From Phascolarctobacterium sp. (GTDB lineage: Bacteria; Bacillota; Negativicutes; Acidaminococcales; Acidaminococcaceae): a stretch of DNA of 64,000 nucleotides. Made by a program: the position numbers and the translations under genes. Location: positions 62,001 through 126,000 of the forward strand of contig JAUNIS010000002.1 of the NCBI GenBank assembly GCA_030523325.1, written 5' to 3'. The notes below the pieces were generated by a model. The model saw only the letters and a list, made by a program, of their open reading frames with translations. It was not told the origin of the DNA and searched no databases. Of this stretch, positions 1 through 64,000 are shown piece by piece (the stretch's first letter is position 1; every line of letters begins with the position of its first letter).

Positions 1-687
1 GAGCTCTCTTTGAAAAATATTTCCAAGTCTTTTGGAACAATGGAAGTTGTGAAAGAGCTGAGCTTAAATTTTCCAAGTGGTAGCTTTACCTCCATCGTCG
101 GAAAATCTGGATGCGGCAAAACAACTTTACTTAGACTTATGGCAGGCCTCGAGACTTGTGATAGCGGAGAAATTATTCTTCCTCAAGGAAAAATTGCCCC
201 TGTCTTTCAAGAGCCAAGACTCATGCCTTGGCTTAACGTAGCAGACAATATTACATTTGCTGCCATTCATGATAAAAATCTCGACAAAAAGCGTCTCGAC
301 GAAATTCTTCAGCTTTTAGAATTAACCGAGGCAAGAAATTTATATCCTCACCAGTTATCTGGTGGTATGGCTCAAAGAGTTTCTCTTGGTCGTACGCTTT
401 TTTATAATCCGGATGTAATTTTGATGGATGAGCCCTTTAGCGCTCTCGATTATTTTACCCGGCACAGCCTTCAGGAAACTCTCCTGCTTTTATACGAGCA
501 TGAGAAGAAGACAATTATTTTTGTTACCCATGACGTTGAGGAAGCCCTGCTTTTAGGCGACCGCATTTTAATTATGGATAAAGGTGCTATCAAAGAAAGC
601 ATCTGCATTGACCTGCCCCGCCCGCGAGAGGTAGCTCAAGAAGAATTTCAAATCTTGCGGAAAAAAATTTTAAACGCACTGTATTAA
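1..687 (+). CDS. ABC transporter ATP-binding protein, nitrate/sulfonate type (5' partial)
   Basis: ATPase of an SsuB/TauB/NrtD-type importer, which energises uptake of a sulfonate-, nitrate- or thiamine-precursor-like anion. The reading frame is open from base 1, so the true start lies before the window; the first in-window start codon (TTG at 10) has no ribosome binding site. Visible motifs are Walker A (GKSGCGKTT), a Q-loop (FQEP), the signature LSGGMAQR and Walker B (VILMDEP) followed by a switch histidine (THD). The matching binding protein follows after 31 bases; the permease is presumably upstream. The family is clear, the substrate is not. Confidence 0.88.
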   Translation, partial: ELSLKNISKSFGTMEVVKELSLNFPSGSFTSIVGKSGCGKTTLLRLMAGLETCDSGEIILPQGKIAPVFQEPRLMPWLNVADNITFAAIHDKNLDKKRLDEILQLLELTEARNLYPHQLSGGMAQRVSLGRTLFYNPDVILMDEPFSALDYFTRHSLQETLLLLYEHEKKTIIFVTHDVEEALLLGDRILIMDKGAIKESICIDLPRPREVAQEEFQILRKKILNALY

Positions 688-718
688 CAGCTGCAGCTAC
701 AGGAAAGGAGTTCATACT

Positions 719-1687
719 ATGAACAAAAAAATCTTAACCTTAGGCTTAAGCCTGGTAACAGCAATGATTCTCGCTACAGGTTGTGGCGGAGAAAAGAAAG
801 CGGCTCCGACCGCACCTCCTATTAAAGATTTAAAGGTGACATATGTTAAGTCTCCTCTCAATATTCCTAGTATCGTTGATAAGAATAATCAAACCTTGGT
901 GAAAGGTTTTTCAAAAGACAATATTAAGGTTACCTTCCCGGAAATTAATTCCGGTGCAAAACAAACAGAAGCTTTAGCAAGTGGTAGTTTGGATGTTTGC
1001 TCGGCACTTGGCGGAACATCGGCTATCTTGGCTGCATCAAATGGCGTGGACGTAAAAGTTGTTGGTATTTATAGCCGTGCACCGAAAGCTTTTAATGTTA
1101 TGGTAAAGGATCCTGCAATTAAATCCGCTGCCGATTTAAAAGGCAAAAAGGTTGCAGGTCCTAAGGGTACCATTCTCCATCAAATTTTAGTGGCTGCTCT
1201 TGATAAAGCAAAGCTCACTCAAAAAGATGTTAATTTTGTTTCCCTGGGCATTCCGGCTGGTGTAAACGCATTACTTTCTGGCGAAGTTGACGCGGCTCTT
1301 GTAGCTGGTGCCGACGTTTTGCGTGCTCAAAAGGCTGGCGCACGTGTTTTGGTAAATGGTGAAGGCTTAGTTGATGCGACCATCGTTATTGGTGTAAGTG
1401 GTAAGCTTTTAAAAGAACATCCAGAAGTTGTTAAGAAATATTTGGCTCTGCATCAAGAAAACATCGACTTTATGAAGAAGGAACAAGCTAAAGCCTACGA
1501 CTTTACTGCTAAGGAAACTGGTCTGAAGGTTGATGAAGTAAAAATCATGGCTCCTTGGTACGACTTCACTACCAAAATTACCGATGTTGACATCAAAGAC
1601 TTGGAAGCAACTCAAGACTTCTTGATGAAGATGGATATGCAAAAGAAAAAAATCGATATCAAATCCATCTTGGCTGAAGTAAAATAA
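719..1687 (+). CDS. ABC transporter substrate-binding lipoprotein (SsuA/NMT1-like)
   Basis: Extracytoplasmic binding protein of the importer whose ATPase lies just upstream. It starts with a lipoprotein signal peptide ending in the lipobox LATGC (Cys near residue 22), then a type 2 periplasmic binding fold. The GSLDVCSALGGTSAILAASNGVD region and the following PAGVNALLSGEVDAAL segment are typical of the NrtA/SsuA/ThiY group. A good ribosome binding site (GGAAAGGAG) precedes the ATG, and a hairpin terminator follows the stop, so this is the last gene of its operon. The substrate cannot be told from the sequence. Confidence 0.85.
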   Translation: MNKKILTLGLSLVTAMILATGCGGEKKAAPTAPPIKDLKVTYVKSPLNIPSIVDKNNQTLVKGFSKDNIKVTFPEINSGAKQTEALASGSLDVCSALGGTSAILAASNGVDVKVVGIYSRAPKAFNVMVKDPAIKSAADLKGKKVAGPKGTILHQILVAALDKAKLTQKDVNFVSLGIPAGVNALLSGEVDAALVAGADVLRAQKAGARVLVNGEGLVDATIVIGVSGKLLKEHPEVVKKYLALHQENIDFMKKEQAKAYDFTAKETGLKVDEVKIMAPWYDFTTKITDVDIKDLEATQDFLMKMDMQKKKIDIKSILAEVK

Positions 1688-1709
1688 TTTTAATTAAATT
1701 TTATAAGAT

Positions 1710-1745
1710 AAACCGGGCTCATCTTGAGCTCGGTTTAATTTTTTA
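1710..1745 (+). terminator. Rho-independent terminator
   Basis: A 12-bp stem (AAACCGGGCTCA with TGAGCTCGGTTT, one G-U pair) with a 3-nt loop is followed by AATTTTTTAT. It ends the ABC importer operon. Confidence 0.85.
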
Positions 1746-1754
1746 TGCTATAAT
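1746..1754 (+). promoter_or_regulatory. Extended -10 promoter for the ABC-F gene
   Basis: TGCTATAAT is a perfect extended -10 element lying right after the terminator and about 165 bases before the ABC-F start. No clear -35 hexamer is seen. The long AT-rich 5' leader (about 1760-1919) holds no structure that I can defend as an attenuator. Confidence 0.5.
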
Positions 1755-1919
1755 ATATACTATCGAATTTTAGCCTCAAATTAATTTACGTTAAATTTAT
1801 CCGAAATGTTTAGAATAGGATGAAATAATTTTAGAATCTGCAAATATTTTTTAACCTTTACTTTGCAAAATTTTCAGATGACCTAATGAAAACATTTTCG
1901 AAATATAGGAGAAGAACTG

Positions 1920-3809
1920 ATGATATTATCGGCGGAGAATTTAAGCTTTAGTTACGGAGCGAGAACTCTTTTTGAGGGTGTTACCTTTAATGTAGAAGAG
2001 GGAGACAAGTATGGGATTATCGGTGTTAATGGTACGGGTAAATCCACACTGCTAAAAATGATTGCGACTCATGACGCAGGTGGCGGAACATTAACCATCC
2101 CAGGTAATATTGTCATGGAATACTTACCTCAAGACCCTCCATATGAAGCAGAGGCAACTGTCTTGGAACAAATCTTCAAGGGCGATTCTCCTTTGATGCA
2201 GCTTTTACGCACATACGAATTAGCCGTTGAAAATGCAACGGCTAATCCAGACAGTCAAAAGCTACAAAAAAATCTTTTAGATTTACAACAAAAAATGGAT
2301 ACCCAGTTTGCCTGGCAATTGGAAAGCGAAGCCAAAGCTGTACTCACTCAGCTGGGCATAACTAATTTAAACCAAAAGATGGGTGAATTATCCGGAGGTC
2401 AGCGCAAAAGGGTGGCTCTTGCAGGTGTACTTGTAAGACCGAGCGATTTATTAATTCTCGACGAACCGACAAACCATATGGATAATGCAACAGTTGCTTG
2501 GCTCGAGGCTCAGCTTTTAAAACGCAAGGGTGCTCTGCTCATGGTAACTCATGATCGATACTTTTTTGACCGCGTTGTTAATCGTACTTTGGAAATTGAT
2601 ATGGGCAAGGGCTACGTGTATGTTGGCAATTATTCGCTCTTCTTAGAGAAGCGTGAAGAAAGACGGGTCGCAGAAGCAGGTGCTCAACAAAGACTGAGAA
2701 ATATTTATCGCCGCGAATTAAAATGGATTAGTCGTGGGGCTGAAGCTCGTCGCACCAAAGCTAAGGACCGGGTAGAACGCTTCGCTCATATCAAAGAGGA
2801 AGTCGAAAGCATTAAGAGTGAAAATACTTTAGAAATGTCTTCCGTAAAATCGCGCCTTGGTAAGACTATTATTGAGTTAGAAAATATTGGTCATGTTTGG
2901 GATGGCAAAAGTTATATAAAAAACTTTGATTACATTCTTCTACGTAATGATCGCATTGGTATTGTTGGACCAAACGGTGCTGGTAAATCTACACTAATGG
3001 ATATAATTTCTGGCAGACTTAAGCCAACTTATGGAAGCATGAAAGTGGGGACGACAGTTAAGGTTGGTTATTTTTCTCAACATAACGAGTTTGAAGATTC
3101 CAACATGCGGGTGCTCGAATATATTAAAGAAGTCAACAATTATATTGATACGGCCGATGGCACGCGCATCAGTGCTGCACAAATGCTGGAAACATTTTTA
3201 TTCCCGCCGGATTTACAATGGGTACCCGTAAGCAAATTATCGGGCGGGGAAAAGCGGCGTCTTTATTTATTGCGTGTGCTTATGAGTGCTCCGAATATTT
3301 TGCTCTTAGACGAACCAACAAACGATTTAGATATTCCGACGCTAAGCGTTTTAGAAGATTATTTGGATAAATTTCAAGGGGCAGTCATCGCTGTAAGCCA
3401 TGACCGTTATTTCTTGGACCGCTTCGCACAAAAAATCTTTTCCTTAGAGGAAGATGGCAGTGTGGTTCCTCATAACGGCAATTACACAGATTATATCGAG
3501 GAGTTAGAAGAAAATACTTCTGTGAAAGCAGAAGCGAAAACTCAAACGACGACCGAAGTTAAAGCCGCTCCCAAGAAGAAAAGCATGACATACGGGGAGC
3601 GTTTAGAATTAGACAATATTGATCAAGAAATCGCTCGCACAGAAGCCGAAGTAAAAATGCTGGGCCTCGAGATAAATAAATGCGGCAGTGATTTCGTGAA
3701 ATTAAACGAGCTGACGAAAGCTCAAAACGATGCCCAGGAGCGTTTGGATAAATTAGTTGATAGGTGGGCTTACTTATCCGAGCTTGCCGAAGCATGCGAA
3801 GAAAATTAG
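1920..3809 (+). CDS. uup: ABC-F family ATPase, Uup-like
   Basis: Cytosolic ABC-F protein with two ATPase domains and no membrane segment; the family acts on ribosomes or on nucleic acid intermediates. Domain 1 has Walker A GVNGTGKST (near residue 35), signature LSGGQRKR and LLILDEPTNHMD. A linker (about residues 240-310) is rich in basic residues. Domain 2 has GPNGAGKST, LSGGEKRR and ILLLDEPTNDLD. The C-terminal 75 residues form a charged coiled coil after a Lys-rich stretch, the layout of Uup rather than EttA. The ATG follows AGGAGAAG. The MATE gene starts 11 bases after the stop, suggesting co-transcription. Antibiotic-resistance ABC-F function is not indicated. Confidence 0.85.
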   Translation: MILSAENLSFSYGARTLFEGVTFNVEEGDKYGIIGVNGTGKSTLLKMIATHDAGGGTLTIPGNIVMEYLPQDPPYEAEATVLEQIFKGDSPLMQLLRTYELAVENATANPDSQKLQKNLLDLQQKMDTQFAWQLESEAKAVLTQLGITNLNQKMGELSGGQRKRVALAGVLVRPSDLLILDEPTNHMDNATVAWLEAQLLKRKGALLMVTHDRYFFDRVVNRTLEIDMGKGYVYVGNYSLFLEKREERRVAEAGAQQRLRNIYRRELKWISRGAEARRTKAKDRVERFAHIKEEVESIKSENTLEMSSVKSRLGKTIIELENIGHVWDGKSYIKNFDYILLRNDRIGIVGPNGAGKSTLMDIISGRLKPTYGSMKVGTTVKVGYFSQHNEFEDSNMRVLEYIKEVNNYIDTADGTRISAAQMLETFLFPPDLQWVPVSKLSGGEKRRLYLLRVLMSAPNILLLDEPTNDLDIPTLSVLEDYLDKFQGAVIAVSHDRYFLDRFAQKIFSLEEDGSVVPHNGNYTDYIEELEENTSVKAEAKTQTTTEVKAAPKKKSMTYGERLELDNIDQEIARTEAEVKMLGLEINKCGSDFVKLNELTKAQNDAQERLDKLVDRWAYLSELAEACEEN

Positions 3810-3819
3810 GGAAGTTTAG

Positions 3820-5193
3820 ATGTTTTTATTGAAGCAAAGCTACAGGGATAAAGCAAAAAAGCTCGTCAGTATTATGCTGCCCATTATTTGCACTCAGATT
3901 GCTGTGATGAGCATGAACTTTTTCGATGCTTCGATGAGTGGGCAGGCTGGCAATGTGGATCTTGCCGGGGCAGCTATCGGCGGAAATATGTGGATGCCCA
4001 TTCATACTTGTTTTACAGGTATTCTTATGGCGGCCATGCCCCAGGTTGCTTATTTTCTTGGAGCAGGAGAAAATCATAAGATTCAGGATATTATTCGTCA
4101 CGGATTATTTTTGGCTGTGTGCTTTACGATTCTCGTTGTAGGTTGTTGTTATTTCGCTTTACCGATATTTTATTTAAGCTTAGGACTAGAGCCAGCCGTT
4201 TACGATATTGCCATTAAATATAGTGCGGGCATTGGTCTTGGTGTTTTACCTTTTTTCTGTATGGCTCCCTTGAGAAATTTTGTAGATACATTGGGCTATA
4301 CAAGACTTACCATGAAAATTTATTTTTTAGCCCTGCCGATTAATGCACTGCTAAATTATATTTTGATTTTCGGTAAATTTGGTCTGCCGCGTTTAGGTGG
4401 CGTTGGAGCAGGAATTGCGACTGGGCTAACCTTTTGGATACTATTTTTCTTATTTGCCTGGGTTGTTACCCATTTAGAACCATTTAAAAAATACGAAGTG
4501 CTAGGAGTCCCGCAGTTAAGACTTGTTAAGATTAAAGAATATTTAAAATTAGGAATTCCTATGGGCTTGCAAATATTCATGGAGACTTCAGTCTTTGGCG
4601 TGGTCGCTTTTTTTATCGCAAAGTTTGGGACTGATGCGATTGCTGCTCATCAGGCAGCTTTGAATTTTTCTTCTCTTTTATATATGTTTCCTTTGGCGTT
4701 TTCTCTTTCCTTGACTATTTGTATTGGTGTTGAGTATGGAGGAAAACGTTTTCATGACGCTTACGAATATATTAAAGTAGGCATTGGTTTATGTATTGTT
4801 ATCTCCGCACTTTATATGACGGGAGAATATTTTGGTCGTAGTGTAGTCGCAAGAATTTATTCAAGTGATGCAGGTGTGCAAAAGCTTATCACAGAATTAC
4901 TCGTTTATGCTGTTATCTGGCAAGTAGGCGATGCTATCGCAGCACCGATCCAAGGAATTTTGCGTGGGTATAAAGATGTCAATATAGCCTTTGTAACAAG
5001 TATCATTGCCTATTGGGGGATTTGCATCCCAGTTGGTTTTTATTTAGATTATCAATTGCATCAGGGTATGTTTTCTTATTGGCAAAGCTTAGATTTAGGA
5101 GTGTTGAGCTCCGCCATACTATTGAGTTTGAGACTTTTCTTTTTACAAAGAAAATACAATCGAGAAGGAAATAAATTACAAGCATTAGAATGA
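3820..5193 (+). CDS. MATE family efflux transporter
   Basis: Inner-membrane multidrug/toxin exporter of the MATE family, driven by Na+ or H+ gradients. The 457 residues carry about twelve hydrophobic segments in two related halves, which is the family's usual size and layout. The N-terminal half has the early motif ICTQIAVMSMNFFDASMSGQ; the second half restarts near residue 240 with LKLGIPMGLQIFMETS, typical of MATE repeats. A short GGAAG ribosome binding site lies before the ATG. Substrate unknown. Confidence 0.88.
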   Translation: MFLLKQSYRDKAKKLVSIMLPIICTQIAVMSMNFFDASMSGQAGNVDLAGAAIGGNMWMPIHTCFTGILMAAMPQVAYFLGAGENHKIQDIIRHGLFLAVCFTILVVGCCYFALPIFYLSLGLEPAVYDIAIKYSAGIGLGVLPFFCMAPLRNFVDTLGYTRLTMKIYFLALPINALLNYILIFGKFGLPRLGGVGAGIATGLTFWILFFLFAWVVTHLEPFKKYEVLGVPQLRLVKIKEYLKLGIPMGLQIFMETSVFGVVAFFIAKFGTDAIAAHQAALNFSSLLYMFPLAFSLSLTICIGVEYGGKRFHDAYEYIKVGIGLCIVISALYMTGEYFGRSVVARIYSSDAGVQKLITELLVYAVIWQVGDAIAAPIQGILRGYKDVNIAFVTSIIAYWGICIPVGFYLDYQLHQGMFSYWQSLDLGVLSSAILLSLRLFFLQRKYNREGNKLQALE

Positions 5194-5237
5194 GCAAAAA
5201 ATAATCGTTCATTTTTTATAAATTTAGGAAGGATAGC

Positions 5238-6488
5238 ATGAGAAAAATAATTTTTATTTTAATGACGACCATTTTTTTCTTAGTGTCTGCGAATGCTTAC
5301 GCGGATGAGTTGGACCTTAATGGTTATGCTGCCATAATGGTTCGTGAAGATAATTCTAAAATTTTATACGCAAAGCATGCTAGGACGGATATGTATCCGG
5401 CAAGTACCACAAAACTTTTTACAGCTCTTCTCGTCATGGAAAATTGTAAAAATCTGCAGGATAAGACGAAAGTTTCTTGGAACGCCATTGCTAATGTTCC
5501 CGAGGAACACGAGACTCCTTACATTTATTGCGGCGAGGAATTTACCATTGAAGAATTTTTGAATATCATGCTCGTTCCTTCTGGTAATTTAATCGCTAAT
5601 GTCATGGCTGAATATATTTCTGGTTCCATTCCTAAATTTGTCGAGCTGATGAATAAAAGAGCGAAGACTCTAGGACTCGTGCATTCTCATTGGGTGAATC
5701 CCATGGGTTGGTTTCACGAGGACCATTATACTTGCGCTTACGATATGGCAATCATTGCCCAAGAAGCGTTAAAGCATGATCTGATTAGAAAAATTGTTGC
5801 AAAAAAAGGTTACAGCATTCCTGCGTCAAACGTGCATCCATATAACGATAGATATGTTAATACTACTAATTACATGATGCGTGAAAGCTCACCCTTGTAT
5901 TACGCACCGGTTCAAGGCATTAAGACCGGTACGGGTACGGTTGCTGGCTGCAATTTTATTGGTTACGCAAATAAAGACGGGAAGGGACTCTTCACTGTTT
6001 TGCTCGGCTCCACTTGGAAGGACGCAAGATTTATCGATACCAAGCTCATGATGCAGTACGGCTTTAATAATTTTTATGCGGATCCAGGTCTTGGTTATTG
6101 CAAGGCAAAAATTGGCACTAAGGCTGCTGCCTTAAGCACGCAAGACCAGCCGTCCAAGCCTCGAGTAAAACCAGAAGACTTACCGACCTACACTGTTAGT
6201 CAAGCTCGGGCTGCAGCCGAAGCCAAAGCAAAACTTGAAGCCGAGCAAAAAGCTAAAGAAGACGCAGAGAAAACAAAGTCCGAAGTAACACAAACCCAAG
6301 AGAACGCGCAAAACCTCGAAGCAGAACAAAATAATCAAGCGGACCGAAAGAAATCTGCAGAACAAACGAATCAAACTAACATTGAAGAACACAAGAAACA
6401 AGCAGACCAAGTGAGTCAAAAAATTTCTTACAAAACTTATCCTAAGAAAAGCAAAAAGAATTCCAAAAAATTTAAAGGCAATCTGTAA
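5238..6488 (+). CDS. D-alanyl-D-alanine carboxypeptidase (PBP5/DacF family)
   Basis: Exported serine DD-carboxypeptidase that removes the terminal D-Ala from peptidoglycan stem peptides. A signal peptide (about 1-22, cut after AYA) is followed by the penicillin-binding fold with all three motifs: SxxK at S56-K59 (STTK), SGN at 115-117 and KTG at 229-231. After about residue 290 the usual PBP5 C-terminal beta domain and membrane-anchoring helix are not recognisable; instead there is a Lys/Glu/Gln/Ala-rich tail to residue 416 ending in a strongly basic run. GGAAGG precedes the ATG and a strong terminator follows. Catalytic identity is clear; the tail's role is unknown. Confidence 0.9.
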   Translation: MRKIIFILMTTIFFLVSANAYADELDLNGYAAIMVREDNSKILYAKHARTDMYPASTTKLFTALLVMENCKNLQDKTKVSWNAIANVPEEHETPYIYCGEEFTIEEFLNIMLVPSGNLIANVMAEYISGSIPKFVELMNKRAKTLGLVHSHWVNPMGWFHEDHYTCAYDMAIIAQEALKHDLIRKIVAKKGYSIPASNVHPYNDRYVNTTNYMMRESSPLYYAPVQGIKTGTGTVAGCNFIGYANKDGKGLFTVLLGSTWKDARFIDTKLMMQYGFNNFYADPGLGYCKAKIGTKAAALSTQDQPSKPRVKPEDLPTYTVSQARAAAEAKAKLEAEQKAKEDAEKTKSEVTQTQENAQNLEAEQNNQADRKKSAEQTNQTNIEEHKKQADQVSQKISYKTYPKKSKKNSKKFKGNL

Positions 6489-6495
6489 AACAAAA

Positions 6496-6540
6496 AAGAC
6501 GGCATGTCAGCTTTTCAAATCTGACATGCCGTCTTAATTT
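6496..6540. terminator. Bidirectional Rho-independent terminator
   Basis: A perfect 15-bp stem (AAGACGGCATGTCAG and its complement) around a 10-nt loop, with A-rich sequence to the left and T-rich to the right. It serves the carboxypeptidase gene and the convergent HerA-like gene. Confidence 0.9.
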
Positions 6541-6601
6541 TTCATTTGTCGTGCAAGCTTTTAGGCTTCCCTTGTTTACAAAGAAATTGGGCATTCCAAA
6601 A

Positions 6602-8260
6602 TTATTTGCCAAACATTTTACCAAGGGCTCCGAGCAGAGTGGAGGCGCTGCTTGCTGTTGATTTGCTGGAAGACTTGGTAGAGGTTTTAGTCATGGAACC
6701 GAGGATACCTCTAGCAATTTTTGTACCAATGCTACGAGTAAGCGAGTTGACAGTGCTATCTACAACCTTATCGACTGCAGTCTTAGGTTTGCGCTTGTTG
6801 GCTTCCTTTTCTTGACGGGCAGCCTCGCGTTCAGCTTCCTTGCGAGCCTTTTCTTCTTCCTTAAGACGAGCAGCCTCTTCTTTCTCTCTTAGCTTAGCCT
6901 CGAAAGCTGCTTTCTTTTCTTCTTCAGCTTTTTCTTTAGCTTCCTCTTCGGCTTTGATTTGTTCTTCAACCTTGTGAGTTAAAATTTCGTAAGCAGATTC
7001 CCTGTCGATGGTCTCGGTATATTTTTCAGCCAAAGGACTCTCCTTCATGACTTTGAAACGAGTTTCGTCTGGACAAACATCAAGCAAGGAACGAGGCGGC
7101 ATTACCCAGGCTCTTTGGACTACGGAAGGAATACCGTCTTCGTTTAAGAGTGAAACTAAGGCTTCACCTGTGCCAAGCTCGGAGAGAGCTTTTTCGCAGT
7201 TGATGTTAGGATTTTGTCTAAAGGATTGCGCTGCGCTCTTGAGAGCTTTTTGATCCTTAGGTGTATAAGCACGCAAAGCATGTTGGATTTTGTTGCCGAG
7301 CTGCGAGAGCACGCTGTCAGGAATATCTGCAGGCAATTGGGTGATGAAATAAATGCCAACTCCTTTAGAACGGATGAGGCGGACGATTTGTTCAACCTTG
7401 TCCAAGAGAGAACGAGGTGCGTCCTTAAAGATTAAGTGAGCTTCGTCAAAGAAGAAAACCATCTTAGGTTTATCAAGATCGCCTGCTTCAGGAAGAGATT
7501 CGTATAATTCAGATAGCATCCACAGTAAGAAAGTGGAATAGAGCAAAGGATTTTGGAAGAGCTCGCAGCAATAAAGCATATTAATCATGCCGCGACCATC
7601 TTCTGCAGTTTGGAACCAATCTTTGATATCAAGAGCTGGTTCTCCAAAAAAAGTATTAGCACCTTGGTCCTCAAGACGCAGGAGAGCTCTTTGAATGGCG
7701 CCGATAGAAACAGAGGAAACATTGCCGTATTCTGTTTTAAGTTCAGCTGCATTGTCACCGCAATATTTTACCATGGCTCTTAAATCTTTAAAGTCTAGGA
7801 GTAAGAGACCGTTTTCATCCGCGTAACGGAAGACAATATTAAGTACGCCAGTTTGCGTATCGTTTAATTCTAAAAGGCGGGCGATTAAATCGGGACCCAT
7901 ATCGGAGATGGTAGTGCGGACAGGGTGACCCATTTTACCATAAACATCCCAAAAACGCACAGGATAGCCTTGAAATTTCCAAGGCATCTCAAGGCCTAAT
8001 TTATTTTTCAAACGTTTTTGAAATCCTGCACTATCTTCGCCAGGTAGGAGCATACCGGATACGTCACCTTTAATATCTGCTAAAAATACGGGCACACCCA
8101 TTTCGGAAAAAGCTTCTGCTAAAACTTTAAGAGTTACGGTTTTACCTGTGCCGGTTGCACCGGCGATTAAGCCGTGACGGTTAGCCATTTTCGGATACAT
8201 GTAAATGCCTCCGTCGGCATTTTGACAAACCCACATTTTATGTAATTTAGGAATATACAT
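6602..8260 (-). CDS. HerA-like ATPase, DUF853 family
   Basis: Cytosolic P-loop ATPase of the DUF853 family (E. coli YjgR type), related to HerA/FtsK DNA-pumping helicases; the cellular role is not established. Walker A is GATGTGKT near residue 35; a Walker B-like [12 protein letters not shown] lies near residue 265 and an FITQ motif follows. From about residue 430 to 500 there is a highly charged Glu/Lys/Ala coiled coil, then a Ser/Thr-rich C-terminus with a Gly-rich end, as in the family. It is a single gene read toward the shared terminator; a TATAAT-like -10 lies upstream near 8294-8299 on the minus strand. Confidence 0.85.
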
Positions 8261-8404
8261 TTTCGTCCTCCTTAAATATCAATATACAAAATAATTATAT
8301 CATATCTAAAGTATTGTAAATAGAAAAAAATAGGATTTTCGTAAAGGTTTTTTTATAGCGTAAAATTTTTTGTAGTTATCTTGTCTCGAAAAATCTTATT
8401 ATTA

Positions 8405-8413
8405 TGTTATAAT
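8405..8413 (+). promoter_or_regulatory. Extended -10 promoter of the export operon
   Basis: TGTTATAAT lies about 80 bases before the HlyD-type start and is the best promoter in the gap between two divergent genes. The -35 is poor. Confidence 0.45.
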
Positions 8414-8491
8414 TTGTTTAACGGAAAGTAATTGCGAATTTGTACAGATAAGTACTTGATTAATAAAGCATTTTATAAAGGAGTTTTCGTT

Positions 8492-9367
8492 ATGAAAAAA
8501 ATTATTATCTTAATCATCGTTCTGGCTTTAGCTGCTGGCGGCTTCTACTATTATAAAAATCAAACTAAAGAAGATGTCGACAAAGCGATTCTTTACGGCA
8601 ACGTCGAGATTCGTCAAACTAATCTTAGTTTTCAGGTAAGTGGAAAAATTAAAGAGCTTTTAGTTGAAGAAGGTGACGCTGTCAAGGCTGGTCAGGTTGT
8701 GGCAGTCTTAGATTCTTCCGATTATGAAATGGCTTTGCGTCAAGCTCAGGCTCAAGTAAAACAACTGGAGGCTCAGGAGGCTGCTGCACAAGATAAATAT
8801 AATCGTTATAGTGCTTTGGCTCGACAAAATGTTATTTCTCAATTGGAGTTTGAAAATATTACTCACAATCTTACGGCAAATATTGCTGGCGTAGAGGCTG
8901 CTAAGGAAGCAGCAAAAATTGCTGAAAACAAACTCGCTTATACTAAGTTGATTGCTCCAGAGGAAGGTACGATTATTTCTCGTGCTCAAGAGCCCGGTGC
9001 GACTGTTTCTGCAAGTCAAACAATTTATACTCTCTCTAAAATGAAACCTATGTGGATTCGCGCATATATTAGCGAAAAACAATTAGGAAATGTTTATCCG
9101 GATATGAGTGCAACCGTTTTGACGGATACAGTTGACCCTAAGACTGGGGAAAAACGTTCTTATAAAGGAAGAGTTGGTTACATTTCTCCTACTGCTGAGT
9201 TTACTCCGAAAACTGTGCAGACCGAAGAATTAAGAACAGATTTAGTTTATCAGATTCGTGTTTACGTGGATGAGCCTGACAAATTCCTGCGTCAAGGCAT
9301 GCCCACGACCATTAAGCTTGATTTCAAAGAAGAACAAAACAAGGAACAAGAAAAGCAAAGCAAATGA
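8492..9367 (+). CDS. HlyD-family periplasmic adaptor (YbhG-like)
   Basis: Membrane-fusion adaptor of an ABC-2 exporter. I start it at the ATG at 8492 because AAGGAG lies 8 bases upstream and the protein then begins with a clean signal anchor (residues 1-19); an in-frame ATG at 8432 has no such site. The body has the biotinyl-lipoyl half-motif near GNVEIRQTNLSFQVSGKI, a coiled-coil hairpin (about 80-150) and the second lipoyl half around IAPEEGTIISRAQEPGATVS. It overlaps the next gene by ATGA. Together the four genes resemble E. coli ybhGFSR, linked there to drug and cation export. Confidence 0.85.
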   Translation: MKKIIILIIVLALAAGGFYYYKNQTKEDVDKAILYGNVEIRQTNLSFQVSGKIKELLVEEGDAVKAGQVVAVLDSSDYEMALRQAQAQVKQLEAQEAAAQDKYNRYSALARQNVISQLEFENITHNLTANIAGVEAAKEAAKIAENKLAYTKLIAPEEGTIISRAQEPGATVSASQTIYTLSKMKPMWIRAYISEKQLGNVYPDMSATVLTDTVDPKTGEKRSYKGRVGYISPTAEFTPKTVQTEELRTDLVYQIRVYVDEPDKFLRQGMPTTIKLDFKEEQNKEQEKQSK

Positions 9368-10851
9368 ATGCTGTAAGTATTAAGAACGTAACAAAAAAGT
9401 TTGGAGACATTATAGCCCTAGATGATTTGAGTCTGGATTTTCCTACGGGCAAAATTACTGGACTCATGGGCGCTGACGGAGCAGGTAAGACAACTCTTTT
9501 GCGTCTTATCATCGGCTTGCTTTTGCCAAATGCTGGTGAGATTTCTACCTTGGGCTATGATCCGACAACGAATAAAGACGACATTGTGCAAGTCATTGGT
9601 TATATGCCGCAAAAGTTTGGCATGTACGAGGACTTGAGCATTCAAGAAAATCTTGAGCTTTATGCGGACCTTAGAGATAAGCCCCACGACTTTGAAAAAG
9701 TCTTGGATATGACTAACCTTGCACCTTTTACCAAAAGATTGGCAGGCAAATTGTCAGGCGGCATGAAGCAAAAGCTGGGCCTAGCTTGTACGCTTCTGGG
9801 TAATCCTAAACTTTTAATTTTGGACGAGCCGTCCGTTGGTGTCGACCCCATTAGCCGCCGAGAATTAATCAAACTCGTTAAGGATTCTCTGACCGAAGAT
9901 ACTGCTGTTATTTGGGCTACGTCTTATTTGGATGAAGCACATAATTTCGACGAAGCCGTTGTGCTTGATAAGGGCAAGCTTTTGTTTCAGGGCAAGCCGG
10001 CTACTCTTAGCCCAACAGCCAAAGGTTTCGAGGAAGAAGTTGTTAAGCTGATGGGCGGTTTTGAGGACGAGCCTTCGAAATTGGCCGAAGATTACGAAAT
10101 TGTTGCGCCTCAAAGCGAATACACCGTTGAAGCCGATAATCTTTGTAAACGTTATGGAGATTTCTACGCTGTTAAGAATAATACTTTTAGAATTAAACGC
10201 GGCGAAATTTTCGGGCTCCTCGGGCCAAACGGCGCAGGTAAATCCACATCCTTTAAGATGATGTGCGGTCTTGCTAAACCAACAAGCGGTACGGCTCGGA
10301 TAGTTGGCATTGATATTCAAGATAATCCGAGCGTGGCTCGCTCCTACTTGGGTTATATGGCGCAAAAGTTTTCGCTCTACGGCGATTTAACCATCGAAGA
10401 AAATATGAATTTCTTCGTAGGCATTTACGGATTAGATTATTTTACCGGTCGCAAACGTATCGCCGAGCTCAAAGAAATTTTTGGCTTTGATAAATATGCT
10501 AACACGCCTACCAAGGATTTGCCTCTAGGTATTAAGCAAAGACTTTCTTTAGCTTGTGCAGTTATTCACGAGCCGCCCGTACTATTTCTCGATGAACCAA
10601 CATCGGGCGTTGATGCAGTTGGTCGTAGAGAATTTTGGCAGCATATTAACGCCCTTGCGAAAAAAGGCGTCACTGTTTTAGTTACGACTCACTTTATGGA
10701 TGAAGCAGAATACTGCGATCATATTTCTTTGTTCTTAGCAGGACAGACCATCGCTATCGGAACACCGGATGAGCTCAAAGCATCCGTTGGCGCTGATAAC
10801 ATGGAAGACACATTTATTAGAATAATCGAAAAAAGTAGTATTGAGGTTTAA
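9364..10851 (+). CDS. ABC transporter with two fused ATPase domains (YbhF-like)
   Basis: Cytoplasmic ATPase subunit with both nucleotide-binding domains on one chain. Domain 1 (about 1-235) has Walker A GADGAGKTT, an aspartate variant also typical of YbhF, plus LSGGMKQK and LLILDEPSVGVD. Domain 2 (about 250-495) has GPNGAGKST, a variant signature LPLGIKQRLS and VLFLDEPTSGVD. The altered second signature (LPLG in place of LSGG) suggests the two ATP sites may not be equivalent. It overlaps the adaptor gene by 4 bases and is followed after 3 bases by the permease. Confidence 0.88.
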   Translation: MNAVSIKNVTKKFGDIIALDDLSLDFPTGKITGLMGADGAGKTTLLRLIIGLLLPNAGEISTLGYDPTTNKDDIVQVIGYMPQKFGMYEDLSIQENLELYADLRDKPHDFEKVLDMTNLAPFTKRLAGKLSGGMKQKLGLACTLLGNPKLLILDEPSVGVDPISRRELIKLVKDSLTEDTAVIWATSYLDEAHNFDEAVVLDKGKLLFQGKPATLSPTAKGFEEEVVKLMGGFEDEPSKLAEDYEIVAPQSEYTVEADNLCKRYGDFYAVKNNTFRIKRGEIFGLLGPNGAGKSTSFKMMCGLAKPTSGTARIVGIDIQDNPSVARSYLGYMAQKFSLYGDLTIEENMNFFVGIYGLDYFTGRKRIAELKEIFGFDKYANTPTKDLPLGIKQRLSLACAVIHEPPVLFLDEPTSGVDAVGRREFWQHINALAKKGVTVLVTTHFMDEAEYCDHISLFLAGQTIAIGTPDELKASVGADNMEDTFIRIIEKSSIEV

Positions 10852-10854
10852 GGC

Positions 10855-11988
10855 ATGAAAATTACACTTGCTCTCATTAAAAAAGAAATACTGCAAATCA
10901 TTCGAGACCCGTCCACCATTCTTGTTGCTTTTATCATCCCTGCAATTATGATGGTAATTTATATGTACGGAGTTAATCTCGATACCCCGAGGGTTTATCT
11001 TGGCGTACGTATCGAGGATACGAATCCAGAACTGAGAAGCTTTGTGGATAGCATTTCTAAATCCAAATATATGACTAGCTACGTTTACACGGATAAGGAT
11101 AGCATGTACAAGGACATTAGCGATGCAAAAATTAATGGAGCAATCATCATTCCTAACGATTTTACTGAAAAGCTTGAGCAGGGTGGGGTGGCTAATCTTT
11201 TAGTTATTACTGATGGTGCGGCCTTAAACAGTGCCAACTATGTACAAAGCTATGTTACATCAGCTGCCAATACTTGGCTTAGCTTATCAAAATATGCTCA
11301 CAATATTAAATCGCCCATCGTTAATACGCAGGTGCGTCTTTGGTATAATCAGAGCATCAACAGTCATCATTTTATTTTGCCTGGTTCCATGGCTATTACG
11401 ATGAATCTTGTGGGACTTTTATTGACTAGTCTTGTTATCGCTCGTGAGTGGGAGCGAGGGACCATGGAATCCTTACTTGGAACTCATATAACTGCTTTGC
11501 AGCTTGTTGCTGGCAAATATGTTCCGTATTTTATTTTAGCCATGCTTTCTTGTTGCTTTAGCCTCGTGCTTTGCGTTCAGGTTTTTGGCGTGCCTTTTCA
11601 TGGCAGTATTATAAGTACGCTTTTTGTCTGCTCTTTGTTTATTCTTTGCTGCATCGGTTTGGGTCTGACAATTTCTACTATTTTTAAGAATCAGTTTCTC
11701 GCTTGTCAGGCAGCTCTTGGCGTTGGCTTCATGCCGGCTCAGCTTTTGTCAGGCTTAATGTTCCCAATTAATTCCATGCCAGAATTTTTCCAGACTCTGA
11801 CCATGCTCTTGCCTCCGAGATATTTTGTCACCTTCATCGAAAGCGAATTCCTCGCGGGGACAATTCCTAAGGTTGTTTTTACAAGTGCTATGTATTTGGC
11901 CATTCTGTCCGTGCTTTTATTCGCAGTAGTTTATAAGAAGACTTATACTCGCTTGGAAGATAAAGTTCCCAAGGAGGTGAAGTCATGA
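10855..11988 (+). CDS. ABC-2 type permease (YbhS-like)
   Basis: Membrane subunit of the exporter. It has an N-terminal transmembrane segment (about 20-40), a large extracytoplasmic domain (about 45-170) and five more hydrophobic segments, the ABC2_membrane_3 layout. EWERGTMESLLGTHI in the first cytoplasmic loop is the conserved coupling motif. It overlaps the following permease gene by ATGA, so the two probably form a heterodimer served by the fused ATPase. Confidence 0.88.
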   Translation: MKITLALIKKEILQIIRDPSTILVAFIIPAIMMVIYMYGVNLDTPRVYLGVRIEDTNPELRSFVDSISKSKYMTSYVYTDKDSMYKDISDAKINGAIIIPNDFTEKLEQGGVANLLVITDGAALNSANYVQSYVTSAANTWLSLSKYAHNIKSPIVNTQVRLWYNQSINSHHFILPGSMAITMNLVGLLLTSLVIAREWERGTMESLLGTHITALQLVAGKYVPYFILAMLSCCFSLVLCVQVFGVPFHGSIISTLFVCSLFILCCIGLGLTISTIFKNQFLACQAALGVGFMPAQLLSGLMFPINSMPEFFQTLTMLLPPRYFVTFIESEFLAGTIPKVVFTSAMYLAILSVLLFAVVYKKTYTRLEDKVPKEVKS

Positions 11989-13112
11989 CTTCCGTGCAAA
12001 TTATTCGCCTCCATATCCGCAGAATTTTAGCGCTTATGTATAAGGAGTTTATCACCATCTGGAAGGATCCTAAATCTCGAGGACTTGTTTTGGGTATGCC
12101 CATCATCCAACTGCTTTTATTTGCGAATTCCGTAACCATGGAAGTAAAAAATATTGATATGGCAGTTCTCGATTATTCTCGTACTCCTGAGTCAAGAGAA
12201 CTATTGTCAAGCTTTGCTGGGTCGACCCGTTTTCGTAATTTATATTATGTAGAAAACCTAGATGCTTTGCGTGATAAAATTGAAACCCAGAAGGTTCAGT
12301 TGGGACTGATTGTTCCCGATGATTTTGCTATTAAAATAAAACAAAAAACTGCAACGGATGTTCAGTTGATTGCAGATGGTCGTCAAACGAGCTCAGCTTC
12401 TATGGCTTCCGGCTATGCTATGCAAATTATCGGTACCTATTCTAACAAGGTGGCTCCTATCAGTACCACGGCCATAAATGTAGTGAGTCGTAATTGGTTC
12501 AACCAAAATCTTGATTACCAGCTTTATATTTTGCAAATGCTTGTGCCTATGTTAGCTTTAAGCTGTACGCTGATGCTGACAAGCATGTCCGTTTGTCGTG
12601 AAAAAGAAAATGGGACATTCGAGCAGCTCATCATCAGCCCGCTTCTCCCCGTGGAGATTATGATCGGCAAACTTTTGCCTCCACTTTTAATTGCTATGAC
12701 GGTAACCATGTTCATGACCGGGGTTGTTGTATTTGTTTATGGAGTGCCAATGGTAGGAAGCCTTATGCAGCTTTTGATTATGATGTTTACAGCCTTGCTT
12801 GCAATTAGCGGGGTTGGTCTCTTCATTTCCTCCGTTACTAAAACTCAGCAACAAGCCATCCTTGGTGTTATGACCTTCCAGGTGCCTGCTTTTATGCTGT
12901 CAGGCTTTGTTTCTCCTGTGCAGGACATGCCTGATTTAGCTCAATTCATCACTCGCATCAATCCGGTTTGGTATTTTATGGATGGTACGCAAATGGTTTT
13001 CTTCAGAGGCTTGAACTATTCCATGATGTGGAAATTTGTTTTGCCTTTGCTTGCTATTTCTTTTGTAACATTGGGGATTGCTACTTGGACTTTTACAAGA
13101 AAATTAGAATAA
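11985..13112 (+). CDS. ABC-2 type permease (YbhR-like)
   Basis: Second permease of the exporter, paralogous to the preceding gene: one N-terminal segment, an external domain, then a five-segment membrane block with the coupling motif CREKENGTFEQLIISPL. The start is the ATG overlapping the upstream stop, behind AAGGAGGTG. No convincing terminator follows before the serine T-box promoter about 55 bases downstream. Confidence 0.88.
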   Translation: MTSVQIIRLHIRRILALMYKEFITIWKDPKSRGLVLGMPIIQLLLFANSVTMEVKNIDMAVLDYSRTPESRELLSSFAGSTRFRNLYYVENLDALRDKIETQKVQLGLIVPDDFAIKIKQKTATDVQLIADGRQTSSASMASGYAMQIIGTYSNKVAPISTTAINVVSRNWFNQNLDYQLYILQMLVPMLALSCTLMLTSMSVCREKENGTFEQLIISPLLPVEIMIGKLLPPLLIAMTVTMFMTGVVVFVYGVPMVGSLMQLLIMMFTALLAISGVGLFISSVTKTQQQAILGVMTFQVPAFMLSGFVSPVQDMPDLAQFITRINPVWYFMDGTQMVFFRGLNYSMMWKFVLPLLAISFVTLGIATWTFTRKLE

Positions 13113-13167
13113 AATGTAAATAATAGAGCATAAATAATGTATACATTCAGGAAAAAGTATTTTTTAC

Positions 13168-13195
13168 TTGACTATTATTTTTTAGGTGCTACAAT
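13168..13195 (+). promoter_or_regulatory. Sigma-A-type promoter of the serC operon
   Basis: TTGACT and TACAAT are separated by 16 bp. Transcription would begin near 13202, just ahead of the T-box stem I. Confidence 0.75.
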
Positions 13196-13387
13196 ATGAG
13201 TAATTTAATAATTCTAGTCTATGATAGAGAAGCGAATATTTTTTAGTTTGTAGAGAGTCGGTGGTTGGTGCAAGCCGATAACGGAAAATATTCTTTCCGC
13301 TCTGGAGTCTCAGGTGATGAGTCTGACGGGAACGCCCGCTATAGCGTAGAAAAGATGGCTACAAGCAATTTGGGTGGCACCGCGAGT

Positions 13388-13424
13388 ACTCTCGTCCCAT
13401 GGGGAACGGGAGTTTTCTTTTTTC
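13388..13424 (+). terminator. T-box terminator 1
   Basis: ACTCTCGTCCC pairs with GGGAACGGGAGT (one bulge, one G-U), followed by TTTCTTTTTTCT. It is mutually exclusive with the first antiterminator because the CGCGAG/CTCG and CCC bases are shared. Confidence 0.82.
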
Positions 13425-13459
13425 TTGCAACGTAGCAATTTGGGTGGTACCGCGAGAAG

Positions 13460-13503
13460 GAGAAGCTCGTCCCAAAGGGGATGGCTTCTCTTATATTTTT
13501 TTT
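13460..13503 (+). terminator. T-box terminator 2
   Basis: GAGAAGC-TCGTCCC pairs with GGGATGGCTTCTC around an AAAG loop, followed by a T-rich run to 13503. It sits 16 bases before the serC start. Confidence 0.82.
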
Positions 13504-13518
13504 AGAAGGTGAACAGTA

Positions 13519-14592
13519 ATGAAAAGAGCGTACAATTTTAACGCAGGTCCTAGCGCACTTCCTCTGGAAGTTCTTCAAGAAGCACAAGCTGAATTTTTAA
13601 ATTTTGCAGATACAGGCATGAGCATTATCGAAATGAGTCATCGATCTAAAGAATACGACGCGCTTCATGCTGAGACTAAAGCTCTTATGAAAGAGCTCAT
13701 GGAAATTCCTGATGATTACGAGGTGATGTTTATTCAAGGTGGTGGTAGCTTACAGTTCTTTATGACTGCTGCTAATTTTAACACCAAAAAGCATGCGGCT
13801 TATGTAAATACTGGCGTGTGGTCTAAAAAAGCTATGGCCGAGGCTAAAGTTTATGGTCAAGCTTATGAAGCAGCATCATCCGCCGATAAAAATCACAGCT
13901 ACATTCCTCAAGAATACAGCATTCTTCCCGATACTTCTTTCGTACATTTAACTTCTAATAATACTATTTACGGCACTGAATGGCAAAGCTTCCCGGAATT
14001 TGATGTTCCTGTGATTTGTGATATGAGCTCCGACATTCTTTCTCGTAAGGTTGATGTTTCAAAATTTGACTTAATTTATGCAGGCGCCCAAAAGAATCTG
14101 GCTCCAGCTGGTGTAGTCGTAGTTATCGCGAAGAAAGCATTCGTCGAGACAGCAAATACTAATTTACCGACCATGCTTAAATACAAAACCTTTTTGGACA
14201 ACGATTCCTTATATAACACTCCGCCCGTGTTCTGCATTTATATGATTAACAAAACCTTGAAATGGATCAAGGCACAAGGCGGCGTAGAAGCAATCGCTAA
14301 AAATAACCAAGCGAAAGCAAAAATTATTTACGATGTTATCGACAATTCTAATGGCTTCTACAAGGGTCACGCAGAACCCGGTTCTCGTAGCCTCATGAAC
14401 ATTACCTTTAACCTGGCAACTCCCGAGATGGAAAAAGATTTTGTTGCTAAAGGTAAAGCAGCGGGCTTCGTAGGTATTGGCGGGCACCGTCTTGTTGGCG
14501 GTTGTCGTGCTTCCACTTATAACGCAGTTCCTATGGAAGCTTGCAAGGCTCTGGCAGAATTTATGAAAGAATATCAAAAAGCTAATCAATAA
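13519..14592 (+). CDS. serC: Phosphoserine aminotransferase
   Basis: PLP enzyme that converts 3-phosphohydroxypyruvate and glutamate to phosphoserine, step two of serine synthesis. It is 357 aa, the normal size. The N-terminal FNAGPSALP and the FIQGGGSLQF segment bind substrate/PLP phosphate; the Schiff-base lysine is K192 in AGAQKNLAPAG. The RLVGGCRASTYNA C-terminal motif is complete. It lies first behind the T-box, 12 bases before serA, so both are under serine-tRNA control. Confidence 0.96.
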   Translation: MKRAYNFNAGPSALPLEVLQEAQAEFLNFADTGMSIIEMSHRSKEYDALHAETKALMKELMEIPDDYEVMFIQGGGSLQFFMTAANFNTKKHAAYVNTGVWSKKAMAEAKVYGQAYEAASSADKNHSYIPQEYSILPDTSFVHLTSNNTIYGTEWQSFPEFDVPVICDMSSDILSRKVDVSKFDLIYAGAQKNLAPAGVVVVIAKKAFVETANTNLPTMLKYKTFLDNDSLYNTPPVFCIYMINKTLKWIKAQGGVEAIAKNNQAKAKIIYDVIDNSNGFYKGHAEPGSRSLMNITFNLATPEMEKDFVAKGKAAGFVGIGGHRLVGGCRASTYNAVPMEACKALAEFMKEYQKANQ

Positions 14593-14604
14593 GGAGATAG
14601 AAAA

Positions 14605-16194
14605 ATGAAAGTATTTGTAAGTAACGACGTTAATGCTAAAGGTATTGAACTTTTAAAACAACATTTTGATGTAGATGTTATGCCTAATATGAAGGAAGAT
14701 GAGCTCTGCAAAATTATCGGCGAATATGATGCACTGGTAAGCCGTAGCCAAATTTCCATCACAAAAAAAATTATTGAGCACGCAACTAAACTGAAAGTAA
14801 TTGGTCGCGCAGGTGTTGGCGTTGATAATATTGATGTTCCGGCTGCGACAGCTCATGGTATTATGGTTCTCAATGCACCAGAAGGAAATACCTTGGCTGC
14901 AACTGAACACACTGTAGCAATGCTCATGAGCATGACTCGTCACATTCCCCAAGCACATCAATCCCTTCAAGAAGGCAAATGGGATCGCAAGAGCTTTGAT
15001 GGTATTCAAGTTCAAGGCAGAACCTTAGGTATCATCGGTGTAGGTCGTATTGGTAGTCGTGTTGCAACTCGTATGCAAGGCATGGAAATGCGTACTATTG
15101 GTTACGATCCGTATATCACCGAAGAACGCGCTCATTCTGTTGGTGTTGAATTAGTTGACTTCGATACTCTCTTAAAAGAATCCGACTACATTACTATTCA
15201 TACTCCGCTGACAAAAGAAACAGAAAAAATGATTGATGCCGAAGCAATTAGCAAAATGAAAGACGGTGTTCGTTTTGTTAACTGTGCACGTGGTGCCTGC
15301 ATGGATCCTTACGCAGTTGCAGATGCAGTTAAGTCTGGCAAGATTGCTGGTGCGGCTATCGACGTTTATCCTTGGGAACCGCTTACCAAAGAAAACAATC
15401 CGTTCATCGGTCTCTTTAACGTAGTGCAAACTCCTCACCTTGGCGCATCTACTAAAGAAGCACAAATCGGTGTATCCGTTGACGTTGCTGTTGGCGTTAT
15501 CGACGCGCTTGAAGGGCGTCCTGTTATGACTGCTGTTAATATGGCTCCTATTCCTAAATCTGTTGCAGCCGTTATTCAACCCTATTTCAAGCTTGCTGAG
15601 CGCATGGGTACAGTTGGCATCTATCTTGCCGATGCAGCAATTACAGATATCGAAGTTGAATATACTGGTGACCTGGCTGATACAGAAACTCAAGCTCTCA
15701 CGACAGCACTTATTAAAGGCGTTCTGACTCCGATTCTCCAAGAACGCGTTAACTATGTTAATGCAGGTCAAGAGGCTAAGAAACGCAATATTTCTATTAA
15801 AGAAAGTAAATCTCATAAACCATCCTACTATCATACTGCTATTACCTGCAGACTTAAAACCTCTAAGGGCGAGCACGAAATCGTTGGTACACTCTTTAAC
15901 GGCAATGAAGCCAAAATTGTTGGTATCGACGGATATCGCATTGACTTCAAGCCTGAAGGCTATCTGATTCTTGCTCCTCATGAAGATAAGCCTAATATGA
16001 TAGGTCAGATTGCAACTCTCCTCGGTCAAGCAGGCATTAACATTAATGGTATGCAAGTAGGTCAAACAGGGCACGAGGGCATGAATATCATGGCGATTGC
16101 TGTAAGTAACGACTTGCCTAATGACATCATCTTAAGAATCAAAGGTATTGAAGGCATCCAAGATGTGAAGATGATTAATTGCGAGGGAATTTAA
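14605..16194 (+). CDS. serA: D-3-phosphoglycerate dehydrogenase
   Basis: NAD-dependent first enzyme of serine synthesis. The 529-aa length marks the long (type 1) form: a split substrate-binding domain (1-100 and 285-310), a Rossmann domain (100-285) with GVGRIGSR, then an intervening ASB domain (about 320-450) and a C-terminal ACT domain (about 455-529) of the kind that binds serine for feedback inhibition in other family members. Catalytic residues are visible in VNCARG, and in TPHLGAST for the histidine. GGAGATAG precedes the ATG. DUF1015 follows after 5 bases. Confidence 0.96.
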   Translation: MKVFVSNDVNAKGIELLKQHFDVDVMPNMKEDELCKIIGEYDALVSRSQISITKKIIEHATKLKVIGRAGVGVDNIDVPAATAHGIMVLNAPEGNTLAATEHTVAMLMSMTRHIPQAHQSLQEGKWDRKSFDGIQVQGRTLGIIGVGRIGSRVATRMQGMEMRTIGYDPYITEERAHSVGVELVDFDTLLKESDYITIHTPLTKETEKMIDAEAISKMKDGVRFVNCARGACMDPYAVADAVKSGKIAGAAIDVYPWEPLTKENNPFIGLFNVVQTPHLGASTKEAQIGVSVDVAVGVIDALEGRPVMTAVNMAPIPKSVAAVIQPYFKLAERMGTVGIYLADAAITDIEVEYTGDLADTETQALTTALIKGVLTPILQERVNYVNAGQEAKKRNISIKESKSHKPSYYHTAITCRLKTSKGEHEIVGTLFNGNEAKIVGIDGYRIDFKPEGYLILAPHEDKPNMIGQIATLLGQAGININGMQVGQTGHEGMNIMAIAVSNDLPNDIILRIKGIEGIQDVKMINCEGI

Positions 16195-16199
16195 TTTAA

Positions 16200-17393
16200 A
16201 TGAATAGCGTAGCATTTTTAAAGGCTAATTTTTTGCTTCCTAATGGTGTGGATATGAATAAATGGTCCGTAATTGCTTGCGACCAGTATACTTCCGACCA
16301 AGACTATTGGAAAAATGTTGAACAAATCGTCGGCGAAAATCCTTCCGCTTTAAGGCTTATTCTTCCCGAGGTTTATCTTGCGAAGGATAATTCGCCGCGC
16401 GTAGAAAAAATTAACGAGAGCATGCATGCTTATCTCGACGCAGGCATTCTCAAGGAATATAACGATTGCTACATCTACCTTGAACGTACACTTGCTTCGG
16501 GCGTAGTTCGTCCTGGGATTGTGGGCGTTGTTGATATGGAGCAGTATAGTTATATCGAAGGTGTTAAGTGTGATATTAAACCCACAGAAAAAACTGTTCC
16601 TGAAAGAATTCCTCCTCGTAAGGCTGTGCGTGACAAAGCTCAACTAGAGCTTGCACACGTCATTCTTTTCTGCAACGACAAAGAAAATTCTTTAGTTGGT
16701 TATCTTGCTTCTAAGAAGAACCAAATGAAGAAAATTTATGACTTTGAGATGATGATGGATGGCGGACATATCGCAGGCTGGCTTGTTGATGGTGAGATTT
16801 GCAAGGAATTCGACAAAAAATATGCTGAGTATTGCGTTCTAATGGAAGCACAAAATACTCCGCAATTAATTGTTGGTGACGGCAACCATTCTTTGGCAAC
16901 GGCTAAATCTGTCTACGAGGATGACAAAACGAACAAAAAGGCGAGATATGCAATGGTGGAGCTGCAAAATATTTACGATGACTCCATCGCCTTTGAACCA
17001 ATTCATAGAGTTCTTTTTGACATTGACGTAGAAAATTTCTTGAAATTTGTTGAGAGCAAGACCAAAGGCGCTTATCCCATTCAATGGATGACTGCTTCAA
17101 GTAAAGGGGAATTAATGATTGATGTCAAAGCAAACCAAATTCCTATCGAGACGCTGCAACCTATTATCGATGAATATCTTCTAACTCATCAAGGCGACAT
17201 CGATTACGTTCATGATGGCGTAGAAAAAATTGTTAGCGAGCATAAAAATTCTCTGGGGATTTTCTTGCCGGCAATTCAGAAGGGAGAAATTTTCGACCGC
17301 ATTGCAACTCAAGGGGTTTACCCGCGCAAAACATTTTCTGTTGGGGAAGCTAACGACAAACGTTTCTATCTCGAAGCAAGAATAATCAAATAA
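16200..17393 (+). CDS. DUF1015 family protein
   Basis: Conserved protein of about 400 aa, biochemically uncharacterised as far as I know. The family motif VGDGNHSLATAK (near residue 222) and the N-terminal WSVIACDQYTSDQDYW are diagnostic. It is often found directly after serA in Clostridia and Negativicutes, as here (5-base gap, same T-box unit), which argues for a role in serine or phosphoglycerate metabolism; that is inference from context. No signal peptide or membrane segment. A terminator follows immediately. Confidence 0.85.
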   Translation: MNSVAFLKANFLLPNGVDMNKWSVIACDQYTSDQDYWKNVEQIVGENPSALRLILPEVYLAKDNSPRVEKINESMHAYLDAGILKEYNDCYIYLERTLASGVVRPGIVGVVDMEQYSYIEGVKCDIKPTEKTVPERIPPRKAVRDKAQLELAHVILFCNDKENSLVGYLASKKNQMKKIYDFEMMMDGGHIAGWLVDGEICKEFDKKYAEYCVLMEAQNTPQLIVGDGNHSLATAKSVYEDDKTNKKARYAMVELQNIYDDSIAFEPIHRVLFDIDVENFLKFVESKTKGAYPIQWMTASSKGELMIDVKANQIPIETLQPIIDEYLLTHQGDIDYVHDGVEKIVSEHKNSLGIFLPAIQKGEIFDRIATQGVYPRKTFSVGEANDKRFYLEARIIK

Positions 17394-17396
17394 ATA

Positions 17397-17428
17397 AACG
17401 CTCACCAAAAGGTGAGCGTTTTCTTTTA
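17397..17428 (+). terminator. Rho-independent terminator of the serine operon
   Basis: A perfect 10-bp stem AACGCTCACC/GGTGAGCGTT with an AAAA loop, followed by TTCTTTT. The left flank is less T-rich when read on the minus strand, so it may also weakly end the convergent cupin gene. Confidence 0.85.
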
Positions 17429-17788
17429 AGCATTTGTCTTAATAATTAAGGCTTGGAGAATTAAATCTTCTTTAGCAGCTGCCGCATTGCCAATGCTATG
17501 GCTATGTCCTTCTAAACAATGAACAATATCGCCGGGCTTCAGAATTATTTTTTTACCATCGTCGTTGTATTCGGCGCTGCCAGACAAAACTACAATGGTT
17601 TCGGTGTTGCCAACGTGTGCGTGATAACCCAAACTGCAGCCGGGTTTTAATATTACTTTAGCATACATAACGACGGATGAGTTCAACATTGATTCAGTAA
17701 TATAATGTTCGATGATTACTTCTCCATCGCCGCCAAAACGATTCATTGCCACGTCAATTTTTTTTTCTTGAATAAGCATTCGCTTCAC
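17426..17788 (-). CDS. Cupin domain protein
   Basis: Small single-domain cupin of 120 aa. The two cupin motifs are visible: GCSLGYHAHVGNTETIVVLSG (metal-binding His and Glu) and the second, PGDIVHCLEGHSHSIGN. Such proteins can be isomerases, dioxygenases or sugar-binding sensors; nothing here decides between them. It is transcribed alone, with a TATAAT-like -10 on the minus strand at 17813-17818 and an AAGGAGTG site before the ATG. Confidence 0.8.
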   Translation of the reverse strand: MKRMLIQEKKIDVAMNRFGGDGEVIIEHYITESMLNSSVVMYAKVILKPGCSLGYHAHVGNTETIVVLSGSAEYNDDGKKIILKPGDIVHCLEGHSHSIGNAAAAKEDLILQALIIKTNA

Positions 17789-17884
17789 TCCTTATTTTTT
17801 TAATCTAATTATATTATAACTCATGATTTAATTTTTAAGAAAAAAAGTTTTCAAAAAAACTTGTCAGCATTGATAAAAATATTC

Positions 17885-17913
17885 TTTACAAATTTAGCAC
17901 GCTAAAGTATAAT
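17885..17913 (+). promoter_or_regulatory. Sigma-A promoter with an inverted repeat in the spacer
   Basis: TTTACA, 17 bp, TATAAT. The spacer contains TTAGC-AC-GCTAA (17894-17905), an inverted repeat well placed to be an operator for the amino-acid binding-protein gene. Confidence 0.75.
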
Positions 17914-17972
17914 AAGCATGTACTCAAAAATCAAGCGAGAGAATCGCAGAATATTGAAAGGGTGGAATTAAA

Positions 17973-18803
17973 ATGAAATTTGGTAAAAAATTAGCAGCAG
18001 TTTTAACCTTAGCAGTTATGGGTATGGCAATTGTTGGTTGCGGTGGTGGAGATAAAAAAGCTGAAGAGAAAAAAGCAGCAGCTCCTGCAAAACCTGCTCA
18101 AAAAATTGTTATCGGTTTGGACGACAACTTTGCTCCTATGGGCTTCAGAGATAAAGACAACAAAATTGTTGGCATGGATATCGATCTTGCTCGTGAAGCA
18201 TGCAAACGTTTGAACATGGAAGCTGAATTCAAACCTATCGACTGGGGCGCAAAGGAAGCTGAAATCAAATCCAAACGTATCGATATGATTTGGAACTGCT
18301 TCACCGTTAATCCGGAACGTGAAAAAACTTACGGCCTGACCAAACCTTACATCACTAACGCTCAAATGATAGTTGTTCCTGTTGATTCTAAAATCGCATC
18401 TAAAGCAGATCTCGCTGGCAAACGCGTAGCAGTTCAAGACGATTCCACGGGTTCTTATTTGTTAGAGCTGCCTAAGAACAAGGCTTTAAAAGATTCTCTG
18501 AAAGATTATCGTAAATATCCTGAATTTGCATCAATTTATTTGGAATTAGACAACAAACGCGTAGATGTTGCAATCGTTGACGCTGTTCTCGCTGGTTACT
18601 ATGACAAGAAAAATCCTGGCAAGTACAAAATCCTGAAAGAAAATATGGGTGAAGAAGTCGTTGCAGTTGCTTTCCGTAAAGAAGACAAAGAATTAATCGC
18701 TAAGGTTGATAAAGTTTTGGACGAAATGAAGAAAGACGGCACCTGTAAAAAAGTTTCTGAAAAATGGCTTGGCATCGATATCACTAAATACGACGCAAAA
18801 TAA
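17973..18803 (+). CDS. Amino-acid ABC transporter substrate-binding lipoprotein
   Basis: Solute-binding protein of family 3 (polar amino acids). Lipoprotein signal peptide with lipobox (IVGC, Cys near 23), then the type 2 binding fold: IVIGLDDNFAPMGFRDKDNKIVGMDIDLA at the start of lobe 1 and WGAKEAEIKSKRIDMIWNCFTVNPERE holding the ligand Arg typical of amino-acid binders. It is monocistronic here; a permease and ATPase of the same class sit 3.1 kb downstream (21910-23322) without a binding protein of their own, so these three probably make one importer. Ligand (glutamine, cystine, arginine and so on) not resolved. Confidence 0.88.
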   Translation: MKFGKKLAAVLTLAVMGMAIVGCGGGDKKAEEKKAAAPAKPAQKIVIGLDDNFAPMGFRDKDNKIVGMDIDLAREACKRLNMEAEFKPIDWGAKEAEIKSKRIDMIWNCFTVNPEREKTYGLTKPYITNAQMIVVPVDSKIASKADLAGKRVAVQDDSTGSYLLELPKNKALKDSLKDYRKYPEFASIYLELDNKRVDVAIVDAVLAGYYDKKNPGKYKILKENMGEEVVAVAFRKEDKELIAKVDKVLDEMKKDGTCKKVSEKWLGIDITKYDAK

Positions 18804-18822
18804 TTTTTGGTTTAATTATCAG

Positions 18823-18856
18823 ATGGCTGCAGTTTTAAGCTGTAGCCATTTTTTGT
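18823..18856 (+). terminator. Rho-independent terminator
   Basis: ATGGCTGCAG pairs with CTGTAGCCAT (one G-U) around a 7-nt loop, followed by TTTTTTG. It closes the binding-protein gene. Confidence 0.82.
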
Positions 18857-18977
18857 TTTCATCTTTTGGAAATAGACAAATTTTCGTTTCAAACAAACAA
18901 AAATAGTGTATACATAGTCTTTATAACAAAAACAAGAAAATTTATTGAAAAAAATTAAATTTTTGGCAAATTACGTG

Positions 18978-19006
18978 TTGCATTATGTATGTAGTAATGA
19001 TACAAT
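18978..19006 (+). promoter_or_regulatory. Sigma-A promoter
   Basis: TTGCAT, 17 bp, TACAAT, 55 bases before the start of the unknown gene at 19062. The rest of the 258-base gap shows only AT-rich sequence. Confidence 0.65.
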
Positions 19007-19061
19007 ATGGCGTATATTGTTCGAGATGTTATATAAAATTATTTTATTTGCTAGGTAGAAT

Positions 19062-19667
19062 ATGAACAAAACAATATTTTCTCGAGGAGGAGCACTGGAA
19101 AAAATTCTAGATGTTTATTCTCGCTGGTATATTCTTCACAATGAATCAGCAACGGCGCTGAAGGAAGTGGACAGCTCAGACGATTCTTGTTCGGAAATTA
19201 CTTTGGTTTCTAGTGGTCGCATGGACGAGGAGGAGGGTGCTTTCGTCATGACGCGCAAGGTTGTGATTTGGGAAGCACAAAGCCATGAGTATGTCTACTT
19301 TTTTAATGTGGGACACCTTACAATGGTAGCTTTGGAAAAGGCTCTTGAAGAAAGCTACAAGAGAGGTATGGAATGTATTGTTCCAGGTCCAGAGCATCGT
19401 TGTTCTTATATTGCAACAGTAATTGTTGCTAGTTCAGCCGATGACGAAGCTATTCGTCATATTTCTAAGTTTCAAAAACGAGAGAATTTTAAAATGTCGT
19501 TCCATGGATGGATGGACCAAATGGTAAGCTTGGTTATTCCTGAAAAAATTATTGTCTCTCCGGGCAGCAAACGCATGGAAGATATTCTTGAATATTCTTT
19601 AGACCCCGAAGGCTTTAAAGAAAAGCGTAGGGGTATAAAGGGTTTCATCCGTAAAATCTTTCGTTAA
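19062..19667 (+). CDS. Hypothetical protein, 201 aa
   Basis: I do not recognise this family. The protein is soluble, without a signal peptide or membrane segment, and starts at an ATG without a strong ribosome binding site (GCTAGG is the nearest). It begins with a hydrophilic half with an acidic patch (SSDDSCSE, MDEEEG) and ends in a strongly basic tail (KEKRRGIKGFIRKIFR), which could contact membrane or nucleic acid. It has its own promoter and sits between two transport genes. Codon use looks like the neighbours, so it is likely a genuine lineage-specific gene. No function can be proposed. Confidence 0.7.
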   Translation: MNKTIFSRGGALEKILDVYSRWYILHNESATALKEVDSSDDSCSEITLVSSGRMDEEEGAFVMTRKVVIWEAQSHEYVYFFNVGHLTMVALEKALEESYKRGMECIVPGPEHRCSYIATVIVASSADDEAIRHISKFQKRENFKMSFHGWMDQMVSLVIPEKIIVSPGSKRMEDILEYSLDPEGFKEKRRGIKGFIRKIFR

Positions 19668-19774
19668 TGAATCAAATTCGCCTTTGGCGATTTTGAATAT
19701 ATTTATTATGAAGCAATGAGCTTCATATATGTAATTATTTTTATTTTTTTATTTTGGAAAGAAGGTTTATTTTT

Positions 19775-21490
19775 ATGAACGGCTTTGTAATCCTCTTGAT
19801 TTGTATTGCCATCCTTGGTGCTGGCTACAAAATCTATGGTTCCTGGCTTGCAAAAGAGTGGGGTATCGATGATAAAATCGAAACTCCTGCCCACACTATG
19901 GCAGATGGTGTTGACTATGTAGCAGCTCCCGCACCTGTACTCATGGGTCACCATTTCTCCTCAATTGCAGGCGCTGGCCCAATTACTGGTCCTATCGGTG
20001 CAATCAGCTTAGGCTTTGGCTGGCTTGCTTGCTTAGGTTGGATTCTTATTGGCGGCATTTTCTTCGGTGGCGTACATGACTATGGCGCACTCGTTGCTTC
20101 TGTTCGTCATCGCGGCGGTTCCATTGGCGAAATTATTTCCGTTAATATGGGTAAACGCGCAAAACGTCTTTTTATTATCTTTGCTTACCTGACTTTGATT
20201 CTTGTCGTTGCAGCATTCGCCGCAATCGTTGCATCTACCTTTGCTGCTAAATTTGATGCTTCTGGCAATGTTATCATGGCTCAATCTGTTAACCCGGCTC
20301 GTGTTGCAATGGTATCCTTGCTCTTTATTTTAATTGCAATGGTTTTTGGTTTCTTTGTTTATCGTCGCAATGCGTCCATGGTTACTTCTACTCTTATTGG
20401 TATCGTAGCAATCGTTGCAATTATTTGGATTGGTATCAATTGGCATCCTCTTTATCTTAAACATTCTACTTGGATGTGGCTTGTTGGTGCTTATATCGCA
20501 ATTGCTTCTGTAACTCCTGTCTGGATTCTTTTGCAACCTCGCGATTATTTATCATCCTTCCTTCTGTATGCAATGCTCTTTGTTGCATTCATTGGTGTAG
20601 TTGTTGCACAACCTTCCTTTAGCAGCTTGCCTCTTATCGAAGGCGCTAACTGCAAAACTTATGTATTCCCCGTACTCTTTACTACTATCGCATGTGGTGC
20701 GATTTCCGGTTTCCACTCTCTCGTATCTTCTGGTACAACTTCCAAACAATTGGATAAAGAAACCGATGCTCAACCCATCGCTTATGGCGGTATGCTTCTT
20801 GAATGTGTGCTCGCAGTATTAACCTTGTGTGCATGTGCATATGCATTCAGTTGGAATCAGAGTCATCCGAATGCATTGCTTAAAGGTCCTGTTGCTATCT
20901 TCGGTGGTGGCATTGCTCATATGATTGATGACACTATTCCTGGTACCTTTGATGTATTGAATACTCTTTTAGTTTTAACTTATTCTGCATTCTGTCTGAC
21001 TTCTCTGGATACAGCTACCCGTCTTGGTCGTTTTATGTTCCAAGAATTTTGGCTGGATACTGCGGCTGGTGAAACAGCTGAAAATGTTGGTGGTATTCGC
21101 GGCTTCTTAGCTAATCCGTATTTCGCAACTCTTATCACTGTATTCTTTGGTGTTATGCTCGGTATGAACGGCTTTGCTAAAATTTGGGCACTGTTCGGTT
21201 CTGCAAACCAACTTTTGGCAGCTCTTGGTCTGATGGCTGTTGCTGCTTGGCTCAATAACATTGGCAAGAACAACAAGATGTTCGTTATCCCGACTTGCTT
21301 TATGATGGTTGTAACCATTTCTTCTTTGGCTCTCAATACCAAAGCTCAATGGGCAATTATTCAAAGCGGCAAAGCTGACTGGGGTCCTTACTCTCAAGTA
21401 TTCTTTGGCGTACTCTTGATTGTTTTGGCTGTTGAACTTGCTATCGAAGGATATCAAATTCTTTCTGGCAAGAAAAAAGTTGAAGCTTAA
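19775..21490 (+). CDS. cstA: Carbon starvation protein CstA family permease
   Basis: Large inner-membrane permease; characterised relatives (CstA, BtsT) import peptides or pyruvate during carbon shortage. I choose the ATG at 19775 because GGAAAGAAGG lies at the right distance; a TTG at 19754 overlaps that site. The CstA signature is clear: APVLMGHHFSSIAGAGPITGPI near residue 60, and WILIGGIFFGGVHDY. The 571 aa form about 16 hydrophobic segments. This is shorter than E. coli CstA (about 700 aa) but normal for Firmicute members. It stands alone between a leader region and a strong terminator. Confidence 0.9.
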   Translation: MNGFVILLICIAILGAGYKIYGSWLAKEWGIDDKIETPAHTMADGVDYVAAPAPVLMGHHFSSIAGAGPITGPIGAISLGFGWLACLGWILIGGIFFGGVHDYGALVASVRHRGGSIGEIISVNMGKRAKRLFIIFAYLTLILVVAAFAAIVASTFAAKFDASGNVIMAQSVNPARVAMVSLLFILIAMVFGFFVYRRNASMVTSTLIGIVAIVAIIWIGINWHPLYLKHSTWMWLVGAYIAIASVTPVWILLQPRDYLSSFLLYAMLFVAFIGVVVAQPSFSSLPLIEGANCKTYVFPVLFTTIACGAISGFHSLVSSGTTSKQLDKETDAQPIAYGGMLLECVLAVLTLCACAYAFSWNQSHPNALLKGPVAIFGGGIAHMIDDTIPGTFDVLNTLLVLTYSAFCLTSLDTATRLGRFMFQEFWLDTAAGETAENVGGIRGFLANPYFATLITVFFGVMLGMNGFAKIWALFGSANQLLAALGLMAVAAWLNNIGKNNKMFVIPTCFMMVVTISSLALNTKAQWAIIQSGKADWGPYSQVFFGVLLIVLAVELAIEGYQILSGKKKVEA

Positions 21491-21507
21491 TTCAAAAAAA
21501 ATTTCTA

Positions 21508-21541
21508 AAACTGGTCGACCGTAGGGTCGGCCAGTTTTTTG
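21508..21541 (+). terminator. Rho-independent terminator
   Basis: AAACTGGTCGACC pairs with GGTCGGCCAGTTT (one G-U) around GTA, followed by TTTTTG. It ends the cstA transcript. Confidence 0.88.
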
Positions 21542-21646
21542 TATGCGAAAAAATTGCAAAGGATTAATTAAATTGGCGGAACGATTTATTAAAAGACTAG
21601 ATAGCTGAACAGTTAAGGACGGATAAAAAATTTTTTTTGAAAGGGA

Positions 21647-21760
21647 ATGAAGTTGTCAGCAAGAATGTTGATGACAAACATGATGTTGAAGAACAAAAAA
21701 ATTTACGAAGAGTTCAATAGATTAACAACAGCACTCGCTTATAAAAATTTTGCAGGCTAA
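21647..21760 (+). CDS. Possible small protein, 37 aa
   Basis: Inside the 418-base gap between cstA and the amino-acid permease there is an ATG-started frame with a usable ribosome binding site (GAAAGGG, 4 bases before the ATG). The peptide is basic and methionine-rich at its start (MKLSARMLMTNMMLKNKK) and ends KNFAG. No convincing promoter or terminator frames it, and I know no matching family. It may be chance. Conservation in related genomes would decide. Confidence 0.3.
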   Translation: MKLSARMLMTNMMLKNKKIYEEFNRLTTALAYKNFAG

Positions 21761-21842
21761 GGATCTAAAAATAATTTTTCTTCTCTATGACGAGATATCG
21801 ATTGTGATTTAACTTAATCTACAACCGTTAAGTTTTTATTTC

Positions 21843-21871
21843 TTGTCTAAATATCCTGAATATGATATAAT
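21843..21871 (+). promoter_or_regulatory. Sigma-A promoter of the amino-acid permease operon
   Basis: TTGTCT, 17 bp, TATAAT, 38 bases before the permease ATG. Apart from this and the possible 37-aa frame, the 21542-21909 gap holds nothing that I can support. Confidence 0.75.
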
Positions 21872-21909
21872 TACGACATCGCTTTAATATACTAAAATCG
21901 GAGAGAATT

Positions 21910-22554
21910 ATGGATTACGTTATTAAAATTATTCCCCAAATGATTGCTGGTTGTGAAATGACCTTTCAGGTATTCATCATTACCATTTTGTTGAGCATTC
22001 CCCTTGGCATCTTGCTTGCTTTGGGCAGGGTTTCAAAATTTAAATTTTTGCAAAGTATCATTGGCTTATACGTTTGGATAATGCGTGGTACTCCTTTGAT
22101 GTTGCAAATCTTTTTCGTATATTTTGTTTTGCCGGTATTCGATATTCGTTTGCCGGACTTTCATTCAGCTGTTGTAGCATTCGTTTTAAATTACGCAGCA
22201 TATTTTTGTGAAATTTTCCGCGCAGGCATCCAAGCAATTCCACAAGGTCAATACGAGGCTGCTCATACTTTAGGTATGAATTACCTGCAGACAATGAAAC
22301 GTATTGTTTTGCCACAAGTATTCCGTATTATTTTACCGCCAATCTCCAATGAAACTATTACACTTGTAAAAGATACTTCTCTTGTATATGTTTTGGCTAT
22401 GAACGATTTGATGCGTACAGCACGTAATCTTGTTCAACGTGACTTTTCTATCATACCGTTTATTGTAGCTGCGGTTTTCTATCTCTTGGCGACACTGTTT
22501 TTCACTGTAATATTCGAACGTCTGGAAAAACATTTTTCCAGATATGACAAGTAG
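21910..22554 (+). CDS. Amino-acid ABC transporter permease
   Basis: Inner-membrane subunit of the HisMQ/GlnP class, 214 aa with about five membrane segments. It shows the class motifs YVWIMRGTPLMLQIFFVYF and the EAAHTLGMNYLQTMKRIVLPQ coupling loop (EAA motif). GGAGAG precedes the ATG. The ATPase gene follows after 9 bases. A single permease gene implies a homodimer. Confidence 0.9.
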   Translation: MDYVIKIIPQMIAGCEMTFQVFIITILLSIPLGILLALGRVSKFKFLQSIIGLYVWIMRGTPLMLQIFFVYFVLPVFDIRLPDFHSAVVAFVLNYAAYFCEIFRAGIQAIPQGQYEAAHTLGMNYLQTMKRIVLPQVFRIILPPISNETITLVKDTSLVYVLAMNDLMRTARNLVQRDFSIIPFIVAAVFYLLATLFFTVIFERLEKHFSRYDK

Positions 22555-22563
22555 GAGGAAAGC

Positions 22564-23322
22564 ATGAAGAAAATCGAAGCTCATGATATTCATAAATATT
22601 TTGGTGATTTAGAGGTTTTAAAAGGCATAAACCTTGACGTAGAAGAGGGTGAGGTTATTGCCGTAATAGGACCTTCTGGTAGTGGCAAGTCTACCTTTTT
22701 GCGTTGCTTGAATAAATTAGAAACCATTACGAGAGGAAACATTCTCGTTGATGGGAAATCATTCGTAGAAACTGTTGGCGACAAAGTTCGCTATGCTCCA
22801 GAAGATGTTCAAAAAGAAATTGTTTGTAGCATGGGCATGGTATTCCAACAATTTAATTTATTCCCGCATATGACTGTACTAGAAAATTTAATCGAAGGTC
22901 CTATTCAAGTGCAAAAGCGCAAGAGAGCTGAAGTTGTCGAAGAGGCAGAAAGATTACTAGCTAAGGTTGGACTTTCTGAAAAACGTGACGAATATCCTTC
23001 GAGATTGTCCGGCGGCCAACAACAACGTGTTGCGATTGCGCGAGCTCTTTGCATGAATCCAGAGATTATGCTTTTCGACGAGCCTACTAGTGCTTTGGAT
23101 CCTGAATTAGTTGGTGAAGTATTAAAAACCATGAAGGCTTTAGCCGAAGAAAAAATGACTATGATCGTTGTTACTCACGAAATGGGCTTTGCTCGTGAGG
23201 TTGCGACAAGGGTAATGTTTATGGCTGATGGCATTGTTCAAGTTGAAGGCAAACCTAAAGATGTTTTTGACAATCCTACCAACGAACGCTTGAAAGCATT
23301 CTTAAGTGTAGTACTTAAATAA
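22564..23322 (+). CDS. Amino-acid ABC transporter ATP-binding protein (GlnQ-like)
   Basis: ATPase of the polar amino-acid importer. Walker [11 protein letters not shown]-loop [11 protein letters not shown], signature LSGGQQQR, Walker [15 protein letters not shown] and switch THEMGFAR are all intact; the [14 protein letters not shown] stretch is typical of the GlnQ/HisP group. The 252-aa length is slightly over the usual 240 because of an extra segment after Walker A ([20 protein letters not shown]), which is common in this subgroup. Ends at a bidirectional terminator. Confidence 0.92.
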
Positions 23323-23362
23323 AAATAAAACCGGCTTCAATACGAGGCCGGTTTTATTTTTA
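23321..23362. terminator. Bidirectional Rho-independent terminator
   Basis: A long stem (AAAATAAAACCGGC with GCCGGTTTTATTTT) around an 11-nt loop. It separates the amino-acid ABC operon from the convergent PTS genes. Confidence 0.9.
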
Positions 23363-23384
23363 TCAGCATCCTTATAAATAATTT

Positions 23385-23912
23385 TTATGCTTTTGTCTCG
23401 ACGGCAAAGAGCGGTTCACCAGTCTTGATCTCGCCAGTCTTCAAGAGTTTAATGCTTTGGTTTTCATTAAGCTCAGTACAAATAATAGGAGTTGCAAGAG
23501 AAGGTGCATGCTCACCCACGTAAGTGAGATCGACCTTGATAAGTGCATCTCCCTTTTTCACATCTTGACCATCTGTTACCAATACCTCAAAACCTGCACC
23601 AGCAAGCTTAACCGTATCGATACCAATGTGAATTAAAATTCCCACATCATCAGCCGTTCTAAAGCCTATAGCATGTTTTGTTTCGAAAACAAATTCTACC
23701 ATTCCATCCGTCGGAGCAACTATAAGAGCTTCGCTCGGAGTTAAGACAGCACCATCACCCATCATTTTTTGGCTGAAGACTTCGTCAGGTGTTGTCGAAA
23801 TATCTCCTGCGTAACCCGTGATGGGGCTGTAAATAATTGTGCTTGAGGTAATGTTTTCTTCAGTAGCACCTGCTTCTTTTGTTTTTTCCATAAACTCTGT
23901 AATTTTTTCCAT
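23385..23912 (-). CDS. PTS glucose-family EIIA domain protein
   Basis: Phosphocarrier of the glucose/GlcNAc PTS family. I start it at the ATG at 23912, which has a strong AAAGGAG site; the frame itself runs further upstream into a decayed gene. After a 25-residue linker the EIIA fold is complete: FSQKMMGDG, the first histidine in ETKHAIGF (H80) and the phospho-accepting histidine in ILIHIGIDTV (H95). No EIIB or EIIC with it is intact: the sequence upstream is a broken EIIC relic. It may now serve a distant permease or act only as a regulator. The gene follows ptsI in direction of transcription. Confidence 0.82.
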   Translation of the reverse strand: MEKITEFMEKTKEAGATEENITSSTIIYSPITGYAGDISTTPDEVFSQKMMGDGAVLTPSEALIVAPTDGMVEFVFETKHAIGFRTADDVGILIHIGIDTVKLAGAGFEVLVTDGQDVKKGDALIKVDLTYVGEHAPSLATPIICTELNENQSIKLLKTGEIKTGEPLFAVETKA

Positions 23913-24265
23913 AGGCTCTTCTCCTTTACTTGTTTTCTCTACTGCAGGAAGAATTGTTGCTGCGACAGGTTTTTCGAGGAACTCTTCAAGATTGCCCTTA
24001 ACCACGGGAACACAATGAGCGCGCTTACTTTATCTTCTTCGATAAATTTGGCCACATCAGCTTCTGCAGCCCTACGTGCTTACACGTCGGCTTTGGCGTT
24101 GCCTAGCAAGATACCGAATAATGTTAAGTCGATGAGACCACCGGAGCAGGTCGAGCCAACTGCAATATTTAGGATGTGCGCAAGTGCGTAGCAGGAAGCT
24201 GCCAAAACCTGTCCGTTGATGGCAATGCTCAAAGCAAAAATATCATCTTACTTGCTATCTTCCTT
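23913..24265 (-). pseudogene. Relic of a PTS EIIC permease (glucose family)
   Basis: Between ptsI and the EIIA gene, translation on the minus strand gives a recognisable C-terminal EIIC fragment, with SGGLIDLTLFGILLGNAKAD matching the conserved 'FSxGxIDxxLFGxxxG' region. It is preceded by a stop (TGA in the frame to its left) and ended by TAA (about 24088). The frame then shifts (near 24000) into the open frame that leads to the EIIA protein (VVKGNLEEFLEKP). No intact start, no EIIB cysteine motif and at least one stop and one frameshift remain. This is most simply a former EIIC(B)A gene whose transporter part is dead. Confidence 0.7.
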
Positions 24266-25885
24266 TTAAAGGCTGCGAATTTTTGCACGCAGCGGTAAAA
24301 CAGAACTAGGAGCAACACTCAATTCATCTATGCCCATAGCAACGAATGCCTCAGTGAGAGATAAATCTGCACCTAATTCACCACAAATACCCGCCCAGAT
24401 GTTATTAGCATGTGCGTTCTGAACAGTCATTTCGATAAGCTTTAGCACCGCAGGATGGTGAGCATCGAAAAATTTTTCCAGGCTTTGATTTTGTCTATCG
24501 ATTGCTAAGGTATATTGTGTCAAATCATTAGTGCCAATACTAAAGAAATCGACAATCTTGCCCAACTCCATTGTCATGAGAGCAGCGGCAGGTGTCTCGA
24601 CCATAATGCCAATCTCAATGTTTTCGTCAAAAGCAATGTTTTCGGCTTTGAGCTCTTGCATAACCTCGGCCAAAGTATTTTTGCACTCGGTGATTTCCTG
24701 TGTGGAAATAATCATTGGGAACATAATCGCTAGCTTGCCGTAAGCTGATGCACGACAAATGGCACGCAATTGAGTTTTAAACAATTCCTTGCGAGTCAGA
24801 CAAATACGAATAGCTCGATAGCCTAGGGCAGGATTATCTTCTTCGGGCAGATTAAAATAAGCGGCTTGTTTATCAGCACCAATATCTAGCGTGCGAATAA
24901 TAACTTTTTTCTTACCTAAAGCCTCTGCAACCTGTTTATAAATGGCAAATTGTTTTTCTTCCGTAGGATAATCATCGCTTTCAAGATAAATGAATTCGCT
25001 ACGGAAAAGACCGATACCCTCAGCATCATTTTCAAAAACCTTGTCTAGGTCGGCAGTATTACCGATATTTGCATAGACGTTGACGTGTTGGCCGTTTTTT
25101 GTAACACTTAACTCACCCTTCAATTGATTAAGAGCCGTGCGTTCTGCTACCTCAGAGCGCAATTGCGCAGAATATTTTTCTAACAAATCACTTGTTGGCT
25201 CAATATAAACCAGACCATTGTGTCCGTCGATAATAACTAATTTACCTTCACACTCATCACCTACAAGCTCACCGGTATTTACTACCGCAGGAATTCCTAA
25301 GGTACGGGCAAGTATTGCCGTGTGAGAATTGGCACTGCCTGCACAGGTTACAAAACCTGCCACACGTTTTTTATCCATTTGCATGGTTTCACTGGGTGCA
25401 AGATCGTCGGTTAGTAGAATATATTTTCCCTCAGCGCAGTTAGTATCTTTACCAGCCCCGCTCAAGCAAGCGATTAAACGCTTGGAAATATCCTTGACGT
25501 CAGCAGCACGTCCTTGCATGTATTCGTCATCCATGGATGCAAAAATTTCTGCAAAGCTTTCTCCTGTTTGAAAAACCGCGTAGACTGCGTTGCATTTTTC
25601 CGCTTGAATGATTCTTTCGATGGATTCAACGTAATCCATGTCCTCGAGCATCATTTTGTGAATTTCGAAAATAGCAGCACTTTCCTCGCCAACCGTCTCT
25701 AGCGCCTTATGATAAAGCTCGTCTAATTGTCTCATGGCTAAGTTTTGAGCAACGTGAAAAGCTTCTAGCTCACTATTAACATCGCTTACCTGCACTTTTT
25801 CTACGCTTGTGTTTGTGTGTTTTAATAAATGCAGTGGTGCGATGGCAATAGCTTCATAAACACTCTTGCCTTGTAAGGTTATCAT
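24266..25885 (-). CDS. ptsI: PTS Enzyme I (phosphoenolpyruvate-protein phosphotransferase)
   Basis: Cytosolic enzyme that takes phosphate from PEP to HPr. The HPr-binding helical domain (about 30-145), the swivelling domain with the phospho-histidine H188 (GSANSHTAILAR) and the TIM-barrel PEP site (about 250-539; EGIGLFRSEFIYL, MVETPAAA, FFSIGTNDLTQY, GICGELGAD) are all present. The 539 aa are slightly short of the usual 570, mostly at the C-terminus. It lies 30 bases downstream of ptsH on the minus strand with an AAAGGAGT site. Confidence 0.95.
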   Translation of the reverse strand: MITLQGKSVYEAIAIAPLHLLKHTNTSVEKVQVSDVNSELEAFHVAQNLAMRQLDELYHKALETVGEESAAIFEIHKMMLEDMDYVESIERIIQAEKCNAVYAVFQTGESFAEIFASMDDEYMQGRAADVKDISKRLIACLSGAGKDTNCAEGKYILLTDDLAPSETMQMDKKRVAGFVTCAGSANSHTAILARTLGIPAVVNTGELVGDECEGKLVIIDGHNGLVYIEPTSDLLEKYSAQLRSEVAERTALNQLKGELSVTKNGQHVNVYANIGNTADLDKVFENDAEGIGLFRSEFIYLESDDYPTEEKQFAIYKQVAEALGKKKVIIRTLDIGADKQAAYFNLPEEDNPALGYRAIRICLTRKELFKTQLRAICRASAYGKLAIMFPMIISTQEITECKNTLAEVMQELKAENIAFDENIEIGIMVETPAAALMTMELGKIVDFFSIGTNDLTQYTLAIDRQNQSLEKFFDAHHPAVLKLIEMTVQNAHANNIWAGICGELGADLSLTEAFVAMGIDELSVAPSSVLPLRAKIRSL

Positions 25886-25915
25886 TTTTAACTCCTTTAG
25901 AGGTTCACGAAATTT

Positions 25916-26173
25916 TTAGAGATTAGCCTTCAAGAAAGCCTCGATGCTGCTTGCTGCTTCGGTTTCGTCTGCACCGTCACAGGTAATGGTTATTTCATCT
26001 CCTTGTTTTACGCCCAAAGCCATAACACCAAAGAGGCGTTTTAAATCTACGCTCTTCGCACCCTTGGTGATGGTAACTTTAGAAGAAAATTTTGCAGCCT
26101 CTTTAACTAAAAGTCCAGCTGGACGAGCGTGAATGCCTACAGGATCGGTAACACGATAAGTGAATTTTTTCAT
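25916..26173 (-). CDS. ptsH: Phosphocarrier protein HPr with Ser46 replaced by Arg
   Basis: Small PTS phosphocarrier, 85 aa. The active histidine is H15 in GIHARPAG, so Enzyme I can phosphorylate it. The regulatory site differs: at residue 46, where Gram-positive HPr carries the serine phosphorylated by HPr kinase (typical sequence KSIMGVMSL), this protein reads KRLFGVMAL, an arginine (codon CGC). That should abolish HPr-Ser-P signalling to CcpA, assuming no second HPr exists elsewhere. First gene of the ptsH-ptsI-EIIA unit; an extended -10 (TGCTATAAT on the minus strand, 26222-26230) lies upstream. Confidence 0.93.
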   Translation of the reverse strand: MKKFTYRVTDPVGIHARPAGLLVKEAAKFSSKVTITKGAKSVDLKRLFGVMALGVKQGDEITITCDGADETEAASSIEAFLKANL

Positions 26174-26288
26174 GATTTTGAGTTCCTTTTAATTGTAAAT
26201 TTAAAATTATACATCATTTTAATTATAGCATATCCGTAATATCACTACCATAAATAATCGCTAATTTGTTGAGTTCTATCCATAAAAA

Positions 26289-26320
26289 AATAACCGGTAA
26301 AGGATTACCGATTATTTTTT
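26289..26320. terminator. Hairpin terminator after the rpoN remnant
   Basis: AATAACCGGTAA pairs with TTACCGATTATT (one mismatch) around AGGA, flanked by A7 on the left and T-rich sequence on the right. It lies directly after the stop of the sigma-54 fragment on the minus strand and looks like its original terminator. Confidence 0.75.
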
Positions 26321-26396
26321 ATTGCTTGGTAAATTTGCGCTTAGAGGCAGCTGGAATATTGTATTGTTCACGGTATTTAGTAACTGTTCTTCTCAA
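26319..26396 (-). pseudogene. rpoN: 3' remnant of a sigma-54 (rpoN) gene
   Basis: Minus-strand translation of 26396 down to the stop at 26319-26321 gives RRTVTKYREQYNIPAASKRK and a short tail. This is the C-terminal RpoN box (consensus RRTVxKYRExLxIPSSxxRK), the part of sigma-54 that binds the -24 element. Nothing of the remaining 400 or so residues is present; at 26397 the sequence switches to an unrelated gene end on the other strand. It is a broken fragment; a whole rpoN may exist elsewhere in the genome. Confidence 0.78.
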
Positions 26397-26397
26397 A

Positions 26398-26490
26398 GAC
26401 GTCAAAGCTGGCAATCCTGTTACTACTGATGATGTAGATTTGACAGGTCTTGCAACTTATAATTTATTCAAAAAAGGTTTAGAACTATAA
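26398..26490 (+). pseudogene. 3' remnant of a gene, probably a SAF-domain protein
   Basis: The plus-strand frame from 26398 to the stop at 26490 reads DVKAGNPVTTDDVDLTGLAT and a short tail ending GLEL. The 'D(V/I)KAGxxVTxDDV' pattern followed by a short amphipathic tail is what the end of a SAF domain looks like (homoserine dehydrogenase-like oxidoreductases and relatives). Upstream of it lies only the antisense rpoN remnant. The gene end keeps its own terminator. The family call is tentative. Confidence 0.5.
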
Positions 26491-26497
26491 TTTAATT

Positions 26498-26553
26498 TTT
26501 AAAGGACTGCACTGATAACTATTATGTAAACGTTGTCAGGCAGTCCTTTTTTC
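26498..26553 (+). terminator. Long Rho-independent terminator
   Basis: AAAGGACTGC-A-CTGATAAC pairs with GTTGTCAG-GCAGTCCTTT (one bulge, one G-U), followed by TTTT. It is the leftover terminator of the truncated plus-strand gene. Confidence 0.82.
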
Positions 26554-26560
26554 TTTTCGC

Positions 26561-26590
26561 AAAAAAATGCCGTGGCTGGAGAGCCACGGC
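26561..26590 (-). terminator. Terminator of the candidate small RNA
   Basis: Perfect 9-bp stem with a 4-nt loop; reading the minus strand it is followed by ATTTTTTT. On the plus strand no T-run follows, so it works only leftward. Confidence 0.8.
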
Positions 26591-26655
26591 TAAGAAGGGG
26601 AGATGTATGATGAGTCTTCGTTATAGAAGATGAAATTTTATTTTACTACTTCCTT
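26562..26655 (-). ncRNA. Candidate small RNA, about 94 nt, with C/U-rich linker
   Basis: On the minus strand a good sigma-A promoter (26662-26689) would start a transcript near 26655. That transcript has a small hairpin (UCUUC/GAAGA, about 26615-26630), then an unpaired linker containing CAUCUCCCCUUCUU (about 26591-26604), and ends in a perfect 9-bp GC-rich hairpin (GCCGUGGCU/AGCCACGGC, 26569-26590) followed by A and U7. A promoter plus a terminator 70-95 bases apart with no reading frame between is the layout of a trans-acting sRNA. The linker is complementary to ribosome binding sites, as in RsaE/FsrA-type Firmicute sRNAs. I cannot assign it to a known family. Confidence 0.6.
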
Positions 26656-26661
26656 GTTTCA

Positions 26662-26689
26662 ATTATATGATAGCAAGAGATTATGACAA
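26662..26689 (-). promoter_or_regulatory. Sigma-A promoter of the candidate small RNA
   Basis: Minus strand TTGTCA, 16 bp, TATAAT. It points away from the Na/Pi transporter gene and toward the terminator at 26561-26590. Confidence 0.68.
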
Positions 26690-26775
26690 AATTATGTTAA
26701 TTTAAAAAAGTTTTGCCAAGTATTGAAAAGTTTTTTAAATAAATAAATTTTGTAAGAAGCGAGTTAGTGCCTTTG

Positions 26776-26784
26776 TGGTATAAT
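26776..26784 (+). promoter_or_regulatory. Extended -10 promoter of the Na/Pi transporter gene
   Basis: TGGTATAAT, 59 bases before the ATG at 26844. The bases between the small-RNA promoter and this element (26690-26775) are AT-rich without other visible signals. Confidence 0.6.
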
Positions 26785-26843
26785 ATAGCATAGGCGGATG
26801 TTTTGCCAAATCTAGAAAGTTTAAAACTCCCACGAGGTGTAAC

Positions 26844-28451
26844 ATGATAACATATTTCTTTGCTTTCTTAGGTGGCATTGCCTTATTCTTTTACGGCATG
26901 CAATTAATGAGCGATGGTTTGCAAAAAGCGGCTGGTGAAAAATTACAGGGCATCTTAGAGAAAATGACGGGCGTGCTTGTCTTCGGTGTTCTGCTTGGAG
27001 CTTTAGTTACAGCTGTGCTGCAATCCTCAAGTGCGACGACAGTCATGACCATCGGTCTTGTTAACGCAGGACTCTTAACCTTAAAACAAGCCTTTGGCGT
27101 AGTCATGGGTGCTAACGTCGGCACAACTATGATGGCACAGTTGATTGCCTTCAAACTCACTGATTACGTAACGCTCATGCTTTTCATTGGCGTTATGGTG
27201 CAGATGATTTCTAAACGTGTCAAAGGCAAATACATCGGCCAGGTAATTTTAGGCTTCGGCATTATTATGCTGGGTATGGAAATGATGAGTGGTGCCGTAA
27301 TTCCTTTGAAGGAATATCAAGGCTTTAGAGATTTCATCGCAACCTTTGGCGCCAATCCTATTCTCGGCGTTTTAGTCGGCACGTTCATTACTCTTTTAGT
27401 ACAATCCTCTGGTGCAATTATCGCAATTTTAATCGCTATGGCTATACAAGGCTTAATTGGCCTTGACGGAGCAATCCCAGTGCTCTTGGGTACCAATATC
27501 GGTACTTGTATTACTGCAGTTATCGCTGCCATTAACAGTAATCCTACTGCGAAAAGAGTTGCTCTTGCCCACGTACTTTTTAACGTCATCGGCTCCGTAA
27601 TTTTCCTCTGTGCTCTTGGCCCCTATGAAACCTTAATTCGCGCAATCTCTCCTGACAATGATGTTGCAAGACAAATCGCGAATGCTCATACCTTGTTCAA
27701 TTTAATCAATACAATTATATTCCTGCCGTTTACCAATCAATTTATTGTTCTTATCGAACGCTTGATGCCAGCTAAGGGTGAGGTCATCTCCATGCGTCCT
27801 GAATATCTCGACAAGGCCATGCTTGCAACTCCCACCGTTGCTATGAGTCTTGCTGTCAAAGAAACACTGCGTATGGGCAATCTTGCTCGTAAAAACGTTG
27901 GCAAAGCTCTCGAATCCATTGACGAATACAATGCGGATAATGTTACCTACGTTTTAGAGCATGAACCCGTTGTCGATTCTTTGGAGACTAACATCACTGA
28001 CTATTTAACGGAGATGAGCGAGCATCCTATGCCAGAATTTTTGTCCTATCGTCACACCAGCCTTTTGCATGCCGTTAATGATATCGAACGTATTGGCGAC
28101 CATGCAGAAACCTTGGCAAAAAAATCACGCATGATTTTCGAAGAAGAAGTTAATTTCTCACCTGAGGCTCGAGAAGAATTAAAACAACTCTCCGAAATGG
28201 TTATGGCTGCAAGTGGTCGTAGTTTGGAAGCCTTGGAGCACAATAATAAAAAAATTGCTGATGAAGCTGTTGAGTTGTGCCGAGCTGTTAAACGTTTCCA
28301 AAAAGAAATACGCAAGAACCACATTACTCGTCTTGGCGAAAGAAAATGCGATCCAGTTGCAGGCTTCGTTATGTTAGAACTTTTAATTAATATGAAGCGT
28401 GTTGCAGACCATTCTAAAAATATCGCTCAGCTCGTACAAGGCACCTTCTAA
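26844..28451 (+). CDS. Na/Pi cotransporter family protein with PhoU-like domain
   Basis: Inner-membrane phosphate (or other anion) transporter of the NptA/YjbB class. The membrane part (about 1-310) has the two inverted repeats with the QSS motifs VTAVLQSSSATTVMT and ITLLVQSSGAIIAIL and the LGTNIGTC and MGANVGTT loops. Residues about 330-535 form a helical PhoU-like regulatory domain. In characterised homologues transport is Na+-driven. It is a single gene, closed by a terminator. Substrate specificity is by family only. Confidence 0.9.
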   Translation: MITYFFAFLGGIALFFYGMQLMSDGLQKAAGEKLQGILEKMTGVLVFGVLLGALVTAVLQSSSATTVMTIGLVNAGLLTLKQAFGVVMGANVGTTMMAQLIAFKLTDYVTLMLFIGVMVQMISKRVKGKYIGQVILGFGIIMLGMEMMSGAVIPLKEYQGFRDFIATFGANPILGVLVGTFITLLVQSSGAIIAILIAMAIQGLIGLDGAIPVLLGTNIGTCITAVIAAINSNPTAKRVALAHVLFNVIGSVIFLCALGPYETLIRAISPDNDVARQIANAHTLFNLINTIIFLPFTNQFIVLIERLMPAKGEVISMRPEYLDKAMLATPTVAMSLAVKETLRMGNLARKNVGKALESIDEYNADNVTYVLEHEPVVDSLETNITDYLTEMSEHPMPEFLSYRHTSLLHAVNDIERIGDHAETLAKKSRMIFEEEVNFSPEAREELKQLSEMVMAASGRSLEALEHNNKKIADEAVELCRAVKRFQKEIRKNHITRLGERKCDPVAGFVMLELLINMKRVADHSKNIAQLVQGTF

Positions 28452-28479
28452 AATTTTTGCAAATTTTCGTCTCAAGAAG

Positions 28480-28518
28480 TTTAGCACCCGAATTCTTTTC
28501 GGGTGTTAAAATTTTTTT
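28480..28518 (+). terminator. Rho-independent terminator
   Basis: TTTAGCACCCGAA pairs with TTCGGGTGTTAAA around a 5-nt loop, followed by ATTTTTTTG. Confidence 0.87.
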
Positions 28519-28626
28519 GTGAGAAAAAAGGAATTAGCGCATACTCTAAAGAAATAAATAATGTTAAGGATTCATAATAAAAACATAAGTTATTGATATA
28601 ATTGATTTAATTTTAGCGAGGCACAA

Positions 28627-28998
28627 ATGATTATCGGTATTGGTTGTGACATTGTAACCATTGAACGCGTGGCAAAGGCTTGCGCAAAAGCAGGTTTTGT
28701 CGAGCGGGTTTTTACGGACAAAGAAATTGCTTATTGTAAGGCTCGTAAGGTGCAAGCGACAAGCAGTTATGCAGCTCGCTTTGCGGCCAAGGAAGCAGTG
28801 CTCAAGGCCTTGGGAACAGGACTAAGAGAAGGTGAGCTCAAAGAAATTGAAGTTGTTAACGATGAACTAGGCAAGCCTTTTGTAAATCTCTATGGTTATC
28901 ATAAGTCCTTGGCCGCATCACAAGGAGTCAAGCGTATTCATCTAAGCTTAAGCCACAGTCAAACTGAAGCACTTGCATATTGCATTATGGAGGATTAA
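28627..28998 (+). CDS. acpS: Holo-[acyl-carrier-protein] synthase
   Basis: Transfers the 4'-phosphopantetheine arm of CoA to acyl carrier protein. It is 123 aa, normal for AcpS. Motifs: GIGCDIVTIERV with the Mg-binding Asp, and RFAAKEAVLKALGTGL with the catalytic Glu-Lys pair; the HLSLSHSQTEALA motif closes the fold. The NAD(P)H-hydrate gene begins 2 bases after the stop, a common pairing in Firmicutes. TATAAT lies at 28597-28602. Confidence 0.95.
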   Translation: MIIGIGCDIVTIERVAKACAKAGFVERVFTDKEIAYCKARKVQATSSYAARFAAKEAVLKALGTGLREGELKEIEVVNDELGKPFVNLYGYHKSLAASQGVKRIHLSLSHSQTEALAYCIMED

Positions 28999-29000
28999 TT

Positions 29001-30554
29001 ATGAAATTATTATCTGCAGCCGAAAATAAAAAATTAGATAGCATAGCAATGGAAACTTATGGTATTCCGGGCATCGTACTCATGGAGCATGCAGCAAGAG
29101 AAGTCGTTGAGGCTGTTGTAAATTCTAAGGATTTTGAAGAAGACGATTTTCAAAACGCAGTTGTCGTATGTGGTAAGGGTAATAATGGGGGCGACGGGTT
29201 CGGCGTCGCACGTTGGCTCTCCATTTACGGTTACAAAGTAAAAGTATTTTTAGTTGGTGTTTTGCCAAATCAATTAACAGGCGACGCACTCATTGAATAC
29301 AGAATGTTTGTGAAGGGCGGCGGACATGTAGCAAAAATTACGGACGTCACAGAAGAAACAATTTTCAAGCTAGCCATTAGCAAAGCCGATTTTATTGTTG
29401 ACGCAATGCTAGGCATCGGTTTTAGTGGCGAATTGCGTCCCGAAATGAAACGTATCTGTAAATTAATTAATGAAAGCGATAAATATATTGTTGCTGTTGA
29501 CATGCCTACAGGTGTCAACGCGGACGATGGCTCTATTGATGATGACGCAGTTCGTGCTAATCTTACTGTTACTATGAACGTCTTCAAGCCAGGTCAATGG
29601 CTTTTCCCTGGTCGTGAGTGTGTTGGTCGCGTGAAATGTGTTGGCATCGGCATGAGCGAAAAAATATTGAACGAATTTCCTGCCAACGCTTTTCTTGTTG
29701 ATGACGAAATGCTATATGCTCTCTTTCCAGAGCGCAGAGAAAATGCTCACAAGGGTGAGGCTGGTCGCCTAGCGATTTGTGCAGGCAGTCCTGGTTTTAC
29801 TGGAGCAGCTGCTCTTGCGTCAAGGGGCGCAATAAAAACCGGCTCAGGTCTTGTCAGCATCCTCACGCCACTTGCAAGTCGTGATGTTATTGCTGGTCTC
29901 ATTATCGAAGCCATGACGCAAGGCTTGCCTGAAAGCATGCCTGGTGTTCTAGATGGTAGTGCCGCTGGGCAAATTTTAGAATTCGCAAGTAAATGTGACG
30001 TGTTAGCCATTGGACCTGGACTTGGTACTAATGAGGCAACTCAAGAAGTAATTCGCGAAATTTTAAGTAAAGTTGATGTTCCCGTTGTCATCGATGCAGA
30101 TGCACTGACAGCTCTTAAGGACCATCTTGATATTTTAACTAAGATGCAGGCTCCTAAGGTGCTTACTCCTCATGTTGGAGAAATGGCAAGACTTATTGGT
30201 CTCACGGCTGAAGAAATCGAAGCTAAGCGCATGGAAATGGCTTATAAATATGCCAAAGATTGGAATGCTGTTGTAGTTTTAAAGGGTGCACCGACAATTA
30301 TTGGTACGCCTTCTGGAAATATTTATCTTAATCCTACAGGTTCTTCATCTATGGCGACAGGTGGTGCGGGTGATGTGCTCACAGGTATGATCGCAAGTCT
30401 TATCGGTCAAGGCGTTACTTGTGAACAAGCTGCGCTTTGTGGAGCCTATGTGCACGGACTTGCAGGTGAGAATGCTACCGAAGGAACGCGAGGGCTTGCG
30501 GCAAGTGAAATTGCTGAAGAAATTCCCGGCGTTTTACACGAATATTTGCTGTAA
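29001..30554 (+). CDS. nnr: Bifunctional NAD(P)H-hydrate epimerase / dehydratase
   Basis: Repairs damaged (hydrated) NAD(P)H. The N-terminal YjeF_N epimerase domain (about 1-215) shows VVCGKGNNGGDGFGVAR, and the C-terminal carbohydrate-kinase-like dehydratase (about 225-517) shows AIGPGLGTN and NPTGSSSMATGGAGDVLTG with the catalytic Asp. I use the ATG at 29001, behind TGGAGG, rather than an in-frame ATG at 28980 that overlaps acpS. The fused arrangement is usual in bacteria. Confidence 0.93.
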   Translation: MKLLSAAENKKLDSIAMETYGIPGIVLMEHAAREVVEAVVNSKDFEEDDFQNAVVVCGKGNNGGDGFGVARWLSIYGYKVKVFLVGVLPNQLTGDALIEYRMFVKGGGHVAKITDVTEETIFKLAISKADFIVDAMLGIGFSGELRPEMKRICKLINESDKYIVAVDMPTGVNADDGSIDDDAVRANLTVTMNVFKPGQWLFPGRECVGRVKCVGIGMSEKILNEFPANAFLVDDEMLYALFPERRENAHKGEAGRLAICAGSPGFTGAAALASRGAIKTGSGLVSILTPLASRDVIAGLIIEAMTQGLPESMPGVLDGSAAGQILEFASKCDVLAIGPGLGTNEATQEVIREILSKVDVPVVIDADALTALKDHLDILTKMQAPKVLTPHVGEMARLIGLTAEEIEAKRMEMAYKYAKDWNAVVVLKGAPTIIGTPSGNIYLNPTGSSSMATGGAGDVLTGMIASLIGQGVTCEQAALCGAYVHGLAGENATEGTRGLAASEIAEEIPGVLHEYLL

Positions 30555-30559
30555 CTAAT

Positions 30560-30588
30560 TTGTAAGAATTTTTATTTAATGATATAAT
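30560..30588 (+). promoter_or_regulatory. Sigma-A promoter of the amidase gene
   Basis: TTGTAA, 17 bp, TATAAT, 63 bases before the GTG start. Confidence 0.7.
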
Positions 30589-30651
30589 CATATGTTGTTA
30601 TATTTTTAAATTTGCATTTATGATTCGTTATAGAAATTTCGAGGTAGAGTC

Positions 30652-32082
30652 GTGAAAAAAAATTTTACAATGGCGGTAATATTTTGCACTCTCGTTATCT
30701 GTAGTCTTGCGAGTGCTGCTGCCAAAGTTACAGATGCAAGATGGGGCGTGGATAAAAATAATGTGCTGCGTCTAGTTGTAGACTTATCTGATAGCGCCAA
30801 CTACGAAATGAAGATGTCCGATTTCAATAAATTGAATCTTATCGTAGATGCTTCAGCAGGTTCAAACGTAAAAAAGAGCTACACAGTAAAAAGCTCCTTG
30901 TCTAATTCTATGCGCGTATATGAAGAGGGCAAGAAAACAATTGTGGAGCTTACCTTGAATAAATCCATTACCGAAAAAGACTACAAGGGGTTTATTCTCA
31001 AGAAGGATCCTAAATCCGATCGCCCGTATAGAATTGTTATGGACGTAACTGCTGATAAAAAAGAAGTGGTTGTCCCTACAACTACAGCTAAAGCATCTGC
31101 AGGCTCCTCAGTTACTGCAACAACTTCTACAGCTCCAACCAAACCGTCTGTTGTTGTAAGCAACAAGCCTTCAGGCAAGCGTGGTACAATTATCAAAACT
31201 CAGCCTGCTAGTACAACTGCTACTCAAACAAGTGTGGAAGCTTCAAAAACCGAGGTAACTAAAACGGAGGTTCCCAAGGCAGAAGCTCCCAAGCAGGAGA
31301 CAAAAAAGGTTGATACTCCTAAAGTAGAAGCAACGAAAGCCACATCTAAAAGAAGTGACAAGAGAAGCGACATTAAAGTAATTGCCAAAACTAAAAATAC
31401 TTCCACAACAACTACCGAAAGCAAAGTCTCTACAAGTAAGACGACTTCTACTACTAAAAAAGAAACTGGGATTCCAGCAATTAAGGCTACAAAAAAATAT
31501 ACCGTTAGTGGTGGCATTAAGGGGAAGACCATCGTCATTGACCCGGGTCATGGTGGTAGCGATCCAGGGGCAATCGGTGCTAGTGGTTTAAAAGAAAAGG
31601 ATGTTACGCTTCCTATTGCTAAACTTTTAAAACAAGAACTCGAGAACATGGGGGCTAAGGTTTATATGTCGCGCACAACTGATGTTGATGTTTGTAAGCC
31701 CGGTGCTTCTGACCGCGATGAACTACAAGCTCGCGTCAATGCTGCAGAAAAAAATAATTGTGATGCATTTATTAGCTTGCATATCAATGCGTCTACCAAT
31801 AAGAGTGTGGGCGGCTTCTCCACCTATTATTATCCTAAGACAGACTACGACTTAAAGCTTGCTCGCAGTATCCAAAATAAATTGGCTAAAAACTTTAGTT
31901 TGAACGATTTAGGTGTGCGTGAAGCTGGCTTCTATGTTATTAAACGTTCTTCTATGCCTGCAGTTTTATGTGAGATGCTTTTCATCTCCAATGCTAAAGA
32001 AGAAAAACTTTTGCAAAATTCCTGGTTCCGCAAAAAATCTGCCCGTATGATTGCTGAAGGCATTGAAAATTATTTCAAATAA
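30652..32082 (+). CDS. N-acetylmuramoyl-L-alanine amidase (AMIN + amidase_3)
   Basis: Exported zinc amidase that cuts the lactyl-peptide bond of peptidoglycan during cell separation. GTG start behind GAGGTAG; signal peptide about 1-23. An AMIN domain (about 24-130), which targets such enzymes to septal peptidoglycan or the secretin machinery, is followed by a long Thr/Ser/Lys-rich linker (about 140-285) with many TK/EV repeats and then amidase_3 (about 292-475). Zinc ligands are visible in VIDPGHGGSDPGA, the Glu after GLKEKD, SLHINAS and the catalytic Glu in AVLCEMLFISN. The GerMN lipoprotein gene follows closely. Confidence 0.92.
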   Translation: MKKNFTMAVIFCTLVICSLASAAAKVTDARWGVDKNNVLRLVVDLSDSANYEMKMSDFNKLNLIVDASAGSNVKKSYTVKSSLSNSMRVYEEGKKTIVELTLNKSITEKDYKGFILKKDPKSDRPYRIVMDVTADKKEVVVPTTTAKASAGSSVTATTSTAPTKPSVVVSNKPSGKRGTIIKTQPASTTATQTSVEASKTEVTKTEVPKAEAPKQETKKVDTPKVEATKATSKRSDKRSDIKVIAKTKNTSTTTTESKVSTSKTTSTTKKETGIPAIKATKKYTVSGGIKGKTIVIDPGHGGSDPGAIGASGLKEKDVTLPIAKLLKQELENMGAKVYMSRTTDVDVCKPGASDRDELQARVNAAEKNNCDAFISLHINASTNKSVGGFSTYYYPKTDYDLKLARSIQNKLAKNFSLNDLGVREAGFYVIKRSSMPAVLCEMLFISNAKEEKLLQNSWFRKKSARMIAEGIENYFK

Positions 32083-32092
32083 GGAGGACACT

Positions 32093-32620
32093 ATGAAAAA
32101 ATTAGCTCTTTTACTGATCTTCATTTGTGCCCTCGTCTGTGTAGGTTGCGATTCAACTCCTTCTAAAGGACCGGATAAGGATTCTAAGCCTGTGACAGAA
32201 GTAAAAAAAGAACAAAGCTTTATCGTTTATCGAGCAAGTGCGGATGGATCAGAAAAGCTTTTGCCGGAAAAATTAACCGTGCAGGATAATGGTAAGCCCA
32301 TCGAATACAATGCTTTGGTAGCTCTTTGTTCTACCAAACCGCAGAACGCTAAGATGGATGACGTCTTTCCTGTTGGCGTCAAGGTTTTAGGCCTAGAAAT
32401 TAAAGATGGCATTGCTTATGCTGATTTCAGCAAAGAAATTAAGAATGCAAGCAAGGGTTCTTATAACGAGATGCTTATTTGCTATGCTATTACTAATACT
32501 TTAACCGAGTTTAAACACATTCAAAAGGTGCAGATTCTCATCGAAGGCAAGAAATGTATCACATTAAATGGTCACATGGATATTGAAGATCCTTTAAAGA
32601 GAAACGTTACACTGCTGTAA
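32093..32620 (+). CDS. GerMN-domain lipoprotein
   Basis: Envelope lipoprotein of 175 aa. I start at the ATG at 32093 (AAGGAGGACACT before it) because it then begins with a lipoprotein signal peptide and lipobox VCVGC. The body (about 45-170) is a GerMN (sporulation/germination) domain, with VGVKVLGLEIKDGIAYADFSKE and KVQILIEGKKCITLNGHMDI. In non-sporulating relatives this domain occurs in peptidoglycan-associated proteins; the amidase gene just upstream supports an envelope role. Confidence 0.85.
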   Translation: MKKLALLLIFICALVCVGCDSTPSKGPDKDSKPVTEVKKEQSFIVYRASADGSEKLLPEKLTVQDNGKPIEYNALVALCSTKPQNAKMDDVFPVGVKVLGLEIKDGIAYADFSKEIKNASKGSYNEMLICYAITNTLTEFKHIQKVQILIEGKKCITLNGHMDIEDPLKRNVTLL

Positions 32621-32638
32621 AGATGTGTCAAAAAAATC

Positions 32639-32672
32639 AGCAGTACAGGAGCATTCCCGTACTGCTTTTTTA
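32639..32672 (+). terminator. Rho-independent terminator
   Basis: AGCAGTAC and GTACTGCT pair, with an inner GGA/TCC pair, and are followed by TTTTTT. It separates the amidase operon from the tsa operon, whose ribosome binding site overlaps its 3' end. Confidence 0.85.
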
Positions 32673-32689
32673 AAGAAGGAGGAAGGAAA

Positions 32690-33151
32690 ATGGAAATCTT
32701 CCTGCAGGATGTAGAAGCAACCTTAAATTTTGGTAGAATTTTAGGTTCAGTGCTTCAGGACGGAGATGTTGTTTGCTTGACAGGGGATTTAGGCGCTGGC
32801 AAAACTTCTTTAAGTAAGGGGATTTGCTTGGAGCTGGGCGTGAACGCAAACGATGTGACAAGTCCTACCTTTGCTATTATGAATATATACGAAGGAACGA
32901 TTCATCAGATTCGTCACTTCGATTTATATAGAATTAACAGAGCCGAAGAGCTCTACGATATTGGCTTTGATGAATATGTAGGTGGAAGAGGAATTTCCCT
33001 TATCGAATGGGCCGAGCTTTTTGAAGAAGAACTTCCTTACGAATATTTAATTGTAACAATCACTAGGGAAGGCGAAGGAAGAAAGGCGACATTAACAGCC
33101 AAAGGCAAACGATATCTTGAAAGAATCCAGGAGGCCATGAAAAAATGCTGA
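32690..33151 (+). CDS. tsaE: tRNA threonylcarbamoyladenosine biosynthesis ATPase TsaE
   Basis: Small P-loop ATPase that works with TsaB and TsaD in making t6A at position 37 of ANN-decoding tRNAs. 153 aa; Walker A GDLGAGKTS near residue 35, SPTFAIMNIY and HFDLYRINRAEEL are family signatures. Its 3' end overlaps tsaB by 7 bases. First gene of tsaE-tsaB-rimI-tsaD, behind AAGGAGGAAGG. Confidence 0.95.
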   Translation: MEIFLQDVEATLNFGRILGSVLQDGDVVCLTGDLGAGKTSLSKGICLELGVNANDVTSPTFAIMNIYEGTIHQIRHFDLYRINRAEELYDIGFDEYVGGRGISLIEWAELFEEELPYEYLIVTITREGEGRKATLTAKGKRYLERIQEAMKKC

Positions 33152-33834
33152 CACTGGCAATTGATACAGCGACTAAGGTTTGTACTATCGCTCTTGCGCG
33201 TGATGGAGAAATTTTAGCCGCATACGATGTGAATGTGGGGATGACTCATAGTGAAGGCTTATTGCCACAGATTGAACAGCTCATTAACCGCACGAATATC
33301 GAAAAAAAATCCATAGATTTATTAGCCGTAAGTATGGGACCGGGTTCCTTTACGGGATTGCGTATTGGTCTTGCTACTGCTGAAGCTATGGCTTATTCCT
33401 GGCAGTGCATGCTCCACGGCGTGGATACCCTAAAAGCTTTGGCTTATAATATTCCTCTTGAAGGCATTATCCTTTCACCCGTGCTTGACGCACAAAAAGG
33501 AAATTATTACCAAGCGATTTATGAATGGGCTAGCGGCAGGTTGATAGAACGCGAGGCTGTTAGTGTTGTTACTCAAGACGAAATGCTGGCTAAGGCAAGT
33601 TCATTTGGGAAAGCTTGCTATTTGCTTGGCGAAACAAAACGTTTAGAAGCAATCACTTTGCCTGCTAACGTTCAGCTTGCACCGTTAACCTTGCGTATGC
33701 CCAAGGCAAGTAGTGTAGCACTCCTTGCTGAAGCAGAGCATACTGAAGATGATAAAAAAATTTTTGGCTTAGAGCCGTACTATATTAGAAGGTCCGAGGC
33801 AGAAGAGTTATGGGAGAAGAGACAACAAAAATAA
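33145..33834 (+). CDS. tsaB: tRNA threonylcarbamoyladenosine biosynthesis protein TsaB
   Basis: Non-catalytic partner of TsaD with an ASKHA (actin-like) fold. LAIDTATKVCTIAL at the N-terminus and MGPGSFTGLRIGLATAEAMA near residue 65 are diagnostic. 229 aa, the normal length. It overlaps tsaE upstream and rimI downstream (25 bases), so expression is tightly linked. Confidence 0.94.
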   Translation: MLTLAIDTATKVCTIALARDGEILAAYDVNVGMTHSEGLLPQIEQLINRTNIEKKSIDLLAVSMGPGSFTGLRIGLATAEAMAYSWQCMLHGVDTLKALAYNIPLEGIILSPVLDAQKGNYYQAIYEWASGRLIEREAVSVVTQDEMLAKASSFGKACYLLGETKRLEAITLPANVQLAPLTLRMPKASSVALLAEAEHTEDDKKIFGLEPYYIRRSEAEELWEKRQQK

Positions 33835-34265
33835 TTTTTCGTAACATGACTAGTGATGACCTCGACTTCGTATGCAATTTAGAGGCTGAAAGTTTTCACG
33901 ATGCTTGGAATACCTGCATGCTAGAAAAAGAACTCAACAATGATCTCGCTACTTATATCATTATGGAAGCAAATGGTAAAAAGGTTGGGTACGCAGGCTT
34001 TTGGAATGTCATTGGCGAGGCTCAGGTCACTCGCGTTGCCGTAAGTAAAGCCGAGCGAGGACGGGGCTATGGCATGCTTTTGACCCAAGCTTTGGCAGAG
34101 GCAGCTTGGCAGCTTGGAGCTGAGGCAGTAACTCTTGAAGTTAGAGAGAGCAACTTGATAGCTCAAAAGACTTACAAAAAATGTGGCTTTAAATCTGTAG
34201 GCATTCGTCCGGGCTACTACGGAGATACCCATGAGGGAGCCGTCATCATGTGGCTCTACGAATAA
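33810..34265 (+). CDS. rimI: Ribosomal protein S18-alanine N-acetyltransferase
   Basis: GNAT-fold acetyltransferase; RimI acetylates the N-terminal alanine of ribosomal protein S18. Motif A for acetyl-CoA binding is VTRVAVSKAERGRGYGMLL, followed by ALEAA-like helix and LEVRESNLIAQKTYKKCGF. 151 aa. Its place between tsaB and tsaD is the usual Firmicute arrangement and supports RimI over other GNAT enzymes. Confidence 0.9.
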   Translation: MGEETTKIIFRNMTSDDLDFVCNLEAESFHDAWNTCMLEKELNNDLATYIIMEANGKKVGYAGFWNVIGEAQVTRVAVSKAERGRGYGMLLTQALAEAAWQLGAEAVTLEVRESNLIAQKTYKKCGFKSVGIRPGYYGDTHEGAVIMWLYE

Positions 34266-34281
34266 AAGGAAGAAAAATTGT

Positions 34282-35295
34282 ATGGGAAAAGATATTTACA
34301 TTTTAGGAATTGAATCGAGCTGCGATGAAACCGCTGCCGCTGTCGTAAAAAATGGGCGTGAAGTTTTGAGCAATATTATCTCAAGTCAAATCGTCATCCA
34401 TAGAAAGTTTGGCGGTGTCGTTCCAGAAATCGCTAGCCGTAAACATATAGAAAATATTATGCCGGTTATTGACGAGGCACTCTCCGCGGCTAAGGTGACC
34501 TTGGAGCAAATCGATGCCATTGCCGTAACCTATGGACCTGGTCTTGTTGGTGCTCTTTTAGTAGGACTTTCCGCAGCAAAATCCTTGGCTTGGGCAAGCG
34601 ATAAACCTTTAATCGGTGTTAATCATTTAGAAGGACACGTCTTTGCGAATTTTCTTGCAGACACTGAGCTTGAGCCGCCCTTCCTCGCTTTAGTTGTTAG
34701 TGGCGGACACACAGCGCTCTTAAAAGTAACTGGTTACAATAGTTTTGAACTGATGGGACAAACCCGCGACGATGCGGCTGGGGAAGCTTTCGACAAAATT
34801 GCTCGCGTCATGGGTCTGCCTTATCCTGGCGGTCCCGAAATCGAACGCTTGGCTATGGGTGGTAATCCTAATGCGCTTGTGTTTCCTGTTGCGAAGCTTG
34901 ATGCACCCTTCGAATTTTCTTTTAGCGGCGTTAAATCTGCTGTCATAAATTATTTGCATAAGGAAGAGCAAGGCAAAAGAGAAGTTAATCGCAGCGATGT
35001 TGCCGCTTCCTTCCAACAAGCGATCATCAATGCTTTATGTAAAGAAGCCGTTGCCGCATTAAAAACAACCGGCTACAAAAAAATTGTTTTAGCTGGTGGC
35101 GTTTCGGCAAATAAAACTTTGCAAAACGAACTTGGTAAGGCAGCTAAAAAAGTTGGTGCCGAGCTCGTACATCCAACGTCCATCTTATGCACTGACAATG
35201 CAGTTATGATTGCTTGTCGTGGTTACTTTATGTATCAAGCTGGCGTGAGAAGTCCACTGGATTTAAACGCAGTTCCTTCGCTTAAACTTGGCTGA
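34282..35295 (+). CDS. tsaD: tRNA N6-adenosine threonylcarbamoyltransferase TsaD
   Basis: Catalytic subunit that moves the threonylcarbamoyl group onto A37 of tRNA. I start at the ATG at 34282 (AAGGAAG before it), which gives the canonical N-terminus ILGIESSCDETAAAVV. Metal-binding histidines lie in NHLEGH near residue 110; SGGHT and LAGGVSANK complete the Kae1/Qri7 signature. 337 aa, normal. Last gene of the t6A operon; its stop falls in the first copy of a short repeat (35285-35301). Confidence 0.95.
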   Translation: MGKDIYILGIESSCDETAAAVVKNGREVLSNIISSQIVIHRKFGGVVPEIASRKHIENIMPVIDEALSAAKVTLEQIDAIAVTYGPGLVGALLVGLSAAKSLAWASDKPLIGVNHLEGHVFANFLADTELEPPFLALVVSGGHTALLKVTGYNSFELMGQTRDDAAGEAFDKIARVMGLPYPGGPEIERLAMGGNPNALVFPVAKLDAPFEFSFSGVKSAVINYLHKEEQGKREVNRSDVAASFQQAIINALCKEAVAALKTTGYKKIVLAGGVSANKTLQNELGKAAKKVGAELVHPTSILCTDNAVMIACRGYFMYQAGVRSPLDLNAVPSLKLG

Positions 35296-35321
35296 ACAAA
35301 AAGCCGAACGGTTGATAAGTC

Positions 35322-35447
35322 TGTGGATAATGGGGATAAGTTTAACATCAGTCCCTTATTTAGTAAAAAAAATGGGAGAAAAACTTGGCTAAACAGCCAA
35401 GAAACTGTGGATAAAAAGGTGGAAGAGCTTTGTCCACTTGTGGAAAG
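35322..35447. promoter_or_regulatory. Cluster of DnaA-box-like sites
   Basis: Two perfect TTATCCACA boxes lie on the minus strand at 35322-35330 and 35406-35414. Close variants are at 35331-35339 (TTATCCCCA), 35430-35438 (TTGTCCACT, plus strand) and 35439-35447 (CTTTCCACA, minus strand). They fill the gap between tsaD and the histidine kinase and reach into its possible start. Such clusters bind DnaA at origins, at titration sites or at DnaA-regulated promoters; no dnaA, dnaN or AT-rich unwinding region is seen here, so a regulatory or titration role is more likely than an origin. Confidence 0.5.
35384..35401. repeat. Hairpin in a repeat of the tsaD 3' end
   Basis: CTTGGCT-AAAC-AGCCAAG is a perfect 7-bp stem. 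Its left part with flanks (AAACTTGGCTAAACA) nearly repeats the end of tsaD at 35285-35299 (AAACTTGGCTGAACA), and both copies are followed by a DnaA-box-like CTGTGGATAA. No T-run follows, so it is not a terminator. Confidence 0.5.
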
Positions 35448-36841
35448 AAAAATTTTGGGAGCAAATAGTAAACATGCTTAGCACTTTAACTGCAGAACAA
35501 AAGAATATGGTGCAGAGAATGCAAACGGTACTCGGTTTTGCAGCTGACTTAGCCCATGCGCGAGTAACAATTTATTTACCGACGGCGGATAATAAATATT
35601 TTAACATTTTCGCAGAAGAACATCCTGTAACACAGAAGATGAATGAAAAAATAAATCTTACAGGACAAAAGGTTCGTTGTGTAGAAGAACCAATTGTTTT
35701 AAATGCATATAAGCAGGGAATTTCTGTTGAAGCTTTGCGTGAATGGGCCTTGGGTGAATTTGTACATTTAAAAGTTTATCCACTGCGTGACTTTACGGGA
35801 AAAACTTTTGGTGTCGTTAGTTTTGAGACGAGAGCTTTTAACGAGGTGTTTATTTCGCAATGCTATGAGTTTCTGACCAATTTAGAAAATCCTTCAAGCG
35901 AAATGCATAAACGCATGAATGCGGCTGATGGTTTGGTAGTTGTAGACAGAGGTCGTAAGGTTATTGCTGCTAATAACCAGGCCATGGGTATTTTCTCCAA
36001 TATGGATATTGAAAATATCGTGGGCAGGCATACAAATCATATGCCCGTCAACTGGCCGCTTGTATCCATGGTGCTTGATACAGGACTTGGCGAGAGCAAG
36101 GAGACGCGATTGCATGGCATCTTGCTTTCTATTCGTGCTTTCCCGGTTATTCCCCGTCCTAAGGCGGGCTGTGCCTTCGTAATTTTGCGCGATATCACAG
36201 AACTCAGACAAAAGGATGAAGAATTAAATATTAAATCCGTCGTTATTAAAGAAATACACCATCGTGTGAAAAATAATTTACAAACAATTACTTCTCTCTT
36301 GCGCATGCAAGAACGACGCGCTAAATCTGAAGAGACAAAAACTGTGCTTCGCGATTGCATCGGTCGCGTAGGAAGTATTGCTATTGTTCATGAGTACCTT
36401 TCCCATCATGAAGAGGGAATGCTGGAAGTAAGTCATGTTGCAAAAGAAATTTATAAAGAATTGATGAGCAGTATGATTAGACCGGACTTTAAATTAGAAG
36501 CCTCATTTAAAGCTGAAGAAATTTTTCTTCCTTCCGACCGGGCTACAAGCATTGCCCTCATCATTAATGAGCTTTTGCAAAATGTTATCGAGCATGCTTT
36601 TGAGGACAGGGAGAAGGGAAAATTATTTGTAGAATTCCGCAAACTGGAAAACGAATTTGTCATTGAAATTGCGGATGATGGTAATGGTTTACCAGAAGGA
36701 TTCAATATCAAGAAATCAAGAAGTCTCGGCCTAAAAATTATTAAGACCATGACGGAATCCGATTTAGCTGGTAAATTTACGATATCTAACCGAGCAGAGG
36801 GAGGAACTCTTGCTCGTGTATCAATTCCTAGAGGAGTGTAA
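35438..36841 (+). CDS. Sensor histidine kinase, HisKA_2 type (EutW-like)
   Basis: Soluble sensor kinase paired with the ANTAR regulator that follows after 2 bases. An N-terminal GAF-like sensor (about 10-150), a PAS-like domain (about 160-260), the HisKA_2 phospho-acceptor EIHHRVKNNLQT (His 274/275 from the TTG start) and an HATPase_c domain (about 370-467; NELLQNVIEHAF, ADDGNGLP, SLGLKIIKT) are all visible. Start uncertain: TTG at 35438 keeps the longest family-like N-terminus, ATG at 35474 is the first ATG. No membrane segment. Homologues act in ethanolamine or related sensing; nothing nearby gives the signal here. Confidence 0.85.
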   Translation: MWKEKFWEQIVNMLSTLTAEQKNMVQRMQTVLGFAADLAHARVTIYLPTADNKYFNIFAEEHPVTQKMNEKINLTGQKVRCVEEPIVLNAYKQGISVEALREWALGEFVHLKVYPLRDFTGKTFGVVSFETRAFNEVFISQCYEFLTNLENPSSEMHKRMNAADGLVVVDRGRKVIAANNQAMGIFSNMDIENIVGRHTNHMPVNWPLVSMVLDTGLGESKETRLHGILLSIRAFPVIPRPKAGCAFVILRDITELRQKDEELNIKSVVIKEIHHRVKNNLQTITSLLRMQERRAKSEETKTVLRDCIGRVGSIAIVHEYLSHHEEGMLEVSHVAKEIYKELMSSMIRPDFKLEASFKAEEIFLPSDRATSIALIINELLQNVIEHAFEDREKGKLFVEFRKLENEFVIEIADDGNGLPEGFNIKKSRSLGLKIIKTMTESDLAGKFTISNRAEGGTLARVSIPRGV

Positions 36842-36843
36842 AG

Positions 36844-37425
36844 ATGGAAAAATTACGCGTATTAGTTGTGGACGATGAATCCTTAATTCGCATGGATATT
36901 GCGGAAATGCTTGAGGATGCAGGTCACGAGGTTGTTGCCGAAGGGGAGAATGGTGAGCAGGCTGTTGAATTAGCTCGTAAATTGACTCCTGACATTGTTA
37001 TCATGGATGTAAAAATGCCGGTTATGGATGGCATTACTGCGGCTAAGGTGATAGATGCTGAAGAAATTGCTCCCGTACTTTTGCTGACTGCTTTCAGCCA
37101 AGATGACATTGTTGACAAGGCAAATGATGCAGGTGTCATTGGTTATTTAGTTAAACCCATTCGTGAAGAGCAGTTACTTCCTGCTATGAGTATTGCCGTG
37201 CAAAGATTCAGAGATTTAAAAAAATTAAATTTGGAATTAGGAAAACTTCAGGATAGTTTAGAAACACGTAAGCTTTTAGATCGAGCTAAAGGTATTCTTA
37301 TGACTGCTCATAAGCTTACGGAACAAGAAGCTTATCGTCGCATGCAACAGTATAGTATGTCTAAGCGCATTAGCTTAAAAGATTTAGCCGAGATGATTAT
37401 CAAGGCTGCCGAAAAGAAAAAATAA
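36844..37425 (+). CDS. Response regulator with ANTAR RNA-binding domain (EutV-like)
   Basis: Receiver domain (1-120) with phospho-acceptor D55 in IVIMDVKMP, acidic pair D10-D11 and the LTAF and LVKPI motifs, then a coiled linker and a C-terminal ANTAR domain (about 130-190; LLDRAKGILMTAHKLTEQEAYRRMQ). ANTAR regulators bind paired hairpins in nascent mRNA and prevent termination. I find no such tandem-hairpin target in this window, so the regulated genes must lie elsewhere. Co-transcribed with the kinase. Confidence 0.92.
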   Translation: MEKLRVLVVDDESLIRMDIAEMLEDAGHEVVAEGENGEQAVELARKLTPDIVIMDVKMPVMDGITAAKVIDAEEIAPVLLLTAFSQDDIVDKANDAGVIGYLVKPIREEQLLPAMSIAVQRFRDLKKLNLELGKLQDSLETRKLLDRAKGILMTAHKLTEQEAYRRMQQYSMSKRISLKDLAEMIIKAAEKKK

Positions 37426-37430
37426 GCTAG

Positions 37431-37459
37431 CTGTCGGCTTGTGGGCCGACAGTTTTTAT
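37431..37459 (+). terminator. Rho-independent terminator
   Basis: CTGTCGGC/GCCGACAG stem with a 6-nt loop, followed by TTTTTATTT. It ends the two-component pair. Confidence 0.87.
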
Positions 37460-37529
37460 TTGCCCTAGTAAGTAGTCTTGTTGTATAATATTAATATCTA
37501 TAATTGTGTGCTGAACACTAAAAACTTAG

Positions 37530-38831
<1,302 letters not shown>

Positions 38832-38846
38832 TAAACAGGTGATGTT

Positions 38847-39980
38847 ATGTCCAAGAATTCAAGAGAAGCAATAAAAAATGCCAAACGCATTGTTGTTAAG
38901 GTTGGTACGTCCAGCATTACTTATGCTAATGGCAAGCGTAATTTCGGACAAATAGATAGAATCGCAAGGGACATTTCTAATTTGCAAAATATGGGCAAGG
39001 AAATGATTCTCGTTACCTCGGGTGCTGTGGCAGTTGGCGTGGACCGTTTAGGTCTGCCTGCTAAACCCACCAGCATTCCTGCTAAGCAAGCCTGCGCAGC
39101 TGTAGGGCAGGGCGTACTCATGCATACCTACGAGCAAATTTTTGCCGATTATGGGCAAGTCGTAGCTCAGGTTTTAATTACGAAAACTGAATCTATCGAC
39201 CGTAATCGTTACACCAACTCTCGTAATACTTTTATGGAGCTCTTAAAACAAAGAGTTATTCCTATTGTTAATGAGAATGACGTTGTTGCCTTGGAAGAAT
39301 TAAAAATTGGTGATAACGATAACATGTCCGCTCTTGTAGCTGGTATTGTTGATGCGGATTTAGTCATCATTCTATCCGATATTGATGGTCTTTATACAGC
39401 CAATCCCCAAACTCATCCCGAGGCCAAGCTTGTGAGTGAGGTCTTGGAGATTACTCCCGAGATTGAGGCAAGCGCAGGCGGCGTAGGTTCGTCACGTGGT
39501 ACGGGCGGTATGCTTACCAAGATTCAGGCGGCAAAAGCTGCAACCTCGTCGGGAATCGACTTGATTATTGCAAGCGGTGCTGAAAAGGATGTTATTACTC
39601 GCGTTGCCTCCGGGGAAAATCTTGGTACGTTATTCGTCAGTCGTGAGAACCGCTTGCAATTTAGAAAACGCTGGCTTGCTTTTGGCGCAAGAATTTTTGG
39701 TTCGATTATCGTTGATGCTGGCTGTGCCAAAGCAATTCATAAGCAAGGTGGTTGCAGCATTTTGCCGGCAGGCATAACTAAAGTTACCGGCGAGTTCTTA
39801 CCAGGCTCTACCATCTCGGTTGTGGACCTGGACGGTCACGAGCTGGCTCGCGGTTTGACGCATTACTCTTCGGAAGAGCTTGCTTTAATTAAAGGCTGCA
39901 AGTCAGCCGATATTGAGTCAATCCTCGGACATAAACAATACGACGAGGTTATTCATCGCGATGACCTGGTTATTCTTTAA
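38847..39980 (+). CDS. proB: Glutamate 5-kinase
   Basis: First enzyme of proline synthesis. Amino-acid kinase domain (about 1-260; VVKVGTSSITYANG, VTSGAVAVGVDRLGL, ENDVVALEELKIGDNDNMSA, GVGSSRGTGGMLTK) plus a C-terminal PUA domain (about 280-375), the full 377-aa form that is feedback-regulated by proline in characterised enzymes. It lies between obg and proA, 11 bases before proA. Confidence 0.96.
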   Translation: MSKNSREAIKNAKRIVVKVGTSSITYANGKRNFGQIDRIARDISNLQNMGKEMILVTSGAVAVGVDRLGLPAKPTSIPAKQACAAVGQGVLMHTYEQIFADYGQVVAQVLITKTESIDRNRYTNSRNTFMELLKQRVIPIVNENDVVALEELKIGDNDNMSALVAGIVDADLVIILSDIDGLYTANPQTHPEAKLVSEVLEITPEIEASAGGVGSSRGTGGMLTKIQAAKAATSSGIDLIIASGAEKDVITRVASGENLGTLFVSRENRLQFRKRWLAFGARIFGSIIVDAGCAKAIHKQGGCSILPAGITKVTGEFLPGSTISVVDLDGHELARGLTHYSSEELALIKGCKSADIESILGHKQYDEVIHRDDLVIL

Positions 39981-39991
39981 GGAGAATTCTT

Positions 39992-41248
39992 ATGGAAACT
40001 TATGAATTAGTAAAAAGCAAGGCTCAAGCCGCAAAAAATGCAGCCGTGAAGCTTGCTGTTGTCGATACCGAGACAAAAAATAAAGCACTCCTTGCTATGG
40101 CGCAAGCTCTTTTAGATAAGGAAGCAGAAATTATCGCTGCTAATGATGTGGATATGGCTAATGCCAAAGCTAAAGGTATGCGTGAAAGTCTTTTAGATCG
40201 TTTGCAGTTAAATCATGCTCGCATCGAGGGTATGGCTGATGGTCTTCGTCAGGTTGCCAATCTTGTGGATCCTGTGGGTGATGTTTTAAGTGAAAAAACT
40301 CTTCCTAATAATTTAAGAATTACCAAGGTGCGTGTGCCCTTGGGAGTTATCGGTATCATTTACGAAGCTCGTCCTAATGTTACGGCCGATGCAGCAGGAC
40401 TTTGCTTAAAATCTGGCAATGCAGTTATACTTAAGGGCGGCTCTGAGGCAATGGAATCTAACAAAGCAATTGCACAAATTTTGTCCGACGCAGCAACTAA
40501 GTCAGGCATCCCAGCAGGTTCTCTGCAATTTGTCGACATTGCTGACCGTCAAGCCGTACAAGATTTAATTCACATGAACGGCCTTGTTGATGTTGTCATT
40601 CCGCGTGGTGGTGCAGGTCTCATCAAAACAGTTGTTACTAATGCATCCGTGCCTGTTATCGAAACAGGCAGTGGTATTTGTCATACCTTTGTTGACGCAT
40701 CCGCCAATGTGGAGATGGCTGTGAATATTTCTGTCAATGCCAAGGTGCAAAGACCTAGCGTATGCAACGCTATGGAAACACTCTTGGTTCATCAGGAGGC
40801 TGCGCAAAAATTTTTGCCCGTCATGTTAGAAAAATTTTTCGAGTTAGGTGTAGAAGTTCGCGGCGACACGAAGGTACAAGCTTTTTCAGATAAAGTTGTA
40901 CCTGCAACCGAAGAAGATTGGGCTACTGAATATGGCGATTTAATCATTAGCATTAAAGTTGTGGAAAATATTTACGAGGCTCTCGAGCATATTCGTCAGT
41001 ATGGAACCATGCATAGTGAATGCATCGTTACTGAAGACGAGAAGAACGCAGAGATTTTCCAAAAGAATGTGGACGCAGCTTGTGTTTATGTCAATGCTTC
41101 TACTCGTTTTACCGATGGCAATGAATTCGGTTTTGGTGCAGAGATTGGTATCAGTACGCAAAAATTACATGCCCGTGGTCCTATGGCTCTGCCTGAACTG
41201 ACGAGCACAAAATATTTAATTGTGGGGCAAGGACAAGTAAGAAAATAA
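39992..41248 (+). CDS. proA: Gamma-glutamyl phosphate reductase
   Basis: NADPH-dependent second enzyme of proline synthesis, an aldehyde dehydrogenase relative. 418 aa. The VPLGVIGIIYEARPNVTADAA segment and the catalytic Cys in NAKVQRPSVCNAMETLLV are diagnostic; FGFGAEIGISTQKLHARGPM closes the protein. AAGGAG precedes the ATG. A terminator follows at 41279. Confidence 0.96.
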   Translation: METYELVKSKAQAAKNAAVKLAVVDTETKNKALLAMAQALLDKEAEIIAANDVDMANAKAKGMRESLLDRLQLNHARIEGMADGLRQVANLVDPVGDVLSEKTLPNNLRITKVRVPLGVIGIIYEARPNVTADAAGLCLKSGNAVILKGGSEAMESNKAIAQILSDAATKSGIPAGSLQFVDIADRQAVQDLIHMNGLVDVVIPRGGAGLIKTVVTNASVPVIETGSGICHTFVDASANVEMAVNISVNAKVQRPSVCNAMETLLVHQEAAQKFLPVMLEKFFELGVEVRGDTKVQAFSDKVVPATEEDWATEYGDLIISIKVVENIYEALEHIRQYGTMHSECIVTEDEKNAEIFQKNVDAACVYVNASTRFTDGNEFGFGAEIGISTQKLHARGPMALPELTSTKYLIVGQGQVRK

Positions 41249-41278
41249 TTAGCAATTAGTAATTAGTAATCGAGGATA

Positions 41279-41302
41279 AAATTTGCGGCGCAAATTTTTT
41301 TG
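41279..41302 (+). terminator. Rho-independent terminator
   Basis: AAATTTGC/GCAAATTT stem with a GGC loop followed by T-rich sequence (TTTTTGC). Just before it lies a short ATTAGTA direct repeat (41250-41270). Confidence 0.75.
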
Positions 41303-41373
41303 CTTAAACTCAATTGCAAATACGAAAGTTTGTTGTGTAATTGTTAGTGATGAAGGAAAGGATTGTGAGAGAG

Positions 41374-42774
41374 ATGAATCATTCAACTGAGCCTATTCGT
41401 GACGCCAAGAAACTAGGACTTCCCAAGATGTTAGTCTTGGGCATGCAACATATGTTTGCGATGTTTGGTGCAACAATTTTAGTTCCGATTTTAGTTAACT
41501 CTTTCTTTGGTGGGCAACTGACTCAAGGCGTTACTGTTGCCGTAACTTTATTTTGTGCTGGCTTTGGTACCATGTTCTTCCATGCTTGCTCCAATTTTGA
41601 AGTTCCTGCCTTCCTAGGTTCGTCCTTTGCTTTCTTAGGTGGCTTTGCTACAGTAGCTGGATTAAAAACCGGCATCTATGCAAACATGAATCCTAACGAA
41701 AAGGTTCTTTATGCGTGCGGCGGTATCGTCGTAGCTGGCCTTGTGTATTTAATTATGGCTGCAGTGATCAAGACTATGGGCGTGAAGAAGGTCATGAAAT
41801 ATGTTCCTCCCGTTGTAACTGGTCCCATTATCATTTGCATCGGTCTTGGTCTTGCAGGTGTTGCTATTGGCAGTGCTTCTACCAACTGGATATTGGCACT
41901 TATTTCTCTTGTAACAATTATCATTTTTAATATTTGGGGCAAGGGCATGTTCAGAATCATTCCCATCCTTATGGGTGTTGTTGTTGCTTATGTAGTTGCT
42001 TTTATCATGCATTCTATGGGTATGACTAATCCTGACGGCTCTGCAATTTTAAATTTCAAACAGGTTGCTGACGCTGGTTGGGTTGGTCTCCCTCCTTTTG
42101 CTATGGCCAAATTTGATCTCAGCGCTATCCTTATCATGGCACCAATTGCCGTTGCTTCTATGATGGAGCACATCGGCGATATGTCTGCAATTTCGGCAAC
42201 CGTCGGAAAAAATTTCTTAGTAAATCCTGGCCTTCATAGAACCTTAGTTGGTGATGGTATTGCTACATCGCTTGCCGGTTTAATCGGTGGTCCTGCAAAT
42301 ACCACCTACGGAGAAAATACTGGCGTATTAGAATTGTCCAAGGTTTATGACCCGTTAGTAATTCGTATTGCTGCAATCTTTGCTATTTGTTTAAGCTTTA
42401 TCCCCAAGGTTTCTGCAATCATCAGTACTATGCCTGCTTCCATTATTGGTGGTGTAAGCTTTATGCTTTATGGTATGATCTCGGCTATCGGCGTAAGAAA
42501 TGTTGTTGAAAATAAAGTTGATTTAACCGTTTCTCGTAACCTTATTATCATGGCTGTAATTTTTGTTTGCGGTTTAGGATTTTCTAAAGGTTTAACCTTT
42601 GCGATTGGTGGTGCGTCTCTTACTTTAAGTGGCATCGCTATTGCAGCTATTGCCGGAATTCTTTTAAATATGATTTTGCCAGGCAATACTTATGAATTTG
42701 GCGTGAATGCTGATGGCGATATTTATCGCGGCGTTAATGTTTATACTAAAAAAGGTCATCAAGACGAAGAATAA
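41374..42774 (+). CDS. uraA: Uracil permease (NCS2 family)
   Basis: Inner-membrane uracil:H+ symporter. I start at the ATG at 41374; upstream in-frame starts (TTG 41341, ATG 41350) have poorer sites. About 14 hydrophobic segments; the N-terminal LGMQHMFAMFGATILVPILV and the central HIGDMSAISATVGKNF, followed by GLIGGPANTTYGENTGVL, are the NCS2 uracil-branch motifs. The upp gene 17 bases downstream supports uracil over xanthine. Confidence 0.93.
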   Translation: MNHSTEPIRDAKKLGLPKMLVLGMQHMFAMFGATILVPILVNSFFGGQLTQGVTVAVTLFCAGFGTMFFHACSNFEVPAFLGSSFAFLGGFATVAGLKTGIYANMNPNEKVLYACGGIVVAGLVYLIMAAVIKTMGVKKVMKYVPPVVTGPIIICIGLGLAGVAIGSASTNWILALISLVTIIIFNIWGKGMFRIIPILMGVVVAYVVAFIMHSMGMTNPDGSAILNFKQVADAGWVGLPPFAMAKFDLSAILIMAPIAVASMMEHIGDMSAISATVGKNFLVNPGLHRTLVGDGIATSLAGLIGGPANTTYGENTGVLELSKVYDPLVIRIAAIFAICLSFIPKVSAIISTMPASIIGGVSFMLYGMISAIGVRNVVENKVDLTVSRNLIIMAVIFVCGLGFSKGLTFAIGGASLTLSGIAIAAIAGILLNMILPGNTYEFGVNADGDIYRGVNVYTKKGHQDEE

Positions 42775-42791
42775 AAGGAGTGTGAATTAAC

Positions 42792-43427
42792 ATGGACAAC
42801 AAAAATGTAGTAATCTTTGACCATCCTTTAATAAAACACAAAATCTCTATCCTGAGAGATATCAACACCGGTACTAACGAGTTCCGCAGAGTTGTTGAAG
42901 AAATTGCTATGTTAGAAGGCTTCGTAGCTCTGTCCGACCTTCCTACAGAAAACGTCGAGATTAAGACTCCTCTTGAGGACTGCATGTCTCCCAAAATTTC
43001 CGGACCGAAAATGGCTATCGTACCCGTTCTGCGTGCAGGCTTAGGCATGGTTCCTGGTATCTCGGCTCTTGTTCCTTCGGCAAGAATCGGACATATCGGT
43101 CTCTATCGCGACGAGGAAACTCATGAGCCCCACGAATATTATTGCAAGCTTCCTTCTAATATTGGTGAACGTGTCGTAGTTGTAACCGACCCTATGTTGG
43201 CAACGGGTGGCTCAGCTGTTGACGCAATTACCATGATTAAAGCTAAAGGCGGCAAGAAAATCAAATTTATTTGCATCATCGCTGCCCCCGAAGGACTGGC
43301 TCGTCTTCAAGAAGCTCATCCGGACGTACAAATTTACGTTGGTCAATTAGACCGTGAACTCAATGCTAATGCTTATATTTGCCCGGGATTGGGAGATGCA
43401 GGCGACAGAATCTTCGGAACAAAATAA
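42792..43427 (+). CDS. upp: Uracil phosphoribosyltransferase
   Basis: Salvage enzyme that makes UMP from uracil and PRPP. 211 aa. VVTDPMLATGGSAVDAI is the PRPP-binding loop and YICPGLGDAGDRIFGTK the uracil-binding C-terminus. GGAGTG precedes the ATG. Together with the permease it forms a two-gene uracil uptake/salvage unit; I see no PyrR-type attenuator upstream. Confidence 0.96.
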   Translation: MDNKNVVIFDHPLIKHKISILRDINTGTNEFRRVVEEIAMLEGFVALSDLPTENVEIKTPLEDCMSPKISGPKMAIVPVLRAGLGMVPGISALVPSARIGHIGLYRDEETHEPHEYYCKLPSNIGERVVVVTDPMLATGGSAVDAITMIKAKGGKKIKFICIIAAPEGLARLQEAHPDVQIYVGQLDRELNANAYICPGLGDAGDRIFGTK

Positions 43428-43432
43428 AAATA

Positions 43433-43522
43433 TTCATAGCACGCGCTATACTTTGTCGGGCCTAGCACGCACTCTGAACATTTTTGGTTTTAAGGAGATG
43501 TTTATAGCACGTGCTACGCTTT
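43433..43522 (+). repeat. Pair of 22-bp imperfect direct repeats
   Basis: Copies at 43433-43454 and 43501-43522 agree at 18 of 22 positions, around a core TAGCACG(C/T)GCTA that is a perfect palindrome in the second copy. A half core (TAGCACGC) lies between at 43463-43470. They sit after upp and before its terminator. Function unknown. Confidence 0.45.
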
Positions 43523-43533
43523 AAAAATTTCAA

Positions 43534-43572
43534 AAGGGCATCGGTAAATTGAACCGATGCCCTTATTTTTAT
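43534..43572 (+). terminator. Rho-independent terminator
   Basis: Perfect 12-bp stem AAGGGCATCGGT/ACCGATGCCCTT with a 7-nt loop, then ATTTTTATTT. It ends the uraA-upp unit. Confidence 0.9.
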
Positions 43573-43689
43573 TTGGTTTTTAGTGAAAATTATTTTCTTT
43601 CCTCTATAAAACTTGACAGAGATGTGGTAAAATATAAGGTGCTCATAATGGGTTAGTCTGTGTAATTACAATATTCGGAGGAAAAAACT

Positions 43690-44196
43690 TTGACTGAGAT
43701 ATATCGTGAAGAATCATCAACTAATACGACGAGAAAAATTTTTGCAGGACTTGCGTTACTTGCAATCGCTTCGCTTTATTTTAATGAATACATGCGTTAC
43801 TCTAAGAGCGGTAATTTTGATCCCCTGGGCTGGGGCATGGATACGGTGCTCTTAGGATTGTGGTTTTGGCGCATAGGATTTTCTTACGAGCTCGTGCTTT
43901 TTAAAGAAAAGAAACTGCAAATTAATAGAAAATTCGGTGGCATAGGTTTTGGCTCTAAGGAATATGACTTAACTACTACGGAAACTTTTTCTAACAAATA
44001 CGAGAAAAAACTTTTTAGTAAAACCGGGATCAAGCAATACGATCATCTATACAGTTCTTTAGATGAAAATACGCAACATCTTTTAGTATATACAAAGGGC
44101 GAGAAGAAAAAGCTTTGTGGAGTCCTCTTTAAATCCACGGATAAATTTGTACATCAATTGCGCAAACTTTTGCCCGCTCAACATTTAGAATTATAA
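43690..44196 (+). CDS. Hypothetical membrane protein, 168 aa
   Basis: TTG start behind CGGAGG. Two hydrophobic segments (about 17-32 and 47-65) are followed by a cytosolic basic domain of about 100 residues (YELVLFKEKKLQINRKFGG onward) whose alternating strands suggest a small beta domain, perhaps PH-like; that is only an impression. It is first of three small membrane-protein genes spaced by 30 and 11 bases. I do not recognise the family. Confidence 0.6.
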   Translation: MTEIYREESSTNTTRKIFAGLALLAIASLYFNEYMRYSKSGNFDPLGWGMDTVLLGLWFWRIGFSYELVLFKEKKLQINRKFGGIGFGSKEYDLTTTETFSNKYEKKLFSKTGIKQYDHLYSSLDENTQHLLVYTKGEKKKLCGVLFKSTDKFVHQLRKLLPAQHLEL

Positions 44197-44226
44197 TTGT
44201 TTTTCGAAAGAGAGGTTAATCGATAT

Positions 44227-44529
44227 ATGGAAGCAGCACTTGCATCTTTAGAGGCAGCTGAACCAATGGTAGTTACTGGACGTATTTTTGCGTCCCTGGG
44301 CTTTGCCATTGTGGTTATGTATATTGCCGCAAGACTCATGGGTCATGAGAGAAAAGTTAAATGGTTTAAAAGACGTGAGAAATATTCTTTCTTTAATCGT
44401 CGCGGTGTTATCGGTGAAGATATTAACTTTGGCTATCCTCGCACCATCGAAGGTATTATAGTTTTTATAATTATTAATGTACTTGTCTTTGGCTTTGCAT
44501 TTTGGAATGTAATTCTCAGAGGTTATTAA
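44227..44529 (+). CDS. Hypothetical membrane protein, about 100 aa
   Basis: I use the ATG at 44227, behind AGAGAGG; an upstream in-frame TTG at 44197 abuts the previous stop. Two hydrophobic segments (about 16-36 and 77-95) flank a basic loop (HERKVKWFKRREKYSFFNRR). Family not recognised. The next gene starts 11 bases after it. Confidence 0.6.
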   Translation: MEAALASLEAAEPMVVTGRIFASLGFAIVVMYIAARLMGHERKVKWFKRREKYSFFNRRGVIGEDINFGYPRTIEGIIVFIIINVLVFGFAFWNVILRGY

Positions 44530-44540
44530 GAGAGGGTATC

Positions 44541-44963
44541 ATGGCAGAAATCAGAGGAATTATTACTTATGCAAAGGGCGAGAGAGCGAAGATAAAAGTT
44601 ATCAAGTCCGAAAGCGAATTAAAAAATTTGCCTAACTACCTAGACTGCTGGAATCCTATTGGCGCCAAAGAGGGTGACCGCGTTGGTGCTGAGTATCGCG
44701 ACTTTGACGAAAAGAAAGCCAAGATGATTTATTACGGCATGCCCGTGGCTGGTATTTTAGCGGGCTTTGCTTTTGGTAGGTCACTGGCAACCTTTTTTCA
44801 TGACGATCCCTTCTGGTATGTGGCAGGAGGCATTGTACTCTGGGAAATCGTAACCATTTCTTACGCGCAAATGTTTAAACGCGATGCTATTCGTAGCGGT
44901 TCCCAACCGGTAATTTACGAAGTAACCTACGAAGAAATGGTTATCGACTGGGGCAAAAAATAA
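44541..44963 (+). CDS. Small membrane protein, RseC/MucC-like layout
   Basis: 140 aa from the ATG at 44541 (AGAGAGGG before it). A soluble N-terminal strand-rich part (AKIKVIKSESELK) ends in GAKEGDRVGAEY, then two membrane segments (about 60-78 and 88-105). This order, with a 'GDRV' turn before a membrane hairpin, resembles the RseC/MucC family linked to the Rnf/SoxR reducing system, but the family's cysteines are missing, so the link is weak. maf follows after 1 base. Confidence 0.5.
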   Translation: MAEIRGIITYAKGERAKIKVIKSESELKNLPNYLDCWNPIGAKEGDRVGAEYRDFDEKKAKMIYYGMPVAGILAGFAFGRSLATFFHDDPFWYVAGGIVLWEIVTISYAQMFKRDAIRSGSQPVIYEVTYEEMVIDWGKK

Positions 44964-44964
44964 A

Positions 44965-45534
44965 ATGAGTATGCAAGTTGTTTTAGCATCTGCATCTCCA
45001 AGACGCTTGGAGCTTTTAAAACAAATCGGCATAGAGCCAATCGTAAAGCCCTCGTCTTTTGAAGAGAAAAGCGGCGCGAGTAAGGACGCTCAAGAGATTG
45101 TGCGCATGAATGCTCTTGGCAAATGCATGGACATTGCCAAAAATTTTCCTACGAATTTAGCAATTATTGGTGCCGATACAATTGTTGTGACGCAAGGCTC
45201 CATCCTTGGTAAACCAAAGAACGAACAAGAAGCTGTCGCCATGCTTGAAAATTTAAGCGGCAAGGCTCACCAGGTGATGACTGGCGTAGCAATTTTTTAT
45301 CAAGGGCGAGTCGTCAGCGAAGTCTGTGTGACAGATGTCATCTTCCGCAGCCTTACGTCTGAAGAAATTTCGAACTATGTAAAAACCGGCGAGCCCCTAG
45401 ATAAAGCTGGTGCTTACGGGATTCAAGGCAAGGGAGCTATTTTAGTAGAAAAAATTGACGGTGACTATAATAATGTAGTCGGCCTGCCTTTAACAAAGGT
45501 TTATTCTATTTTGACAAGATTGGGAGCAGTATAA
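44965..45534 (+). CDS. maf: Maf-family nucleoside triphosphate pyrophosphatase
   Basis: House-cleaning pyrophosphatase (dTTP/UTP type) that removes non-canonical nucleotides; overexpression affects septation in Bacillus. VLASASPRRLELLKQIGI, IGADTIVVTQGSILGKP and GAYGIQGKGAILVEKIDGDYNNVVGLP are diagnostic. 189 aa from ATG 44965; an ATG two codons later is equally possible. It sits ahead of radC and mreB, the classic Firmicute order. Confidence 0.93.
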   Translation: MSMQVVLASASPRRLELLKQIGIEPIVKPSSFEEKSGASKDAQEIVRMNALGKCMDIAKNFPTNLAIIGADTIVVTQGSILGKPKNEQEAVAMLENLSGKAHQVMTGVAIFYQGRVVSEVCVTDVIFRSLTSEEISNYVKTGEPLDKAGAYGIQGKGAILVEKIDGDYNNVVGLPLTKVYSILTRLGAV

Positions 45535-45535
45535 T

Positions 45536-46267
45536 TTGCATCTAGAAACTCATAGGGATGACGAACAGCTCGTCATTCCAGAACAAAATCTCAAAAACAT
45601 ACCTTTAGAAGATCGTCCTCGTGAGAAGATGGCAAGACTTGGAGCAAGCTCTCTGAGTGACGCCGAACTTATGGCTGTGCTTCTTAGAACAGGCACCAAG
45701 GAACAAAGTGCTTTAAGCATTGGTCAGGACTTAACGAAAAACGGCAAGCTGTATAGAGAGTTAGCTGGCATCACGGAGCTTAACGAATTAACTCAGTTCA
45801 AAGGACTGGGCAAGGCTAAGGCTGCTACCGTTCTTGCTGCCTTAGAGATTGGCAGACGTATTGCAAGCGCAAAAGCTTTGGAAAAAATTAAATTAAATTC
45901 TCCCAAGGTTTGCGCTCAATATTTAATGGCGCGGCTTCGCTATGCGAAAAAAGAAATGTTCTACGTTTTACTTTTAGACGGCAAGAACATGCTGCTTGAT
46001 CAAAAAATTATTAGCGAGGGAATTTTAAATCAAGTTCCTGTGCATCCGCGTGAGGTTTTCGCCCCGGCAATTTTAGGTCACGCGTCCAAAATTATTGTGG
46101 CACATAATCATCCAAGCGGGGACCCGCGTCCAAGTAAGGAAGATACTGCTTTAACTGAAAAGCTTTATCTTTCTGGCAAAACCTTGGGCATTGACTTAGT
46201 AGATCACATCATAATTGGTGATGGCATATATTATAGCTACCAAGAGCAAGATTTCTTTTGTAGTTAG
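45536..46267 (+). CDS. radC: RadC-family JAB-domain protein
   Basis: 243 aa, TTG start behind GGGAG. N-terminal UPF0758 region with helix-hairpin-helix (REKMARLGASSLSDAELMAVLLRTG; FKGLGKAKAATVLAALEIGRR) and a C-terminal JAB metalloprotease-like domain with HNHPSGDPRPSKED holding the JAMM metal ligands. Named for DNA repair but with no proven catalytic role. Sits between maf and mreB. Confidence 0.92.
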   Translation: MHLETHRDDEQLVIPEQNLKNIPLEDRPREKMARLGASSLSDAELMAVLLRTGTKEQSALSIGQDLTKNGKLYRELAGITELNELTQFKGLGKAKAATVLAALEIGRRIASAKALEKIKLNSPKVCAQYLMARLRYAKKEMFYVLLLDGKNMLLDQKIISEGILNQVPVHPREVFAPAILGHASKIIVAHNHPSGDPRPSKEDTALTEKLYLSGKTLGIDLVDHIIIGDGIYYSYQEQDFFCS

Positions 46268-46287
46268 TTTATCTAGGAGGGTAAGCA

Positions 46288-47331
46288 ATGAATTTCAGAC
46301 TACCTAATATTAGTTTTTTCAATAATATGTCCCAAGACATGGGCATTGACTTAGGCACTGCGAATACGTTGGTGCATTGCAAAAATAAAGGCATCATTAT
46401 CCGCGAACCGTCCGTAGTTGCTGTAGATAGAGAGTCTAACGAGGTTCTCGCAATCGGTGCAGAAGCAAAACGCATGATCGGTCGTACACCTGGCAACATT
46501 ATTGCCATTCGCCCTATGAAGGACGGCGTTATCGCTGATTACGATATTACGCAAAGCATGTTAAAATATTTTATTAAACAAGCTATGGGCAGTCATACCT
46601 TCGTACGTCCGCGTATTCTCGTAGGCGTTCCGTCTGGCGTTACTGAGGTCGAAAAACGTGCTGTTATTGACGCAACTCTTGAGGCTGGTGCACGTGAAGC
46701 TTACTTAATCGAAGAGCCAATGGCAGCTGCGATTGGCGCTGGCTTGCCTGTTCAAGAAGCAACTGGTTCCATGGTCGTAGATATTGGTGGTGGCACCTGT
46801 GAGGTTGCAGTTATTTCTTTAGGAGGTATCGTTATTGCTAAATCGGTTCGTTGTGGTGGCGACGCGATTGACGCGGCAATTGTTCGTTATGTCAAGAAAA
46901 CCTTTAACCTGCTTATTGGCGATCGTACAGCTGAAAATATTAAAATTCAAATTGGCAATGCAATGAAATCAGACAACCCTGATGAAATGGAGATTCGTGG
47001 TCGTGGTCTTGTCTCTGGCTTGCCTGAAAATATTATCATCAATTCCAATCATGTTTGTGAAGCAGTTGAAGAACCTGTTTCCATGATTTTAGATTCCATC
47101 GTTTATACTTTGGAAAGAACAGCTCCAGAGCTTTCCGCAGATATTATGGACCGCGGTATTGTTATGACGGGTGGTTCTTCTATGCTCCGTAATTTGGATT
47201 GTCGCATCTCTGACAGAACACATATGCCCGTTTATGTTAGCGACGAAGCATTAAACTGCGTAGCCTTAGGAACAGGTATTGCAGTAGAAAATATTGATAT
47301 TTATCGTAAAGGATTTATGACTTCTAGATAA
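46288..47331 (+). CDS. mreB: Rod shape-determining protein MreB
   Basis: Bacterial actin that positions the cell-wall elongation machine at the inner membrane. 347 aa. Phosphate-1 motif MGIDLGTANTLVH, phosphate-2 MVVDIGGGTCEVAVISLGG and the adenosine motif IVMTGGSSMLRNL are intact. AGGAGGG precedes the ATG. First of mreBCD-mrdA-rodA; the cell is therefore expected to be rod-shaped or at least elongating. Confidence 0.96.
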   Translation: MNFRLPNISFFNNMSQDMGIDLGTANTLVHCKNKGIIIREPSVVAVDRESNEVLAIGAEAKRMIGRTPGNIIAIRPMKDGVIADYDITQSMLKYFIKQAMGSHTFVRPRILVGVPSGVTEVEKRAVIDATLEAGAREAYLIEEPMAAAIGAGLPVQEATGSMVVDIGGGTCEVAVISLGGIVIAKSVRCGGDAIDAAIVRYVKKTFNLLIGDRTAENIKIQIGNAMKSDNPDEMEIRGRGLVSGLPENIIINSNHVCEAVEEPVSMILDSIVYTLERTAPELSADIMDRGIVMTGGSSMLRNLDCRISDRTHMPVYVSDEALNCVALGTGIAVENIDIYRKGFMTSR

Positions 47332-47344
47332 TTAAAGGTGAGCC

Positions 47345-48202
47345 ATGAGCAAGAAAACGATGCTTTGTGTGCTTGCTGGACTGCTAACATTAGCTATGCT
47401 TGCTTTAGCTATAGCTGGAAAGAGCCGTTTTCCCATCGTGAACAGTATGGTGGCAGCCATCGTGTTGCCTGTGGAAAACGGCATTACTTCTTTTGGTCAC
47501 GGGCTTGATGGGTTGCGTGGTTATTGGAAGGCAATGACAGTTCTGCAAGAAGAGAATGAGCATTTAAAACAAGAGAATATCGAATTACGTAATTCCAATA
47601 TTCGCATGGCGTCTCTCTATGCTGAGAATAAGCAGCTGCGATCCCTTTTGGATTACAAGGAAGAACACACCGATCAAACCTTAGTTGGTGCTAAGGTCAT
47701 CGGCCGTAATCATGGAGCATTGCGTGACAATATTTATATAAATGCGGGCCGTGATAAAGGTGTTGCTGTTGATATGGCCGTTGTTAATGGCGGGCTCGTA
47801 GGTATTGTTGACGAGGTTTATGCAAATTACAGCCGCGTCCTGCTGCTTACAAGCTCTCGCTGCAAGGTTGGGGCAAGAGTTATGCGTGTCAGCTCTCGTG
47901 CGGTAGGTGTTGTTGGGGGAACTGGCTCCGACAAGGAAGAGCTTTCCTTAGAACATATTGTAAGAGAAGAAAATTTATACTTGGGCGATATCATTGTTAC
48001 AAGTGGTTACAGCGGTAATCATCCTGCGGATATTTTAATTGGCAAGGTTACAAAAAAGCAGCTTGATCCCACTGGCCTTTTGCAACAAGGTATTGTTACG
48101 CCAACAGCGGAGATTTCTGACGTGGAACAGGTCTTAGTAATTACTAAATTTTCTCCTGCTCCTCTCGATGGATTACGCAAACAAGGAGGACTGGCAAAAT
48201 GA
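47345..48202 (+). CDS. mreC: Rod shape-determining protein MreC
   Basis: Membrane-anchored periplasmic organiser of the elongasome. 285 aa: one N-terminal membrane segment (about 5-24), a coiled coil (about 65-108), then two beta domains with AKVIGRNHGALRDNIYINAGRDKGV. It overlaps mreD by 4 bases. Confidence 0.94.
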   Translation: MSKKTMLCVLAGLLTLAMLALAIAGKSRFPIVNSMVAAIVLPVENGITSFGHGLDGLRGYWKAMTVLQEENEHLKQENIELRNSNIRMASLYAENKQLRSLLDYKEEHTDQTLVGAKVIGRNHGALRDNIYINAGRDKGVAVDMAVVNGGLVGIVDEVYANYSRVLLLTSSRCKVGARVMRVSSRAVGVVGGTGSDKEELSLEHIVREENLYLGDIIVTSGYSGNHPADILIGKVTKKQLDPTGLLQQGIVTPTAEISDVEQVLVITKFSPAPLDGLRKQGGLAK

Positions 48203-48696
48203 GGAGACTGATTTGGCCCGTCCTGTTTCTGTTTTTATTTATTCTACAAGGAGCTGTTAGTGTTTTTTACACTGGTTGGCTTTCTCTTGATTTACTTTTA
48301 GTCGGAGTCTATGCTCACGCCCTTCATCGTGGACCTGAGTTCGGTGCCTTAAGTGGTTTAGGTGCAGGCTTCCTGCAGGATGCGATGCTGCCGGGTGTGT
48401 TTGGCTATCACATGCTTACCCGCACACTATCGGGTTTTTGTTTTGGACATCTTAAAGGAAAAATTTTTAAAGAAAATTTTATTTATCACGTGCCGACCAT
48501 TGGTCTGTTAAGCTTAGCACTACGTTTTCTTTATTTTGGCATTGCTCTCGTAATTGGTGTGCCCATTACAAGTCTTCTGACGTATTTAAAAGAAAGTCTT
48601 GGCTTTGCCTGTGGTAATATGCTTATAGTAATTCCCATGGTCTTACTCGTAAGCTTTATTTGTGAATGGATTAAAAAGGAAGATATTTCTTATTAA
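48199..48696 (+). CDS. mreD: Rod shape-determining protein MreD
   Basis: 165-aa membrane protein with about five hydrophobic segments, the usual MreD layout, with LGAGFLQDAMLPGVFGYHML in the conserved middle. Identification rests mainly on position between mreC (ATGA overlap) and mrdA; sequence conservation in this family is low. Confidence 0.9.
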   Translation: MRRLIWPVLFLFLFILQGAVSVFYTGWLSLDLLLVGVYAHALHRGPEFGALSGLGAGFLQDAMLPGVFGYHMLTRTLSGFCFGHLKGKIFKENFIYHVPTIGLLSLALRFLYFGIALVIGVPITSLLTYLKESLGFACGNMLIVIPMVLLVSFICEWIKKEDISY

Positions 48697-48729
48697 TTTG
48701 CTAAAAAAATTTTGAGAGGAGGAGCTGAC

Positions 48730-50550
48730 ATGTTAAACAAAAAGAATATCGCAAGATTTCATATAATGTTAGGCGTGTGTTTTTTCCTCCTGCTTTTTCT
48801 TTTAGGTCGCATGGTACAGATGCAAATGTTCAGCGGTGATTACTACTTAGAAAAATCCGAAGGTAATCGCTTGCGTAAAACTCGCATTATCGCTCCTCGC
48901 GGTTTAATTTATGACGGAGATGGCAACGAGCTAGCTCGTAATATCCCAGGCTACGTTGTACTATTGCAAAAACAAAATAAATATGCAGATGAGATGATCC
49001 GTAATCTTGCAGGAATTTTAAACATGCAAGAGGAGGAAATCAAAAAGATTATTAAAGATAATTCGCAGTTCGGTGAGCCCATGGTCATTAAACGTAATCT
49101 GACCATGGAAGAGATTACGAAAATCGAAGAACAAAAACGTAATATGCCTTCTGTAATTTTGCAACCCGTGCCTATGCGTAATTATCCTAAAAAAGAATTT
49201 CTCGTGCATGCCCTTGGCTATGTTGGAGAGGTAAGCTCCTACGAAATTGAGCAAGGCATCTTCAAGGATACTCCCGAAGGAAGTATTGTTGGTAAAGCAG
49301 GGCTCGAAAAATATTACGACAAGGTTTTACGCGGAGAGGACGGTGCTCATCTTGAAGAGGTTGATTCCTCGGGGGCCGTTGTAAAAAATTACGAGCCCAA
49401 GCAACCCGTTCCTGGCCGAGGACTTAAGCTGACTATCGATTCACGTCTCCAAAATGCTTTGGAAGATTTTGCAGTGAAGCATTTATATAGCTTGCAACGC
49501 AACGGCATCAACGCAAGAGCTGCGGCTGTTGTAGCTATGGACCCGCGTAATGGTGCGATTAAAGCCATGCTTAGTTGCCCGGGTTATGATCCCAATTTAT
49601 TCGTTAATGGTATTTCCACCAAGGATTGGAACAGAATTAACAACGATACTGCTTATCCTTTGAACAATAAAGTAATCAGCGGCGAATATCCACCTGGTTC
49701 TACTTTTAAAATTGTTACGGGTACAGCAGCCTTTGAATTAAATAAGGTTGGCTTTAATGAGCCCATCCTTGACAGAGGATTTCATCCTCTTGTACCTACC
49801 ATGGGTAATGCGGGCGGCGAGGTTTTAGGCTGGCTTACCTTTGAAACTGGTCTTGCGATGAGTGATAACGTTTACTTTTACGAGCTTGGTTATCGCGTGG
49901 GTATTGATAATATTGGTAAGTATGCGCGTATCTACGGTTTTGGCGAGAGAACGGGTATCGATATCGGCGGCGAAAGTAAAGGACTTGTGGCATCAAAAGC
50001 CGTCAAGAAAGAAATTTGGAACGAGGATTGGCGTCTTGGCGATACCTTTAATGCTGCCATCGGTCAAGGCTTTAACCTGACAACTCCCTTGCAACTTGCC
50101 GTAATGCTTTCTACTGTGGCCAATGGTGGAACAAAATATAAGCCATATCTTGTAGATAGCTTCGTGGACCAAGAAGGCAAGGTAACAGGCAAACCGGAAA
50201 GAGACGCAGGCAAGAAGATAGACGTTTCCCAAAAAACTATCGATTATATTCGCATTGCTATGGCTGCAACAACTCGTGAAGGTGGTACGGCTGCTTATTT
50301 TAGTGCTTTGCCTAAACCGATTGCCGGTAAAACTGGTACGGCTGAAAACTCTATGGGGCGAGACCACGGTCTTTTCGTTGCTTATGGTCCTGTTGATAAT
50401 CCTGAGCTTGTTGTTGTCTGCATTGTTGAACAAGGTGGCTTTGGTTCCACTGCAGCTGGTCCCATCGTTTATCGTGCTTTCGAAGAATTTTTCCGTGAAA
50501 AGGGTTGGATGCCCGACCCTGTAAAAGAAAAAGAACAAGATAATCCCTAA
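48730..50550 (+). CDS. mrdA: Penicillin-binding protein 2
   Basis: Class B transpeptidase that crosslinks peptidoglycan during elongation, partner of RodA. I start at the ATG at 48730, behind GAGGAGG. One N-terminal membrane segment (about 10-30), a pedestal/dimerisation domain (about 50-220) and the transpeptidase domain with SxxK in PPGSTFKIV, SDN in AMSDNVYF and KTG in AGKTGTAEN. 606 aa. Next gene is rodA, 31 bases on. Confidence 0.95.
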   Translation: MLNKKNIARFHIMLGVCFFLLLFLLGRMVQMQMFSGDYYLEKSEGNRLRKTRIIAPRGLIYDGDGNELARNIPGYVVLLQKQNKYADEMIRNLAGILNMQEEEIKKIIKDNSQFGEPMVIKRNLTMEEITKIEEQKRNMPSVILQPVPMRNYPKKEFLVHALGYVGEVSSYEIEQGIFKDTPEGSIVGKAGLEKYYDKVLRGEDGAHLEEVDSSGAVVKNYEPKQPVPGRGLKLTIDSRLQNALEDFAVKHLYSLQRNGINARAAAVVAMDPRNGAIKAMLSCPGYDPNLFVNGISTKDWNRINNDTAYPLNNKVISGEYPPGSTFKIVTGTAAFELNKVGFNEPILDRGFHPLVPTMGNAGGEVLGWLTFETGLAMSDNVYFYELGYRVGIDNIGKYARIYGFGERTGIDIGGESKGLVASKAVKKEIWNEDWRLGDTFNAAIGQGFNLTTPLQLAVMLSTVANGGTKYKPYLVDSFVDQEGKVTGKPERDAGKKIDVSQKTIDYIRIAMAATTREGGTAAYFSALPKPIAGKTGTAENSMGRDHGLFVAYGPVDNPELVVVCIVEQGGFGSTAAGPIVYRAFEEFFREKGWMPDPVKEKEQDNP

Positions 50551-50581
50551 GCTTTAAAAATTTACAGAAAGGAGAAGTACA

Positions 50582-51688
50582 ATGGATTTTAGAAAAGTCT
50601 TGAATAACATTGATTGGTGGCTTGTGTTCGCCGTTTTTTGTCTGATGATTTTTGGTTTAGTGCTTATTTATTCAGCAACATTATCATTTAATTTGCAGAC
50701 GGGCAAAGCATGGCACGTACAAAGACAGAGCATTTTCATGATAATTGGCATAGTCCTTGTCATTGCTTCTCTTTTCGTAGACTATAGAGATATCAAGCAA
50801 TACGAAAAATATCTTTACGGGTTCAATTTAGCTTTGCTAATTTTAGTTATGGCTGTGGGAAAATCCCAGCTTGGTGCTCAGCGTTGGATTTCTATCGGTG
50901 GCTTTCAATTTCAACCCAGTGAATTTTCTAAAGTCTTTCTCATTATTTGCCTGGCTGCCTTTGTGGAAAGAAAACTAAATAGTCTGATGGAGTTTAAAGA
51001 TTATTTACCCATTTTCCTTTATATCTTGTTCCCTTTTATTTTGGTTATGCGGCAACCTGACTTAGGAACAAGCTTAACATTTATCGCAATTTTAATCAGT
51101 GTAATTTTTGTAGCTGGTTTTAAATATAAATGGTTTGCAATTTGTGGAACGCTGGGTGTTTGTATGATGCCCCTCTTTTGGATGGTCCTCAAGGATTACC
51201 AAAAGAATCGTATTCTTACTTTTTTAGACCCGGGTCGCGATCCCTTTGGTCGTGGCTATCATGTTATCCAGTCAAAGATTGCCATTGGCAGTGGTGGGCT
51301 CATGGGTCAGGGGTGGCTTAACGGTGCGCAAAGTCAGTTAAACTTTTTACCAGAAAATCACACGGACTTTATCTTTGCTGTTGCGGGTGAAGAGTTCGGT
51401 TTAATAGGAACCTCCCTCATCATCATTTTATATGGCATCGTTATTTGGCGTGCTGTCGTGATAGCCATCAACGCAGAGGATGATTTCGGCGCACTCCTTG
51501 CAACTGGTGTAACAGGTATGTTTATGTTTCATATTTTAGTAAATATTGGTATGACAGCCGGAGTCATGCCCGTAACTGGTGTACCCCTGCCCTTTTTAAG
51601 TTACGGCGTTAGCTCCTTAATTACCAATCTCATGCTTGTTGCTTTATTACTAAATATTAGGTTCCATCAACAGAAACTACAATTCTAG
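50582..51688 (+). CDS. rodA: Peptidoglycan glycosyltransferase RodA
   Basis: SEDS-family membrane enzyme that polymerises lipid II for cell elongation. 368 aa, about ten membrane segments. AQRWISIGGFQFQPSEFSK, the catalytic Asp in RQPDLGTSL, and GLIGTSLIIILYGIVIWRA and PFLSYGVSSL at the end are family hallmarks. In many Clostridia-like genomes minCDE lies between mrdA and rodA; here the two are adjacent. The radical SAM gene follows after 9 bases. Confidence 0.95.
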   Translation: MDFRKVLNNIDWWLVFAVFCLMIFGLVLIYSATLSFNLQTGKAWHVQRQSIFMIIGIVLVIASLFVDYRDIKQYEKYLYGFNLALLILVMAVGKSQLGAQRWISIGGFQFQPSEFSKVFLIICLAAFVERKLNSLMEFKDYLPIFLYILFPFILVMRQPDLGTSLTFIAILISVIFVAGFKYKWFAICGTLGVCMMPLFWMVLKDYQKNRILTFLDPGRDPFGRGYHVIQSKIAIGSGGLMGQGWLNGAQSQLNFLPENHTDFIFAVAGEEFGLIGTSLIIILYGIVIWRAVVIAINAEDDFGALLATGVTGMFMFHILVNIGMTAGVMPVTGVPLPFLSYGVSSLITNLMLVALLLNIRFHQQKLQF

Positions 51689-51697
51689 GAGAGAGAA

Positions 51698-53560
51698 ATG
51701 GAAAACGAATTATCTATCGATATACTTAGCTCCGTACAAAAACCGGCTCGTTATACGGGCGGTGAGTTTGGCAGCATTGTTAAAGACCAAAGCAAAGTTG
51801 AAGCGACAATCGCTCTGGCCTTCCCCGATGTTTACGAGGTGGGTATGAGTTATTTAGGCTTTAAGATTCTTTATCATCTAGTGAATAAATTAGAAGGCGT
51901 ACAGGCTGAACGTGTTTATGCAGTTTGGACGGACCTGGAAGCAAAAATGCGTGAACGTAATATACCCTTGCGCACCTTGGAAACTTCGAAAAAATTATCC
52001 GACTGCGATATCATTGGTTTTACTCTACAATACGAGCTGTCTTACACCAATATTCTCAATATGATGGATTTAGGCGGCGTTCCCTTATTCAGTGCCGATA
52101 GAACAGATGACGATCCCTTTGTAATCGTAGGCGGTCCTTGTGTGTTTAATCCCGAACCTCTCGCAGACTTTTTTGATTTTGCTGTTGTGGGCGAGGGCGA
52201 GGAATTATTGTGTGAGATTATGGAAGTCTACAAGACTTGGAAGAAAAATGGTAAGTTAGGAGGACGCAAAGCCTTCCTTGATATCGTTAGTAAAATCCAA
52301 GGTGTTTACGTGCCCAGTTTTTACGAGCCCGAGTATGACGCACAAGGTTTGTTCACGGGCATTAAAAAATTAAAGGAAGATGTACAGCTGCCTGTTTATA
52401 AACGTGCAGTTCGTGATATGAATGATGTTGATTTTCCTACGAGCCCCATAGTTCCTTTTGGAGAAATCGTGCACGACCGTATTATGCTCGAGGTTTTTCG
52501 TGGTTGTAGTCGTGGCTGTCGTTTCTGTCATGCGGGTATGGTTTATCGCCCGGTTCGTGAACGCAGACCCGATGTTCTCCTGGATTTGTCCCGCAAATTA
52601 GTCGACAACACAGGTTATAACGAAATCTCTTTGGTTTCATTATCTTCGGCCGACTATTCTCATCTGGCTCCTCTTGTACATAAGATGATTCAAGAGTTCA
52701 AGGATGACAGAGTCTCTGTCTCACTTCCGTCCTTGCGTATCGATAGCTTTTGCGTTGCCATTGCTAAAGAAGTTAACGCCGTGCGTAAGAGCGGTCTGAC
52801 TTTTGCGCCAGAGGCTGGCAGCCAAAAGATGCGTGACGTCATTAATAAGGGCGTTACGGAAGAAGACTTGATGAACGCAGTGCAGGCTGCTTTTGAAAAT
52901 GGTTGGAGCTCTGTGAAGCTATACTTCATGATTGGTCTTCCTTACGAAACGGATGAAGACGTGCTTGCTATTGCAGACCTTGCAAAAAAAGTTCAATACA
53001 AGTATTACCAAGTTACAGGTAAGCGAGGCTGCAAGGTAACAGTAAGTGCATCAAGCTTTGTTCCTAAGCCTTACACGGCTTTCCAATGGTTTGGACAAAA
53101 TCAATTAGAAGAGATTCGCCGTAAACAATTTTTGTTGAAGGATGCTTTAAAAATTAAAAATGTTACCTTCCAGTATCACGATGCAAAAACCGGTATAATC
53201 GAAGCAGTCTTTGCTCGTGGAGACAGACGTGTTGGTAAGGCTCTTTATAATGCTTGGAGGTTAGGAGCTCGCTTTGATGGTTGGAGCGATCATTTTTCCT
53301 ATGACCGTTGGCTGGAAGCTATTAACGAGGCTGGCCTTGACAAGGATTTTTATGCTAGTCGCGATCGCTCTCAAGAAGAAGCATTTCCTTGGGAACATGT
53401 TTCACCCGGTGTCAACCGTGCATTTTTGTGGAACGAATGGCAAAAGGCAAAAGCTCAGCAGCTTACTCACGACTGTCGTCGCACCTCTTGCACGGGCTGT
53501 GGTATTTGTCAAAAGCTTGGCGTAAAAATTATTGATTACGCGAAGGAGGTAGAAGGCTAA
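51698..53560 (+). CDS. Radical SAM protein with B12-binding-like domain (TIGR03960 family)
   Basis: 620-aa conserved protein: an N-terminal B12-binding-like region (about 25-180), a radical SAM core with the 4Fe-4S cysteines in CSRGCRFCHAG near residue 270, and a C-terminal part ending in extra cysteines (CRRTSCTGCGICQ) that may hold another cluster. Substrate unknown; family members are nearly always paired with the DUF2344 protein encoded next, which overlaps its stop here. Confidence 0.88.
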   Translation: MENELSIDILSSVQKPARYTGGEFGSIVKDQSKVEATIALAFPDVYEVGMSYLGFKILYHLVNKLEGVQAERVYAVWTDLEAKMRERNIPLRTLETSKKLSDCDIIGFTLQYELSYTNILNMMDLGGVPLFSADRTDDDPFVIVGGPCVFNPEPLADFFDFAVVGEGEELLCEIMEVYKTWKKNGKLGGRKAFLDIVSKIQGVYVPSFYEPEYDAQGLFTGIKKLKEDVQLPVYKRAVRDMNDVDFPTSPIVPFGEIVHDRIMLEVFRGCSRGCRFCHAGMVYRPVRERRPDVLLDLSRKLVDNTGYNEISLVSLSSADYSHLAPLVHKMIQEFKDDRVSVSLPSLRIDSFCVAIAKEVNAVRKSGLTFAPEAGSQKMRDVINKGVTEEDLMNAVQAAFENGWSSVKLYFMIGLPYETDEDVLAIADLAKKVQYKYYQVTGKRGCKVTVSASSFVPKPYTAFQWFGQNQLEEIRRKQFLLKDALKIKNVTFQYHDAKTGIIEAVFARGDRRVGKALYNAWRLGARFDGWSDHFSYDRWLEAINEAGLDKDFYASRDRSQEEAFPWEHVSPGVNRAFLWNEWQKAKAQQLTHDCRRTSCTGCGICQKLGVKIIDYAKEVEG

Positions 53561-54267
53561 TGAAATTGCGTTTACAAATTACGAAGGACAAGGACATTCG
53601 CTTTATCTCCCATTTAGAATACGTGCGTACTCTCGGCAGGGCTATTCGTCGTGCTAAGCTTCCTGCAGCGTATAGCGAGGGCTTCAATCCTCACTTAAAA
53701 TATTCTTTGGCCTCGGCTCTTGGAGTAGGCGTCGTTTCTTACACCGAGTTCGTAGAGATTGAACTTGCTGAAGACATGGATGTTGAGGAGGCTGCTTTAA
53801 AATTATCCGCGGCTCTGCCTCGAGGCATTCGCGTTTTAGCAGCGGATTCTGTCGAAAATAATACACCCGCGCTTATGTCCGTGGCAGCTGGCGCCGATTA
53901 TCGCGTCACACTTCCTTACGTGGGCGATTTGCGTAATGCGGTGCATGCATTTAATTCTGCAGATGTAATTACGTACAAAAAAGCGGCTCCCAAAACGAAA
54001 GCCGGATTCAAGGAGATTGATGTTAAGTTTTATATACCGAAAATTTCTTTTAAGCAAGCTGATGGCAATACTGAATTCAATTTTTCCTGCAAGATTACGC
54101 CTACAGGCAGCATGAAAGCTGTGGATCTTTTAAATGCTTTGAACGAGTCATATGCTTTAGGACTTCCAGTGGAAATGGCAGATATCGAAAGACTTAAACT
54201 TTATCGTGCAGATAGAAACGGTAAGAAGTTACCCATGCTTAGCGAAAATGCTTGGATAAAAAAATAA
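53560..54267 (+). CDS. DUF2344 / TIGR03936 family protein
   Basis: 235 aa. The N-terminal RLQITKDKDIRFISHLEYVR and AYSEGFNPHLKYSLASALGVG are diagnostic. The function is not established; in many bacteria it is fused to, or encoded beside, the radical SAM protein, and the overlapping genes here (TAATG) support a shared complex. Usually rng, rplU and obg follow; here a terminator and an unrelated region follow instead. Confidence 0.88.
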   Translation: MKLRLQITKDKDIRFISHLEYVRTLGRAIRRAKLPAAYSEGFNPHLKYSLASALGVGVVSYTEFVEIELAEDMDVEEAALKLSAALPRGIRVLAADSVENNTPALMSVAAGADYRVTLPYVGDLRNAVHAFNSADVITYKKAAPKTKAGFKEIDVKFYIPKISFKQADGNTEFNFSCKITPTGSMKAVDLLNALNESYALGLPVEMADIERLKLYRADRNGKKLPMLSENAWIKK

Positions 54268-54280
54268 TTTAAAAAAATTT

Positions 54281-54318
54281 TTCCTCCGACTCAAACAAGT
54301 CGGAGGAAATTTTATTTT
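54281..54318. terminator. Bidirectional Rho-independent terminator
   Basis: TTCCTCCGACT/AGTCGGAGGAA stem with a 6-nt loop, flanked by A-rich and T-rich runs. It overlaps the last codons of the convergent MerR-family gene and serves both. Confidence 0.87.
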
Positions 54319-55154
54319 TTGTATTCAACCTGGATATACAAACAGGAAAGAACATCTTCTTCTTTTTGAGAAGACCAGTAATCACCTAAGGTATAAACAA
54401 ATACGTTACTTAACACTTTTAAATTATTGAGTTTAATATATTCATTTACATAGTCTCTTACTTCTTGAGGTACAGAGGGCAATGCGTTTTTAAAAGTCGT
54501 TGATAAATAAAGGCCCCCTTCGCATTTTAGAAAACAATTGGCGTCACGTGGCACAGGTGTATCCGTTATAATCAAAGAATGGAATTGGTTACAATGTCCT
54601 GCACCACAGAAAACATCATAGTACTCCATGTAACCGATGGTGAAACCTATATACTGCTCTCCTTTTATATAAGGACGCAAAAATTCTGCAAATAATTTTA
54701 ACTGGTCTTTCCTTGGAAGATTAAGAGGAACTGCCGTACTTAAATATACTTTCTGTGGTGGTTTAGGAACGAGTATGATGTTATTTATAGGCATATTTTT
54801 TAGTTTGTCGATGGACGAAAGCTTCTCATTAAATATTTTTTGACAACGTTCTAAATTCCTTTTTTTGTCGTCTAAAAGATCGATTTGCTTCATAAAGAAA
54901 TTTTGCAGAGAAGCAAGACTTCGGTTTTGTAGAAATTCTTTGATATTGTCCAAAGGTATTTCTAATTTTCTTAAGCTAATAACTATTTCAAGTGTAAAAT
55001 AACTTTCCGGCTTGTAATAACGATAACCGTTATCATCGATAAAATCAGGGGTAAGGATGCCTTCCTTTTCGTAATATCTTAATATTTGCCTAGAAATGCC
55101 TATTAAATTGGCTAATTCTCCAGATGAAAAATATCCCTCAATAGATAAATTCAT
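54312..55154 (-). CDS. MerR-family transcriptional regulator with effector-binding domain
   Basis: 280-aa regulator: a MerR winged helix-turn-helix (about 8-75; SSGELANLIGISRQILRYYEKEGIL), a coiled coil (about 80-125) and a GyrI/BmrR-like effector domain (about 130-278). The effector domain is cysteine- and histidine-rich for its kind (FCGAGHCNQFH; ANCFLKCEGG), so a metal or metal-bound ligand is possible but unproven. It is transcribed away from the TonB-receptor gene and starts 20 bases from a palindrome that is a likely operator. Confidence 0.85.
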   Translation of the reverse strand: MNLSIEGYFSSGELANLIGISRQILRYYEKEGILTPDFIDDNGYRYYKPESYFTLEIVISLRKLEIPLDNIKEFLQNRSLASLQNFFMKQIDLLDDKKRNLERCQKIFNEKLSSIDKLKNMPINNIILVPKPPQKVYLSTAVPLNLPRKDQLKLFAEFLRPYIKGEQYIGFTIGYMEYYDVFCGAGHCNQFHSLIITDTPVPRDANCFLKCEGGLYLSTTFKNALPSVPQEVRDYVNEYIKLNNLKVLSNVFVYTLGDYWSSQKEEDVLSCLYIQVEYKK

Positions 55155-55165
55155 ATAATTACCTC

Positions 55166-55207
55166 TTGACTGACAAATGATTTGTAGGTTTACTGTTAGT
55201 ATAACAG
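55166..55207. promoter_or_regulatory. Probable operator region of the MerR-family regulator
   Basis: Two inverted repeats lie side by side: ACAAAT-G-ATTTGT at 55174-55186 and CTGTTA-GTA-TAACAG at 55193-55207. The second overlaps a minus-strand -10 (TATACT, 55198-55203) that would drive the regulator. The layout fits autoregulation; control of the uptake operon on the other side is plausible if that operon still has a promoter. Confidence 0.5.
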
Positions 55208-55224
55208 AGAAGTATTACTATTAA

Positions 55225-57612
55225 CATAATTGTATTATAAATCATACTGTAGTCGTTGAAGCTGATGCAGTCGTAAATAAATTCGGCGATACCATTACTG
55301 AGCAATCATATTATCGTACTGGTGGTGACGTAAAGGTTATTACTCGTGAAGAAATTGAAAAGCGTCACTATACTGACGTGTCTGAAGCAATTAAACGTAT
55401 TCCTGGCGTTCACTTTCAAAACCCTGGCTATCGTGGTAATGGTGAATATGGTTGGGTTCCTTCTCAAAATGCTGTATCAATTAACGGTGATGCCCGTACT
55501 GTTGTTTTAATCGATGGTCGTCGCGTAGATAACTCTGCAAGTACTAAGGCTGGCTCTAATAGTACATCTAACTCTAAATCTACTAACGTTAACATTGACC
55601 AAATCGTCAACATGGAAAACGTTGAAAAGATCGAAGTTATCAAAGGACCTGGTGCTTCTCAATATGGTTCCGATGCAACTGGCGGTGTAATTAACATCAT
55701 TACTCGTAAAGGTGGTAAGGATGGTAAGGGCAGCATTGATGTATCTACTGGTGCTTGGCATAAACATAAATACGCTCTTAACTATTCTGGTTCCGCAGGC
55801 AAAGATAAATCTTGGCATTATTTTGTTTCTGCAAACCGTGATATGGGTGGCGATACTAAATATAGAGACGGAGTTGACGGAGGTAACGGAGATTTATACG
55901 GCTCTAGATTTAAAGAAGAGGGCGCTAACATTCGTATCGACAAAGATTTTAATGATAAGCAAAGTCTGAAGATTTGGTATAACTTCAAACAAGGTAAGGA
56001 CGGCTATCCTCTGACTGTTCCAGCTAAGAGATATATGAATAATACCGACTGGAACGCAACTGTATTTAGACAAGTTGTAGGTCAAAACTGGGATCAAGAC
56101 GCACTGGCTTCTGGTTTATATAAACTTGCCAGTGGTACAAAGGGCGCAGGCTGGTCCTTTGAAGAGCCGGAAAAATATCGTAACATGTTTGCGGTAGATG
56201 GCGCGTTTGGTGCATTCAGTAAATTCAAAAACCAAGACTTTGATATTCAATATACCTTTAACAAAGAAAACGGTATGGAAAGCTTCATCCGTTTATATGA
56301 TCAAAAACACAGATATTCTTCTAGAGACTTGTACGTATGGGGTATCAATCCTGATGGTACTACCACAAGTTCCTCAAGTACTACTTTGACCAATTTGTAT
56401 AATTCTCTTTATCCGGCCGGTGCAACTTTTGACCAATACAGTCAATTCTGCTCAGATTATCTTGTTCCCTTCCCAGGTGATAAAGCTGCTATCAGAGAGT
56501 TTATGGAAAAAGCTGGGGTTAGTGCAACCGAGCCGACTTCTTGGAAGGAAGAAAATAATCGTGGCTTGCAATTCCAATACGCAAAATCTGTTGGTGTCAA
56601 CGATATTATTGCTAGCGTAACTTATGATAAGTCTAAAGTATATAGCAAAGGTACGAACAGAAAGACCGGTGCTTTTGAAACATCTTATGTACAACGTAAG
56701 ACAACTCAAGCTTATATCCAAGACAAGATTCACGTAAGTGATAAATGGGATATTACTCCTGCGTTGAGATATGTTAAATATGGTTCTTTCAGTAACAAGA
56801 GTGCAGCTGGTGTTACAACCAATACTCCTAATAGCTCCAGTCATTTGATTACTCCTTCCATTAACACTCAATATATGTTTGATGATACGGCTAGTATGTA
56901 TTTTGGTTGGACTAAGATTTATCGTCCTGTTCGTCAAGCCGATTACACTACCGTTGATGCTGTTGCAGGCGGGAATCTGAAAGATGAAAAAGGCGACGCT
57001 ATTACCGTCGGCTTTAAGAAGGATTTGTCTGACAAGACCACAGTCGGCGTTCACTATGATTTGACTAAGATGAGCAATGCTTTGGCTCGTCTGAGTATTT
57101 ATGATACTTCTAGCGATACCTTTAAGACCATGGCAGTTAATGCTAAAGAAGATAAGAAATCTTTCAATATTACTGCAGACCATAAATTTGATAAGCATAC
57201 CACTATGAGTTTGTCATATTCTCATATTAAAAATGAATGGAAAGCTAAAAATGGTTGGGTTCTTAATCCCGAATATATTATGATGGGTGGCAATGATATT
57301 AACGTAGCAATTAATCGTCTGCGTCCTAATAACCATTATGCTTTGAACATTTCTTATGAAAATCGTGACCTATACACTGGTCTTTTAGTAAATTATTATA
57401 CCGGTGCTGATGACGAATTTTTCACTGACAGCAGATTCTTAGTTCTTGATTGGAATATTAACTACAAGATTAACAAAGACATTACTGTTTATGGTTTGAT
57501 TTCCAACTTGACTAACGAGGCTTATGAAACTTCTTATAATAGCCGTTATGGTCGTGGCGCTGCTGCAATGCCTGGTCGTTGCTGGATGGTTGGCTTGAAG
57601 TATAGCTTCTAA
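55225..57612 (+). CDS. TonB-dependent receptor lacking its 5' end
   Basis: Outer-membrane gated-channel receptor for iron chelates, corrinoids or similar. The frame is open from 55225 but no start codon with a ribosome binding site exists before GTG at 55378, which lies inside the plug domain. Upstream residues (HTVVVEADAVVNKFGDTITE, then DVKVITREEIEKRHYTDV) are the normal beginning of a mature receptor, so exactly the signal peptide and start are missing. Plug domain to about residue 170 with GPGASQYGSDATGGVINIIT; a full barrel follows, ending WMVGLKYSF. It is either a 5'-deleted pseudogene or a silent cassette. The rest of the frame is undamaged, arguing for a recent event. Confidence 0.82.
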   Translation, partial: HNCIINHTVVVEADAVVNKFGDTITEQSYYRTGGDVKVITREEIEKRHYTDVSEAIKRIPGVHFQNPGYRGNGEYGWVPSQNAVSINGDARTVVLIDGRRVDNSASTKAGSNSTSNSKSTNVNIDQIVNMENVEKIEVIKGPGASQYGSDATGGVINIITRKGGKDGKGSIDVSTGAWHKHKYALNYSGSAGKDKSWHYFVSANRDMGGDTKYRDGVDGGNGDLYGSRFKEEGANIRIDKDFNDKQSLKIWYNFKQGKDGYPLTVPAKRYMNNTDWNATVFRQVVGQNWDQDALASGLYKLASGTKGAGWSFEEPEKYRNMFAVDGAFGAFSKFKNQDFDIQYTFNKENGMESFIRLYDQKHRYSSRDLYVWGINPDGTTTSSSSTTLTNLYNSLYPAGATFDQYSQFCSDYLVPFPGDKAAIREFMEKAGVSATEPTSWKEENNRGLQFQYAKSVGVNDIIASVTYDKSKVYSKGTNRKTGAFETSYVQRKTTQAYIQDKIHVSDKWDITPALRYVKYGSFSNKSAAGVTTNTPNSSSHLITPSINTQYMFDDTASMYFGWTKIYRPVRQADYTTVDAVAGGNLKDEKGDAITVGFKKDLSDKTTVGVHYDLTKMSNALARLSIYDTSSDTFKTMAVNAKEDKKSFNITADHKFDKHTTMSLSYSHIKNEWKAKNGWVLNPEYIMMGGNDINVAINRLRPNNHYALNISYENRDLYTGLLVNYYTGADDEFFTDSRFLVLDWNINYKINKDITVYGLISNLTNEAYETSYNSRYGRGAAAMPGRCWMVGLKYSF

Positions 57613-57669
57613 TTTTAGTAAATAATTTACCACTTACTAATTAAAAAATTATTTCATCATCTCTTAAAA

Positions 57670-57706
57670 GGAAAATACGTCTGCTTTCATTGCAGGCGTA
57701 TTTTCC
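57670..57706 (+). other. Intercistronic hairpin
   Basis: GGAAAATACGTCTGC pairs with GCAGGCGTATTTTCC (one G-U), 15 bp with a 7-nt loop, between the receptor stop and the first binding-protein gene. No T-run follows, but U's lie within the stem's 3' arm. It may be a weak terminator or an mRNA-processing element. Confidence 0.5.
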
Positions 57707-57731
57707 ACATTTAAAAATAATAGGATTACAT

Positions 57732-58775
57732 ATGAAAAAATTTTGGATAATATTCCTATGCTTTTGCTGTATGTTTTTAAATAGCTGTAAAGATCGGGAC
57801 GAAGTTGTAAAAATTAATAATGTAGCTTTAGAGAGATTTAAAAATAATCCTCCGTATTCGTACAACAGAGAACATTATCCAGTAAAAATAGAAAATTTGA
57901 ATTCTCGTAACGAGAGAATTATATATACATTCGACAAACCTCCTGAGCGCATCGTCGCTGTTTGGCAAAACTCTATTGAAACATTATTGGCCCTTGGCGT
58001 CGGTGACCGTGTCGTTGCTGCAATGGGTTTGCCAAGTGGTATATATTTACGTGAAGAATATCAAGAACAATATAAAAAAATTCCTTACACCGGTTTAGAA
58101 CTTTTAGATATGGAAAGTTTGGTTATGCACGAGCCAGATTTTATTTTGGGCTGGTATTCAACATTTGATAGCAAAACTTATAGAGGAACCGATTTTTGGC
58201 ACGCAAGGGGAGTGAAAACTTATATAGCAACAACTTCTTCTCCCAAACCAAATATTAGAGTTTTGGAAAAAGAATACGATTATATTTTGGACCTAGGTAA
58301 AATTTTAGACCGTTCCGAGAGAGCACGGCAATTGGTTGATCAAATGAGAAACGCAATTGATTATGTTACAGAACGAACTAAAAATTACAAAAAACGTCCA
58401 AGAGCATTAATTATCAGTACTATGGGCAATAATATTCATTCGTGGCCGGAGACTTCTCTTGCTGGGGATTTAGTAAAAAAATTAAATGCAATTCATTTAG
58501 AAAACACGGCAAGAACTTTAAGCAAGGAACAAGTTAGGGATTTAGAACCGGATGTAATTTTTGTAGTAGTTTCTGAAAGACATTACGGAATGGAAAAAAA
58601 TTTTTTAGATGCCATATATAAAGAAAAAGCTTATCAAGATTTAAGCTGCGTTAAAAATAAAAGAGTTTATACAATTCCTTTGAATTACGTTTATAGCCCT
58701 GGAGTGAGGACCTTTGATGGCATAGACGTAATGGCCCGAGGCTTGTACCCAGAATTATATTCTGACAAGAAGTAA
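57732..58775 (+). CDS. Substrate-binding lipoprotein, BtuF/FecB family (copy 1)
   Basis: Extracytoplasmic binding protein for the ABC importer downstream. I use the ATG at 57732, giving a lipoprotein signal with LNSC. Residues about 55-330 form the type III helical-backbone fold: PPERIVAVWQNSIETLLALG, DMESLVMHEPDFILGWYS and the C-terminal IDVMARGLYPELY. The next gene is a clear paralogue. The class carries siderophores, heme or corrinoids; the ligand cannot be told. Confidence 0.87.
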   Translation: MKKFWIIFLCFCCMFLNSCKDRDEVVKINNVALERFKNNPPYSYNREHYPVKIENLNSRNERIIYTFDKPPERIVAVWQNSIETLLALGVGDRVVAAMGLPSGIYLREEYQEQYKKIPYTGLELLDMESLVMHEPDFILGWYSTFDSKTYRGTDFWHARGVKTYIATTSSPKPNIRVLEKEYDYILDLGKILDRSERARQLVDQMRNAIDYVTERTKNYKKRPRALIISTMGNNIHSWPETSLAGDLVKKLNAIHLENTARTLSKEQVRDLEPDVIFVVVSERHYGMEKNFLDAIYKEKAYQDLSCVKNKRVYTIPLNYVYSPGVRTFDGIDVMARGLYPELYSDKK

Positions 58776-58776
58776 A

Positions 58777-59844
58777 ATGAAAAAAATAATTATATTATTT
58801 TGTGCGTGTGTAAGCTTGTTATTTTCTGGTTGTCACGGTGTGGACGACGTGATTCAAGTCAACCAAGAATCTGTCAGAAAATTACAACAGAATCGCCAAA
58901 AAACAATTGAATATAATAAAGCGAATTATCCTCTGACGATTGAAAATTTAAATTCTCACGGCGAAAAAGAGTTGTTTACTTTTAAAAAGCCGCCTCAGCG
59001 CGTTGTGGCTGTTTGGCAAAACTCTATTGAAACTCTTATAGCATTAGGATTAGAAGACCGCATTATTGCTGGCATGGGGATACCCAGTGATAAATGTTTA
59101 AAGCCAGAACATCGAGAAGCTTATAACAAGATTCCCTATCATGGTTTAGAACTTATGGATATGGAGAATCTTATCATGAACGAGCCCGATATGATTCTTG
59201 GTTGGTATTCGACTTTTAGCGAAAAGGTAATGCGTGGTACGGACTTTTGGCAGGGAAGGGGAGTAAATACCTATATTGCTAAAACATCTTACTACCGTTC
59301 TGGAAAGAAATTTGTTTTGCAGGATGAATATGATTATATTTTAGACTTAGGAAAAATTTTTGATCGGCAAGAGAAAGCTCAGGCAATCGTTAAAAAGATG
59401 CAGGATGAAATCGCTTACGTAAAAACTCACACAGTTGCCTCCAAAAATAAACCTCGTGCCATGATTATTGAGTTTATGGGAAAAAATATTCGTGGTTATA
59501 CCGATAGGTCTCTTGCGGGAGATATTTTAAACAATCTTCAAGCTATTCACGTTGAACCTAAGGCAACAACATTAAGTCAAGAACAACTTGTAGAAGCAAA
59601 TCCTGACGCAATTTTTATAGTCGTCATTGAACGCAATTACGGGAAGGAACAAATGTATATAGATATGTTTTTAGATAATCCAGCTTTAAGAGAGCTTAGC
59701 TGCGTCAAAGCAAAACGTTTATACACAATTCCCCTGCTTGCAGTTTATGCACCGGGAGTAAGAGTTCAGGATGGTATTGAAATTATGGCTCGCGGATTGT
59801 ACCCGGAATTATATAAAGAAAAGAAAGAAGGTAATAGCAAATGA
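58777..59844 (+). CDS. Substrate-binding lipoprotein, BtuF/FecB family (copy 2)
   Basis: Second binding protein, beginning 1 base after the first stop. Lipobox FSGC. It shares with copy 1 the segments RVVAVWQNSIETLIALGLEDR, GLELMDMENLIMNEPDMILG, GTDFW, and IEIMARGLYPELYKEK, so it arose by tandem duplication. 355 aa. It overlaps the permease gene by ATGA. Two different binding proteins for one permease suggest two related ligands, or one donor that is specialised. Confidence 0.87.
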   Translation: MKKIIILFCACVSLLFSGCHGVDDVIQVNQESVRKLQQNRQKTIEYNKANYPLTIENLNSHGEKELFTFKKPPQRVVAVWQNSIETLIALGLEDRIIAGMGIPSDKCLKPEHREAYNKIPYHGLELMDMENLIMNEPDMILGWYSTFSEKVMRGTDFWQGRGVNTYIAKTSYYRSGKKFVLQDEYDYILDLGKIFDRQEKAQAIVKKMQDEIAYVKTHTVASKNKPRAMIIEFMGKNIRGYTDRSLAGDILNNLQAIHVEPKATTLSQEQLVEANPDAIFIVVIERNYGKEQMYIDMFLDNPALRELSCVKAKRLYTIPLLAVYAPGVRVQDGIEIMARGLYPELYKEKKEGNSK

Positions 59845-60896
59845 AAAAATTTATAGATAACCTTGGATATCTTTTCATTTGCTTAATTTTGCTTGGAGTT
59901 TTGGCCCTGGCTTTATTTTGGGCATTGTCCATTGGTACGGTAAAACTGCCGATGAACCAAATTTATCAAGCAGTAATGGGGCAATTATCAGGAAATTTAC
60001 CAATTGAAAGCAGTGGCCGGGGACCAGTGCATGATATAGTTTGGATCTTACGCATGCCAAGACTGATTATGGCTGGCATTGTTGGTTGTGGATTAGCAAG
60101 CTGCGGGGTTATTATGCAGGCGATTGTTAAAAATCCCTTGGCTGACCCTTATATTTTAGGAATTTCTTCAGGCGCATCGTTAGGTGCAACAGCTGCAATT
60201 CTTTTAGGTATTGGCGTGAATTTCGGCCCTAATTTTGTCGGGATTTGTGCTTTCATAGGAGCATTTGCTATTTCTCTTGCAGTGCTGTTTATTTCAAATT
60301 TAGGTGGAAGAAGCAATTCTATGAAGCTTTTGCTCGCTGGTATGGCTTTGAGTTCTGTCTGTGGTGCTTTTTCTAGCTTTATTGTTTATTTCGCTAATAA
60401 TAAAGAAGGTATGCAGACAATAGCCTATTGGATGATGGGCAGTTTAGCCGGAGCAAAGTGGAGTAATATTTTTGTTATTGGACCGATTGTTATTTGTTCC
60501 GTGCTTTTTTTCTGGACACAAAGTCGTGTGCTCAATTTAATGCTCTTGGGTGACGAGGCTGCGGTAACTTTAGGTATGGATTTACACGTCTATCGACAAG
60601 TTTATTTACTCGTAAGTTCTTTAATAGTTGGCTTTGTAGTTTACGCAGCAGGTATGATTGGTTTTGTTGGTTTAGTGGTACCGCACGTCGTTCGTGCTCT
60701 GGTGGGCACTGACCACAAGAAGCTTATTCCTATAACCGCATTAACAGGAGCAATCTTCCTGGTGCTTGCGGATGGTTTATGCAGAATTATCATTCCACGT
60801 ACAGAGCTGCCAATCGGTATTTTAATTTCTTTAATTGGTGCACCTTGTTTCGTTTATCTAATGATCAAACGTACTTATGGTTTCGGAGGCAATTGA
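59841..60896 (+). CDS. FecCD/BtuC-family ABC permease
   Basis: Inner-membrane permease, 351 aa, about ten hydrophobic segments. RMPRLIMAGIVGCGLASCGVIMQ, NPLADPYILGISSGASLGA and GFVGLVVPHVVRALVGTDH are the family hallmarks. It overlaps the upstream gene by 4 bases; the ATPase starts 1 base after its stop. One permease gene implies a homodimer. Confidence 0.93.
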   Translation: MKKFIDNLGYLFICLILLGVLALALFWALSIGTVKLPMNQIYQAVMGQLSGNLPIESSGRGPVHDIVWILRMPRLIMAGIVGCGLASCGVIMQAIVKNPLADPYILGISSGASLGATAAILLGIGVNFGPNFVGICAFIGAFAISLAVLFISNLGGRSNSMKLLLAGMALSSVCGAFSSFIVYFANNKEGMQTIAYWMMGSLAGAKWSNIFVIGPIVICSVLFFWTQSRVLNLMLLGDEAAVTLGMDLHVYRQVYLLVSSLIVGFVVYAAGMIGFVGLVVPHVVRALVGTDHKKLIPITALTGAIFLVLADGLCRIIIPRTELPIGILISLIGAPCFVYLMIKRTYGFGGN

Positions 60897-60897
60897 T

Positions 60898-61677
60898 ATG
60901 GAAATATTAGCTCAAGCAGTAAAAATGGCTTTCGGACCAAAAGAAATTTTAAAGGGTATAGACTTATCTTTACATAATAAAGAGTTTTTAGGAATCATTG
61001 GGCCCAATGGTAGTGGTAAATCGACTTTTTTAAAATGTATTTATCGCGTACAAAAACCTACAAGTGGCACAATTTTGTTCAATGGGAAAAATTTAGATGA
61101 GCTTAGTTATCGCGAAAGTGCTCTACAACTCGCGGTTGTCGCTCAGCATAATTCTTACAGCTTTGATTTCACTGTGTTAGATGTCGTGCTGATGGGACGT
61201 TCTCCACACAAGAAAATTTTAGAGAGAGATAATGCGAAGGATTTTGAAATTGCCCGCGAGGCACTTTCTACGGTTGGCCTTAGTGAATTTGAAAAACGTA
61301 GCTTCAGTACATTGTCGGGCGGTGAGCAACAACGTGTCATATTAGCTCGTGCATTGACTCAACAAACTGAGTGTTTAGTTCTTGATGAACCTACAAATCA
61401 TTTGGATATCAAATACCAGCTAGAAATTATGGATATAGTCAAGGGCTTGGATTTGACTGTTGTTTCTGCAATTCATGATTTAAACATTGCGGCAATGTAT
61501 TGCGACAGACTTATTGCTCTAAAGGATGGGCAGATAGTTGGCATGGGAACGCCTAGAGAATTACTTACAGAAAAATTCATTTATGATATGTATGAAGTAA
61601 AGAGCATTGTTAAACATGAGAACGGACGTATGAATATTATGTATATTCCAAAGCATCATGAAAAGAAAGGAGAATGA
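60898..61677 (+). CDS. ABC transporter ATP-binding protein, FepC/BtuD type
   Basis: ATPase of the chelate importer. I start at the ATG at 60898, behind CGGAGG inside the permease's last codons. Walker A GPNGSGKST, signature LSGGEQQR, Walker B CLVLDEPTNHLDI and switch AIHDLN. The LDIKYQLEIM segment after Walker B is typical of FepC-type proteins. 259 aa. Its end overlaps the start of the next gene. Confidence 0.93.
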   Translation: MEILAQAVKMAFGPKEILKGIDLSLHNKEFLGIIGPNGSGKSTFLKCIYRVQKPTSGTILFNGKNLDELSYRESALQLAVVAQHNSYSFDFTVLDVVLMGRSPHKKILERDNAKDFEIAREALSTVGLSEFEKRSFSTLSGGEQQRVILARALTQQTECLVLDEPTNHLDIKYQLEIMDIVKGLDLTVVSAIHDLNIAAMYCDRLIALKDGQIVGMGTPRELLTEKFIYDMYEVKSIVKHENGRMNIMYIPKHHEKKGE

Positions 61678-62867
61678 TGATGAAAAAAATAGCCTTTGTT
61701 TTAGCTGCACTTTTTTTGACTAGTCAATTCGGTTTTGCAAATTCAGTAATGGCGCACCCTGATGAGGGGAGCATTCCTCCGAAAATTTCTGACGAAAAGG
61801 GTAATCCTTCTAAAATGAAAATGCGTGGTCCCCGTCGACCACGTCTGACTAAGGAACAAATCGTAGAGAAGGTATCCAAAGACTATGGCTATTCTGTAGA
61901 AATTCTCTCTCCTTTAGCTGATAAATATAGTCCTATGGATTTAGGTACAAGCTGCTTGTACGCAAAAGCTTCTGGTGAAGACTTAGAAAAAGTTTTAGAA
62001 TTGCGTCAAAATAATTCTTGGACGAGAATGCGTAAGCTTCTTTTCAAGGACGCACAAGATTATGCAGATAAAATGCAAGCTTATCAGGTTGGCAAATTTA
62101 AGGCTAAAGAAAATCTGACGAAAGAAGAATTAGAAAAATTTTTGGCTAAAGGTTACCCGATGAACGATATTGTCAAAGCATCTCAAGTAGCGGCTAAAGC
62201 AAAACAGCCTGTTGCCAAAGTATTACCGATGCGTACGGCAGCATTTGATTGGGAAGTCGTAGAAAAGAAATTAGGCGTTTGGGAAGAACCTAAGGAACAA
62301 AATCCTTGGAATAGACGTAGAGGCGGTGGTATTCGCAGGGGCGCGGGCTTCTCCGGTTTGCATATGGGCGAAAAATCTCAACAAGAATTAGTTGCTATTC
62401 TTCATGATGATTATCTTTTCAGCGAAGCAGAGCTTGCTCAATATATTGGTAAATTAGGCTTTAACGAACTGGAAAATGTTTGTCTCGTTGCTTATATGGC
62501 TCAAACTCCCCTATCTAAGGTTGAAAAAATGCGCAACAAATATTCTTGGGAGATGATTAAGAATAAGCTTGGCCTTACTCCCAATGTATACGAAGAAAGA
62601 TGCATCGACTATCAGGCTCGTAGGTTAAATGAACGTATGGATATTCCCGAGCAATTAACAAAGGATCTTATGTATGAAGGTTTTGGTATGCATCATATTA
62701 ATACTGCTTTTTTACTGAGCAAATATTGTGATAAAAGCATCAAAGAAATTTTGCTCACTAAAACTCCAGCAAAACCATGGAAGCAAGTTGCTGAAGAGTT
62801 AGGTATATCTCAAGAAGATTTAAAAATATCTCAAGGTAAAATTTCCAAAGCATTCGGAAGGCACTGA
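61674..62867 (+). CDS. Exported four-repeat protein of unrecognised family
   Basis: About 397 aa; three ATGs in a row (61674, 61677, 61680) follow GAAAGGAG, so the exact start is open. A signal peptide (about 1-27) precedes a basic Pro/Arg-rich stretch. Then come four helical units of about 55-70 residues that all end in W-x2-[MVI]-x3-L-[GF]: SWTRMRKLLF (W116), DWEVVEKKLG (W193), SWEMIKNKLG (W292), PWKQVAEELG (W369). The tryptophans are 77, 99 and 77 residues apart, which suggests two units duplicated as a pair. I do not recognise the family. It overlaps the ATPase gene and is followed by the CGGC gene after 2 bases, so it belongs to the uptake operon. Confidence 0.72.
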   Translation: MMMKKIAFVLAALFLTSQFGFANSVMAHPDEGSIPPKISDEKGNPSKMKMRGPRRPRLTKEQIVEKVSKDYGYSVEILSPLADKYSPMDLGTSCLYAKASGEDLEKVLELRQNNSWTRMRKLLFKDAQDYADKMQAYQVGKFKAKENLTKEELEKFLAKGYPMNDIVKASQVAAKAKQPVAKVLPMRTAAFDWEVVEKKLGVWEEPKEQNPWNRRRGGGIRRGAGFSGLHMGEKSQQELVAILHDDYLFSEAELAQYIGKLGFNELENVCLVAYMAQTPLSKVEKMRNKYSWEMIKNKLGLTPNVYEERCIDYQARRLNERMDIPEQLTKDLMYEGFGMHHINTAFLLSKYCDKSIKEILLTKTPAKPWKQVAEELGISQEDLKISQGKISKAFGRH

Positions 62868-62869
62868 AT

Positions 62870-63211
62870 ATGAAGAGAATAGCAATCCTGAGATGTTTAC
62901 ACTCTAATGATGTTTGTACTGGTGCAGCTTGTTTGGCCGCCTTCAATGCAAAAAGCCAATCCTTTGAGGCTTATAAGGATGAAGGCGCAGAGCTTGTTGC
63001 TTTTTGGTCCTGTGATGGTTGCAAGGAGATGCGCTTTAATAATCCTCACGGTTTAGAAGAAAAAATTCATCGCATCGAGACCTTGCATGTAGATGTCTTG
63101 CATTTAGGTGTTTGTACCAAAAATCGTCATGGAGAAGAATGCCCGATTACAACCAAAATTGCTGAAGAACTAGAGGGTAAAGGAATTAAAATAGTTCGAG
63201 GAACTCATTAA
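62870..63211 (+). CDS. CGGC-domain protein, probable metal binder
   Basis: 113-aa soluble protein. The N-terminal RCLHSNDVCTGAACLAAFN and the central FWSCDGCKEMRF match the CGGC domain, named for its conserved cysteines and thought to bind metal. Further conserved Cys at LGVCTKN and EECPIT bring the total to at least seven in 113 residues. Its place as last gene of the chelate-uptake operon fits a role in handling the metal after import; that is inference. A terminator follows. Confidence 0.78.
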   Translation: MKRIAILRCLHSNDVCTGAACLAAFNAKSQSFEAYKDEGAELVAFWSCDGCKEMRFNNPHGLEEKIHRIETLHVDVLHLGVCTKNRHGEECPITTKIAEELEGKGIKIVRGTH

Positions 63212-63217
63212 AAGAAC

Positions 63218-63256
63218 ACAACTCCGACTCATAAGCTTGTCGGAGTTGTTTTTTTC
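63218..63256 (+). terminator. Rho-independent terminator of the uptake operon
   Basis: Perfect 11-bp stem ACAACTCCGAC/GTCGGAGTTGT with a 10-nt loop, followed by TTTTTTT. Confidence 0.9.
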
Positions 63257-63393
63257 AAAAAAACCTTTTCCCTAAATAAATTTTCGAACAATATTCTATC
63301 GTCAAATTTTTTTTAGTTGTCGCTTAGCAGGCGACCCTTTAGTACTGAAGAAGTAGTAAAATGAGTACAACAAAAGAGATAGGAGGCGATGAT

Positions 63394-63999
63394 ATGTTCT
63401 GTCCGAAATGTGGTAAAGGATTAGCGAAAGATAGTAAAGTTTGTGATTTCTGTGGTGCTTTAACGGAGTTCGAGCCTGCTATTGATGAAAATAAATTTCA
63501 TCTTGAAAATGTTCTCCAAGAAAAACCTCTCGATTTTGATGAAGAAGTTGCTGAAGCTCTTCAAGAAGTGAACGAATATTCTGACGAGCCAGAATACAGT
63601 GTGAGCGGAACGTATGCTAAAATTTTTACTCAGGAAGGTTTATTCTCTGGTGCAGGTAGAAGGGGACGCTTTGGTTACATAGTCGTCTTCTTTATTACTA
63701 CGGTACTCTTGTATTACGGCAAGAAAATTTTTGGCTACTATGCTCCAGATCAGGAAAGTATTGTAGATTATTTATTTGAGTTATTTCTCCTACTAATATT
63801 TTGCATAGATTATGCGAACACGTCTAAACGTTTTCACGATATGAATGTGCATGATTTACTGGCTAAAGTAGTAATGTTTATTGAATTTATAACATTTTTT
63901 AATTTCTATGCGATAGGTTTAAATATATGCTTTTATGTTTGGTTAATTTTCATTGAGGGAACTAAAGGACCTAACCGCTTTGGACCGGAGCCAAAGTAA
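63394..63999 (+). CDS. Zinc-ribbon DUF805 membrane protein
   Basis: 201 aa from the ATG at 63394 (AGGAGG 7 bases before it; an in-frame ATG at 63361 lacks such a site). The N-terminus is a zinc ribbon, MFCPKCGKGLAKDSKVCDFC; an acidic linker follows (about 25-75). The rest (about 80-200) is a DUF805 membrane domain with GRRGRFGYIVVFF, YANTSKRFHDMNVHDLLAKV and GTKGPNRFGPEP. DUF805 function is unknown. It is complete: the stop codon is the last but one base triplet of the window. Confidence 0.85.
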   Translation: MFCPKCGKGLAKDSKVCDFCGALTEFEPAIDENKFHLENVLQEKPLDFDEEVAEALQEVNEYSDEPEYSVSGTYAKIFTQEGLFSGAGRRGRFGYIVVFFITTVLLYYGKKIFGYYAPDQESIVDYLFELFLLLIFCIDYANTSKRFHDMNVHDLLAKVVMFIEFITFFNFYAIGLNICFYVWLIFIEGTKGPNRFGPEPK

Positions 64000-64000
64000 A

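Follow-up and report, generated by a model that had tools for sequence, protein, structure and literature searches.

What kind of gene lies between the Na/Pi cotransporter gene and ptsH in this Phascolarctobacterium genome, and where did it come from? The origin of bacterial small RNA (sRNA) genes is poorly documented, because such genes change fast and few intermediates are left. We analyzed a window of 64,000 nt from Phascolarctobacterium sp. (GCA_030523325.1, contig JAUNIS010000002.1, positions 62,001-126,000 of the forward strand; the genome is called G000 below), in which the original prediction had placed a trans-acting sRNA with a linker complementary to ribosome-binding sites. Our analysis makes it probable that the locus is a Phascolarctobacterium-specific small regulatory RNA gene, descended from the mRNA of a thioredoxin-like protein, whose linker would pair with the starts of several mRNAs.

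The gene lies on the minus strand. Its putative sigma-70 promoter, TTGTCA (26689-26684) and TATAAT (26667-26662) separated by a 16-nt spacer, agrees with the consensus at 11 of 12 positions and ranks first among the 15 promoter-like sites found in 3.5 kb (8.2 in shuffles, all grades). The TTGCTATCATATAA of this promoter is common to the orthologous promoter of G071. The predicted transcript, about 95 nt long (26561..26655), starts at an estimated site 7 nt past the -10 element with a purine leader, AAGGAAG (26649..26655), that is also found in relatives, several of which fold it into a 5' stem. A small hairpin, UCUUC/GAAGA (26615..26630), precedes the linker ACUCAUCAUACAUCUCCCCUU (26595..26615), which is complementary to a Shine-Dalgarno sequence, spacer and AUG. 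An intrinsic terminator closes the unit (26561..26590, stem-loop 26590-26569); it reads GCCGTGGCT-CTCC-AGCCACGGC, a 9-bp stem with seven G-C pairs around a 4-nt loop, with A and T7 behind it.

No reading frame runs through the predicted RNA, and its sole internal start codon sits within the terminator. The folding energy of the 94-nt RNA, -25.2 kcal/mol, was matched by none of 200 shuffles, which averaged -11.3 +/- 2.6 (z -5.4). The promoter, the span of about 94 nt ending in a perfect GC-rich hairpin plus U7 and the lack of a frame between them are as originally described. The linker had also been called unpaired, which holds for its core, mostly unpaired in the folds (mean 0.83 for the window RNA and 0.74-1.00 for the other seven stand-alone homologues), but not for its 3' part, CCUUCUU, which can pair with the 5' AAGGAAG in the minimum-energy fold of the window RNA. 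The locus carries the features by which a trans-acting base-pairing sRNA is recognized in sequence: its own predicted promoter, an intrinsic terminator, a non-coding transcript between them and, across the homologues, a conserved unpaired seed in an otherwise variable RNA. Judged from its sequence, the unit is a real and conserved RNA gene with a predicted transcript.

A covariance model of the unit, the kind of search that the original prediction had proposed, was run over 63 genomes of the order. It recovered 12 of them at 47.8-81.9 bits, all Phascolarctobacterium and falling in three genus-level groups (g1, g11 and g17), while the next match scored 29.7 bits. The linker is the most conserved part, its core CAUCAUACAyCUCyCC (26612-26597) being invariant across the 12 genomes save for two C/U positions. 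Terminator stems vary with pairing kept, with two-sided compensatory changes in 4 of 14 pairs among G001, G004 and G002 (97.6% paired) and in 3 of 9 pairs among G071, G022 and G070 (100% paired). The nearest homologue, in G006 of the same genus, has the identical 21-nt linker ACTCATCATACATCTCCCCTT, the preceding small hairpin and TATAAT; its terminator stem has another sequence, fully paired nonetheless. Promoter, linker and terminator, on whose conservation in close relatives the earlier claim had been staked, are thus all conserved.

A pattern search for the linker core with a T-run after it hit 28 contigs among 85,000 species genomes. The complete unit is present in all 11 contigs that are named Phascolarctobacterium; we rejected the remaining contigs, which are single unrelated matches. 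Members outside the genus were likewise rejected, since most of the weaker covariance matches examined fall on ordinary gene starts, read on the minus strand. Nowhere in the 64 kb does an Rfam family reach its gathering score. The highest-scoring families below that threshold at the RNA locus were ncS025 (23.9 of 46 bits) and LhrC (17.5 of 110), with RsaE and FsrA absent. The loci L193, L194 and L190 likewise match no Rfam family. The proposed kinship with RsaE/RoxS or FsrA was abandoned, there being no such match even far below threshold; the Phascolarctobacterium RNA is a new family of a known kind of RNA. As a separate observation, the 3' UTR of a clpB-like gene in G005 (L192, ~559-623, minus strand) has ACATCTCTTTTCATCACTCTCCTT before its terminator (21.6 bits), either a similar linker or chance.

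The descent of the RNA, which the original prediction had missed, emerges from comparison of orthologous loci. In G016, G028, G032 and G070 the orthologous promoter and the 3' module (AACAACATCTTTTCATCATACACCTCTCCTT plus terminator) flank a 79-aa ORF (MHVKILGPMTKQAE...EQLQ) that matches Thioredoxin_3 / TIGR00412; between its stop codon and the terminator, the linker forms the 3' UTR of this thioredoxin-like mRNA. The promoter common to ORF-bearing and ORF-less loci reads TTTGGACAAACCTATTTGCTATTATATAACCAAGGAA... in g17. Related proteins carry GSGCxxC in distant relatives and GPMTKxC in G008, G015 and G020, and no CxxC in Phascolarctobacterium. Of the ORF, G071 retains only GAGCAGCTGCAATAG (EQLQ-stop), joined to the unchanged 3' module and placed after the unchanged promoter and leader. 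Even this remnant is gone from G022 and all g1 genomes, the window's included, where the RNA remains.

The locus is anchored by a pyruvate:ferredoxin oxidoreductase gene upstream (g11, g17) and the Na/Pi cotransporter gene downstream (g11, most g1). In the outgroup G008 the ORF occupies the corresponding position next to the Na/Pi gene, under a similar promoter, and the linker is missing, which indicates that ORF loss is the direction of change; together with the G071 remnant and the locus anchors, it gives the order ORF, then linker, then ORF loss. In a tree of the Na/Pi protein, G022 and G071 fall outside G070+G032 (support 85/85 at one node). This topology implies at least two independent ORF losses, and there were probably three or four. 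An intact thioredoxin-like gene also survives in the window's genome, on contig C38 under another promoter, with TTCATACACATCTCTCCTTCTT and a terminator directly past the stop codon. This diverged linker copy (L190, 833-905) scores 27, a value reached by 0 of 6000 random 60-mers of G000; it lies in a 3' UTR, and the window copy stands alone. The two linkers in one genome may belong to two RNAs with overlapping targets.

At the level of sequence, these comparisons show that the RNA derives from an mRNA that encoded a cysteine-less thioredoxin-like protein and whose 3' UTR had gained a C/U-rich linker just before the terminator, and that several lineages deleted the ORF and kept promoter, 5' leader, linker and terminator as a predicted stand-alone RNA of 95-130 nt. 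The series would run from CxxC thioredoxin to cysteine-less thioredoxin, to its mRNA with a 3'-UTR seed, to an RNA with the last ORF codons and finally to a clean sRNA. The evidence leans towards a repeated conversion of a protein gene into a regulatory RNA gene within one genus whose living species still show the stages, selection having kept the start-region seed and not the protein.

What the linker would recognize is suggested by its sequence, whose reverse complement, AAGGrGAGrUGU-AUG-AUGA, makes up a complete translation start. For target statistics we took start regions from the window and from 391 kb of further stretches of G000. Against 403 start regions the linker reached a mean duplex energy of -11.5, which only one of 60 shuffled linkers equaled or bettered. 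Its excess for start regions over coding positions was -3.24, compared with -0.93 +/- 0.75 in shuffles (0 of 60 equal). The start-region test was repeated in other genomes with their own linkers, and 0 of 40 (G002), 0 of 40 (G022) and 1 of 40 shuffles (G016) did as well. By these shuffle tests, the linker is an anti-start-region sequence and not merely C-rich. The complementarity to ribosome-binding sites that had been proposed is supported and reaches further than claimed, from the Shine-Dalgarno sequence through AUG; the suggested target prediction with the C/U-rich segment gave a start-region preference beyond shuffles in four genomes.

Lipoprotein substrate-binding proteins make up four of the 25 best targets in G000 (SBP_bac_6 twice, DctP and SBP_bac_5 once each), an enrichment with p 0.01 given 15 lipobox genes among the 403. 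Such lipoproteins of transporters appear to be the best candidate targets here. GcvB of enterobacteria represses several periplasmic substrate-binding proteins via pairing at start regions; the comparison concerns only how the RNAs would work, as we found no sequence relation and the Phascolarctobacterium targets are predicted. An SBP_bac_6 gene was found in every RNA-bearing genome tested. It is the best candidate in G000 and G006 and a modest one in others, ranking 25 of 118 in G016 (10 by shuffle z-score). In G000 and G006 the linker has changed from UUUUCAU to GACUCAU and the SBP_bac_6 gene start from AUGAAAA to AUGAGU, a single parallel change that is suggestive only.

Because the linker resembles an anti-Shine-Dalgarno sequence and pairs with many starts, single targets are hard to separate from background. 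Genomes that do not have the RNA likewise have start regions complementary to the linker, and in G000 none of the targets pairs near-perfectly, the 19-nt target pattern matching only the RNA gene itself at up to two mismatches. Start regions with two to three mismatches recur for a YfcC-type transporter (G001/G004), bioA (G001/G003/G004), an oligopeptide-binding protein (G001/G003), cmk (G032/G070) and a DUF1858-like gene (G001/G004); we rejected these exact-pattern targets, which do not recur in all lineages. The Na/Pi mRNA was also rejected, since its GAGGUG start pairs over 7 nt but as a generic Shine-Dalgarno sequence, ranking 21 of 60 window genes.

The linker might instead act only in cis, in the stability, processing or protein binding of the 3' UTR of the thioredoxin mRNA, with the stand-alone copies as functionless decaying remnants. 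Four genomes in which the ORF is intact, with the linker in its 3' UTR, agree with such a role, as does the fact that all targets so far are only candidates. We nevertheless consider it unlikely: promoter, linker and strong terminator persist in the eight genomes with a stand-alone RNA, where they have outlasted the ORF, the linker is the most conserved part, and a preference for start regions is nothing that a cis role requires. Quite improbable is a 5' leader or attenuator of the neighboring gene in place of a free RNA. The unit does lie 110-150 bp upstream of a same-strand Na/Pi gene in G001, G004, G016 and G028, and ptsHI lies downstream on the same strand in the window; however, the Na/Pi gene is divergent in the window and in G006, downstream genes vary among species, and a strong terminator always closes the unit.

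Still less probable is that the opposite strand is the functional one, with the 21-mer serving as Shine-Dalgarno sequence and start (AAGGGGAG-ATGT-ATG-ATG) of a short peptide or leader peptide gene. The plus strand at 26595-26615 reads as a perfect start region, and open frames of 103-104 aa lie there in G016 and G028, yet the frames measure 6, 8, 26, 27, 31, 103 and 104 aa with only MMK/MMS in common. The non-coding spacer is as strongly conserved as the start codon, and T-run and conserved promoter are both on the RNA strand; we rejected this reading because the peptides are not conserved. Finally, a chance promoter and terminator in a short A+T-rich intergenic region, where such single features do arise, is made very unlikely, the least credible of these readings, by cross-species conservation with compensatory changes.

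For a trans-acting RNA descended from the thioredoxin-like mRNA, the mechanism that we infer as the best is repression at ribosome-binding sites. The RNA would be transcribed from its own promoter, its unpaired linker would pair with the Shine-Dalgarno sequence, spacer and AUG of several mRNAs, and pairing at these starts would block ribosome loading. Hfq probably takes part, its binding being presumed from the presence of its gene in all eight genomes tested.

Like RsaE/RoxS, FsrA, IsrR and LhrC, the window RNA is a short intergenic RNA with its own promoter and terminator, here predicted, and an unpaired C-rich patch complementary to Shine-Dalgarno sequences; C-rich region 3 of RoxS, for example, binds the ppnKB start region (PMC4409812). 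Unlike RsaE/RoxS and other C-rich Firmicute sRNAs, which have several C-rich regions, it has a single linker reaching through AUG, and it differs from the RsaE/RoxS group in its lack of an Rfam match, its restriction to Phascolarctobacterium and its descent from an mRNA. sRNAs derived from 3' UTRs are well known, such as CpxQ, SdhX and OppZ (review PMC9438474). The present RNA resembles them in that its most conserved part follows closely on a stop codon and is itself followed by an intrinsic terminator, with Hfq present, whereas the window species has lost the parental ORF and the RNA's own promoter was inherited from the mRNA. Yersinia SgrS lacking the sgrT ORF is a dual-function RNA losing its coding part (PMC4021124), and there too the base-pairing part outlives the coding part. 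However, sgrT encodes a small protein of ~40 aa within a recognized sRNA, while the ORF lost here encodes a 79-aa protein of known domain family; this ORF has been lost more than once in a single genus, and a remnant stage survives.

The unusual part is the repeated turn of a domain-protein gene into a stand-alone sRNA in one genus with intermediates preserved. At one locus, with fixed promoter and anchoring neighbors, the route from mRNA to sRNA can be followed within a single genus, and a coding remnant gives its direction. We found no report of such a repeated conversion in the literature covered, which was mostly non-subscription and limits the claim of novelty accordingly. Among the best matches in open full texts for the genus and 'small RNA', there was no study of Phascolarctobacterium's own small RNAs; the present RNA, whose seed can be tested, is a first candidate for a regulatory RNA in this common gut commensal.

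A metabolic role had been proposed from the position beside PTS relics and a phosphate transporter. Downstream genes vary, with ptsH here, a MATE transporter gene on the other strand in G006 and the Na/Pi gene elsewhere; the PTS genes are not conserved beside the RNA, and we dropped a role tied to them, ptsHI included. By eye, PTS relics occupy 23385-24232 (minus strand), an IIA-glucose-type protein amid EIIBC remnants, adjoining apparently intact ptsI (24266-25885) and ptsH (25916-26173). Between the sRNA and ptsH, the minus strand at 26399-26322 holds a fragment, LRRTVTKYREQYNIPAASKRKFTKQ-stop, that by eye resembles the C-terminal end of sigma-54 (RpoN) and is followed by a terminator-like repeat; it is probably a gene relic. 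A frame fragment on the plus strand at 26424-26490, DVKAGNPVTTDDVDLTGLATYNLFKKGLEL, resembles the C-terminus of a protein with a SAF-type domain, and the 74-aa ORF there has no Pfam match. Just past the sRNA terminator lies a long inverted repeat, AAAGGACTGC...GCAGTCCTTT (26500-26550, both strands), and hairpins with a AGGACTGC...GCAGTCCT-type stem also precede the RNA or thioredoxin promoter in G022, G032 and G071.

On the other side, the Na/Pi cotransporter gene (Na_Pi_cotrans + PhoU; 26844..28451, plus strand) is divergent here; in most genomes of g1 and g11 it adjoins the RNA gene. A direct repeat with an 11-bp period, TTAACA-N5-TTGTCA (26684..26700, minus strand), overlaps the -35 element and may be a Pho-box-like element. 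In orthologous promoters a direct repeat with this period, TTCACA-N5-TTYACY, lies upstream of -35; the pstS promoters of these genomes bear comparable repeats, TTTACA/TTAACA, and pstS follows a gene for a PhoR-like kinase. The Pho-box-like repeats and the Na/Pi neighbor suggest phosphate control of the RNA promoter, which we regard as possible but somewhat doubtful. A Rex site in the promoter was rejected by eye, its half-sites being in the wrong order. Separately, PstS-like lipoproteins are circularly permuted in L219 (G071), L220 (G032), L223 (G022) and also L221, L222, L224, L225, L226 and L218, with TIGR02136 positions 154-293 and 16-157 in swapped order within one ORF; the PstS of the window's genome (L217) has the normal order.
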